This document shows, piece by piece, positions 1-36,364 of a DNA stretch of 36,364 nucleotides (positions are counted from its first letter, which is position 1; every line of letters begins with the position of its first letter). Location of the stretch: IMG/VR virus record IMGVR_UViG_3300020172_001782, positions 1 through 36,364 of that record. One strand, 5' to 3'. A model generated the notes under the pieces. The model was not told the origin of the DNA, made no database searches, and was given only the letters and a program-made list of their open reading frames with translations. The position numbers and the translations under genes are program-made. The stretch is from a virus.

Positions 1-1
1 T

Positions 2-274
2 GCATACCCAATTTGGATAGGCACTTTTGGAAAACCTACAAAAGACAAAAGAGTAAACATTAAAGTTTTGCGGGATACAACTTCTTTAACAGGCATACAA
101 AATACACACATCATTACAGAACGTACGACAAATGGAACAACTGAGGTGGACCTAGTAGCCACCCTCTTGGCTATGGCAAACAAAATTAAAACCCTAGAGA
201 CTGACTTGGCACTGGTTAGAACAACCTTGGCTACTAGAACCTCAAATCAGCATACTCACGGGAACAATGGCTAA
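2..274 (+). CDS. C-terminal part of a baseplate/tail protein (5' end outside window)
   Basis: The frame is open from base 2 to the stop at 272-274, so this is the last 90 residues of a longer protein, not a gene starting at the TTG at 68. The visible part begins with a hydrophobic strand-like segment (PIWIGTFG), continues through polar beta-type sequence, and ends in a predicted helix (about residues 50-80) and a His/Asn-rich tail. PIWIGTF-like strands occur in OB-fold baseplate spike/hub proteins, and the next genes are tail genes, so a baseplate component is likely. No catalytic motif is visible. The identity is an inference from position and the short strand motif. Confidence 0.5.
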   Translation, partial: AYPIWIGTFGKPTKDKRVNIKVLRDTTSLTGIQNTHIITERTTNGTTEVDLVATLLAMANKIKTLETDLALVRTTLATRTSNQHTHGNNG

Positions 275-338
275 GAATTAAGCCAGTTTAATAAGTAAAA
301 ACTAGAGAGAATAGCCCTGTAGATTAGGAGAAAAGAAG

Positions 339-1001
339 ATGGCTGTATATCCAGAAGGTGTAAAGTCCTTTACCAATAAAGAAGACTTTACTGACATAGT
401 TCTTGCCGAACACGTCAACGCGTTGCAAAACGAGGTTACCGCGATTCAGGCAACTATCGGAACGCTACCCGCAGTTACTTCAGGCTACTCAGGTAACTTT
501 GATGAGGCGACAGTTAGTTTTGCAACTCTTAAGGCTCGTATTCAAAACATTGAGCGTGGTATTAAAGGCGATGTTCATACCCAGTATTTTAAGTACACAG
601 GTGGAACAATCCAACCAGCAAATGCTGCAACCGTTCCCGTAACAGTACAAGGCTTTAGCAGTCAAAGTGCTGACTTACTTCAGTTTAAAAACTCTGGTGG
701 AACAACTTTAACAAAAGTAGATGCTGCAGGAAAACTCTTTATTAATAATCAAGAAATTAAGCCAATTCTTATGCAGTCATCACAACCAGATGCTGCTGCG
801 TTAGGGCTTCCAACAGGAACAATTTGGGTAGATTCAGATTCAACACCATCAGTTTTATCTGCAGAAACAACTATTCAAATCACTGGAGGAACACTTCAAG
901 GAGACCAAGCACTTACATCCCGACTTCGTAATATCACCGTATCAACTGCAGAACCAACGGGTGGTAACAACGGAGACATCTGGATTACGTACATAGCATA
1001 G
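339..1001 (+). CDS. Putative tail fibre / minor tail structural protein
   Basis: A 220-residue protein starting at ATG 339 behind an AGGAGAAAAG ribosome-binding site. The N-terminal about 45 residues contain an amphipathic helix (VLAEHVNALQNEV) of the kind seen at the base of phage fibre and neck proteins. Residues about 80-140 are Thr/Gly/Ser-rich with a strand pattern ending in KVDAAGKLFINN, and the C-terminus has two PTG-containing strands (PTGTIWVDS, PTGGNNGDIWI) that look like repeated beta-hairpins. It sits between a baseplate-like gene and another tail protein. No enzyme motif is visible. Probable virion component; the exact role is unknown. Confidence 0.55.
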   Translation: MAVYPEGVKSFTNKEDFTDIVLAEHVNALQNEVTAIQATIGTLPAVTSGYSGNFDEATVSFATLKARIQNIERGIKGDVHTQYFKYTGGTIQPANAATVPVTVQGFSSQSADLLQFKNSGGTTLTKVDAAGKLFINNQEIKPILMQSSQPDAAALGLPTGTIWVDSDSTPSVLSAETTIQITGGTLQGDQALTSRLRNITVSTAEPTGGNNGDIWITYIA

Positions 1002-1010
1002 GACACACTT

Positions 1011-2354
1011 ATGGCTATTGGTTCTAAAGTCGGTGGGGTTTTTAAATCTGCTGCTGGCTTACACGCAAAAGTAAATGGCGGGTGGAAACCTGCCCAAAAA
1101 GGCTACGTTAAAGTTTTGGATACAAATACAAACGTATCATCATGGAAATTATTTTGGGCTGCAGAAATTAAAGATACTTTTGGAAGAGCCAATACTAATA
1201 ATACGTTAGGTGTGTCTGAGGGTGGAATAGACTGGAGCATCCTTCGTGGTGCTTGGCGTATTCAAAACAACGCTGCCAACACTACCTCTGCAAAAACAGA
1301 TTACCCATTAGCCATTATAGATATGGGAACTGGGGATTTTGAATTACAAGCAAATGAACTTTCTCCTGGCATGGGAGTGGTCGTACGAGGCTTTGATGCA
1401 AATAACTGGACAGCAATCTATCCTTACTATAATCAAACCTCTTACACATACGCAATATGTGTATCAGGTAGAAATGAAAGTTACTGTATTTCGTCTTGTT
1501 CTACGCCAGCAGGGTATAACCAAGTCTGTTTTGGAACAGAAACCCCAGCAAGTACGGGAACACGACAAGTTACAGTACCAACAGGTTGCGTAACAGTTCC
1601 AGGAGTCAGGTATTGTTCCTTTGCTATTCCAAGAAGTAGAAATGTAACAACCTGTTCTCCTGCTACAACTGAAAACTACAGGTGCTGCATTAGGAACTGT
1701 TCGGCATGTAGAGAAAGTTGTGTCACACAACGTTCAGAGTGTTATTACGCTTACGCTGCATTTTCAGGTCTAATTAGAGTGTGTCCACCAGCAACACAAT
1801 CATGTACAACAACCTGTTCAAGTGTTTGTTGTGATTATGATACTTGTACACGTACCGTTCCAGGTTCTTGTACAACTACAACTGAGTACTACGACGAGTG
1901 CATCATCTATTCACCAGGCGAATCTACAACTACCTGTTCTGGCTCTACCACCACAACTGAGACTTATACAATTCCAGCCACCTGTTCTACTGGCTACACC
2001 CAAGTTCCTTACTATGGTTGCTGCCAATCTGGGTCTCGGTTTGTTTGTGAAGTAGCAGGAACTGCAACTGCTTACAATCAGTTCTACTACATTAGGGTTG
2101 CCACTATGACGGCTGGAGTTCTTTCCTATCAAGATATTGAAGTTACAGAACGTTGGAATGCCCTAAAGGTCACAGGTCTTGGAATCACCCTTTCTATCAA
2201 TGCTTATAAGGATGCTGGCTACACCCAATTAGTTAAAACGACCTCGGTTACAAACACTGTTTCTGCTACCCAATACGGTATTATTGGTGCTCCTAGCATT
2301 TATGAAGATGGTAGGGACATCGGCTCAATTCAAGTGAAGGCATACGGACAATGA
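1011..2354 (+). CDS. Tail protein: lectin-like jelly-roll with a Cys/Thr-rich insertion
   Basis: A 447-residue protein. Residues about 55-140 (DTFGRANTN..., then a G-x-W-R-I strand) and about 352-447 read as the two halves of a concanavalin/LamG-like beta-sandwich, a common host-surface recognition module in phage tails. Between them, residues 150-346 are completely different: 26 cysteines, including several CC pairs, with runs of Thr, Tyr and Ser. No cysteine occurs outside this block. The insert follows YNQTSYTY and is followed by YNQFYYIRV, so it may lie in a loop between adjacent strands. RBS AGGA lies 8-10 bases before ATG 1011. The fold assignment is pattern-based; a receptor-binding or adhesive role is inferred. 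Confidence 0.6.
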   Translation: MAIGSKVGGVFKSAAGLHAKVNGGWKPAQKGYVKVLDTNTNVSSWKLFWAAEIKDTFGRANTNNTLGVSEGGIDWSILRGAWRIQNNAANTTSAKTDYPLAIIDMGTGDFELQANELSPGMGVVVRGFDANNWTAIYPYYNQTSYTYAICVSGRNESYCISSCSTPAGYNQVCFGTETPASTGTRQVTVPTGCVTVPGVRYCSFAIPRSRNVTTCSPATTENYRCCIRNCSACRESCVTQRSECYYAYAAFSGLIRVCPPATQSCTTTCSSVCCDYDTCTRTVPGSCTTTTEYYDECIIYSPGESTTTCSGSTTTTETYTIPATCSTGYTQVPYYGCCQSGSRFVCEVAGTATAYNQFYYIRVATMTAGVLSYQDIEVTERWNALKVTGLGITLSINAYKDAGYTQLVKTTSVTNTVSATQYGIIGAPSIYEDGRDIGSIQVKAYGQ

Positions 2355-2641
2355 CAGAGAAAAAGCAAAGACCTTGGGACCTCTTTAAGGAAAAAAATCC
2401 TGGAGACCCAGTACGACCATGGGACCTTTTAAACCCTAATGTGGACAGAGTTGATGAAGAGACTAAGACCAAACGTCTAGACCTCTGCCTTGGCTGTGAA
2501 CACTTAATTAAGTTAACCACCACCTGCAAAAAATGCGGGTGTTTTATGAAAGAAAAAACTAAACTGGCACATGCTTCATGCCCCGTAGGTAAGTGGGATG
2601 CTGTTACAGTTACAACTGATAAAGGAGAAACAAATGGCTAA
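2351..2641 (+). CDS. Small zinc-ribbon phage protein (CxxC...CxxC, CGCFM type)
   Basis: A 96-residue protein whose ATG overlaps the TGA of the upstream tail gene (ATGA). The C-terminal half carries C-L-G-C, then C-K-K-C-G-C-F-M, K-x-K-L-A and C-P-x-G-K-W. This cysteine layout is one I associate with small conserved proteins of tailed phages, probably a zinc-binding knuckle. The N-terminus contains a repeated RPWDLF/RPWDLL phrase about 20 residues apart. It lies among tail genes, so it may act in virion assembly, but no function is established by the sequence. Confidence 0.6.
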   Translation: MTEKKQRPWDLFKEKNPGDPVRPWDLLNPNVDRVDEETKTKRLDLCLGCEHLIKLTTTCKKCGCFMKEKTKLAHASCPVGKWDAVTVTTDKGETNG

Positions 2642-2831
2642 TGAAAATGGCGAAGTAGAACTATTTTTTGTAATAGACGGAGAAGTTGTATTTAACTTAA
2701 TCACAGATGAGCGTCTTTCTGCAGTGCTACGAAGCGAGCCTGTAGTTGTTGAGATGACCCCAGAATTGGGAGATAGACCTCGTGTTGGCGATAAGTGGGA
2801 TGGCACGACAATACATAGACAGGAAAAATAA
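2634..2831 (+). CDS. Small hypothetical protein between tail genes
   Basis: A 65-residue protein read from ATG 2634, which has the good ribosome-binding site AAAGGAG seven bases upstream; a longer in-frame reading from 2598 would place the start inside the previous gene without an RBS. The product alternates strands and turns (VELFFVIDGEVVFNLI, then PVVVEM and RVGDKWDG), suggesting a small beta-rich domain. It overlaps the preceding gene by 8 bases and its TAA overlaps the following ATG (TAATG), so it is translated as part of the tail operon. Function not recognised. Confidence 0.55.
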   Translation: MANENGEVELFFVIDGEVVFNLITDERLSAVLRSEPVVVEMTPELGDRPRVGDKWDGTTIHRQEK

Positions 2832-3271
2832 TGCCGTTGTATAGAGAAGTACGAGTGTGGAGTGGTACAGAGTGGGAGTCACTCTCTGTTGCCTACCCTG
2901 ATTTATCCGCTTATGCTCAAAAAAACGCCACTAATACTTTTACAGCAGCACAAACGTTCTCTGCCAGCATTATTCGTCCTACTCAAGTTCCAATTGCAAT
3001 GGAAGTTGGGACAGAAAACTTAACAACTTCTACAAATGGTGACTCGCTAGTTATTGGAACTAAAGCATTTGCAGTAGGTAGGTTCTCTGTTGCACCCGTT
3101 GTAATTGCTTCAGTTCAATACCCAACAACTGGAAAAAATGGATTTATAACTATTAAAACCGTATCGGCTTCTCAATTTACTTACGAAGTAGACCTAAACG
3201 TCCCAATTACTGATAGCCAATCGCCAAACTTCCCTCTTAAATTTACATATTACGCAGTTCAACTGCAGTAG
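2831..3271 (+). CDS. Putative tail fibre protein with C-terminal lectin-like strand domain
   Basis: A 146-residue protein, TAATG-coupled to the gene before it. The N-terminus (V-x-V-W-S-G-T-E-W) resembles the start of short phage fibre proteins, residues about 30-45 (NTFTAAQTFSAS) are typical of fibre shaft segments, and the last about 70 residues form strands (FSVAPVVIASVQYP..., FTYEVDLN, FTYYAVQ) reminiscent of H-type lectin domains at fibre tips. Its position between two tail proteins supports a virion role in host binding. The lectin comparison is from memory of strand patterns only. Confidence 0.5.
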   Translation: MPLYREVRVWSGTEWESLSVAYPDLSAYAQKNATNTFTAAQTFSASIIRPTQVPIAMEVGTENLTTSTNGDSLVIGTKAFAVGRFSVAPVVIASVQYPTTGKNGFITIKTVSASQFTYEVDLNVPITDSQSPNFPLKFTYYAVQLQ

Positions 3272-3280
3272 GAGCCGTAA

Positions 3281-5500
3281 GTGGCAAAGTATACGGGGTT
3301 TATTTACCAAGGAGGTTACTACGGTAACGCTCCTCGGCTTGTTCTCAATGCCGAACCGATGGACGCATCGGCAATTGACTATGGAAAAATACAGATAAAA
3401 TGGAATCCACCTTCAGGTAACTTTACCAAGATTCGCCTTGTTAGAAACAATGACAACTTCTCTGAAACTGAAGAAGACGGCGTAATTATATGGGAACAAG
3501 CATCTACTACTGATTTAACTGGCTTAGTTGAGCGTGACAGATTTATTGATGGTGAAGATAACTTCAACGATGCTTACTCTAACAATGACTTACCTATTAC
3601 CCCAGGACAGTTTATTTATTACACCATCTTTCTTTTTACGAGTAACTCATACTGGATTCCAGCAGGTTATGCAACCACTTTAATGCCTAAAAATAGAGGC
3701 TCTCAAAATCAGATGCTTAATCTTTTACCAAGAGTATTTACTAGCCCAGAAAAAAGCCCTACAGGTGTTCCTGACCCAGATAGTTTCTTAGCAACTTACT
3801 TAAAAGCCTTTTCATTTACTTACGACCAGATTCTAACTTCTGCCGAGTTACTTGCTCCTTCTTTTGGTAAAAGAAAAACACCTCCCTTTCTAGTTCCATT
3901 GGCTGCAAACAACGTTGGTTTATATCCAGAAATTGGATTGCCATTTAGAAACCAAAAGAAGTTAATTCGTGAAAGTTTGCGTCTTTATAAACTTAAAGGT
4001 ACTCAATTAGGTATTCAAAACTACGTTGAGGCTGTAACGAACTACATTCCAACAGTCACTGTATCTCCAAACATCTTTTTAGATACTCAAGACTCTTCTT
4101 TTACTCGCGGAGTTGGACGTTGGACAGCGACAAACGGTGCTTTAACTTCAGTTAGTGATAAACCAGGTCCTACTGGAACCAACGCAGTTGACTTAGTTTA
4201 TTCTGGAAGAGTAGTTACCGCAGTTGCTCAAATAGCCAAGATAGCAAGAACTGACAACGTTGCGACCATTACTATGGCTTTAGCCCATGGGTTAGCAGTC
4301 GGAGACAGCGTAACAGTTGCTGGAGTTGTAACCGCTGACTTTAACGGCGTTCGTTCCGTTACTGCAGTTCCAACTGCAACTACATTTAGATTTGCTAACA
4401 CAGCACAAAATGTTGTTGAAGCAGTAGCAACAGGAACAGTAACAAACTGCTCAACTATTACTCTAGGTAAAGACAACCCCATAACAAAAGGAACTCCAGT
4501 AACAGGTTCAACTCCTTACAGGTTTAGTTATTACGCAGCCTCTGATTCCAATGGAAACGTTGTAGCAGATGTAACATGGCACAATTATCTTGGTGCAGTT
4601 ATTGGCAGTTATGTTCAAGAAGCACAGATAAATGGAACAACAGGTGTTTATCAAAGGTTCTCTATGAACCTAACTGCTCCAGTAACCGCAGTCTACGCTA
4701 CCTACAGACTCCTATTTACAACGCAAAACTCTTATAACATTGACTGCATTCAATTAGCACCACAAGCAACAGCCACTAACTTTGATGAAGCAAGAGGCAT
4801 AGACATCTTCTTAGACTCATCAAAGGTCAACATTATTGCTAACCCTTCATTTGAAACTAACACAAATAACTGGACAACTAACTCATCAAAAACTCGTGTG
4901 GCTGATGTGCCACCTGGGTTACCTGGCGGTTGGTCTTGCAGATTTAGTGGTCAAAATTCTTTTTCCGTTGCAGTTTCTCTTAATACAGTACCAACCACCT
5001 ACAAAATAACTGAAGGCAACACTTATATTTTCTCTGCTTATTTAAAAGCCTCTGCTGCAAAAACAATCACTGCAACTCTTTCAGCCTCAGATGACGATGG
5101 AGGAGACTCAGATACTAGCGTTGCAACATGGGCTTTAACAACGGATTGGAAACGTTACTCAGTTCGCCTCTTTGTTCCAGTTGGGTTCTCAACTTTAGGC
5201 AATATAACTATGGCAATAACTCTTGCGGGTACTTTAACTGGGGAAAACATATTTATAGATAACGCCCAATTTGAAAAGGGATTTATTCCAACTGACTACT
5301 TTGACGGGGGATTACCTGAAGCACAGGGTGTATTTTGGTCATCAACGGCTCATGCCTCCTATTCCTACTGTTACGTCAGTAGAACCATTAAGGTTCCACG
5401 CCTTTTGTGGACACTCGGAGAGTGGATGTCTCTAAATCAGCCTTACCGAATTCGTTCTTACAAGGGCTTTGAGGGAGACTCGTACTCTAGGAACGCTTGA
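3281..5500 (+). CDS. Large baseplate/tail protein (P2 gpI-like region plus carbohydrate-binding-like modules)
   Basis: A 739-residue protein from GTG 3281 (RBS AGGAG, 6-base spacing). Residues about 1-130 resemble a fibronectin-III-like domain. Residues about 145-260 (LLPRVF, LATYLKAF, then LIRESLRLYKLKGTQLGI) match the tail protein I/baseplate pattern seen in P2 gpI-like proteins. Two carbohydrate-binding-like beta-sandwiches follow, one starting near SSFTRGVGRW and one near NPSFETNTNNW. The first is interrupted by an about 75-residue block containing HGLAVGDSVTVAGV, a small beta module found in many phage structural proteins. The C-terminus (PYRIRSYKGFEG) is basic. Probably attaches to the baseplate and contacts host glycans; the role is inferred. 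Confidence 0.6.
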   Translation: MAKYTGFIYQGGYYGNAPRLVLNAEPMDASAIDYGKIQIKWNPPSGNFTKIRLVRNNDNFSETEEDGVIIWEQASTTDLTGLVERDRFIDGEDNFNDAYSNNDLPITPGQFIYYTIFLFTSNSYWIPAGYATTLMPKNRGSQNQMLNLLPRVFTSPEKSPTGVPDPDSFLATYLKAFSFTYDQILTSAELLAPSFGKRKTPPFLVPLAANNVGLYPEIGLPFRNQKKLIRESLRLYKLKGTQLGIQNYVEAVTNYIPTVTVSPNIFLDTQDSSFTRGVGRWTATNGALTSVSDKPGPTGTNAVDLVYSGRVVTAVAQIAKIARTDNVATITMALAHGLAVGDSVTVAGVVTADFNGVRSVTAVPTATTFRFANTAQNVVEAVATGTVTNCSTITLGKDNPITKGTPVTGSTPYRFSYYAASDSNGNVVADVTWHNYLGAVIGSYVQEAQINGTTGVYQRFSMNLTAPVTAVYATYRLLFTTQNSYNIDCIQLAPQATATNFDEARGIDIFLDSSKVNIIANPSFETNTNNWTTNSSKTRVADVPPGLPGGWSCRFSGQNSFSVAVSLNTVPTTYKITEGNTYIFSAYLKASAAKTITATLSASDDDGGDSDTSVATWALTTDWKRYSVRLFVPVGFSTLGNITMAITLAGTLTGENIFIDNAQFEKGFIPTDYFDGGLPEAQGVFWSSTAHASYSYCYVSRTIKVPRLLWTLGEWMSLNQPYRIRSYKGFEGDSYSRNA

Positions 5501-5530
5501 TTTTTAGATTCATGGGAGTAGTCTTCGCCC

Positions 5531-5779
5531 ATGGACACCTTAATTGAAATACTAATCACCGCACTTGCCATCTCCTACTTCATTGGAGCAGTTGAGGCAT
5601 ACTTTAATCTCGGCAAATTAAAGGGGTTTATTTCCCTACCAATTGCTGCAGGTATCTTTTACCTATTCGGATACTTCTGGCAAGACATTCTCATCCTAGC
5701 CCCAGCAGCCTCTTTTGTGTCTCTGGCAATTATGATGCTTCTTGACCGACCTCAAACAATTCAAACTAGGAGATTCTAA
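5531..5779 (+). CDS. Small membrane protein, possible holin
   Basis: An 82-residue protein with about three hydrophobic segments (roughly residues 3-25, 33-50 and 53-70) and a short charged C-terminus (DRPQTIQTRRF). The size, the multiple transmembrane segments and the position just after the tail genes fit a class I or II holin, but no endolysin lies next to it. A lysozyme/transglycosylase-like gene lies at the far end of the window on the other strand. Its TAA overlaps the next ATG (TAATG). The holin label is a guess from topology; another phage membrane protein is equally possible. Confidence 0.45.
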   Translation: MDTLIEILITALAISYFIGAVEAYFNLGKLKGFISLPIAAGIFYLFGYFWQDILILAPAASFVSLAIMMLLDRPQTIQTRRF

Positions 5780-6243
5780 TGAGACTATTAATTGTTGGTA
5801 CAGCAGATGATGTTGATGTAACTATGGGACTTCGCATGCTCCTTGAAAAAAAGGCGGTAACGGAAATTGTTATTCCAGTTGCTGAGCCAAATGAAACTCA
5901 CGACCAAATCATTGTAGTTTCGGCAGAAAAGAACATCCAAGTCATTCAAGCAGGAACTGTTGAAGAAATCATAACCTCTAGAGAAGACTCTGATGTTATT
6001 GCCATTGCATGGGATGACTCAGATGAAGCCTTTGAGACTGTGGTAGACCTCCAAGGGGGTAAAAACGAAGTTTGGGACATTACGGACGGTCTGAACATTA
6101 TCGACATCGAGACCGAAGCCCTAGAAGAACACCTGTCACATGTCCTAGAAGAGTACACAGATGCCCTGATTGCAATTGTTTACAAGATGGTTATTGACAA
6201 GGTAAATGGCGACGGTAAATTCAAATACCGTAAGCCAGAATGA
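5779..6243 (+). CDS. Hypothetical acidic alpha/beta protein
   Basis: A 154-residue protein, TAATG-coupled to the membrane protein upstream and ATGA-coupled to the initiator-like gene downstream. It opens with RLLIVGTADDVD and repeats a strand-helix rhythm (EIVIPV, QIIVVSAEKNIQVIQAG, DVIAIAWDDSDEA), suggesting a small Rossmann-like or flavodoxin-like fold. There is no clear nucleotide-binding glycine loop or catalytic motif. It is very acidic until the basic last residues (KFKYRKPE). Function unknown; the coupling suggests it is made together with the replication initiator. Confidence 0.5.
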   Translation: MRLLIVGTADDVDVTMGLRMLLEKKAVTEIVIPVAEPNETHDQIIVVSAEKNIQVIQAGTVEEIITSREDSDVIAIAWDDSDEAFETVVDLQGGKNEVWDITDGLNIIDIETEALEEHLSHVLEEYTDALIAIVYKMVIDKVNGDGKFKYRKPE

Positions 6244-7211
6244 GCCTGTCATCTCGGCTGCTCGAAGCGAATTTAAGCCACTTCCAATTCCGTCTCTTTG
6301 TTACCCTGTGGTCTTTAGCGACCCCTGACGGTGCAGTAGAGCAGCCCATGGATACTCTAGGACGCTTGGCGGGGGCTAAATCCCGAAACACAGTCAGAGA
6401 GGCTGTGAGGGCTTTGGAGGCCAAGGGGCTACTTGAAACCTGTAGAAAAAAGCGGGGGCGAGGGTTCCATGCTGGCAATAAATATCAATTGCTATGCCCT
6501 CTACAGGAGCCATCGCTATGCCCTGCTACGGAGGCATCTACACATAGAGCAGTTAGTAACTATGACTACCTAGTCAATAAGTCATTAGTACCTAATAGTC
6601 ATATTAGTCAATCTAGTTATGAAAATATAAAAATACAAAAAGTAAGTGAGGAATCCATGAATCGTAAATGGCGAGAAGAACAAGAAGCCGATAACACCAT
6701 CGGTGGCATCGGCAAACTAGACTCCGAGGACACCCCGACTAAAGCCGTGCCACGCAACAAGCCCTCCACCAGAGGCAAGCGACCTCAAGAGCATTGGACT
6801 GTTTGGGATGTGGCTGCAGAGTTTTCCTACCTTGTCGGGCGACGCTTCCCATGGTTACCAGGAACGGTCAATGTAAATTCTTTATCAGGAGCCTTGCAGC
6901 AGATGCGAACTAAGAATCAGACGACGGCCCTGGTCGAGTTGGAGTTGCTAAAGATGTTTGTTGCAGACGATAACAACTTTAAGAACATAGGCAACGAGGC
7001 CCCACATCTTTATAAAGTTTATCTGGCTATGTTTCGCACTCACATGAACAAGGCTCGGCAGAACCTAGGGTTAAATTTACTAGGCGACATGAGCCAACAA
7101 GATACTCCAGAAAACCAAGAGGTGTTATACGCTTCTGACGGAACGGTATTCCACGACACCTTGATGGGTCGTAATGCTCTAGAGAGGTACGAGAAGAAAC
7201 TAAATGCCTAG
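6240..7211 (+). CDS. Winged-helix protein, probable phage replication initiator
   Basis: A 323-residue protein. Residues about 15-85 form a clear winged helix-turn-helix: FRLFVTLWSLA, MDTLGRLAGAKSRNTVREAVRALEAKGLL and a basic wing (RKKRGRGFHAG). Residues about 100-150 are a Ser/Asn-rich linker, and the C-terminal about 150 residues are helical. This layout (N-terminal winged helix, flexible linker, C-terminal domain) and the position upstream of a DnaC-like loader and a DnaB-type helicase match lambda O-style initiators. The linker DNA carries repeats that may be the origin. A transcription regulator is the alternative. The first codon overlaps the preceding stop (ATGA). Confidence 0.55.
   Translation: MSLSSRLLEANLSHFQFRLFVTLWSLATPDGAVEQPMDTLGRLAGAKSRNTVREAVRALEAKGLLETCRKKRGRGFHAGNKYQLLCPLQEPSLCPATEASTHRAVSNYDYLVNKSLVPNSHISQSSYENIKIQKVSEESMNRKWREEQEADNTIGGIGKLDSEDTPTKAVPRNKPSTRGKRPQEHWTVWDVAAEFSYLVGRRFPWLPGTVNVNSLSGALQQMRTKNQTTALVELELLKMFVADDNNFKNIGNEAPHLYKVYLAMFRTHMNKARQNLGLNLLGDMSQQDTPENQEVLYASDGTVFHDTLMGRNALERYEKKLNA
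6552..6640. other. Candidate replication origin (iterons plus AT-rich tract) inside the initiator gene
   Basis: Within the linker-coding part of the gene at 6240-7211 there is a cluster of related short repeats. TATGACTA at 6561-6568 is the exact inverse of TAGTCATA at 6596-6603. TAGTCAAT occurs at 6571-6578 and 6605-6612. Related sequences GTCATTAGTA (6581) and CTAGTTATG (6613) fill the gaps. An almost GC-free stretch follows at about 6617-6642 (GAAAATATAAAAATACAAAA), like a DNA-unwinding element. Iterons inside an initiator gene followed by an AT-rich tract is the lambda ori arrangement. The repeats are seen directly; origin function is inferred. Confidence 0.35.
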
Positions 7212-7374
7212 GTATGATTTTAAATGCGACTACTGTGACGGTAGTGTTGTGGAGATGCACATGGCTTTTGATTCAACAGAAAAGCCCGTCTGCGACCGCT
7301 GTGGCTACGATATGACAAAGGTGATGACACCACCAGCAGTTCACTTTAAAGGAGGAGGATGGGGTGGCTCGTAA
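7204..7374 (+). CDS. FmdB-type zinc-ribbon small protein
   Basis: A 56-residue gene short enough to be missed by a length cut-off. ATG 7204 overlaps the initiator stop at 7209-7211. The product starts MPRYDFKCDYC, has a second C-D-R-C-G pair, and ends VHFKGGGWGGS. This is the hallmark layout of FmdB/CxxC regulatory-type zinc ribbons (M-P-x-Y-x-F/Y-x-C at the start, FKGGGW at the end). The two CxxC pairs (residues 8/11 and 30/33) should bind one zinc. In phages such proteins have no proven role; DNA or protein binding in the replication operon is plausible. Confidence 0.8.
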   Translation: MPRYDFKCDYCDGSVVEMHMAFDSTEKPVCDRCGYDMTKVMTPPAVHFKGGGWGGS

Positions 7375-7564
7375 AAAGAAGCAGAAACTGCCCGTCTTTG
7401 CAGTTGTTGAAATGCCGAAGTGGAAAGCAAAGATATTAGATGTAGTTACAAGCATTTTGTTTCCAGGAGAAAAGTACTTTGTAATTACTATTCAAGAGAC
7501 TGACTTTATGACTGACGGAAGAAAGTACACAGATTTAGAAACGGGGATTGAAGTTGAGTTATAA
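7364..7564 (+). CDS. Small hypothetical basic protein
   Basis: A 66-residue protein from GTG 7364, placed 3-13 bases after the strong ribosome-binding site GGAGGAGG and overlapping the FmdB-like gene. It begins ARKKKQKL, giving a strongly basic N-terminus, then alternates strands (VFAVVEM, KYFVITIQE) and turns. A small beta-barrel is possible. No motif is recognised. It is followed without a gap by the helicase loader gene, so it is likely co-translated with the replication proteins. Confidence 0.5.
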   Translation: MARKKKQKLPVFAVVEMPKWKAKILDVVTSILFPGEKYFVITIQETDFMTDGRKYTDLETGIEVEL

Positions 7565-8276
7565 ATTAGACACCCTGCCCCCTCTACATCGCCATTGGTT
7601 ACTAAGAAACTCCAATATCCCTAGTCGGTTCTTAGGGGTCGAGTTCTCTGACCTCAATACGAAATGCCCTGCTGAGGTAGCGGATTGGCTCGTTGATGCG
7701 TTGTCTGGTTCCGTCATCAAGCAGGTGGGTGGATTAGGACTGACAGGAGTCGGTCTCCTGCTTGATGGCGGACCAGGGCTTGGTAAAACAACTATGGCGG
7801 TCATATCTGCGATGGAGTTCGTCCGTCGTTTACCTAGCGATGATATTGAATCAAGAAAAATACTTAAGTACAGCAAGACAGATGATTACGGAATGCTTTC
7901 TCGTCCTATCTACTATCTAACATATCCAGAGTTTTTATCTTTAAAGAAGTCTAATTTTGATGCAGAACCTGATGAAAAACGAGAAGTATCTCGTATCATA
8001 GAAGGACTTCACGGAAGGGCTAAAGAAGATTGGCTCAATGTTCGGTTACTAATCCTTGACGATTTAGGTAAAGAATACGGAAGCAAATACGACGACTCAT
8101 CTTTTGATGAGATTTTACGCAGTCGATACGACCGTGCACTGCCTACAATAGTAACTACCAATGTTATGCTAGAAAACTGGGGAACCCAGTACAGCAAAGC
8201 AATGGAAAGTTTTGGTAACGAAGCATTCCAAAGAGTTCGCTTAGTAAATCAAGACTTACGGAGGGCTAGAGCATGA
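7548..8276 (+). CDS. DnaC/IstB-like AAA+ ATPase, probable helicase loader
   Basis: A 242-residue AAA+ protein from TTG 7548 (TTG 7554 is an alternative). It has a Walker A loop GPGLGKT at residues 75-81, a Walker B strand LLILDD at 167-172 and a sensor-1 region ending TTN at 203-205, with a C-terminal arginine-rich end. Length and motif order match the DnaC/IstB/DnaI family, which loads the ring helicase onto origin DNA. The DnaB-type helicase lies about 0.7 kb downstream and the initiator-like gene upstream. It overlaps its neighbours at both ends (ATGA at the 3' end). Confidence 0.8.
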   Translation: MKLSYKLDTLPPLHRHWLLRNSNIPSRFLGVEFSDLNTKCPAEVADWLVDALSGSVIKQVGGLGLTGVGLLLDGGPGLGKTTMAVISAMEFVRRLPSDDIESRKILKYSKTDDYGMLSRPIYYLTYPEFLSLKKSNFDAEPDEKREVSRIIEGLHGRAKEDWLNVRLLILDDLGKEYGSKYDDSSFDEILRSRYDRALPTIVTTNVMLENWGTQYSKAMESFGNEAFQRVRLVNQDLRRARA

Positions 8277-8572
8277 AAGGCTCACAATTGAACGATTGGC
8301 GTACTGTTCAGATATTTATTTCTCCAACAGGTGTACACGAAGTTCAACTTCGCCCTGATAGCGATGAACCACGCTGTAATTGTGCATCGTATAAAATTAG
8401 AACCTCTTGCAAACACACTAAATTTATTCAGGCTCGCATGGCAGAAAATGATGGGCACTATGCCATTCTGGTTCCAGAAAATGTTCCAGAAGAACTTGCT
8501 GAAGCAGCAAATGCAGACCCTATTAAGTTTAGAGAGTTTGTACTAAAGTATGCACGAGTTGAAATCTTGTGA
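8273..8572 (+). CDS. SWIM-like zinc-finger protein
   Basis: A 99-residue protein starting in an ATGA overlap. Cysteines at residues 35 and 37 (C-N-C), then C46 and H48 (S-C-K-H) form the CxCx(n)CxH signature of SWIM zinc fingers, preceded by a strand phrase (VHEVQL) typical of these domains. SWIM domains bind DNA or mediate protein contacts, and they occur in SNF2 helicases and transposases. Here the domain stands alone, between a helicase loader and a helicase, so an accessory replication role is likely. The C-terminal 40 residues (VPENVPEELAEAANADP) look helical. Confidence 0.65.
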   Translation: MKGSQLNDWRTVQIFISPTGVHEVQLRPDSDEPRCNCASYKIRTSCKHTKFIQARMAENDGHYAILVPENVPEELAEAANADPIKFREFVLKYARVEIL

Positions 8573-8985
8573 AAAACGGAGATATTTCTAACGAGACATC
8601 TCCTAGAGTAATTGTTTTAGCGGAAGTAATTGTAGACCGTAACGAAGAAACGAAAAAGAAGTTATTTAAAAGCAAAACAGTCTTAACATTAGGAGAGTTA
8701 CATCGATTAGAGTTAAGTAGTTTGTGGTCGTTAACAACTAAATATGGCTTGTCTACTGAGTTAGCAGGATTTGAGTCCGAAGATTGGACGCAAGAAATGC
8801 TAGACAAAATTATGGATATACTTGACCGACGTGGGGGTAATCCCTTTAACTATGCACAGATATACAGCACACCGCAAGAACTTGTAGGAGACCTACCGTA
8901 TCGGGTCAACTTACGAGGAGTAATAGACATACCAAGTCGAATAGCCTTGTATGGGTCACACGGAGTAGAACTACAGAACTTATAA
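8569..8985 (+). CDS. Hypothetical protein in replication operon
   Basis: A 138-residue protein from GTG 8569, overlapping the SWIM gene stop (GTGA). The first half is charged (DRNEETKKKLFKSK), the middle has helical LGELHRLELSSLWSL, and there is a W-T-Q-E-M-L-D-K-I-M-D-I-L-D helix. No known catalytic or binding motif can be recognised. A 30-base gap rich in AAGGTGGC separates it from the helicase gene. Its place between loader and helicase suggests a replication-associated factor. Confidence 0.5.
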   Translation: MKNGDISNETSPRVIVLAEVIVDRNEETKKKLFKSKTVLTLGELHRLELSSLWSLTTKYGLSTELAGFESEDWTQEMLDKIMDILDRRGGNPFNYAQIYSTPQELVGDLPYRVNLRGVIDIPSRIALYGSHGVELQNL

Positions 8986-9015
8986 GTCGCACAAGATGAA
9001 AAAAGGTGGCACAAG

Positions 9016-10269
9016 GTGGCAGCAGATAACGAACATCGACTGGTTAGCAAGGTAATACGAGATAGAGATATTCTCCCTGTATTACAACGTGGTCTAACAG
9101 TTGATTGGTTTTTAGATGATGACAATGTTGATGTCTGGAAGTTTGTTCTAAAGCACTACAGTGAGTACGCAGAAGTTCCTACTGCTGTAACAGTTAAAGA
9201 CCACTATCCCACCTACAAAATTTTAGATGTACAAGACACTCTAGAGTTCCTTGTTGACCAAGCCGTTTCTTTTCGTCGCAGACTTTTAATTAGGCAGGGT
9301 CTACAAAGTTCCGTTGACAAACTTACTAGCAACGACCACGAAGGTGCGTTGGTTGCTATGGAGTCAACAATTACACGAGTTAATACCTCTGGTGTAACTG
9401 GAACAAACGAACTTGATTTAACAAAAGATGCTGCTGCTCGATTTGCTGAGTATCAAGCATTAGCAAGTCACACTATGTTAGGCGTTCCCACAGGCTTCGA
9501 TGTCATCGACGAAGCAACTGCGGGTTTACAGGGCGGACAATTAGTTACGGTAATTGCCCCTCCAAAAACAGGAAAATCACAAATAGCACTTGCCATGGCT
9601 ATCCACACACATAGCAATGGCAATGTTCCAATGTTCCAGTCATTCGAAATGACAAACCGTGAACAACAACAACGTCACGACTCTATTCGTGCCAATGTTT
9701 CTCATGCTCGTTTACGGCGAGGAAAACTCTTTGCAGATGAAGAGCAACGTTATATTGAGATGTTGCAAGACATGGATGCAATGAAGGATTCCTTTCATTT
9801 AGTTGATGCGGTTAATGGTTTAACGGTTGCCTCCTTATCTGCGACCATTACCAAACTCAAACCAAGCATTGTATTTGTCGATGGTGTTTATCTCATGATG
9901 GATGAATTGACTGGCGAGATGAATACCCCTCAAGCAATTACCAACGTGACTCGTTCCTTAAAACGACTAGCACAAAGGCATGACATTCCTGTAGTTGTTA
10001 CTACTCAAACCCTGTTATGGAAAATGCGTGGAGGAAAGGTAACTGCAGACTCTATTGGTTACTCCTCTTCTTTCTTCCAAGACTCCGATGTAATTTTAGG
10101 TTTAGAGCCTGTACCTGATTATGAAGACCTACGTAACTTAAAGATTGTGGCTAGTCGTAACTGTGCTCCAAGAGAGGTAGTACTGACATGGAACTGGGAA
10201 ACTGGTTGTTTCCATGAAGAAATAAAGATGTCTAGTTGTGCAATATGTAAACGCGGAATTTTGCCGTGA
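9016..10269 (+). CDS. DnaB-type replicative DNA helicase
   Basis: A 417-residue protein from GTG 9016. Residues about 1-125 are a helical N-terminal region like that of DnaB-family helicases (NEHRLVSKVI, DILPVLQRGLTVDWF). The RecA-like core follows: PTGFDVIDEATAGL, Walker A APPKTGKS (K187, S188), a catalytic glutamate in FQSFEM (E211), Walker B IVFVDG (D289), and TTQ then QDSDVILGLE near the end. These are superfamily 4 helicase motifs. The C-terminus ends in a CAIC tail, an unusual addition. It unwinds the fork as a hexamer and should work with the loader and the primase gene that begins in its GTGA overlap. Confidence 0.88.
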   Translation: MAADNEHRLVSKVIRDRDILPVLQRGLTVDWFLDDDNVDVWKFVLKHYSEYAEVPTAVTVKDHYPTYKILDVQDTLEFLVDQAVSFRRRLLIRQGLQSSVDKLTSNDHEGALVAMESTITRVNTSGVTGTNELDLTKDAAARFAEYQALASHTMLGVPTGFDVIDEATAGLQGGQLVTVIAPPKTGKSQIALAMAIHTHSNGNVPMFQSFEMTNREQQQRHDSIRANVSHARLRRGKLFADEEQRYIEMLQDMDAMKDSFHLVDAVNGLTVASLSATITKLKPSIVFVDGVYLMMDELTGEMNTPQAITNVTRSLKRLAQRHDIPVVVTTQTLLWKMRGGKVTADSIGYSSSFFQDSDVILGLEPVPDYEDLRNLKIVASRNCAPREVVLTWNWETGCFHEEIKMSSCAICKRGILP

Positions 10270-11240
10270 CTTTAGATATTCCCGCACTTCTAGCAAAACT
10301 GTACGTGGATACTGTGAGAGAACGAGGCGATGAGATTCTTTGCCATTGTCCTTTACACGTGCAGAATACTGGCAAAGAAGATAGCAACCCTTCCTTCTGG
10401 ATAAACAAAGACACAGGGGCCAACCTATGTTTTTCATGTGGTTGGAAGGGGAGCATCTTCTCTTTAGTTGGAAATATTCGTGAGTTCTTTGACGAAGACG
10501 GAACAGTTGATTATGACCAAGTTAAGACTTGGCTTGCAAACACAAACGAAATATCCGTAGAGGAATTAAGTAAACGTTTAAAAGAGTCTAAAGATTACGT
10601 CTCGTTGCCTCCTCCACTTCCAATGTCAGAAGCACGCCTTGCTCTATTTATTGAACCGCCACAATGGGCACTAGATGCAAGAGGGGTTACAGCAGAAGCC
10701 TGTCGCAAACATCAGGTTCTTTGGAAAGACAAAGAATCTCGATGGATTTTGCCATTACGAGACCCCTACACTCTTGAGTTGTTAGGGTGGCAAGAAAAGT
10801 CTCAAGGTGGTCAAACCAGAGTATTTATGAATAGACCAGCAGGGCTAAAGAAGTCAACAACTTTTTTTGGTGTTCAACACATGATAAAAGAACGAGTGAT
10901 TGTAGTTGAGTCCCCTTTAGATGTAGTAAAACTTGATAGTTTAAATATCCCAGGCTCTGTTGCTGCATTAGGAGCCATGATTAGTGCTCCACAAATAAAG
11001 TTATTACGCAGGTCAGAGGTGGTAGTTGCTGCTTTTGATAATCCTTTTCTTGACCCTTCTGGGAAAAAAGCCTCTGAACAAATCTTAGAAATAGCCCGTA
11101 AGTTTGGTTTTGAATTAAAGTTCTTTAACTACCGTAACCCAGATACAAAAGATATTGGGGATATGTCTGAGGCTGATATTAAATTTGGTCTTGAAAATGC
11201 CAAAGACATGATTTTTGGAAAGAAGGCTTTTTTTGTTTAA
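10266..11240 (+). CDS. DnaG-type DNA primase
   Basis: A 324-residue protein from GTG 10266, overlapping the helicase stop. The zinc-binding domain is at the N-terminus: C26/C28 with H31 (CHCPLH), an NPSF phrase and the second pair C55-F-S-C58-G, as in CHC2 primase fingers. A Toprim-type domain follows: VIVVESPLD (acidic E near residue 214) and VVAAFDN about 40 residues later. It lacks the C-terminal helicase-interaction domain of bacterial DnaG and is shorter, like phage primases. It would make RNA primers for the neighbouring helicase and PolA. Confidence 0.85.
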   Translation: MTLDIPALLAKLYVDTVRERGDEILCHCPLHVQNTGKEDSNPSFWINKDTGANLCFSCGWKGSIFSLVGNIREFFDEDGTVDYDQVKTWLANTNEISVEELSKRLKESKDYVSLPPPLPMSEARLALFIEPPQWALDARGVTAEACRKHQVLWKDKESRWILPLRDPYTLELLGWQEKSQGGQTRVFMNRPAGLKKSTTFFGVQHMIKERVIVVESPLDVVKLDSLNIPGSVAALGAMISAPQIKLLRRSEVVVAAFDNPFLDPSGKKASEQILEIARKFGFELKFFNYRNPDTKDIGDMSEADIKFGLENAKDMIFGKKAFFV

Positions 11241-12801
11241 GGGAACTTTAAAACCGTATCAGGTAGAAGCCGTAGAAGAGATGGTAGTTAAAAAAAGGCT
11301 TTTAGTTGCTTATGAAATGGGTCTTGGAAAGACCTGTATGACAATTGCTGCTATGGAAAGGTTGCGAGGAAGAGAGCCTGTTCTAATCATTGCTTTAGCA
11401 AGCCTTAAGTACCAATGGGCAAGCGAAATCTCAAAGTTCTCTGATGCAACCTCTATTGTTATTGATGGCTCTAAGCCAACACGCACTTTGCAATATGCAG
11501 ATGCTGGTCACTTTGACTACGTAATTACTAACTACGAATCAATTGTTAATGACTGGGAGTTGTTGCGTTACCTAACTTTTAGCGGAGTTGTATGCGACGA
11601 AGCCACCGCTATAAAGGGGTTTAGGTCTAAAAGAACAAAGAAAGTAAAGGACCTATCTAGTGCAGTCCCTATTCGGTTTGCTTTAACTGGCACTCCAATT
11701 CAAAATGGAAAGCCAGAAGAGTTGTACAGCATTATGCAGTTCGTACAACCAGGATTACTTGGAAGGTTTGATTTGTTTGACAAGACCTTTATTGTGCGTA
11801 ATAACTTTGGCGGGGTACAGAGATACCGCAATCTTCCGTTACTACATGAGAAGATTAAAGAAGCGTCAGTTAGGAAGGCTCAGTCAGACCCTGATGTTGC
11901 CCCCTACCTACCCGCCACTATCCATTTAGACCCTATCAAGGTCAAACTAAACAGCAAGACTAGAGATGTCTATGAAAAAATTGCCATGGATTTATCTAAT
12001 GAACTACAAGAAGCCCAAGAGTTATACGGAAGTAACTTTTCTCTAGAGGCTCATTACGGACAGGGCCACCAACCAGGCAGCCCAAGTGATGCTTTGCGTG
12101 GCTCCATAATGTCTAAGATAACTTCTTTAAGGATGCTGTGTGACCACCCATCTCTTTTAGTTGAAAGTTCAACTAAATATAAAAAGTCTGAGGGGCAAAA
12201 TGGCAGTTCCTACGTCTACTCCTTAGATGTCAGTGGTCACCTAGATAATGTTTCTAAGAACCATTCAAAGTTGGAGGCAGTTGTGGATTACGTGGTTGAC
12301 CATCTAGATACAGATGATAATTCCAAGGTAGTTATATTTGTTAGTTACCTAGGAATGCTGCCTTTGTTAAAGAAGGAACTTTTGTTAAAGAAGATTGACT
12401 CTCGTCTATATTCTGGCGAAATGAACGCAAAAGACAAAGAAACGGCAAAATTAGAATTTCAAACTTCTTCAGAAGTTAGGGTTTTAATTTCGTCTGATGC
12501 TGGTGGGTATGGCGTAGACCTACCTCAAGCCAACCTACTGATAAACTACGATTTACCGTGGTCCTCTGGTGCAGCAGTACAACGAAACTCTAGAATCCGC
12601 AGAGCCTCAAGTACTTGGAAGTCTGTGATTATTCAAGACTTCTTAGTTTTAAACTCTATAGAAGAAAGACAGTTCGACATGCTGAATCAGAAAAATGCTG
12701 TTGCTGATGCTGTTTTAGACGGCACAGGCATAAACAAAAAGGGAGGTGTTGACTTAACTGTCGGCAGCCTTCTAAACTTTTTAATCAAGAACCAAATCTA
12801 A
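11233..12801 (+). CDS. SNF2-family DEAD/DEAH helicase
   Basis: An about 522-residue superfamily 2 ATPase. Motif I is MGLGKT (residues about 29-34), motif II DEAT (122-125), motif III LTGTP (151-155). The C-terminal domain has VVIFVSYLG, SSDAGGYGVDLPQA (motif V) and the arginine-finger motif QRNSRIRR (motif VI). I prefer TTG 11233, six bases after AGAAGG and directly before the family-typical L-K-P-Y-Q; TTG 11215 would add six residues. Phage SNF2 proteins are thought to remodel protein-DNA complexes at forks or during recombination. The coding sequence overlaps the end of the primase. Confidence 0.85.
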   Translation: MFKGTLKPYQVEAVEEMVVKKRLLVAYEMGLGKTCMTIAAMERLRGREPVLIIALASLKYQWASEISKFSDATSIVIDGSKPTRTLQYADAGHFDYVITNYESIVNDWELLRYLTFSGVVCDEATAIKGFRSKRTKKVKDLSSAVPIRFALTGTPIQNGKPEELYSIMQFVQPGLLGRFDLFDKTFIVRNNFGGVQRYRNLPLLHEKIKEASVRKAQSDPDVAPYLPATIHLDPIKVKLNSKTRDVYEKIAMDLSNELQEAQELYGSNFSLEAHYGQGHQPGSPSDALRGSIMSKITSLRMLCDHPSLLVESSTKYKKSEGQNGSSYVYSLDVSGHLDNVSKNHSKLEAVVDYVVDHLDTDDNSKVVIFVSYLGMLPLLKKELLLKKIDSRLYSGEMNAKDKETAKLEFQTSSEVRVLISSDAGGYGVDLPQANLLINYDLPWSSGAAVQRNSRIRRASSTWKSVIIQDFLVLNSIEERQFDMLNQKNAVADAVLDGTGINKKGGVDLTVGSLLNFLIKNQI

Positions 12802-12811
12802 GGAGAGCAAC

Positions 12812-13255
12812 ATGGCAAGAGCAGCAGATGCACCACGGGAGTTTAGTGGTGACGATTTAGTATCACAGGCAAGAGAGTACGTATCTGCAAAAAAGAACAT
12901 CGATATGTACGAAGAACGCACTAAAGAGTTAAAGACATCGCTCTTTTTGCATATCGAAAATGACGGGTTTGAAGACGACAAGGGAAACATTTGGCTGGAA
13001 CTCCCTGAACCAATAGATGAGTTTTTAAGCATTCAAAAGCAAAAGCGAGTCACACAGAAGATTGATAAGTCTAGTGAAACCGCTATCGAAGCAATCAAAG
13101 CAAAAGGCTTAGGCGACCGTTTACTGAAGATGGTTGAAAACGTAGACGAAGATGAACTAATGGCTGCCGTATACGACGGCACGCTAACTGAAGAAGAAGT
13201 AGAAAGTATGTTCCCTACAAAGGTTGTATGGGCACTTACTTTGAGTAAGAAGTAA
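12812..13255 (+). CDS. Hypothetical protein with N-terminal coiled coil
   Basis: A 147-residue protein from ATG 12812 behind AAGGAGAGC. Residues about 15-55 form a charged helix likely to coil (AREYVSAKKNIDMYEERTKEL). A beta segment follows (GNIWLELPEP), and the C-terminus is acidic, ending EEVESMFPTKVVWAL. I recall similar small proteins in phage replication regions but no assigned function. The neighbours are SNF2 helicase upstream and a small helical protein downstream, with gaps of only 10 and 3 bases, so they are one operon. Confidence 0.55.
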   Translation: MARAADAPREFSGDDLVSQAREYVSAKKNIDMYEERTKELKTSLFLHIENDGFEDDKGNIWLELPEPIDEFLSIQKQKRVTQKIDKSSETAIEAIKAKGLGDRLLKMVENVDEDELMAAVYDGTLTEEEVESMFPTKVVWALTLSKK

Positions 13256-13258
13256 CAA

Positions 13259-13516
13259 ATGCACCCAGAAAAACAGTGGGAACCTAAAACCCCTAAGTCA
13301 AAAGCAATTTCTTCTTTGTCAGAAGAAGGAAAACTTTCTCAAATTCCAACAGGGTCAAATATTCGTGCAAGAATTGTTGCTGACCTAACAACTGAGTACA
13401 TTGCTCACCTTGAACTTGTTATTAATGCTTTGAAAAAAGGCGACACTAACAAAGCAGTTGAGTATGAGATTTGGGCTAAGGCATTAAAACAAGCGATTGC
13501 AATTGCGACTGAATAA
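13259..13516 (+). CDS. Small hypothetical helical protein
   Basis: An 85-residue protein beginning three bases after the previous stop, using the GAGTAAGAAG sequence at the end of that gene as a weak ribosome-binding site. The first 45 residues are polar and Lys/Ser-rich. The remainder is a probable helical hairpin (YIAHLELVINALKKGDTNKAVEYEIWAKALKQAIAIA). It directly abuts the MerR-like gene. No recognised domain. Confidence 0.5.
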   Translation: MHPEKQWEPKTPKSKAISSLSEEGKLSQIPTGSNIRARIVADLTTEYIAHLELVINALKKGDTNKAVEYEIWAKALKQAIAIATE

Positions 13517-13990
13517 ATGCCAGGACTACGCGGAGAAGATGAGATTCTAAAAGCCTTTGCCGACCTTGAATACAAACCAGGGTCAAGACAAAAGCGAAGA
13601 GCCGATTCTCCTACTGCTCAAAAACGTCGTGCAATTGCTGAAAACGATTGGGACGTTAACCCAGTTGTTAAAACCCTTGGGGGAAAAGAAACTGAAGTTT
13701 TCACGATTGGTGCAATGGCAAAGGCTCTTGAAAAGAGCATCATTAGCATTAGGTCGTGGGAAAAAAAGGGGTACATACCCCGTGCTCCATATCGTTTACG
13801 TTCTAAAACCTTAAATGGTCAGAAAGTAAGCGGAAATCGCGTCTATACAAGGGAACTTATAGAGATAGCGATTGACGAGTTTTCTAAAAGAGGTCTTTTA
13901 GGAACTGCTCGTGTAGAATGGTCTTTGCATACAGACCTTACCCACGCGATTGTGTCACGTTGGAAAGATGCTGTAGCAGAGAGTCAATAG
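13517..13990 (+). CDS. MerR-like helix-turn-helix DNA-binding protein
   Basis: A 157-residue protein whose ATG follows the previous TAA directly. After a basic N-terminus with RRADS and QKRRAIAE, the phrase VFTIGAMAKALEKSIISIRSWEKKG followed by YIPRAPYR (about residues 70-100) closely matches the MerR/excisionase winged helix: tyrosine- or tryptophan-containing recognition helix followed by a G-x-I/L-P wing. The C-terminal half (YTRELIEIAIDEFSKRGLL) is helical. It lacks a metal-binding dimerisation helix, so it is MerR-like only in fold. It may regulate the replication operon or bind the phage origin. Confidence 0.6.
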   Translation: MPGLRGEDEILKAFADLEYKPGSRQKRRADSPTAQKRRAIAENDWDVNPVVKTLGGKETEVFTIGAMAKALEKSIISIRSWEKKGYIPRAPYRLRSKTLNGQKVSGNRVYTRELIEIAIDEFSKRGLLGTARVEWSLHTDLTHAIVSRWKDAVAESQ

Positions 13991-14038
13991 ACCTCACATC
14001 CACTAGAGAGCGAAAGCCTCATAACCGAAAGCAGACAC

Positions 14039-14689
14039 ATGTCAATCACACAACCAACAGTCAATGCAGATACATATTTAGATGCAGATGACGAGAATGC
14101 AAAACCAAAAGTCGGAACAACCGTTCAATCTGGTTGGGATTCAGCCGATGCCCTACTACGTCAAGACACCACAGAGTTTCCAACTGATTTTAAATTCAGC
14201 GAAGAACCTCAACTAATTAAATTCCTAGAAGACGGACCATTCCGTGTGTATGAACAGCACTGGATTGAAAGAACTGGGAAAAAGTCATTTGTTGCTTTAG
14301 AACAAGATGACCCACTTACAGATTTACTTGGAAGTAAGCCAAGAGCACGTTTTGCTTTTAACGTACTCGCATTGAGCGGTGAAACACAGACTGTTCAAAT
14401 CCTGACTGCTCCTCCTTCATTTGCACGTCAAATTCGCCGTGCACACGAAGACGACAGAAAAGGACCTCTAAGCAAAGAGTTTTGGGAAGTTTCTCGTATG
14501 GGAAATGGACCTACAACTCAATACACCCTTAACTATGTTCGAGGTCGTGACCTTGAAGAAGAGTGGAGTGTAAGCCTTGAAAAAGTAAACGAACTGGTTA
14601 AAAACGCAGTTTGCTTTACACCCGACGCTATTAAAGAAACACCTCGTGAAGAGATGTTAAAAATTGCTCGTGAAGTAGCAGGAGCATAA
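14039..14689 (+). CDS. Probable phage single-stranded DNA-binding protein
   Basis: A 216-residue protein. The acidic N-terminal about 35 residues are followed by a beta-rich core with IKFLEDGPFRVYEQHWIE, then SFVALEQDDPLTDLLGSKPRARFAFNV, a layout I associate with phage SSB proteins of the gp32-like type, which often carry a CPLC zinc pair where this protein has DPLT. The C-terminal region is helical. It lies just before PolA and is followed by a terminator, as expected for a protein needed in large amounts. The identification is by remembered pattern and context, so moderate. No strong Shine-Dalgarno precedes ATG 14039. Confidence 0.5.
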   Translation: MSITQPTVNADTYLDADDENAKPKVGTTVQSGWDSADALLRQDTTEFPTDFKFSEEPQLIKFLEDGPFRVYEQHWIERTGKKSFVALEQDDPLTDLLGSKPRARFAFNVLALSGETQTVQILTAPPSFARQIRRAHEDDRKGPLSKEFWEVSRMGNGPTTQYTLNYVRGRDLEEEWSVSLEKVNELVKNAVCFTPDAIKETPREEMLKIAREVAGA

Positions 14690-14703
14690 TTTACTGAGCA
14701 CAA

Positions 14704-14740
14704 GGGGAGTCTGTGCCGTCACACAGACTCCCCACTTTTA
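14704..14740 (+). terminator. Intrinsic terminator between SSB-like gene and polA
   Basis: A perfect 12-bp stem, GGGGAGTCTGTG at 14704-14715 pairing with CACAGACTCCCC at 14722-14733 across a six-base loop, is followed by ACTTTTA. The hairpin ends 21 bases before the polA ATG. It could stop most transcripts after the SSB-like gene, letting only part of them continue into polA. Confidence 0.8.
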
Positions 14741-14754
14741 TAGCAAGGGGCATC

Positions 14755-16767
14755 ATGAACATTATTACGACACAAGACGGTTTACTAGAAATGGTGGACT
14801 ATTACTTAACCCAACCTGCGTTTGCTTTTGACGTAGAAACCGTTGGCGATGACGATTTTTCAAGAGTGCATCCTCTTTTAAACAAGGTAACTTGGATTGC
14901 GTTTGCTACAGAAGGACGCGTAGATGTAATCCCAATGGGACATCCAAATGGAGAGTTTTTATTTTGGGAAAAGCCTTTACTTGCATCAGGACAAAAACGA
15001 GTAGATGAAGGTAAAGAGATTCGTGAACAAGACTTCTCTAAACGAGAAGACAGTTGGAAAGCAGTCTTTGACGATGCTCCTGAACAGTTACTTCCTGGTG
15101 ATGTGTTTAAGCACATAAAGCCTTTAATGTTTAGTGACCAAGTAAAAGTCGGTCACAATATTAAGTTTGACCTTAAAGCGATTGCAAAGTATTACCGTGG
15201 AGTGGTTTGTCCAAAACCTTACTTCGACACAATGATGGCTTCTTTTATCTTAGACAACAGAACTAAAAATGGTTTAGGACTTGATGATTGTTCAAAACGA
15301 GAACTAAACAAGATTGTTGTAAAGGGAATTGGTCACGCTGTTGAAAAGCATGCGTTTAGTGACGTTGCTAAATACGCAGGTATAGATGCAGAAAGCACTT
15401 GGGAGTTGTACAAGATTTATAGTGTTCGTTTAAAAGAACGCGACATGATGACGGTCTGGCGATTAGAGATGGACCTTCTTTTAGTTTTAGCCGATATGGA
15501 ACTTACTGGAGCATCAATTGACATTGAAGAACTAGACCGTTTAAAAAAGAAGATTGACTTAGACATTGTAGAAGTAACAGCAGAAGCATACAAAATTGCT
15601 GGGCGTGAGTTTCACATGAACTCTATTCCAGAAAAGCAAAAACTTTTGTTTACTCCAAAGTCTGAAGGTGGCAGAGGCATTCGCCCAAACAAAACTATTA
15701 AGATTGCATTAACCCCAAAAGGGTTTGAAGCCATGAAAAGTGGGCAAGAAGTATTAATAAATCACTATTCTGTAAGTTCTGAAGCCTTAGATTACTACAG
15801 AGAAAAAGACCCATTAGTAGCAGCCATTATGCGTTACCAAGACTTAAACAAACTAATGACTACTTACGTTACCCCATACTCAGGTGGTGAAGTTACTAGA
15901 ACTACTGCTGGTAAATCAAAAACTACAGAACGGCAAAGTCTTTTGGTAAACGGTAAAGTTCATACTAACTTTAAGTCTCATGGAGCAGAAACAGGACGCT
16001 TTTCTAGTAGCGAGCCTAACTTACAGAATATTCCTAACTCAGGAGAGTACGGAAAACTTATTCGTGATTTATTTATAGCACCACCAGGTCACAAACTTAT
16101 TGTTGCTGATTACTCTCAAATTGAGCCAAGAATCATTGCTTCTTTTTCAAAAGACCCTGCATTCGTTAAAAATTACTTAGACGGTGGAGACATTTACACC
16201 ACTATTGGAGAACGAATGGGAGTAGATAGAAAAGCAGGGAAGGTTTTAGTACTAGCAATTGCTTACGGAATTGGTCCAGAAAAAATTGCAGACCAAATTG
16301 GTTGCACCGTAAAAGAAGCACATCAGTTAATGGATTTGTTTAATGACAGATTTAAAGACATTAACCGTTATAGGAATCAAATTATTAGGTTTGCTAAACA
16401 ACAAAGACCCTTACCCTTTGTCCAGACAATTTTGGGCAGACGACGTTATATCCCTGAAATTTTAAGCAAAGACCTTGGACCAAAATCTAGGGCGGAACGC
16501 CAAGCCTTTAATACGGTTATCCAAGGTTCGGCTGCAGATTTAATTAAATTAGCCATGGTTAGAGCACATTCTTGTTTTGTAGGCGAACCTACTGTGAATG
16601 TCCTATTGACTGTGCACGATGAACTGGTCACAATTGCTCCTGACCACTTAGCAGAAGAAACAGCCTCAGCAATCAGAGAGTCTATGGAGGGAGTAAAACT
16701 CCCAGACATGCTTGTACCTTTAATTGCTGACACGCACATAGTACAGAAATGGGGGCAAGCAAAGTGA
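14755..16767 (+). CDS. polA: Family A DNA polymerase (3'-5' exonuclease and polymerase, Leu762 type)
   Basis: A 670-residue DNA polymerase I-type enzyme. The start is ATG 14755 with AAGGGG just upstream; earlier in-frame codons fall inside the terminator hairpin. Exonuclease motifs: DVE (D26, E28), VGHNIKFD (N135, D139) and YAGID (Y207, D211). Polymerase motif A is VADYSQIEP (D452), motif B runs from R492 and K496 to Y504-G505, and motif C is VHDEL (H621-D622-E623). All catalytic residues are present. There is no 5'-3' exonuclease domain. The residue matching E. coli Phe762 is Leu500. It should be the replicative polymerase of the phage. Confidence 0.95.
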   Translation: MNIITTQDGLLEMVDYYLTQPAFAFDVETVGDDDFSRVHPLLNKVTWIAFATEGRVDVIPMGHPNGEFLFWEKPLLASGQKRVDEGKEIREQDFSKREDSWKAVFDDAPEQLLPGDVFKHIKPLMFSDQVKVGHNIKFDLKAIAKYYRGVVCPKPYFDTMMASFILDNRTKNGLGLDDCSKRELNKIVVKGIGHAVEKHAFSDVAKYAGIDAESTWELYKIYSVRLKERDMMTVWRLEMDLLLVLADMELTGASIDIEELDRLKKKIDLDIVEVTAEAYKIAGREFHMNSIPEKQKLLFTPKSEGGRGIRPNKTIKIALTPKGFEAMKSGQEVLINHYSVSSEALDYYREKDPLVAAIMRYQDLNKLMTTYVTPYSGGEVTRTTAGKSKTTERQSLLVNGKVHTNFKSHGAETGRFSSSEPNLQNIPNSGEYGKLIRDLFIAPPGHKLIVADYSQIEPRIIASFSKDPAFVKNYLDGGDIYTTIGERMGVDRKAGKVLVLAIAYGIGPEKIADQIGCTVKEAHQLMDLFNDRFKDINRYRNQIIRFAKQQRPLPFVQTILGRRRYIPEILSKDLGPKSRAERQAFNTVIQGSAADLIKLAMVRAHSCFVGEPTVNVLLTVHDELVTIAPDHLAEETASAIRESMEGVKLPDMLVPLIADTHIVQKWGQAK

Positions 16768-17204
16768 GGTTCTTTAAAAAACGACGACCCCCAGCAGTAG
16801 ACCAAGACATGCTTACCGCAGAAATTATGTATCGTATGAGGGGAATGTTTTTAGATTCACAACTTCAAGATGCTTTTGCGTTAAGTGTAATTGCTGGTGC
16901 TTCATACGTAAGTGATGAGGTTGCTGAAAGAGAGCAACAAGACAGCGATAAACGATTTAGCAAGATTGAGTATTTGATGCCTTTAATTGTGGCTCAGTGT
17001 TATCAAGTAGCAAAAGCAACCACGGAGTTGCAAAGAACCAAAATGGGGGAAGAAGCCCAGGAAGCACCTGACGAGTACTGGGAATACTATTTTTCTAGGT
17101 CACATCAAATTGCAATTGCTTCTGTAACTGGGGCTATTTGTCAGTTGGTTGATATAGGATTACTTAGTCTCGGTCCTATAGTTCCAAGGAGTGTAAAAAA
17201 ATGA
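16749..17204 (+). CDS. Hypothetical helical protein downstream of polA
   Basis: A 151-residue protein overlapping the end of polA. ATG 16749 and GTG 16764 are both possible starts; the latter gives MRFFKKRRPPA and has GGGGGC upstream. After the basic N-terminus it is mostly helical: MLTAEIMYRMRGMFLDSQLQDAFALSVIAG and a C-terminal segment IAIASVTGAICQLVDIGLLSLG, which is moderately hydrophobic but not a clear membrane span. No domain is recognised. The stop overlaps the next small gene (ATGA). Confidence 0.5.
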   Translation: MGASKVRFFKKRRPPAVDQDMLTAEIMYRMRGMFLDSQLQDAFALSVIAGASYVSDEVAEREQQDSDKRFSKIEYLMPLIVAQCYQVAKATTELQRTKMGEEAQEAPDEYWEYYFSRSHQIAIASVTGAICQLVDIGLLSLGPIVPRSVKK

Positions 17205-17329
17205 AGTTAATTTGTAAAATAATTGGGCATTCGATGTACAACATTGCTTGGAATCAAACAGATTTCACTGTTTTGTGCAAACGCTGTGAAAAACAATGGC
17301 AAAGTAAAGGCGTTATATTAAATGACTAA
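17201..17329 (+). CDS. 42-residue CxxC zinc-ribbon-like protein
   Basis: A 42-residue gene below usual length cut-offs. Its ATG overlaps the previous stop (ATGA), with AAGGAG at 17186-17191 nine bases upstream, and its own stop overlaps the next ATG at 17322. The product begins MKLICKIIGH, then has F-T-V-L-C-K-R-C-E-K-Q-W. Small phage proteins with C-x-x-x-GH followed by CxRC are common and may bind zinc through Cys5, His10 and Cys26/Cys29. The tight gene coupling and good RBS argue that it is translated. Function unknown. Confidence 0.65.
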   Translation: MKLICKIIGHSMYNIAWNQTDFTVLCKRCEKQWQSKGVILND

Positions 17330-17693
17330 CGCTGATTGGTGGTCAAAGAAGTTACAAGGGCAAGTTCCACAACCAAGACAAGATTCGTCTCCGCCGATGC
17401 CTCCGTCTCAACAGCCAATGACTCCTTACGTTGCTCCACAACCACAACCAAATCTTCGTATTGGAAGTGCTGGACAGACACAGCGTTGTCCTGAATGCAA
17501 TAGCAATAACTATATGGCAGTTTCAAATGCTGCTCCACGTTGTTACGATTGCGGTTATCCAATTAGTCAATCAGGAAGTAGATATGGCGCACTAACAGGC
17601 GCAAATGTAGAAGGCTCAACGAAGTCTGCTGCAGGAAATGACACAGCAAACAACTTTAACCCACAGCAAATAATTGGAAGGATTGACGGATGA
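17322..17693 (+). CDS. Pro/Gln-rich protein with a zinc ribbon
   Basis: A 123-residue protein. Residues about 12-50 are low-complexity Pro/Gln/Ser (QPRQDSSPPMPPSQQ), followed by a zinc ribbon: C-P-E-C at about 57-60 and C-Y-D-C-G at about 74-78. A flexible Gly/Ser/Asn tail ends in NPQQIIGRIDG. It lies immediately upstream of the RecA-like gene and overlaps its start (ATGA). The combination of disordered linker and zinc ribbon suggests a small adaptor for replication or recombination proteins, but nothing identifies a partner. Confidence 0.55.
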   Translation: MTNADWWSKKLQGQVPQPRQDSSPPMPPSQQPMTPYVAPQPQPNLRIGSAGQTQRCPECNSNNYMAVSNAAPRCYDCGYPISQSGSRYGALTGANVEGSTKSAAGNDTANNFNPQQIIGRIDG

Positions 17694-18706
17694 ACGCAGA
17701 AGCATTAAAAGTTTTGGCTCAATTAAATAAAAAGTTTGGGGAAAACGTTGTAGTAAAGGCTTCTGACATTAGAAGCGACTTAATTCCTCGGATTACTTCA
17801 GGCTCAACTACTTTAGATTATGTTCTTGGTGGTGGTTTTCCAGGGAATCAATGGAATGAGTTAGTGGGGGAATCTTCTCACGGTAAAACTGCTGTTGCTT
17901 TAAAGTGTATTGCTGCTAATCAAAAGTTGAACCCTGATTACACAACTGTATGGGTTGCTGCAGAACAATGGGTTCCAGAATATGCAGAAATGTGCGGGGT
18001 TGACTCTTCTAAAATTATTGTGATTGAAACCAGTATTATGGAAGAGGCTTATCAATCTGTAATTGAATTTGCTAATTCAAAAGCAGTTGATGCTATTGTG
18101 ATTGATTCATTACCCGCTCTTTCTCCAATGCCTGAAATGGAAAAGAATATGGATGAAATGACCGTTGGCAGAGGAGCCTTGTTAACTAACAAGTTCTTTA
18201 GAGTTGTTGGCTCTGCTATGAAAAGAAGTTTAGTTGAAGATGAGCGAGCAGTTCTAGGCTTAATTATTAATCAATACCGTATGAAAATTGGCGTAATGCA
18301 CGGAGACCCTCGAACAACTCCTGGAGGCGAAGGTAAGAACTACGCCTTCTTTACTCGCTCTGAAATTCGTCGTGATGATTGGATTGAAGCAGGAAGCGGT
18401 AATGACAAGAAAAGAGTCGGGCAAACCATCAAGGTTAGAACCTTAAAGAATAAAACTGCCCCACCTCAAAGAGTGGCTTACTTTGATTTCTACTTTGATA
18501 AAGGTGGGGATTGTGAACCAGGGCAATACGACTTTGCTAAAGAGATTGCTGCCATGTCAGTTGTGAGTGGCATAATCGAAAGAAAAGGCGGTTGGTACTA
18601 CTATGGTGACCGTAAATGGCAGGGAACTGAGGCTGTAATTGCTTCTATTCGAGAAGAGATTGAACTAATGGACGATTTAAGAAAGCAGGTAATTACTCTT
18701 GGGTAA
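17690..18706 (+). CDS. RecA/UvsX-like recombinase
   Basis: A 338-residue RecA-family ATPase. Walker A is GESSHGKT at residues 60-67, the catalytic-glutamate strand is VWVAAEQW (E92), and Walker B is AIVIDSLPAL (D139). Further on are the L1-like region (MTVGRGALLTNKFFR) and L-I-I-N-Q-Y with T-T-P-G-G, which mirror RecA's Q-x-R...T-T-G-G-x-A-L region. It is close to bacterial RecA in length and probably coats ssDNA for strand exchange and recombination-dependent replication. The start overlaps the zinc-ribbon gene by four bases. Confidence 0.88.
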   Translation: MNAEALKVLAQLNKKFGENVVVKASDIRSDLIPRITSGSTTLDYVLGGGFPGNQWNELVGESSHGKTAVALKCIAANQKLNPDYTTVWVAAEQWVPEYAEMCGVDSSKIIVIETSIMEEAYQSVIEFANSKAVDAIVIDSLPALSPMPEMEKNMDEMTVGRGALLTNKFFRVVGSAMKRSLVEDERAVLGLIINQYRMKIGVMHGDPRTTPGGEGKNYAFFTRSEIRRDDWIEAGSGNDKKRVGQTIKVRTLKNKTAPPQRVAYFDFYFDKGGDCEPGQYDFAKEIAAMSVVSGIIERKGGWYYYGDRKWQGTEAVIASIREEIELMDDLRKQVITLG

Positions 18707-18944
18707 AGTAAAGGCAAGCCTCTACGAAGACGTTGTTGGTCCTCCTTGGTTCCTATCAATGGAAGACTTTTTAGATATAGTTGTCCCTGTTGTACTACAG
18801 AAACAAAGCATGTACACAGGTAAATGGCTAAAAGAAAAAGGCCACCCTGAAGATTTAATGATTATTGTGACAGACATAGTAGAAACGGTTGCTTTGACTC
18901 TTGTGGCTGTTGGGCCAAAACAAGAGTCGCAGTTAGAGAAATGA
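18699..18944 (+). CDS. Small hypothetical protein after recA-like gene
   Basis: An 81-residue protein from TTG 18699, overlapping the RecA-like gene by eight bases and the resolvase-like gene by four (ATGA). It has a helix-rich pattern with short hydrophobic stretches (DFLDIVVPVVL, LMIIVTDIVETVALTLVAV), which could be amphipathic helices or a weak membrane anchor. No motif is recognised. Its location between recombinase and resolvase suggests a recombination accessory factor; this is context only. Confidence 0.45.
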   Translation: MGKVKASLYEDVVGPPWFLSMEDFLDIVVPVVLQKQSMYTGKWLKEKGHPEDLMIIVTDIVETVALTLVAVGPKQESQLEK

Positions 18945-19249
18945 AATCAGAAGGTCAGAAGCAGTCACAAAAACATGAGAAGCGTCTCGCTAAATTAGTC
19001 GACGGTTCTGTTAATGCTGCTTCTGGAGCCTTTTGGTCTAGAAAGGGAGACGTAAGGTCGAAGGACTTACTGATTGAGCACAAGTGGACTGGTAAAAAAC
19101 AGGTCACTATTAAGTCCGATGTATTAAAAAAGATTACGAGAGAAGCAATCTTAGATAGCCGAATCCCCGTCCTCGGTTTGCATTTAGATGGGGAGAACTA
19201 CGTGGTTCTCCTTGAAGACGATTACCTAGAAATGAGAGATAACTTATGA
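18941..19249 (+). CDS. Hjc/Hjr-like PD-(D/E)xK nuclease, probable Holliday junction resolvase
   Basis: A 102-residue protein starting in an ATGA overlap. It shows the archaeal-type resolvase motifs: a helix with E13, R-K-G-D at residues 34-37 (D37), then L-L-I-E-H-K with E46 and K48, giving the D-x8-E-x-K core of the PD-(D/E)xK fold, followed by a basic helix and a strand (VVLLED). Size and motifs match Hjc/Hjr-like resolvases, but restriction-like nucleases of other kinds share the core. Next to RecA, a role in branched-DNA resolution is likely. Confidence 0.7.
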   Translation: MKSEGQKQSQKHEKRLAKLVDGSVNAASGAFWSRKGDVRSKDLLIEHKWTGKKQVTIKSDVLKKITREAILDSRIPVLGLHLDGENYVVLLEDDYLEMRDNL

Positions 19250-19262
19250 ACAGGAATTGTCA

Positions 19263-19595
19263 ATGGATGAACAACCATCTTGGTCGTGGCGATATGAAGC
19301 AAGGTGTAAGGGTGTTGCAGACACCGACATCTTCTACCCTCCACGAGATAAAGAACTTTACAAAGTCGTTGCTGATGAAGCCAAGGCTTATTGTTTAGGA
19401 GAAAACGGAAAGAACCCGTGTCCCGTACGACTTAATTGTCTGTGGGATGCTGTAGAAAGAGAAGAGCCACATGGAATTTGGGGCGGTCTTTCTCACAGAG
19501 AACGGAATGCACAAATACGTAAATGGAAATCTTCTTACAAAAAGAAGATGACTTTAAAGGAATACATAATGCGATTGGATGACTGGAATGAGTGA
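19263..19595 (+). CDS. WhiB-family iron-sulfur regulator with expanded cysteine spacing
   Basis: A 110-residue WhiB-like protein. ATG 19263 is chosen because AGGA lies seven bases upstream; TTG 19257 would sit too close. Visible features are C15 followed by a D-x-D-x-F-Y-P phrase, C44, C53-P-V-R-L-N-C59, the signature loop GIWGG (71-75) and a basic C-terminus. These four cysteines normally hold a [4Fe-4S] cluster. The spacing between C44 and C53 is eight residues, not the usual two. WhiB proteins work with sigma factors; phage versions can down-regulate host whiB genes. It marks an actinobacterial host. Confidence 0.88.
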   Translation: MDEQPSWSWRYEARCKGVADTDIFYPPRDKELYKVVADEAKAYCLGENGKNPCPVRLNCLWDAVEREEPHGIWGGLSHRERNAQIRKWKSSYKKKMTLKEYIMRLDDWNE

Positions 19596-20418
19596 CTTAA
19601 AACGGTTCTTAGATGCTAAGAAGTCTAACCCTAGACTAATTGGCGATATTGAACGTCATCTTTTGGCAAAGAAACCAGAAGACCGTCGAACAGATGTTCT
19701 ACACCCTTCTGAAATGGCAAAGTCTGATTGGTGTTTGCGTGCTTCTTACTTTGCTTTGTCTGGAGTGCCCGTAAAGAAAGAAAACCCAAATTTACGACTT
19801 CAGTCTATTTTTGATGAGGGTCACTCGATTCACGCTAAATGGCAAAACTGGTTTAGTGAGATGGGTGTTTTACATGGTTATTGGGATTTAGGAGCACCCA
19901 ACAATAAAACTTGGGCAACTTCTAAAGACCTTGTAGGTATTCCAGATAAAGTGTATAAAGAAGTTCCGTTGGTTTACGACGAACTTAGAATTGCAGGACA
20001 TGCAGACGGTTGGATAAAAGGTATCGGAGAAGATTGCCTTATTGAAATTAAGTCTATTGGTGCTGGCACAATTCGTATTGAGGCTCCAGATTTAATTGCC
20101 AAAGCAGATGGAGATTTACAAACAGCGTGGAGAAGTATTCGTCGTCCTTTTAGCACTCACGTTATGCAGGGTCAGATTTACCTTGAATTAATGAGGAGGC
20201 TAGGTCATGAAGTAAACGAGATAGTGTTTCTTTATGAGTTAAAGGCTGACCAAGATTACAAAGAGTTTGTAATTAAGGCAGACTTTGAATTAGTGGAAAG
20301 CAAGTTCCTAAAAGCCAAAAGAGTCTGTGATGCTGTAGAAGCAGGTACTCCGTTAGAATGCAGCAATAACGGTTCTCTTGGGTGCAAACAATGCCAACAA
20401 TTTGGAGGAGTTCAATGA
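19579..20418 (+). CDS. Cas4/RecB-like PD-(D/E)xK nuclease with four-cysteine Fe-S site
   Basis: A 279-residue protein. It contains H-P-S-E-M-A (42-47), C52, a G-H-S-I-H region (H85), G-H-A-D-G (D143), I-E-I-K-S (E156, K158), and Q198/Y201 in M-Q-G-Q-I-Y, which are the RecB-family nuclease motifs in order. One cysteine before the nuclease core (C52) and three at the C-terminus (C261, C269, C272) match the Fe-S layout of Cas4 and AddB. It is probably an ssDNA exonuclease used in recombination or end processing. There is no CRISPR array nearby. ATG 19588 is an alternative start. Confidence 0.8.
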   Translation: MTGMSDLKRFLDAKKSNPRLIGDIERHLLAKKPEDRRTDVLHPSEMAKSDWCLRASYFALSGVPVKKENPNLRLQSIFDEGHSIHAKWQNWFSEMGVLHGYWDLGAPNNKTWATSKDLVGIPDKVYKEVPLVYDELRIAGHADGWIKGIGEDCLIEIKSIGAGTIRIEAPDLIAKADGDLQTAWRSIRRPFSTHVMQGQIYLELMRRLGHEVNEIVFLYELKADQDYKEFVIKADFELVESKFLKAKRVCDAVEAGTPLECSNNGSLGCKQCQQFGGVQ

Positions 20419-20906
20419 GTTTAAAACTAGGGCCAGCATCAGAGGAAGCAATCAACTCTTTATTAGACCAAGGGTTTACTTACGCTCCACAACAGTCTGA
20501 CTTTCCTTTGATGCCAAAAGAGTTGACTATGTTAGACAGCGAAGAGTTGAGTGCTCTATTTAGCCAACTTACAGCATGGTCTAACTATGTTGCTACACAA
20601 CTTTCAGCAGCACAGATTGATGAACGTGCAGCAGATAGGGTATTAGAGACCGCATCTGCAAAACTGATGGTGAATCGTATGACCCAAAAAATCACAGGCG
20701 AACGAATTACTGGCATTAAAGCAGAGGTCTCTATCGACCCTAAGATACTAAAACTAACAGAAGACCTTGATAAAGTTTATGCGTATCGTAAAATGATAGA
20801 GTCAATGTTCTATAACTTAGAACGAGACACTGCTTTAGTATCTCGTGAGTTAACTCGACGTGCCTCTGATTTCCGTGCAAACCGAAAGGACAAGTACTCT
20901 TCATGA
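20415..20906 (+). CDS. Hypothetical helical protein, possible recombination accessory
   Basis: A 163-residue protein from ATG 20415, immediately after GGAGGAG and overlapping the nuclease stop. The sequence is almost entirely helical, with LSALFSQLTAWSNYVATQLSAAQIDERAADRVLE and a long helix before the C-terminus ending RRASDFRANRKDKYSS, which is basic. By position (after RecA and a nuclease) and helical, basic-tailed composition it could play a UvsY-like mediator role, but I see no defining motif and this is speculative. It overlaps the kinase gene by four bases. Confidence 0.5.
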   Translation: MSLKLGPASEEAINSLLDQGFTYAPQQSDFPLMPKELTMLDSEELSALFSQLTAWSNYVATQLSAAQIDERAADRVLETASAKLMVNRMTQKITGERITGIKAEVSIDPKILKLTEDLDKVYAYRKMIESMFYNLERDTALVSRELTRRASDFRANRKDKYSS

Positions 20907-21427
20907 TTATTGGTCTATCAGGATATGCACGTTCTGGAAAAGACACCGTTGCTAAAGTTCTTGTAAATCACTATGGTTTTGAATGCGTATCTTTTGCAGA
21001 CCCTATCCGTAAAATTCTTTACGCAATTGACCCTAAAATTAACGGTAACTCTTTGGTTGATTTAGTTGATGAATACGGTTGGGATATTGCTAAACAAAAT
21101 CCTGAAGTTCGTGAAATGCTTCAATACCTTGGGTACTCTGCTCGTGTACATATCTATAAAGATGTTTGGATTATGGCTGCTTTTAGCAAGATGAGAGAAG
21201 ATAAAAACTACGTAATTGCAGATGTTAGATTTCAGAATGAAGCCGAAGTTATACAGTCTCATCAAGGGCATATCTGGAGAATTGAAAGGCCAGGAATTGA
21301 GCCTGTAAATTCCCATGTTTCAGAGTGGGAATTAGACAAGTTTGATTTTGACAACATACTTTTGAATGACGGAACCGTTGAACAGTTAGAGTTTTTAGTC
21401 AAGAAAACGTATGACAAAACAATTTGA
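20903..21427 (+). CDS. Deoxynucleoside monophosphate kinase
   Basis: A 174-residue P-loop kinase. The Walker A loop is GYARSGKDT (residues 7-15), followed by FADPIRKIL, the substrate-binding phrase typical of T4 gp1-type dNMP kinases, then W-I-M-A-A and a strand-acid phrase YVIADVRFQNEAE with an R-x-x-N-E catalytic pattern, and I-W-R-I-E-R-P-G. The gene should phosphorylate dNMPs to dNDPs, feeding nucleotides to the phage polymerase. It complements the ribonucleotide reductase near the window end. The start overlaps the preceding stop (ATGA). Confidence 0.85.
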   Translation: MIIGLSGYARSGKDTVAKVLVNHYGFECVSFADPIRKILYAIDPKINGNSLVDLVDEYGWDIAKQNPEVREMLQYLGYSARVHIYKDVWIMAAFSKMREDKNYVIADVRFQNEAEVIQSHQGHIWRIERPGIEPVNSHVSEWELDKFDFDNILLNDGTVEQLEFLVKKTYDKTI

Positions 21428-21980
21428 TGGTGGCTTAGAAATTGGGCAAGAGGTATACGCAGGTATTGACCAATCTTTAACAGGCTTTGCTATTACTCTT
21501 TTACAGTCTAATGACCCCAACAAGTACACTTCATGGGTCTACAAGTCTCCGCATTTTGGCGTAGAAAGACTAAAAGATATTCAAGAGTTTATGCGAGAAG
21601 TTTTTTACGAATATGAAATGCGTGGTGGAAAGATACTCGATGTCGCTATGGAGGGGTCTGTTTTACAAAGCCCAGCAGCATTAAAACTCGGAGAGTTAGC
21701 GGGAGCGGTAAAACTAGAACTTCTTTATAAAAACATGTATCCGCTTCAAGTTCCTCCTATGACGTTAAAGAAGTTTGCTTCAGGCAAAGGCAACTCTAAA
21801 AAGCAAGAGATGCTGCTTCAGATGTACAAGCGGTGGGGTATTGAGTTTAACGACGATAACGCAGCAGACTCCTATGCCCTAGCCAGACTAATTCGTGGAG
21901 TTGGCATAAATGCTGTAGAAAATGCGGTAATTCAACAAATGAAAGACCCAAAGTACAGAGATGAGCCACGTTTAGGCTGA
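21411..21980 (+). CDS. RuvC-like Holliday junction resolvase
   Basis: A 189-residue RNase H-fold nuclease. It opens with Y-A-G-I-D-Q-S-L-T-G (catalytic D20), has V-A-M-E-G-S (E81), and ends with the acidic pair in N-D-D-N-A-A-D-S-Y-A-L-A (D148/D149 and D153). This is the RuvC catalytic tetrad layout. Phage RuvC-like enzymes resolve recombination branches before packaging. It overlaps the kinase gene by 17 bases. With the Hjc-like gene, this makes two unrelated candidate resolvases in one phage. Confidence 0.8.
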   Translation: MTKQFDGGLEIGQEVYAGIDQSLTGFAITLLQSNDPNKYTSWVYKSPHFGVERLKDIQEFMREVFYEYEMRGGKILDVAMEGSVLQSPAALKLGELAGAVKLELLYKNMYPLQVPPMTLKKFASGKGNSKKQEMLLQMYKRWGIEFNDDNAADSYALARLIRGVGINAVENAVIQQMKDPKYRDEPRLG

Positions 21981-22050
21981 TTTATATGGGGTTTGAACCT
22001 ATGGTTGCTAAGTGGTGGGCACACAAAACGTAGCAAAGGAACACAAACTC

Positions 22051-22347
22051 GTGACAAATATTGAACCAACAGATGTTTCAACCGAAGAAAACTTTCTTCG
22101 GGTAAGTGCAGGAAGTAACCCTCAAAGCGTTGCTTCAGCAATCGCTCATGCCCTTTACGCTGACCATCAAGTCAAATTGCGTGCTGTTGGGGCTGGAGCA
22201 GTAAATCAAGCAGTAAAAGCCATAGCAATTGCTCGTGGGTATGTAGCCCCTAGAGGACTAGACCTTACTTGCAAACCAGGATTCACTACGATTGAGTCCC
22301 GCGATGGTGAAATTTCTGCTATCGTTTTTAGCATTCAAGTCAGTTAA
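22051..22347 (+). CDS. SpoVS-like protein
   Basis: A 98-residue protein. GTG 22051 is preferred because AAAGGA lies about ten bases upstream; a GTG at 22012 is also in frame. The body is the SpoVS signature: a strand F-L-R-V-S-A-G-S-N-P, A-x-A-I-A-H-A, V-K-L-R-A-V-G-A-G-A-V-N-Q-A-V-K-A-I-A-I-A-R-G, and a terminal strand I-S-A-I-V-F-S-I. SpoVS is a small Alba-like protein involved in Bacillus sporulation control. In a phage its target is unknown; nucleic-acid binding is plausible from the fold. The stop codon is inside a terminator hairpin. Confidence 0.85.
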   Translation: MTNIEPTDVSTEENFLRVSAGSNPQSVASAIAHALYADHQVKLRAVGAGAVNQAVKAIAIARGYVAPRGLDLTCKPGFTTIESRDGEISAIVFSIQVS

Positions 22348-22367
22348 AAGAAGGTATCCTTCTTTTA
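22345..22367 (+). terminator. Intrinsic terminator after spoVS-like gene
   Basis: TAAAAGAAGG at 22345-22354 pairs perfectly with CCTTCTTTTA at 22358-22367 across the three-base loop TAT. The descending arm contains TTTT. The stem begins in the stop codon of the SpoVS-like gene. It probably closes the recombination operon; the next gene starts 19 bases later behind AAGGGAG. Confidence 0.65.
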
Positions 22368-22385
22368 GGGCACAAGGGAGTTAAG

Positions 22386-22793
22386 ATGTCAGATTACAGA
22401 AAAATGGGACAGGCAATGCGTCGTCGTGCTGGAGCAGCAAGTAGCACTCTTAGCGCAACACCTAAGACAACAGTTGACATGCCAGACAATGTTGGTGCAA
22501 TGATGGCATCAGGAAGTGCAAAGATGTCTGTTGGTCAAATGGTTGGAACTTTGATTCCAAAGAAGCATGGCAAGTCAGGTGACCCAACAGCAATGGGACC
22601 AAAGCCTCGCCGTACCCCAGTTAAAGTTGATGCTGGTTCTGGTGAACGTCTTGGTGCAGCAGGTCGTATTACAGCCAAGTTAGGTTGTGTTGACCCATGT
22701 GCAAGTGGCACTATGACAAATGGTCGCGTTGTTCCAAGCACAATGGGAGCACGTCAAGGATTTTCTGGTGCTGCTTCTGATTCAATGCGGTAA
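22386..22793 (+). CDS. Low-complexity Gly/Ala/Met-rich protein
   Basis: A 135-residue protein behind AAGGGAG. It is rich in Gly, Ala, Ser, Met and Arg/Lys, with phrases such as RRRAGAASSTL and MMASGSAKMSVGQMVGTLIP, and has one CxxxC (GCVDPC). Such composition suggests an extended, possibly virion-associated or DNA-binding protein, not an enzyme. I do not recognise the family. It is the first gene after the terminator and is followed six bases later by another low-complexity gene. Confidence 0.55.
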   Translation: MSDYRKMGQAMRRRAGAASSTLSATPKTTVDMPDNVGAMMASGSAKMSVGQMVGTLIPKKHGKSGDPTAMGPKPRRTPVKVDAGSGERLGAAGRITAKLGCVDPCASGTMTNGRVVPSTMGARQGFSGAASDSMR

Positions 22794-22798
22794 TCGCA

Positions 22799-23026
22799 AT
22801 GAACGGAAATAGAAACCAGTCCGCTTCACAAACTGGCAACGCTTTACAACCGTATGCAGGTTCAGGTTCACCTACTTCGTTAGGTGCTTCAAACATGTCT
22901 ACTGCTACTGCACGTACTGCATGGTCTAATAAAGGCGACCCATACGGTACTCCTACACCTTTGTCAAAGCAGACCGCTGGGTCTTTTTATAAGTTTGATG
23001 ATGGGCCAACACGTAGCCAAGAATAG
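22799..23026 (+). CDS. Small Gly/Ser/Thr-rich hypothetical protein
   Basis: A 75-residue protein starting at ATG 22799, six bases after the previous stop and without an obvious ribosome-binding site. It is rich in Gly, Ser, Thr, Asn and Gln (SASQTGNALQPYAGSGSPTS), with no predicted regular structure. It probably belongs with the preceding low-complexity protein. Not recognised. Confidence 0.45.
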   Translation: MNGNRNQSASQTGNALQPYAGSGSPTSLGASNMSTATARTAWSNKGDPYGTPTPLSKQTAGSFYKFDDGPTRSQE

Positions 23027-23063
23027 GTCTGCGACACGCTAATTTATTCGTAACTTTTCCCGC

Positions 23064-23091
23064 TATATTCGGTAGGATTTCTTTAAGAAAT
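23064..23091 (+). promoter_or_regulatory. Possible promoter -10 (TATATT) with downstream palindrome
   Basis: In the 84-base gap before the gene at 23111, TATATT (23064-23069) fits the TAnnnT -10 pattern. Eight bases later the palindrome ATTTCTT-T-AAGAAAT (23077-23091) lies where an operator would sit, near the expected transcription start. No convincing -35 box can be seen. The first gene after it encodes a probable DNA-binding protein, so autoregulation is possible. Confidence 0.3.
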
Positions 23092-23110
23092 TCTTTACGA
23101 GAGGGAAGAC

Positions 23111-23374
23111 ATGGACACACTTATGGAACCATCACTTGATGACTTTAAAAAACTACTTGTAAATCTAAACGATAGACCTATTAAACCAAACAAGTGTAAG
23201 TTTGCTAAATGGTTAGATAGTCTTTCTGAAGACAAACGAGAAATTATTGATACCCTTCTTGCTTCAAACTTAGGGCATTCAGAATTATTTAGAGAACTTA
23301 CCCCCGTAATTAACATTCCCATGTGTAAAGACACCATGAGAACGCATCGTTCGGGGGCATGTGCATGTCGATAG
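23111..23374 (+). CDS. Probable small DNA-binding protein
   Basis: An 87-residue protein behind GAGGGAAG. The layout, with KFAKWLDSLSEDKREIIDTLL, then a gap and TMRTHRSGACACR at the end, resembles small actinophage proteins with a W-x-x-x-L-x-x-x-x-R helix followed by a helix-turn-helix and a terminal H-R-x-G-x-C-x-C motif. That suggests DNA binding with a small metal site, but this is a remembered pattern. It overlaps the start of the phosphoesterase gene. Confidence 0.5.
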   Translation: MDTLMEPSLDDFKKLLVNLNDRPIKPNKCKFAKWLDSLSEDKREIIDTLLASNLGHSELFRELTPVINIPMCKDTMRTHRSGACACR

Positions 23375-24594
23375 ACAAAGGAAAGCAATGGGAAGAATTA
23401 CAAAAGACCGCAGAGTCTTCCAAGATAAAAGAACTCCTTGAAAAAAATGGGTTTGATGCGGACGACATTGGTCATATTTCTACGGTTAGGTTATCGAGTT
23501 ATCAGACCGTCACGAAAGACGACGACGGTAACGCAACTGTTCACGACCTTGAAGGTCTTAAATTCGTTATCCACCCCGCGTGGAACGAAGGACCTAAATG
23601 GGAAATCATCCGACCAGCAGACCCAGTAAATGTAAGTATTGGTTGGACCCCTACAGAACACGACAAGTCACAAACAAAAATGCGATGTGCATTTATTTTG
23701 CCTGACCCTCAAATTGGATTTAGACGATATGAAAATGGAACCCTTGACCCATTCCATGATGTACAGGCTATCGATGTTGCTTTACAAATCATGGCGTATG
23801 TTCAAGAGAAGTTCGGCATCGATGTTGTCATTAACTTAGGCGACTTTTTAGACCTGCCTGAACACTCTAGGTTCATTCAAGAAGCCTCATTTGCCAATAC
23901 CACTCAACTTGCGATTAACTATGGGCACGAGTTTTTAGCAAAGCAAAGAGCGATTGCTCCAAAAACACGTATAGTTCTATTGGAAGGAAATCACGATAAC
24001 CGCTTAAACCTCCACGCTACTCGTAATGCTGCAGCCTCTTATGGGCTAAAGAAAGCAAACGATTTAGATGGAGACCCAGTTTTAAGTGTTAAAAATTTAT
24101 TGTGTTTAGACGAATTAGGGGTAGAGTTTTATGACAAGTATCCGTCGCAAGAAAGCCAAGTATGGCTTGGTAAGTATCTCAGAGCCATGCACGGTACAAA
24201 AGTACGAAGCAACGGCTCAACCGCAGCAGCCTACACAAACGACACACCACACCTATCCTCTATATTCGGACACATACACCGAATCGAACTTCAGTACAGA
24301 ACTACGTTTGATTCAACAGGACCTATTAGAAGCGTCGCGTTTAGCCCAGGATGTTTATGTCGGGTTGACGGTGCTGTGCCCTCTGTTAACGCAGGAATTG
24401 GAGCGGATGGTAAACCAGGACTTCATTTCGAAAATTGGCAACAAGGATTAGGAATAGTTTGGTACAACGAAGAGACTGGAAGATTTGCTATTGAATCAGT
24501 TCATATTATTGAAGGCCACGCTGTGTATCAAGGTCAAGAATTTCAATATAGTGAATCTCCCGTTCAAACTCCGCCACCGACTTTAAACCAGTAA
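23365..24594 (+). CDS. Metallophosphoesterase (calcineurin-like)
   Basis: An about 409-residue protein. ATG 23365 follows GGGGG by seven bases; ATG 23359 is an alternative. After an about 95-residue unassigned N-terminal region, the calcineurin-like metal motifs appear in order: LPDPQIG (D-x-Q in place of D-x-H), NLGDFLD, EGNHDNR, a histidine in RAMHGT and GHIHR. These hold two metal ions. The substrate could be a phosphodiester in nucleic acid or a cyclic nucleotide; the sequence does not decide. Phages often carry such enzymes near recombination genes (compare SbcD-like nucleases). The 3' end overlaps a minus-strand gene. Confidence 0.8.
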   Translation: MSIDKGKQWEELQKTAESSKIKELLEKNGFDADDIGHISTVRLSSYQTVTKDDDGNATVHDLEGLKFVIHPAWNEGPKWEIIRPADPVNVSIGWTPTEHDKSQTKMRCAFILPDPQIGFRRYENGTLDPFHDVQAIDVALQIMAYVQEKFGIDVVINLGDFLDLPEHSRFIQEASFANTTQLAINYGHEFLAKQRAIAPKTRIVLLEGNHDNRLNLHATRNAAASYGLKKANDLDGDPVLSVKNLLCLDELGVEFYDKYPSQESQVWLGKYLRAMHGTKVRSNGSTAAAYTNDTPHLSSIFGHIHRIELQYRTTFDSTGPIRSVAFSPGCLCRVDGAVPSVNAGIGADGKPGLHFENWQQGLGIVWYNEETGRFAIESVHIIEGHAVYQGQEFQYSESPVQTPPPTLNQ

Positions 24595-24685
24595 CTGCCC
24601 CAACCCAACCACATTTTATGGGGTTGCAAACGGCTTGCCACTGATTTTCATTAACTATTGCTATGGCAACATGATGGGTAAACAT
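24506..24685 (-). CDS. Hidden minus-strand small protein, C-x4-C-GW zinc-knuckle type
   Basis: A 59-residue ORF on the minus strand, just under common length cut-offs. Its ATG (24685-24683) follows AAAAGGAGGAAAAG, the best ribosome-binding site in the region. The product has W-Q-A-V-C-N-P-I-K-C-G-W-V-G, then A-E-F-E-R-E-I-H, a layout like small actinophage proteins with C-x(n)-C-GW-G and a later A-x-x-E-x-x-x-H helix. The first 31 codons lie in the gap after the phosphoesterase gene and the rest overlaps that gene's 3' end. It diverges from the gene at 24739. Confidence 0.6.
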   Translation of the reverse strand: MFTHHVAIAIVNENQWQAVCNPIKCGWVGAVTGLKSVAEFEREIHYIEILDLDTQRGLQ

Positions 24686-24713
24686 CTTTTCCTCCTTTTA
24701 CCCTGACAAACCT

Positions 24714-24735
24714 AACTATAGCCTAGACCATAGTT
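24714..24735. promoter_or_regulatory. Imperfect 22-bp palindrome in divergent promoter region
   Basis: The arms AACTATAGCCT and AGACCATAGTT, with CTAG at the centre, match as inverted repeats at 9 of 11 positions. The element lies between the minus-strand gene start at 24685 and the plus-strand ATG at 24739, beginning 28 bases upstream of the former and ending 3 bases before the latter. On either strand it offers TATAGY-like hexamers. It could be an operator controlling both directions. No repressor has been identified. Confidence 0.45.
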
Positions 24736-24738
24736 CCT

Positions 24739-25386
24739 ATGGAAAACGCATCGCTTAGTAACGAGCAATTTGCTGCCAATATCAACGAAGGCTACGGCGG
24801 TTCCGTTAACTTTAAAACCAGAAAACCCGTAACTGGTAAAGGGTTTCTAACTTCTTTTGCAGGAGCCGAAAAGCCTACGGCTCTTCCAATTAAAGCCGAA
24901 GACATTCAAAATTATAGAAACGCTCATCATGAGTTAGCCAGTCAAAGTGATGCAACCGTTCATGGGGTTTGGAAAAACCCAGCAACTCCAGGGGTTGCAG
25001 ACCAAGATTTATCAGTTCAAGTTAGCACTCCTAAAGACGCACAAGCAATGGGAATTGCTGAAAAACAAAAGGCATCATACGCATTACCTAAAACACGTGT
25101 TTCTAGTCGTGGTCATAATGTAACTGGTAGTTTAGATGAAGAGGGCAAACCTACTGGCGGAGATGTTCTTTTACACACAGCAGACCTTGGAAAAAATGAT
25201 GTTGACCCACGCTACCGTCCAGGAGCATTAGATACCCCAGGTGCTGGAAGTTTTACTCGCAATCAATATAAGAACAAAGACTGGAATAAAAAGGCTGGAA
25301 CGTTAAACGGGAAGCCAGTCAATTACGAGAGCATTCTTAGAACTATCAACGAAAATAGAGTTGAACGTATGCGTGGTGAAGGCTAA
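24739..25386 (+). CDS. Hypothetical protein starting the small-protein cluster
   Basis: A 215-residue protein. ATG 24739 has no Shine-Dalgarno and lies 3 bases after the palindrome, so a leaderless transcript is possible. The sequence is polar and Gly/Asn/Lys-rich (EGYGGSVNFKTRKPVTGKGF), with short strand-like phrases and a C-terminal helix ending ENRVERMRGEG. No domain is recognised. It is TAATG-coupled to the next gene. Structural or DNA-associated virion protein is conceivable, but nothing in the sequence proves it. Confidence 0.55.
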   Translation: MENASLSNEQFAANINEGYGGSVNFKTRKPVTGKGFLTSFAGAEKPTALPIKAEDIQNYRNAHHELASQSDATVHGVWKNPATPGVADQDLSVQVSTPKDAQAMGIAEKQKASYALPKTRVSSRGHNVTGSLDEEGKPTGGDVLLHTADLGKNDVDPRYRPGALDTPGAGSFTRNQYKNKDWNKKAGTLNGKPVNYESILRTINENRVERMRGEG

Positions 25387-25916
25387 TGCCAGCAGAGAAT
25401 ATGTCGCCAAATCAAAATTGGCAATCATTAGGTGCAGGTGGTCTTAACGGCTACAACAATCAAGGTGGAGTTGGTGGACCTTCAGTCCGTTCAAACCTAG
25501 ATTTCATGCGTCTTGGTGTAGGACGCGTTCCTTCTGCAGAGTATCCAGATGGTTACTTAGGCACATTAGTTACTCGTCGTCGTGATGACCGCCTTTTAGA
25601 TTCCATAAAGAACAATGTAAATAAAAAAGCCTATCAACGTGGTGTTCACAAAGGTGAAAGAATTGAACCTTCTCAATACTACTGGCCCAAAGAGTTACAG
25701 CCCACCCGCGGACTAACCCGACAACTAAATTCGAAAATGGTTATTCAAAACGGTGTGGCTGTCTATTATTCAGACAGATATTCCCAAGAGTCAGAACTAA
25801 CTCCTGCTCCTCATTTAGTCAATGATGGCAAAGCAAATCTACGTTCTGATTCTCCTGGAGTCCTTTACTCACAAAGAAGTCAAAGACTTTCAGGGCTTCG
25901 TCCTCAGTGGCGATAG
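25386..25916 (+). CDS. Hypothetical Arg/Gly-rich protein
   Basis: A 176-residue protein, TAATG-coupled to the preceding gene. Its N-terminus is Asn/Gly-rich (NQNWQSLGAGGLNGYNNQGG). The middle is Arg-rich (TRRRDDRLLDSIKNNVNKKAY), and the C-terminus ends with SQRLSGLRPQWR. No enzyme motif and no membrane segment are seen. The basic, extended composition is shared with several downstream proteins, suggesting joint function, perhaps as virion-internal or nucleic-acid-binding proteins. Confidence 0.5.
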   Translation: MPAENMSPNQNWQSLGAGGLNGYNNQGGVGGPSVRSNLDFMRLGVGRVPSAEYPDGYLGTLVTRRRDDRLLDSIKNNVNKKAYQRGVHKGERIEPSQYYWPKELQPTRGLTRQLNSKMVIQNGVAVYYSDRYSQESELTPAPHLVNDGKANLRSDSPGVLYSQRSQRLSGLRPQWR

Positions 25917-26545
25917 TTATGGAAGAGTTAAAAGCGGACCGTTGGTCCAAACTCCTATCTCAACAACAAATGCAAAAGCATGTTGACTCAATTGTAAAAC
26001 AGTACAACTCCTCAACAAAAGCACAACGTGAAGCAGGACGTACTTGGTACGAAAGAGCACACGATGTTGCTTTAGACCTTGGAAAAGGTGATGCAAAAAA
26101 AGGAGCGGGAATTATCTCTGCTCTTAGTCCAATGGTTCATTGGGATTTAAATATAAGAAACGCAAGAGAATTAGTAAGAACAGGCAAAACAACTTCGGTT
26201 GGTGGTATGCAAAACGTTCGTAAGGCTCAGGCTATTTTGGCTGGACAAGACCCAGATGAGTTATTTAGTATGGCAACAGGACCAAAAACAACTTCTTTTT
26301 ACAGAAACATTGCAAATCCATCAGACCCTCATCCTGTAACAATTGACCGCCATGCGTATGATTCTAATGTTGACCGAAAAGGTGCACTACATGAAGACCT
26401 TAAAGGGAAATTAAAAGGCGGAAGGTATGAGCACCACGCTAGTGCAATTAGAAATGCAGCATTTGATTTAGGTGGTAACGCATTACCAAATCAAGTTCAA
26501 GCAACTAATTGGGGAAGATGGAGAGAGATACATGGCATTCAGTAG
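25907..26545 (+). CDS. Conserved-looking phage protein, possible HhH-GPD-like fold
   Basis: A 212-residue protein from GTG 25907 (ATG 25919 is an alternative). Notable phrases are GAGIISALSPMVHWDLNIRNA, then TGPKTTSFYRNI, and VTIDRHAYDSNV. The order of an L-S-P helix, a G-x-K-T-x-x-F helix and a D-x-H-A loop recalls HhH-GPD DNA glycosylases (G-V-G-x-x-T-A, then V-D-T-H-V), but the hairpin is not canonical and the catalytic Lys/Asp pair cannot be assigned. Treat the glycosylase idea as speculative. It is overlapped by the next gene by 14 bases. Confidence 0.5.
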   Translation: MAIVMEELKADRWSKLLSQQQMQKHVDSIVKQYNSSTKAQREAGRTWYERAHDVALDLGKGDAKKGAGIISALSPMVHWDLNIRNARELVRTGKTTSVGGMQNVRKAQAILAGQDPDELFSMATGPKTTSFYRNIANPSDPHPVTIDRHAYDSNVDRKGALHEDLKGKLKGGRYEHHASAIRNAAFDLGGNALPNQVQATNWGRWREIHGIQ

Positions 26546-26903
26546 CAAGTCAGACGGACGTTACGATTGGACTAAACCATACAATCAACGTCCCCCATTT
26601 ACTCCCGACCAAGTAGCAAAACGTTGGCAGTACAACGGACCTTTTGCCTCTAATCAAGAGAGATTAGTAACTCAAGCCCTAATGATGGCTTCAATTCCAC
26701 GTGAAGATGTATCAATGATGGTTCGTCCTCCCATGCCACAGATACGTCTTATGCCTAAAAAGTACGGGTATAACCGTAAAATGTTTGGAATTGATGACAT
26801 AGTAAGCATCGACAGAAACTATGTAGAGCCACGTATTAGTTGGTTCTCTGGTGGAGTCGCAGGATATTCGGCAGCAGATAGAAATGCGTTAGGAAATAAC
26901 TAA
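26532..26903 (+). CDS. Hypothetical small basic protein
   Basis: A 123-residue protein read from ATG 26532, which follows GGAGAGAGAT; an upstream in-frame start at 26472 would lie deep inside the previous gene. It has a helical N-terminal part (TPDQVAKRWQYNGPFASNQERLVTQALMMASI) and basic, beta-type segments after it (RLMPKKYGYNRKMFGI). No motif is recognised. Its TAA overlaps the next ATG (TAATG). Confidence 0.5.
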   Translation: MAFSSKSDGRYDWTKPYNQRPPFTPDQVAKRWQYNGPFASNQERLVTQALMMASIPREDVSMMVRPPMPQIRLMPKKYGYNRKMFGIDDIVSIDRNYVEPRISWFSGGVAGYSAADRNALGNN

Positions 26904-27091
26904 TGGCAAGTGCACCACGACGTATGCAACTTCGCTCTACTCGATTAGAGATTAGAGAACAGAATAGGCGTTTAAATGAGGCTGCTGCAAAAGATTATGC
27001 AGAAAAAAGTGATTTTCAAAGTAGGTACGACCAAATGTCAGCAATTGCTGGCGAAGGTTGCGAGTATTGTGGAGGTAATCATCGTGGGTAA
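26903..27091 (+). CDS. Small basic protein with terminal CxxC
   Basis: A 62-residue protein, TAATG-coupled. The first 45 residues are one strongly charged helix (RRMQLRSTRLEIREQNRRLNEAAAKDYAEK), possibly a coiled coil. The end has GCEYCGGNH, a C-x-x-C followed by H that may bind a metal. The product resembles other short zinc-knuckle proteins in this genome. Function unknown. Confidence 0.5.
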   Translation: MASAPRRMQLRSTRLEIREQNRRLNEAAAKDYAEKSDFQSRYDQMSAIAGEGCEYCGGNHRG

Positions 27092-27353
27092 CAGTAATGC
27101 AGGACGTTGGGCAGCACGTTGGGCACAACCACGTAACTTTCAAACAAAACTAGACATCCGTAGTTCAAACATTGATGCAGCAAAAAACGCTGAGATTAGC
27201 CTTAAGAGTGCTCATGAAGGAGCCGTTTACACAGCGTTTCCAACAGGTGATGGTTTAGACATGCGTAATAAGAACAAGTACGGACCAGACGTAGAGATTA
27301 CAACTTACCACGACGGTGAAAACGTTCGTTCTTGGCATGCAGGTGACAAGTAA
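27084..27353 (+). CDS. Small hypothetical protein (GTG start)
   Basis: An 89-residue protein. GTG 27084 is chosen because GGAGG at 27071-27075 lies eight bases upstream and the start overlaps the previous stop; an earlier in-frame ATG at 26976 is buried in the preceding gene. Features: N-terminal SNAGRWAARWAQPRNF, a helical middle and a C-terminal strand-rich DVEITTYHDGENVRSWHAG. No family recognised. It is TAATG-coupled to the next gene. Confidence 0.5.
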   Translation: MGNSNAGRWAARWAQPRNFQTKLDIRSSNIDAAKNAEISLKSAHEGAVYTAFPTGDGLDMRNKNKYGPDVEITTYHDGENVRSWHAGDK

Positions 27354-27553
27354 TGGACCTAGAGAGTGGCTCATATCCTTTAGATATGCAAGCAAAGACT
27401 GTTGCAAATAACGTTATGAATTACAGCGGGAATCATCCATGCCCATCTTGTGGCTTAATTATGAATCCAGTTGTTGCTATGTACAGTAAAGGTATGTGCC
27501 CATCTTGTTACAATAACTTTGCAGCAAAACGTCTTCAAGACAGGATGGCATAA
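27353..27553 (+). CDS. Zinc-ribbon protein (CPSC...CPSC)
   Basis: A 66-residue protein with two identical zinc knuckles, HPCPSCGLIMNP and KGMCPSCYNNF, spaced about 23 residues, a standard four-cysteine ribbon. The ends are polar and basic. It is TAATG-coupled on both sides. Zinc ribbons of this simple kind often bind nucleic acid or act as protein-binding tags; nothing specific can be said. Confidence 0.6.
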   Translation: MDLESGSYPLDMQAKTVANNVMNYSGNHPCPSCGLIMNPVVAMYSKGMCPSCYNNFAAKRLQDRMA

Positions 27554-28491
27554 TGCCAAGAAAAAAACCTAGTTGGGTTGGACCAGCAAACCCTGCAGAC
27601 GCTGATACAAATTTACTTAAACCTATAGTTGAACAAACTTCTGAACAACGTGCAGAGGCAGAAAGAATGTCTCCACGTCCTGTTGTTACACCTAAAGACC
27701 CAACAACTAAAAATACTCACAAAGAGCCTGTTCAAAAACGTCAAAAACCAAAGGTAAAGACAACCGAAAACCTTAAAGACGCAGAAGTTCGTACGCCAAC
27801 AAATGCTGAGTTAGGTAGAGGAGTTGCAGCAGTATCTACTGCTCCAAAACCAAAGCGTAATCGTAAACCTAGAAGCACAACTAAAACTGGAAAAAAACTT
27901 GACCCAAAAACTGGAAGAATAGTTGCTCCTCGTCCAGGTCAAGTTAGAAAGTTAAACGGAAAAGTAGTCCGAGTAGACAGTTCAAACATTGAAGAAGTTA
28001 CACAAGCAAGTCGCACCACTGTTTTACCAACAGCAGGTAGAGACGTTGTTGAGGGAGCCTCACCATTAACTCCTAGACCTAAAGGAAATGCTTCTATAAT
28101 TCGTAACGCACCTAGGCCCGCTGCAGGTCCTGCTGGTAATGCAAAAGAAATTGGGGAAATGATTTCTCAGGCTAGACAACACCTAGCAAATATGACTTTA
28201 AGTAGGGCTAGGCCAGATGAATATAACGCCCATCACGATAGTTTTAACTTAGTTCATGCCCAACTGCAGAAACTGGCTCCTGCTGCTCATACCATCTTGG
28301 GGATTATGCGTCACGTAACCCACAATGTGACTCCTGAAAGTGCTGGGCATTTTGAGGCAGCAGACAAGGCTCTTGGGGATACACTTGCCTCATACAAAGC
28401 AGTAAGTTCTGGTAACGTAGAATCTTCTAGATTTGGACGGCAAGAACGCTTAAGAAGAATCAGAGCAGAAAGAGAAGGTACACCAGAATGA
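27553..28491 (+). CDS. Lys/Pro-rich protein with C-terminal helical domain
   Basis: A 312-residue protein. Residues about 1-180 are disordered and rich in Lys, Pro, Thr and Arg (KPKRNRKPRSTTKTGKK), strongly basic like DNA-binding or structural tails. Residues about 195-285 form a helical bundle (EIGEMISQARQHLANM, HAQLQKLAPAAHTILGIMRHV, HFEAADKALGDTLASYKAV). The last 25 residues are an Arg/Glu-rich helix. It may condense or coat DNA, or be a virion protein; no family is recognised. It overlaps the next gene by four bases. Confidence 0.55.
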   Translation: MPRKKPSWVGPANPADADTNLLKPIVEQTSEQRAEAERMSPRPVVTPKDPTTKNTHKEPVQKRQKPKVKTTENLKDAEVRTPTNAELGRGVAAVSTAPKPKRNRKPRSTTKTGKKLDPKTGRIVAPRPGQVRKLNGKVVRVDSSNIEEVTQASRTTVLPTAGRDVVEGASPLTPRPKGNASIIRNAPRPAAGPAGNAKEIGEMISQARQHLANMTLSRARPDEYNAHHDSFNLVHAQLQKLAPAAHTILGIMRHVTHNVTPESAGHFEAADKALGDTLASYKAVSSGNVESSRFGRQERLRRIRAEREGTPE

Positions 28492-28811
28492 TTGCATGGA
28501 ATGACCGCCGTAAGGCAAAGAAGGCTGCAAGTGCCACTATGAAAACTACTCTTGGCATGATGGCAAAAACAGGTGCACTTCGAGGCACTACACCGCCTTC
28601 TAAAGACGCTTATAAAGCAGCATCAGAGAAGCGTGAAAACAAGAGTGAGCGTACCGAAGTACTAGAGAATGCTGCAAGAGATAGGTCTCGTACTAATTAT
28701 GCCTATGAAGTTAACAATATGGACAAGCGTATGTCCAAGCGTGAATCAATTGATTCAGCAGCAAGTTACAATGACATGAAGAGAAAACAAGAAGGAAAGA
28801 GTAAATACTAA
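28488..28811 (+). CDS. Small Lys/Arg-rich helical protein
   Basis: A 107-residue protein starting in an ATGA overlap. It is dominated by charged helices with many Lys/Arg (RRKAKKAASATMKTTLG, EKRENKSERTEVLENAARDRSR, DMKRKQEGKSKY). No fold can be named; a nucleic-acid-binding or coiled-coil protein is plausible. It is TAATG-coupled to the next gene. Confidence 0.5.
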   Translation: MIAWNDRRKAKKAASATMKTTLGMMAKTGALRGTTPPSKDAYKAASEKRENKSERTEVLENAARDRSRTNYAYEVNNMDKRMSKRESIDSAASYNDMKRKQEGKSKY

Positions 28812-29017
28812 TGGCTGTTAATTCATCACGTTCAATGAACAAGTCACTTGCTGATGGTGCAACTGATGGCAAGTATCGTAAGGCTCGTCCTGATACTGAA
28901 GTTATGGCTGGTTCAGGTAGCGAAATTACTGAAGCAAACCGTCAGTCTTTAAACCCATTCTTTAACTACGGATTCGTTACAACTGAAGCACCAACTAAGG
29001 TAAACCCAGGAGCCTAA
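28811..29017 (+). CDS. Small polar hypothetical protein
   Basis: A 68-residue protein, TAATG-coupled. Composition is polar (Ser, Asn, Ala, Gly, Thr), with no clear secondary structure until a phrase FFNYGFVTTEAPTKV near the end. The upstream gene and the downstream TTG-started gene suggest it is part of the same coupled string. Not recognised. Confidence 0.5.
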   Translation: MAVNSSRSMNKSLADGATDGKYRKARPDTEVMAGSGSEITEANRQSLNPFFNYGFVTTEAPTKVNPGA

Positions 29018-29018
29018 A

Positions 29019-29213
29019 TTGGCTGAGAAAAAACGAGCACGAGGTATTGCCTCAAAAGTAGGCAAGTACTCAGGCAAAAGCGTTAAGGTTGAGTTTACCG
29101 AAGTTAGAAAACAAGGTGGCGGAAGTAAACCAAGCCGTCTAAAGGGTGGCAAGGCTCGTAAACCTGCTCCTACTATTCGGTCTAGACGCAAACACACCAA
29201 AATCGACGATTAA
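29019..29213 (+). CDS. Very basic small protein (TTG start)
   Basis: A 64-residue protein from TTG 29019, one base after the previous stop, with CAGGAG about ten bases upstream. About a third of residues are Lys or Arg, plus many Gly and Ser (KKRARGIASKVGKYSGKS, RKQGGGSKPSRLKGGK). This resembles ribosomal or histone-like tails and likely binds nucleic acid. It ends the coupled string of small proteins; a 55-base gap follows. Confidence 0.5.
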   Translation: MAEKKRARGIASKVGKYSGKSVKVEFTEVRKQGGGSKPSRLKGGKARKPAPTIRSRRKHTKIDD

Positions 29214-29268
29214 CTTACTTTCTCACTTTTTGGGGTAAGATAACTTTTAATACACATAGGAGTAATAC

Positions 29269-29832
29269 ATGGCGCAACCACCTTTATTAGGCTCGAAAGA
29301 CAAGTCTTATAACGACGGACCTCAGATGAGACTCCTTCACTGTATGGTGTGTAGTTCTATAGAAGAATTACCACCGTATCAAGGTCGTCCAGAAAACGAC
29401 CATTTACTAGCAATTGCTTGTGAAAAGCATAAGTTCCCTTCTGGTGAAGAACACAAGGGATTGCTATTTGTTGTACCTGTATTAGCGTGGGCTAAAAAAG
29501 AAGCACGTGAAGACATCATTCGCCAAATTAAAGGCGGAGGTTCAAAAGGTTTAGCCGAAATTGATTCTTCTTTTTACGATACCAAGAGTCAATTTGGTGA
29601 AGATGCCATGAACTGCTGGAAGAGCAGAAACAGACCTCAAGATAGTTGTGATGATTACGAGTCTTCTTCTAAAAGACTATTGCCAGATACAGCAAAAGAC
29701 AGAAAAGAACTAGGGTTAACTTCTTTAAAGGATGCCCCAGGACCAAAGAACTACCTTTGCCACTTTTGCCCAATTCATAGTAAAGTGGTTCAACGCAAAC
29801 GACAACTGTTAGGACTATATGATGACAAATAA
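29269..29832 (+). CDS. Conserved phage cysteine-rich protein
   Basis: A 187-residue protein behind ATAGGAG. The upstream gap contains TAAGAT, which fits a TAnnnT -10. The sequence starts with a C-x-x-C pair (RLLHCMVCSS), then a PPYQGRPENDHLLAIACEKH segment, a helix, a W-K-S-R-N-R-P-Q-D-S-C-D-D-Y phrase, and ends with Y-L-C-H-F-C-P-I-H-S and a basic helix. The Cys/His pairs suggest two zinc sites. I recall similar proteins in actinophage genomes, none with known function. Confidence 0.6.
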   Translation: MAQPPLLGSKDKSYNDGPQMRLLHCMVCSSIEELPPYQGRPENDHLLAIACEKHKFPSGEEHKGLLFVVPVLAWAKKEAREDIIRQIKGGGSKGLAEIDSSFYDTKSQFGEDAMNCWKSRNRPQDSCDDYESSSKRLLPDTAKDRKELGLTSLKDAPGPKNYLCHFCPIHSKVVQRKRQLLGLYDDK

Positions 29833-30196
29833 AAAAACCCCTGAAGACAAAAAGACCCCTCTAGAAGTTGAGTTTTACTACGTGGTGGCTGTTGATAAAG
29901 ACGGCACAATTCAAACTTTCAGAGACATTCCTGCTGAAGGTATCGAATCACAACGCCCTTTCAATACCCTTGATATTTACAAGGTTTCACAAGAGATTGT
30001 GTCAGACATTAAAGACCAACTTCTTACTGACCGTGTAATTTCAGGGCTGATGAATGTTCTACAAGCACAGCAACAGCCAGTAAGTGCACGTGTTGCAGAG
30101 GCTCTTAAGGAACGTGGTGTTGAGTTCAATGCTGGAGAGTCAGTAATGGAGTTTTCAGCAGACAACGTATTAGACGCTGAAGTTGTAAAGGACTAA
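29822..30196 (+). CDS. Hypothetical acidic protein
   Basis: A 124-residue protein from ATG 29822; ATG 29819 directly before it is also possible, but AGGA at 29811 gives better spacing to the second. After a charged start (KKTPEDKKTPLEVEF), a strand pair (YYVVAVDKDGTIQTF) is followed by a helical segment (VSQEIVSDIKDQLLTDRVISGLMNVL). It overlaps the upstream gene by 11 bases. Not recognised. Confidence 0.5.
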   Translation: MTNKKTPEDKKTPLEVEFYYVVAVDKDGTIQTFRDIPAEGIESQRPFNTLDIYKVSQEIVSDIKDQLLTDRVISGLMNVLQAQQQPVSARVAEALKERGVEFNAGESVMEFSADNVLDAEVVKD

Positions 30197-30200
30197 GAGC

Positions 30201-30410
30201 ATGATGGCGATTGAGATGTCATGTGCTTGCGGAAGTTCCCTCTCAATCTCAGGAGACGATAAAGAATCCGACCAAATTTGGCATTTAACCCACAGGTTCA
30301 CTGCTGCTCATCAAGAGTGCGGATTTGTTAGACCTCCAAGTTCTGATGTTGAGTCAGAAAGAAAATTTAAAAAGCACGTTTTTCGCCCCATAGAGGACGA
30401 TGACGAGTAG
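30201..30410 (+). CDS. Small protein with CxC and HxxxxxH
   Basis: A 69-residue protein starting four bases after the previous stop. It opens MMAIEMSCACGSSLSISG and has W-H-L-T-H-R-F-T-A-A-H-Q-E-C-G. The CxCG pair plus the histidines and C40 look like a small zinc site. The acidic C-terminus ends EDDDE. Same class as the other small Cys-containing proteins in this phage; no function assigned. Confidence 0.5.
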   Translation: MMAIEMSCACGSSLSISGDDKESDQIWHLTHRFTAAHQECGFVRPPSSDVESERKFKKHVFRPIEDDDE

Positions 30411-30413
30411 ACT

Positions 30414-31370
30414 GTGTACATGCACAATCGCAACGACGCTTTAAATCGGGTGGTTGGTCCAGTGAACTTGGCTGGGTCAGCCACTTCGTATTTTTCCAAG
30501 CCTGAATCAAAACTTGACCCTGGACTTTTTGTAGGGGAAAAGATAAAGCCATGGGTTCGTAACTCTTTGATACGAATGCTTTACGGCTTCTTGTCTACTA
30601 AGTATCACACCCCTTACTCATGGACAACGGTGTGGATTGCTGGCTCAGGCGTGTCTTACCAATGGAGTGCTCAACGAAGCCCTGCAGACCTAGATGTTTT
30701 AATCGGTGTTAACTACGAAGTCTTTCGTAAAGACCACCCAGACTACATGGGCTTATCTGACACAGAGATTAGCAAAATGCTAAACGATGATTTTCGCACA
30801 GGGCTAATGCCCAGCACTAAAAACTGGGAAGGATACGAAGTTACCTTCTACGTAAACCCTGGTGCTACAGACATTAGAGTTATCAAGCCTTACGCTGCTT
30901 ACGACTTAACACACGATGACTGGACTGTTCACCCTGACCCACAGGCTCAAGCAACCCTAACTCCTCAATGGGAGCAAGCAGCAAAGGTTGACAACGAAAA
31001 AGCAAAAGACATTGTTAGCAGGTACAGCACACTGACTGCTAGTTTACAAGCAGCAAAAAACGATGCTCAAAGACGTAACGCTGAGTATCTTCTTTTGAAC
31101 TTGTTAGAGCAAGCAAGTGCTTTATATGAAGACATACATGGAAGTCGAAAACTAGCCTTCTCTGAATCAGGGCAAGGGTATGGAGATTTCTATAACTATC
31201 GTTGGCAAGCAGGTAAGCGATTGGGCACTGTTGGAGTGCTATCTAGGTTAAAAGAATTCCACGATGATTATAAGACTGCTGAAGAAGTTACAACCTACGG
31301 TGTTGAATTGCCTGACATTCGTACACTTATTCGTAGAGCAGCGATGTATAGGGCAAACAGAAACGAGTAA
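30414..31370 (+). CDS. Nucleotidyltransferase-fold protein
   Basis: An about 318-residue protein from GTG 30414 (ATG 30420 is an alternative). Residues about 74-97 read W-I-A-G-S-G, a gap, then R-S-P-A-D-L-D-V-L-I: the G-S-x(8-13)-D-x-D signature of the DNA polymerase beta-like nucleotidyltransferase superfamily (D92, D94). A third acidic residue could be in TDIRVIKPY near residue 155, but I cannot place it with certainty. The C-terminal 130 residues are helical. Related enzymes add nucleotides to RNA, proteins or small molecules. The next two genes, HAD-like and TGT-like, may share its pathway. Confidence 0.65.
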   Translation: MYMHNRNDALNRVVGPVNLAGSATSYFSKPESKLDPGLFVGEKIKPWVRNSLIRMLYGFLSTKYHTPYSWTTVWIAGSGVSYQWSAQRSPADLDVLIGVNYEVFRKDHPDYMGLSDTEISKMLNDDFRTGLMPSTKNWEGYEVTFYVNPGATDIRVIKPYAAYDLTHDDWTVHPDPQAQATLTPQWEQAAKVDNEKAKDIVSRYSTLTASLQAAKNDAQRRNAEYLLLNLLEQASALYEDIHGSRKLAFSESGQGYGDFYNYRWQAGKRLGTVGVLSRLKEFHDDYKTAEEVTTYGVELPDIRTLIRRAAMYRANRNE

Positions 31371-31373
31371 AAC

Positions 31374-31847
31374 TTGAACGTACTTGTAGCACTAGAAGGC
31401 ATACTTAGTTCACACGATAAAAAACCTAATCGAACTGGGGTCATGCTTTACTACTATTTAATACCCCACAGCAGAGTGGCAATTTATACAACGTGGAGTA
31501 AAAGAGATGCCGAAAACTGGTTGGCAGTAAATGGCATTATTGATTACGCCGAGTTAATTGATTCTTCTTCAGGGTTACTTGGAGATGACTTATCTCAAAG
31601 GCAAATTACCGTTGCACGGTCAAGACAGACTATTGACCTTCTTTTTACCGCTAACCCAGAACTTGCTGCTTGGGCTTTTGAAAAAGGCATACCTTCTTTA
31701 GTCTTTGCCCACCCAGATTCCATAGCAATTCCACACAGACCTGGCATGAAAGCCTGGAGCACAATTGAGGAATCTATAACCAAAAGAAATATCCAACGTT
31801 CTTTAGACGCTCAAAAAGAACAAGCCGAAGGCTTCTTGGTTGATTAA
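31374..31847 (+). CDS. HAD-like protein lacking the nucleophile
   Basis: A 157-residue protein from TTG 31374. The order of strands matches HAD phosphatases: a first strand V-L-V-A-L-E-G-I-L where D-x-D-G-T would be expected (A6 and E8 replace the two aspartates), a second strand V-A-I-Y-T-T-W-S (motif II Thr), and A-W-A-F-E-K-G-I-P-S-L-V-F near residue 100. The first-strand aspartate, the usual phosphorylated nucleophile, is missing. It may be a non-catalytic member or not a HAD at all. It is TAATG-coupled to the TGT-like gene. Confidence 0.45.
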   Translation: MNVLVALEGILSSHDKKPNRTGVMLYYYLIPHSRVAIYTTWSKRDAENWLAVNGIIDYAELIDSSSGLLGDDLSQRQITVARSRQTIDLLFTANPELAAWAFEKGIPSLVFAHPDSIAIPHRPGMKAWSTIEESITKRNIQRSLDAQKEQAEGFLVD

Positions 31848-33364
31848 TGAGGATTGTTTACGGGGGCACTGAAGTTGGCAGTAATCGAACACTGCTAGAA
31901 GCCATGGGTGTTACCCGTATGGCTTTGTCTTTTTACGCCTTAAAGAAGCGAGGGTTACCTAAAACGAAGTTATGGCTTGCTTCCGAACACTTCCTCCCAG
32001 ATACTCAGTTAATTCTAGACTCTGGCATTGCCCAGGCTGAACGAGATGGGCTGTCTAAAGAAGAACTAGCCTCTTTAGCCTCCGAATACCAAGAGTTTGT
32101 GGCTAACAACCTGGAGTTCATCTGGGCATTTATAGAGCCAGATTCTAAAGTTTTGGGGCTGGACTGGGTTCTTCAAGAGAGAGCCTCCTACGAGCACGAC
32201 CCTAAACAATGGGTGGTATGGCACGCTGAATACGGCGTACAGAGCCTTAGAGACTGGGCGAAGACCCACTCTAATATCGCCATACCCTATGAGACCATTG
32301 AGTCTGTAACCAGCCTTGCAGGGCTTACAAGAGCACTGGTATCCCAGCATGAGGTAGCCTTTCATGGCTTGGGCTGTGCCAAGCCCGACAACCTACGGCA
32401 GATACCCTTTACTACGGTTACAACCCTATCTTGGCTCTCCCCCATGCGAAGAGGAGAAACCATAATTTGGGACGGGGTACAGATTGTTCGCTACCCCAAG
32501 AAGATGTTGGAGCAAGCCCGCAGACGTTACTCGTCAGTAATCTCTAAAGAAGGTTTGGACTTTGACAAGTTCTTAAACAACGATGGCGTAGAGTCTGCCA
32601 AGGTTGCAGTATGGTCATACAAGAAATTGGAGCAGTCTATGGATAAGAAACGCCCCGACCTTCACATTATTGAAGGGGGTAAAGAACCCTTAGTATCTGA
32701 TAACAGCGATACACCACTACTATCGGGAATGATGGATTTAGGGGGGGTGGGTTCTGATAACAGCGACCTAGACACGTGGAAAAAATCCGAGGTTGAAGAG
32801 GCTAAAAAGGTCATAGAAAGAGACCCTCAAGAGATTCAAAACCTACCTGTCTTTGGCTACAAGATGAAGACCATTGTAGACACCGATGACGAGGGAAACG
32901 ACGTTCTTAAAGACGTTCCGTTAGTCCAAATTACAGGAACTTCCTTACGCCAGTGTGACACTTGTTTTGTCGCTTCTAACTGCCCAGCCTTCAAACCACA
33001 GAACTCCTGTGCCTTCAATCTACCTGTCGAGGTAAAGACTAAAGAACAATTAAAAGCCTTATTAAATGCAGTAATTGAGATGCAGGGAGCAAGAGTTGCC
33101 TTCTCAAGGTTTGCAGAAGAACTCAATGGAGGCTACCCTGACCCCAATCTTTCCCAAGAAATTGACCGCCTTTTCAAACTTGTAAAAGGCATGAAAGAGT
33201 TGGAAGAGAACCGAGAATTCATTAGGATTACAGCCGAACGCCAGTCGTCAGGAGGAGTGCTTTCAGCCATATTTGGTGATAGAGCACAGGTGCTAAAAAA
33301 CCTCCCAAACGGTGGTTTAGACGAGGCAGAAACCACGAAAATCATTCAACAAACCCTAGAGTAA
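31847..33364 (+). CDS. TGT/DpdA-like TIM-barrel protein with Cys4 C-terminal domain
   Basis: A 505-residue protein. Residues 1-215 fit the tRNA-guanine transglycosylase/DpdA pattern: Y-G-G-T-E-V near the start, I-L-D-S-G (D58, like the D-S-G-G of TGT), F-H-G-L-G (172-176), and T-L-S-W-L-S-P-M-R-R-G (193-203). The residue at the position of the usual nucleophilic Asp (before S-x-x-W) is Thr192. Residues 280-310 are a Ser/Gly linker with a repeated SDNSD, and 370-388 hold C-x2-C-x5-C-x8-C, probably zinc or Fe-S. DpdA enzymes insert 7-deazaguanine into DNA. No preQ0 synthesis genes lie in the window. Confidence 0.5.
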   Translation: MRIVYGGTEVGSNRTLLEAMGVTRMALSFYALKKRGLPKTKLWLASEHFLPDTQLILDSGIAQAERDGLSKEELASLASEYQEFVANNLEFIWAFIEPDSKVLGLDWVLQERASYEHDPKQWVVWHAEYGVQSLRDWAKTHSNIAIPYETIESVTSLAGLTRALVSQHEVAFHGLGCAKPDNLRQIPFTTVTTLSWLSPMRRGETIIWDGVQIVRYPKKMLEQARRRYSSVISKEGLDFDKFLNNDGVESAKVAVWSYKKLEQSMDKKRPDLHIIEGGKEPLVSDNSDTPLLSGMMDLGGVGSDNSDLDTWKKSEVEEAKKVIERDPQEIQNLPVFGYKMKTIVDTDDEGNDVLKDVPLVQITGTSLRQCDTCFVASNCPAFKPQNSCAFNLPVEVKTKEQLKALLNAVIEMQGARVAFSRFAEELNGGYPDPNLSQEIDRLFKLVKGMKELEENREFIRITAERQSSGGVLSAIFGDRAQVLKNLPNGGLDEAETTKIIQQTLE

Positions 33365-33378
33365 TTATCTGATAACAG
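32696..33378 (+). repeat. Three copies of TCTGATAACAG
   Basis: TCTGATAACAG occurs at 32696-32706, 32753-32763 and 33368-33378. The first two also share the next three bases (CGA) and are 57 bases apart, in frame, giving the SDNSD repeat in the linker of the TGT-like protein. The third lies after the stop codon, in the gap before the RNR gene, so peptide repetition alone does not explain it. Confidence 0.5.
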
Positions 33379-33391
33379 TAAGTGGAGGGGC

Positions 33392-33457
33392 ATGGAACAT
33401 GGTGGAGGGAAATGGAGGACTATTGTCAGGTACGTTGCTCGTCTAATTATGCTTTGA
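33392..33457 (+). CDS. Possible 21-residue leader ORF upstream of RNR
   Basis: ATG 33392 opens a 21-codon frame ending in TGA at 33455-33457 within the 127-base gap before the ribonucleotide reductase gene. GGAGGGG ends two bases before the ATG, closer than ideal. The peptide starts MEHGGGKWR and becomes hydrophobic and basic. The gap also has TTGTCA (33424-33429) and AT-rich TAATTATG (33444-33451), a possible weak promoter. Such a short frame may be chance; listed because the gap is otherwise empty. Confidence 0.2.
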   Translation: MEHGGGKWRTIVRYVARLIML

Positions 33458-33491
33458 TTCTCCTTCTCCCTAAATCCCGAAAGGCTATGTC

Positions 33492-35528
33492 ATGTCCCTA
33501 TTTTCTTTTCGTTTGACTGAAGATTACGTTGCAGGATTCCGTTCAAAGAAGCCTCCGTTTGGATACCAAGATGCTGCAGGAAATTCTGTAGGCGAGATAA
33601 CCTTCTTAAGAACTTATAGCCGTTTGAAAGAAGATGGAACTAAGGAGACTTGGGCAGATGTGTGTGAGCGTGTCATCAACGGCATGTACTCTCTACAGAA
33701 AGACCACGCTAAATCTCAGCGTCTACCTTGGAATGACTCCAAGGCTCAGGCTTCGGCTAAAGAAGCCTACGAACGTCTTTTTGAATTAAAGTGGACACCA
33801 CCTGGTCGAGGTCTGTGGGTAATGGGAACTCCGCTAGTAAACCAGTACCGAAACTCGGCAGCATTACAGAACTGTGCCTTTGTTTCCACGCTTGAGATGA
33901 CCAAGTTAAACCCTGCCAAACCATTTGCCTTCCTCATGGAGGCTTCCATGCTGGGAGTGGGAGTGGGCTTTGATGACAAGGGTGCTGATAAAGAATTTAC
34001 GATTTATGTCCCAACTTCTGCAGAGCCAGAGGTTACCCAGATTGCGGACACTAGAGAAGGCTGGGTTGAGTCTGTATCTTCTTTAATCAACGCCTACCTA
34101 AAACCTGAACAACCTATGCCACGATTTGACTACTCATTGATACGTCCTGCAGGTTCGCCTATAAAAATATTTGGCGGAACAGCAGCAGGGTCTGACCCTC
34201 TAAAGAAGTTACACGACTACATACATAAGTTGTTTGAGGGACGTGGCGGAGAAAAACTGACTCGCAGAGATATAGCCGATATTGGAAACCTCATTGGGGT
34301 TTGTGTTGTTTCAGGCAACGTTCGCCGTTCTGCTGAACTTCTTATTGGGCGTATTGATGATGAAGACTTCCTAAACCTAAAGAATGCTTCTGTATATCCT
34401 GAAAGAAATTCTTACGACCCTAAGAATCCTGGGTGGGCTTGGATGTCGAATAACTCTGTAGAGGCAACCGTTGGCTCTGACTACTCCAAGATTATTGACG
34501 GCATTGTTCTTAATGGAGAGCCAGGAATTGTTTGGCTTGATGTCTCTAAGAAGTACGGCAGACTCTCTGACCCTGCTAACAACAAAGACCACCGTATCGC
34601 TGGTTACAACCCTTGTGCAGAACAAAGCCTTGAGTCTTTCGAATGCTGTACTTTGGTTGAGACCTACCTAAACCGTCACGAGTCTAAAGAAGACTTCTTA
34701 AGAACATTAAAGTTTGCTTACCTCTATGCCAAGACTGTAACCCTATTGCCTACGCATTGGGAAGAGACAAATGCAATCATGCAACGCAATCGCCGTATCG
34801 GAACTTCCGTGTCGGGAATTGCAAATTTTGCAGATAACAAAGGCTTACCTGTTTTGCGTGATTGGCTTAACGAAGGCTACAAGGTTATAAAGGCTTACGA
34901 TGAGACCTATTCCGAATGGCTTGGCATTCGCCAGTCTATAAAGATGACAACTGTTAAGCCTTCAGGAACAGTTTCAATTCTTGCGGGAGCAAGTCCAGGG
35001 GTTCATTGGGCTTCAGGTGGTAAGTTCTTTAACAGAGCAATTCGTTTTGGAAACACAGACCCAATGTTAGTTCTATTTAAAATGGCTAACTATCGAGTTG
35101 AACCTGCTTCTGAATCACCTACAACAACTTCTGTTGTCTTCTTCCCAATTGCTACAGACGCAAAGCGTGCTGAAAAAGAAGTTTCAATTTACGAAAAAAT
35201 GGACTTGGCTGCAACTGCTCAGTTCTACTGGAGTGATAACTCTGTATCAGTAACTGTAACCTTCGACCCTGAAACAGAGGGTAAGCATGTGGAGACTGCG
35301 TTAAATATGTTTGACGGAAGACTAAAGACTGTCTCTTTCTTGCCTATGGGTAATGCGGTGTATCCACAAATGCCTTACACACAGATTACAGAAGCAGAGT
35401 ATGAAGATGCTCGAATGAAACTAATGCCTATAGATTTAACAGGAATCTATGATGGTTATGCTTTCGACGCAATTGGCGAGGCTTATTGCACTACAGACGC
35501 TTGTGAAATTAAGTTCTTAAAGAACTAA
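33492..35528 (+). CDS. nrdJ: Class II (adenosylcobalamin-dependent) ribonucleotide reductase
   Basis: A 678-residue RNR; ATG 33492 lies seven bases after GAAAGG. It resembles the monomeric Lactobacillus leichmannii type: C128 in L-Q-N-C-A-F, then N-P-C-A-E with C375 and E377, and C386 eleven residues after C375, matching the catalytic C119/C408/E410/C419 set. The C-terminal pair C666-x4-C671 matches C731/C736, which shuttle electrons. KPSGTVS is at 489-495. It makes dNTP precursors from ribonucleotides with B12, needing no oxygen. No cobalamin riboswitch is visible upstream. Its stop overlaps the end of a convergent gene. Confidence 0.9.
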   Translation: MSLFSFRLTEDYVAGFRSKKPPFGYQDAAGNSVGEITFLRTYSRLKEDGTKETWADVCERVINGMYSLQKDHAKSQRLPWNDSKAQASAKEAYERLFELKWTPPGRGLWVMGTPLVNQYRNSAALQNCAFVSTLEMTKLNPAKPFAFLMEASMLGVGVGFDDKGADKEFTIYVPTSAEPEVTQIADTREGWVESVSSLINAYLKPEQPMPRFDYSLIRPAGSPIKIFGGTAAGSDPLKKLHDYIHKLFEGRGGEKLTRRDIADIGNLIGVCVVSGNVRRSAELLIGRIDDEDFLNLKNASVYPERNSYDPKNPGWAWMSNNSVEATVGSDYSKIIDGIVLNGEPGIVWLDVSKKYGRLSDPANNKDHRIAGYNPCAEQSLESFECCTLVETYLNRHESKEDFLRTLKFAYLYAKTVTLLPTHWEETNAIMQRNRRIGTSVSGIANFADNKGLPVLRDWLNEGYKVIKAYDETYSEWLGIRQSIKMTTVKPSGTVSILAGASPGVHWASGGKFFNRAIRFGNTDPMLVLFKMANYRVEPASESPTTTSVVFFPIATDAKRAEKEVSIYEKMDLAATAQFYWSDNSVSVTVTFDPETEGKHVETALNMFDGRLKTVSFLPMGNAVYPQMPYTQITEAEYEDARMKLMPIDLTGIYDGYAFDAIGEAYCTTDACEIKFLKN

Positions 35529-35881
35529 CTCTTAGGAGGATTTCTTCTACGTTTCTTGGCTAACTGCTCTGCTTGACGTTGAGCAGAAGTCTGCTGACGT
35601 AATCTTTCTGCGTTTGCTTTTTCTTTTGCTTGTTGTGCTGATAATGCTGGGTTACCTTGGTTTTCTTTTACCATTACGCTAACAACTTTTTTACGGTCAG
35701 GACTTGTAACGACTTTAACGACATGCTCAGGATTATCGGGGTGTCTAACTTCGTGTATTAAATTGCCGTTTTCGCCTTGAGTTACACGTCCTGAAGTTAA
35801 AGCAAGTTTTACATGTTCCCACGTAACGTTACGCTGGAATGAGCGGTCACCTGCGTGACGTGAGGGCATAGCCGAAGACAT
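35525..35881 (-). CDS. DUF4258-like small protein
   Basis: A 118-residue minus-strand protein. The start is placed at ATG 35881, because the longer reading from 35914 runs through the terminator hairpin. The body, H-A-G-D-R-S-F-Q-R-N-V-T-W-E-H-V-K-L-A-L-T-S-G-R-V and later V-V-K-V-V-T-S and K-K-V-V-S-V-M-V, has the helix-strand order of DUF4258/RelE-like small domains. The C-terminus is a Gln/Arg/Lys-rich helix. TATCAT lies six bases before the ATG, which suits a leaderless promoter. The 3' ends of this gene and RNR overlap by four bases. Confidence 0.6.
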   Translation of the reverse strand: MSSAMPSRHAGDRSFQRNVTWEHVKLALTSGRVTQGENGNLIHEVRHPDNPEHVVKVVTSPDRKKVVSVMVKENQGNPALSAQQAKEKANAERLRQQTSAQRQAEQLAKKRRRNPPKS

Positions 35882-35898
35882 ACTGAAATGATACAAAA

Positions 35899-35931
35899 AA
35901 AGCCCCGATAGCACTTGGCTATCGGGGCTTT
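35899..35931. terminator. Bidirectional intrinsic terminator
   Basis: AAAGCCCCGATAGC at 35899-35912 and GCTATCGGGGCTTT at 35918-35931 form a perfect 14-bp stem with a five-base loop. It is flanked by A-rich sequence (CAAAAAAA) on the left and TTTGATTATTT on the right. So it can end transcripts from the minus-strand gene at 35934-36092 and read-through transcripts from RNR. Confidence 0.88.
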
Positions 35932-35933
35932 GA

Positions 35934-36092
35934 TTATTTGCTTAACAGTCGTTTTGCTTCGTTAGACTTGATACTTCTGTAACCAGTCTTCTTCTTATTC
36001 ATACTTCCAGGAACTTTACCGCCTTGCCCTGATTTATGATTTGCTTTACGAACCTCTAGGGCTGCAGCAATTTTGTCATGATGTTTTCCCAT
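35934..36092 (-). CDS. Small basic hypothetical protein
   Basis: A 52-residue minus-strand protein starting at ATG 36092, which has AGGAGAGGAAG seven bases upstream; an extended reading to 36140 would run into the hairpin before it. The product begins MGKHHDKIAAALEV and is rich in Lys, Gly, Ser and Arg (KSGQGGKVPGSMNKKKTG). No motif is recognised. It lies between two terminators, suggesting its own expression unit. Confidence 0.55.
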   Translation of the reverse strand: MGKHHDKIAAALEVRKANHKSGQGGKVPGSMNKKKTGYRSIKSNEAKRLLSK

Positions 36093-36115
36093 AACTACAC
36101 TTCCTCTCCTTTGAG

Positions 36116-36160
36116 AATCAAAAGCCTCTCCAACCACCAACGGAGGAGAGGCTTCTGATT
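36116..36160 (-). terminator. Intrinsic terminator after lysozyme-like gene
   Basis: Arms at 36116-36131 and 36145-36160 pair over 16 positions with one mismatch (core AAGCCTCTCC/GGAGAGGCTT) across a 13-base loop. Read on the minus strand, the hairpin ends in GGAGAGGCTTTTGATT with a short T-run. It sits ten bases after the stop of the lysozyme-like gene and just before the ribosome-binding site of the next minus-strand gene. Confidence 0.75.
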
Positions 36161-36169
36161 TAGTTTATC

Positions 36170-36364
36170 TTACTTTGGAAACTTCTTTAGCCATTCTTGG
36201 GTACGAGGTGTCATACCCTTCCATGCAGACCAATCAGTTCCACCCTTGCTCATGTAATAAGCAATTTGGGCATTTGTCACAGGGTCTAACAACAGAGCAT
36301 TAGAGACCATGCCGAACTTCTCCCTGCGTGAATCCCCTACTTCTTCAATCATATTGATTTGAAA
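36170..36364 (-). CDS. Lysozyme/lytic transglycosylase-like protein, C-terminal part
   Basis: The frame is open to the window edge, so this is the last 64 residues of a longer protein. It starts FQINM, the phrase following the catalytic glutamate in goose-type lysozyme/SLT domains, continues with G-x-x-R and L-L-L-D-P-V-T-N-A-Q-I-A-Y-Y-M-S-K-G-G-T-D-W-S-A-W, the standard substrate-binding end of these enzymes, and stops at a Lys-rich tail. It cuts peptidoglycan, as an endolysin or a tail-associated lysin. The catalytic glutamate lies outside the window. The ATG at 36352 is not the true start. Confidence 0.75.
   Translation of the reverse strand, partial: FQINMIEEVGDSRREKFGMVSNALLLDPVTNAQIAYYMSKGGTDWSAWKGMTPRTQEWLKKFPK

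Follow-up and report, generated by a model that had tools for sequence, protein, structure and literature searches.

The question raised by this locus is whether three abutting genes, which encode a nucleotidyltransferase (NTase)-like protein, a HAD-like protein and a protein related to the DNA 7-deazaguanine transglycosylase DpdA, make up a pathway for the modification of nucleotides or nucleic acids, as the earlier note on this DNA had suggested, or serve a different function. The window, i.e. the whole stretch of DNA that was analyzed, is the IMG/VR fragment IMGVR_UViG_3300020172_001782 of 36,364 bases. It holds a replication module composed of a DnaB-type helicase, a primase, a second helicase, a DNA polymerase and a RecA/UvsX-like recombinase, and additionally a Cas4-type exonuclease, a dNMP kinase and a RuvC-like resolvase. 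The coordinates of the three genes, which are located on the plus strand and end just before a class II ribonucleotide reductase (RNR) gene, confirm the arrangement originally reported (Table 1). Our preferred reading, to which we give a probability of roughly 0.55, is that BRock-like actinophages have the trio as a core module, in which a descendant of DpdA has turned into a non-transglycosylase whose likeliest role is the recognition of DNA.

Table 1. Positions of the features of the locus, in the numbering of the window.
Feature	Position	Strand	Remarks
Conserved upstream protein	29269..29832	+	187 aa; homologue of GiJojo gene 175; syntenic with the block in phages and prophages
NTase-like protein (pol-beta type)	30420..31370	+	ORF reaches back to GTG 30414
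NTase G75-S76	30642-30647	+	numbering from ATG 30420
NTase D90-x-D92	30687-30695	+	numbering from ATG 30420
NTase E140	30837-30839	+	numbering from ATG 30420
HAD-like protein, without motif-I nucleophile	31374..31847	+	157 aa; A6 31389-31391; E8 31395-31397
DpdA-like protein, barrel and Cys4/helical module fused	31847..33364	+	505 aa
DpdA/TGT-like barrel, residues 1-265	31847..32641	+	
Barrel D58	32018-32020		acid/base Asp column
Barrel D99	32141-32143		9g D114 column
Barrel T192	32420-32422		nucleophile Asp column (9g D215)
Cys4/helical module, residues 334-505	32846..33361	+	C370, C373, C379 and C388 inside 32954-33010
Class II ribonucleotide reductase	33492..35528	+	downstream neighbour, freshwater group only

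The order NTase, HAD-like, DpdA-like is conserved in freshwater relatives, in Streptomyces phages and in four Streptomyces prophages. Six GenBank records of Streptomyces phages carry the block (BRock twice, GiJojo, pSt2308, LuckySocke and Alone3), with identities of 26-40%, and a large set of IMG/VR contigs also carries the trio in the same order. The co-occurrence analysis proposed in the earlier note thus gave a positive result: the order NTase, HAD-like, DpdA-like, RNR was found in 156 of the 182 loci retrieved, which partly overlap, the rest being clipped at contig ends or at the edge of the scan. Distinct sequences numbered 83 for the NTase, 72 for the HAD-like protein and 90 for the DpdA-like protein. 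When all GiJojo ORFs were searched, about 37 sense ORFs were found to be common to GiJojo and two freshwater contigs of ~100 kb, and this shared set holds the trio together with TerL, portal, capsid, sheath, helicases, polymerase and RecA. As the trio lies within the shared set, the block belongs to the core of the phage family and is not accessory. The annotated RNR of GiJojo is located ~19 kb from the DpdA-like gene; RNR is therefore a mere neighbour outside the block, next to it only in the freshwater group.

A genome scan detected the family in five actinobacterial assemblies, namely Terracoccus and four Streptomyces. All five contain homologues of portal, capsid and TerL, and TerL or others are interrupted in some of them, from which we conclude that these copies are prophages or remnants. 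The Terracoccus prophage has the HAD-like and DpdA-like genes only and, since no NTase was found anywhere in the Terracoccus genome, the NTase is separable from its two neighbours. The earlier note had regarded the arrangement as undescribed. No description was found in the literature searched, but the genes themselves are present in GenBank, where the third gene of BRock and its relatives is named DpdA-like or queuine tRNA-ribosyltransferase.

None of the three window proteins has a significant Pfam family, and the PDB sequence profiles gave no match for the trio. PHROGs places the DpdA-like protein in phrog_887, queuine tRNA-ribosyltransferase (E 9e-54), but this assignment is not independent, because the family was apparently built from the BRock sequences themselves. 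The profile of the window family was compared, using hhalign, with a reference profile of nine phage DpdAs, most of which adjoin preQ0 genes, and the two matched with an E value of 9e-10 over 184 columns. Among the controls, eight column shuffles gave 0.08-0.85, the reversed profile 0.4, and the profiles of the NTase and of the HAD-like protein 0.2-0.6. The TGT-like barrel seen in the earlier note is thereby upheld. The closest reference DpdA by blastp is that of phage BS162P1 (E 9e-9 to the window copy and 2e-11 to the BRock copy). The predicted structure of the DpdA-like protein is confident in residues 1-265 only and gives general TIM-barrel matches. Since a Foldseek search of the barrel model against the PDB returned generic TIM barrels, with TGT absent from the top 50, the homology to DpdA rests on the profile comparison. 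The fold searches which the earlier note had recommended thus assigned the barrel to a general class, and for the NTase they returned weak PDB matches, which are described below.

In bacterial TGT, the nucleophilic attack is performed by Asp280, assisted by Asp102 (PMC6165067). The copies from the window, the freshwater relatives, the Streptomyces phages and the prophages were aligned together with ten reference DpdAs. The nucleophile column (9g D215, TGT Asp280) holds Asp in 10/10 references, all of which have S-x-D-S at this site, and Thr, Ser or Ala in all members of the window family (Ser in 73, Thr in 19 and Ala in 1 of 93 sequences, and Thr or Ala in all five prophage copies). At the acid/base column (9g D72, TGT Asp102), Asp was found in 25/93 sequences, including that of the window, and Glu in 68/93. 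The pocket of the family is near-invariant at E97, D99, K179-P180 and S195-W196. The mean identity to the window copy in the freshwater set is 62% for the barrel and 79% for the C-terminal module and, judged by their sequences, the DpdA-like genes are not decaying. The earlier note had missed the loss of the nucleophile in the TGT-like protein.

Because the nucleophilic Asp is missing, we do not call this protein a DpdA transglycosylase, yet it is a DpdA descendant. As the catalytic residue was lost in every relative examined, the protein has probably taken on a different function, and it is best described as a DpdA that is conserved and probably non-catalytic. One lost residue does not prove that all catalysis has been lost, and the near-invariant pocket may stand for new chemistry instead of none. 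No catalytic DpdA partner was seen among the sequence matches to the window DpdA-like family. During this analysis, the loss of a Gly-rich loop was dropped as a sign of inactivity; the DpdA of BS162P1, which keeps the nucleophile, is also without the loop. D181 (in the motif KPD) was likewise considered as a substitute catalytic residue and rejected, since BS162P1 has Asp in the same column and some prophages have Glu, so that D181 is not specific to the loss of the nucleophile.

The Cys4 domain described in the earlier note holds for a part of the family. C370, C373, C379 and C388 are invariant in 93 sequences, but the four Streptomyces prophage copies are without these cysteines and keep the helices; the four cysteines are therefore not essential. 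The same module was found as a stand-alone gene beside DpdA in the Bacteroides phage BS162P1 and in the gut phage record MT835482, and its match to the stand-alone protein reached an E value of 4e-16 (shuffles 0.11-0.57). In both loci the gene order is QueC-like, DpdA, Cys4 protein, with a QueE-like radical-SAM gene further along; Pfam confirmed QueC (E 5e-14 and 7e-15) as well as radical SAM. The DpdAs of these gut phages keep the nucleophile, in the sequence SVDSVTW in one case and SSDSS, at an intein junction, in the other. The occurrence of the two parts as separate genes of these operons shows that in the window protein two components of a deazaguanine operon have been fused, and the operons suggest that working DpdAs have a Cys4 partner protein, as yet without a name. 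No further gut-type Cys4 proteins were found in a scan of viral contigs, and no mention of the fusion or of the nucleophile loss was found in the literature searched. What stands of the modification pathway originally suggested is therefore the relationship to DpdA and the kinship of the module to a neighbour of DpdA, QueC and QueE; an operating deazaguanine pathway is not supported, the nucleophile being missing in every member.

DNA binding by the DpdA-like protein, possibly in packaging, is our leading inference. The third protein of the trio would be a DpdA descendant fused to its operon partner, having kept the barrel and much of the putative DNA-holding surface and lost the nucleophile for guanine displacement. 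By analogy, it would act in DNA recognition after the manner of QTRT2, the C-terminal module would make contacts with other phage proteins, a second partner, the HAD-like protein, would likewise be non-catalytic, and the NTase would transfer a nucleotide to some target. A role of the DpdA-like protein in packaging is put forward as a sub-hypothesis, because similarity to the module was found in the C-terminal part of proteins that are encoded next to TerL in Gordonia and Tsukamurella phages and are named terminase small subunit.

This resemblance also raises the alternative, which we consider rather unlikely, that the DpdA-like protein is itself the terminase small subunit or a factor for recognition of the packaging site, with the barrel reading DNA and the module docking to the motor. 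In Gordonia, Tsukamurella and Rhodococcus phages, the gene immediately preceding TerL encodes a protein whose C-terminal part is similar to the module, the block is core alongside TerL, portal and capsid, and among the tested genes beside GiJojo TerL no terminase small subunit was annotated or detected by PHROGs. The match is nevertheless weak (E 1.5e-4, and 2e-6 with the gut-phage version of the module, as compared with 0.045-0.49 for shuffles), and the N-terminal halves of the proteins are unrelated. Moreover, in BRock-type phages TerL is distant from the DpdA-like gene, and the module of the gut phages accompanies DpdA and not TerL. The name terminase small subunit in the Gordonia and Tsukamurella phages is itself an annotation.

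Both remaining proteins of the trio were found to be as the earlier note had described them. Motif I of the HAD-like protein reads [SA]-L-[DE]-G, and the position of its nucleophile (A6 in the window) is occupied by S, A, N, V or T, so that the nucleophilic Asp of HAD phosphatases is absent from all 75 sequences; at the second acidic position, D or E was found in 71/75 and N in 4/75. The HAD fold is putative, being based on this motif layout and on the annotations of phage homologues as hydrolase or phosphatase, and the protein is without Pfam, PHROGs or PDB sequence matches. With a mean identity of 49%, it varies more than the other two proteins, and in all copies its gene is located immediately 5' of the DpdA-like gene or is separated from it by one additional gene.

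The NTase has the only intact active site of the trio. Its ORF encodes 318 aa from the GTG codon at 30414; its homologues start at the ATG codon at 30420, which is probably the true start. G75-S76, D90-x-D92 and E140 are identical in 86/86 sequences. The AlphaFold2 model (mean pLDDT 87) has the expected topology of helix, strand (GS), strand (DxD), helix and strand (E140), so that the G-S, the D-x-D and the third acidic residue of a pol-beta type NTase are present in the correct strand order. A search of the PDB with the model gave weak matches amid noise, with CdnE (0.09) and a CCA-adding enzyme (0.12) both among the first four. The viral library returned phage proteins at 1e-10 to 1e-6, of which one is named nucleotidyl transferase domain protein (E 2e-9) and one amidoligase. 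DUF6932 was detected in the best NTase homologue at E 0.00086, under its Pfam cut-off. The NTase is plausibly an active enzyme. An N-terminal tag seemingly common to the NTase and nearby proteins was set aside, the likeness being too short.

An alternative is a counter-defence or host-takeover function, in which the NTase would attach a nucleotide to a protein or RNA of the host, the other two would act as adaptors, and the block would serve as a landing place for further effectors. In some relatives the gap between the NTase and HAD-like genes holds extra genes, including a GNAT and an Arr-type ADP-ribosyltransferase (Pfam Arr-ms, E 3e-8). Pol-beta NTases, ADP-ribosyltransferases and GNATs are listed as effectors in phage and plasmid conflicts (PMC5512222), and the matches of the NTase model to phage proteins that carry the names nucleotidyl transferase and amidoligase agree with such a function. 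However, a core block conserved like replication genes is unusual for counter-defence, and the extra genes may only exploit a permissive insertion site; we regard this explanation as unlikely. Very unlikely, in our view, is a new chemistry of DNA or tRNA modification, in which the barrel would flip a base out without displacing it and the NTase would add a nucleotide to the base. The conserved pocket of a DpdA-derived putative binder next to an intact NTase speaks for it, and DpdA is DNA-directed (PMC6884629), but the Terracoccus prophage has the barrel and the HAD-like protein without the NTase, and no precedent was found in the literature searched.

The supply of a deazaguanine base was also considered. 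The search for FolE, QueD and QueC proposed in the earlier note, here extended to the Vut_1 preQ0-transporter family, found none of these in 17 related records, including the complete genomes of BRock and GiJojo; the positive controls were detected, and these four families were those searched individually. The earlier note had named the host as a possible source of the base. Among the hosts of the prophages, QueC had strong matches in S. rimosus, no match in Terracoccus and S. xanthochromogenes, and weak partial matches only in the remaining hosts; as the assemblies are drafts, its absence from two of the five hosts is not proof. A deazaguanine reading of the trio is unlikely. In particular, an active 7-deazaguanine DNA modification, in which the barrel would insert a host-made preQ0 base to be tailored by the neighbours, is highly improbable, since, in spite of the clear DpdA ancestry, of a module that elsewhere is part of QueC/QueE operons, of the QueC of S. 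rimosus, and of the existence of DpdA-alone phages, of which Salmonella phage 7-11 has a trace of dADG (PMC6884629), the nucleophilic Asp is missing in 93/93 sequences and five prophages, the acid/base Asp is mostly replaced by Glu, genes for synthesis or transport were not found in the phage genomes and QueC had no match in two hosts, and Mycobacterium phage Orion, with DpdA only, has unmodified DNA (PMC6884629).

The reading that we prefer, i.e. a core module with a DpdA descendant reused for DNA recognition, has consequences for annotation. The presence of a dpdA gene is used to predict deazaguanine-modified phage DNA; the BRock-like family has the gene, with GenBank annotations to match, and its DNA is probably left unmodified. 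The public names of these genes imply deazaguanine modification, and a likely misannotation is hereby corrected. The nucleophile column provides a one-residue test that can be applied to other DpdA-only phages, whose modification status is hard to predict according to a 2019 survey (PMC6884629). Only tentatively do we go further and suggest that a base-exchange enzyme and its operon partner may have become an essential, non-catalytic DNA reader of a whole phage family, possibly in packaging, so that the DpdA and queuine labels would be no marker of modified DNA. If the protein does read DNA at packaging, this would be an unusual path for an enzyme into the packaging machinery.

Compared with known systems, BRock, GiJojo, pSt2308, LuckySocke and Alone3 have the same block and order as the window, with protein identities of 30-39%, and differ in a disordered-looking additional gene between the HAD-like and DpdA-like genes, in an endolysin gene just 5' and in an RNR located elsewhere. 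The TerL-adjacent protein of Tsukamurella phage TIN2 and Gordonia phage Woes, named terminase small subunit, has a Cys-rich C-terminal module with weak similarity to that of the window protein, but its N-terminal half is unrelated and its gene adjoins TerL. The DpdAs of phages 9g, CAjan and Rosebush (PMC6884629) have a homologous barrel, of which the window family keeps the DSG motif, D99 and mostly H126/H173; the window family has lost the nucleophile and gained an additional C-terminal module, and its neighbours are the NTase and HAD-like genes, in contrast to ParB and preQ0 genes. BS162P1 and MT835482 have the same barrel family and the same Cys4/helical module as two separate genes within a QueC/QueE operon, with the nucleophilic Asp kept, whereas the window family has them as one fused protein without the Asp, and no Que genes were found in the records searched. 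Finally, eukaryotic QTRT2, the non-catalytic subunit of TGT (PMC6165067), differs from the window protein in that it partners the catalytic QTRT1 and acts on tRNA, and resembles it in having a TGT fold with altered catalytic aspartates, a fold that in QTRT2 has been kept for a structural role (PMC6165067).

About 25 loci of relatives carry an additional gene between the nucleotidyltransferase (NTase) and HAD-like genes (among others L028, L049, L074, L083, L088, L100, L118, L149 and L197), and these inserts fall into 14 unrelated families. An Arr-type ADP-ribosyltransferase (Arr-ms, E 3e-8), a GNAT protein, and HNH- or ParB-looking proteins are found among them. In 6 of the 14 families the inserts share a similar short N-terminal tag, approximately L-S-x-x-Q-F (P about 4e-10 against a background of 0.7% per window, for a motif picked post hoc). 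The NTase-HAD gap looks like a cargo slot with an N-terminal signal common to its inserts. The tag can also be observed on a protein of about 200 amino acids encoded elsewhere in the window and on its homologues in relatives (see the table), none of which matched any Pfam family. Several small proteins encoded close by in relatives carry the tag as well.

Features located in the window and in loci of relatives and other phages
Feature	Locus	Position	Remark
~200-aa protein, N-terminal tag MENASLSNEQFA...	window	24739-25386	tag as in gap inserts
Homologue of the above	L134	1744-2361	
Homologue of the above	L156	1474-2058	
Homologue of the above	L088	939-1532	
230-247 aa protein	L023, L035, L177		DpdA-like / RNR interval
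230-247 aa protein	L183		NTase / HAD-like interval
DpdA interrupted by intein	L210 (MT835482.1)	2539-4737	LAGLIDADG domain in intein

The insertion point of the 230-247 aa protein (N-terminus MKKIRFTAD... or similar) varies within the block. The Terracoccus sp. prophage L213 contains the genes of the 187-aa, HAD-like and DpdA-like proteins, and a search of the whole genome carrying it found no NTase. In the gut-phage DpdA, the intein is inserted exactly at the catalytic SxDSS site.

A similar acidic C-terminal tail (e.g., VLDAEVVKD, IVDAEFIELEG, NIVDADVIED, VLDAEVADE) was observed on several proteins of a set comprising that encoded at window positions 29819-30196, the BRock DpdA-like protein, the prophage copies and TIN2; this common tail is possibly a docking peptide.

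In Tsukamurella phage TIN2 and Gordonia phage Woes, the proteins encoded next to TerL (L209, L212) belong to a family represented in more than 100 actinophage records. They have a C-terminal part rich in Cys that resembles the fused module of the DpdA-like protein, whereas the N-terminal halves are unrelated.
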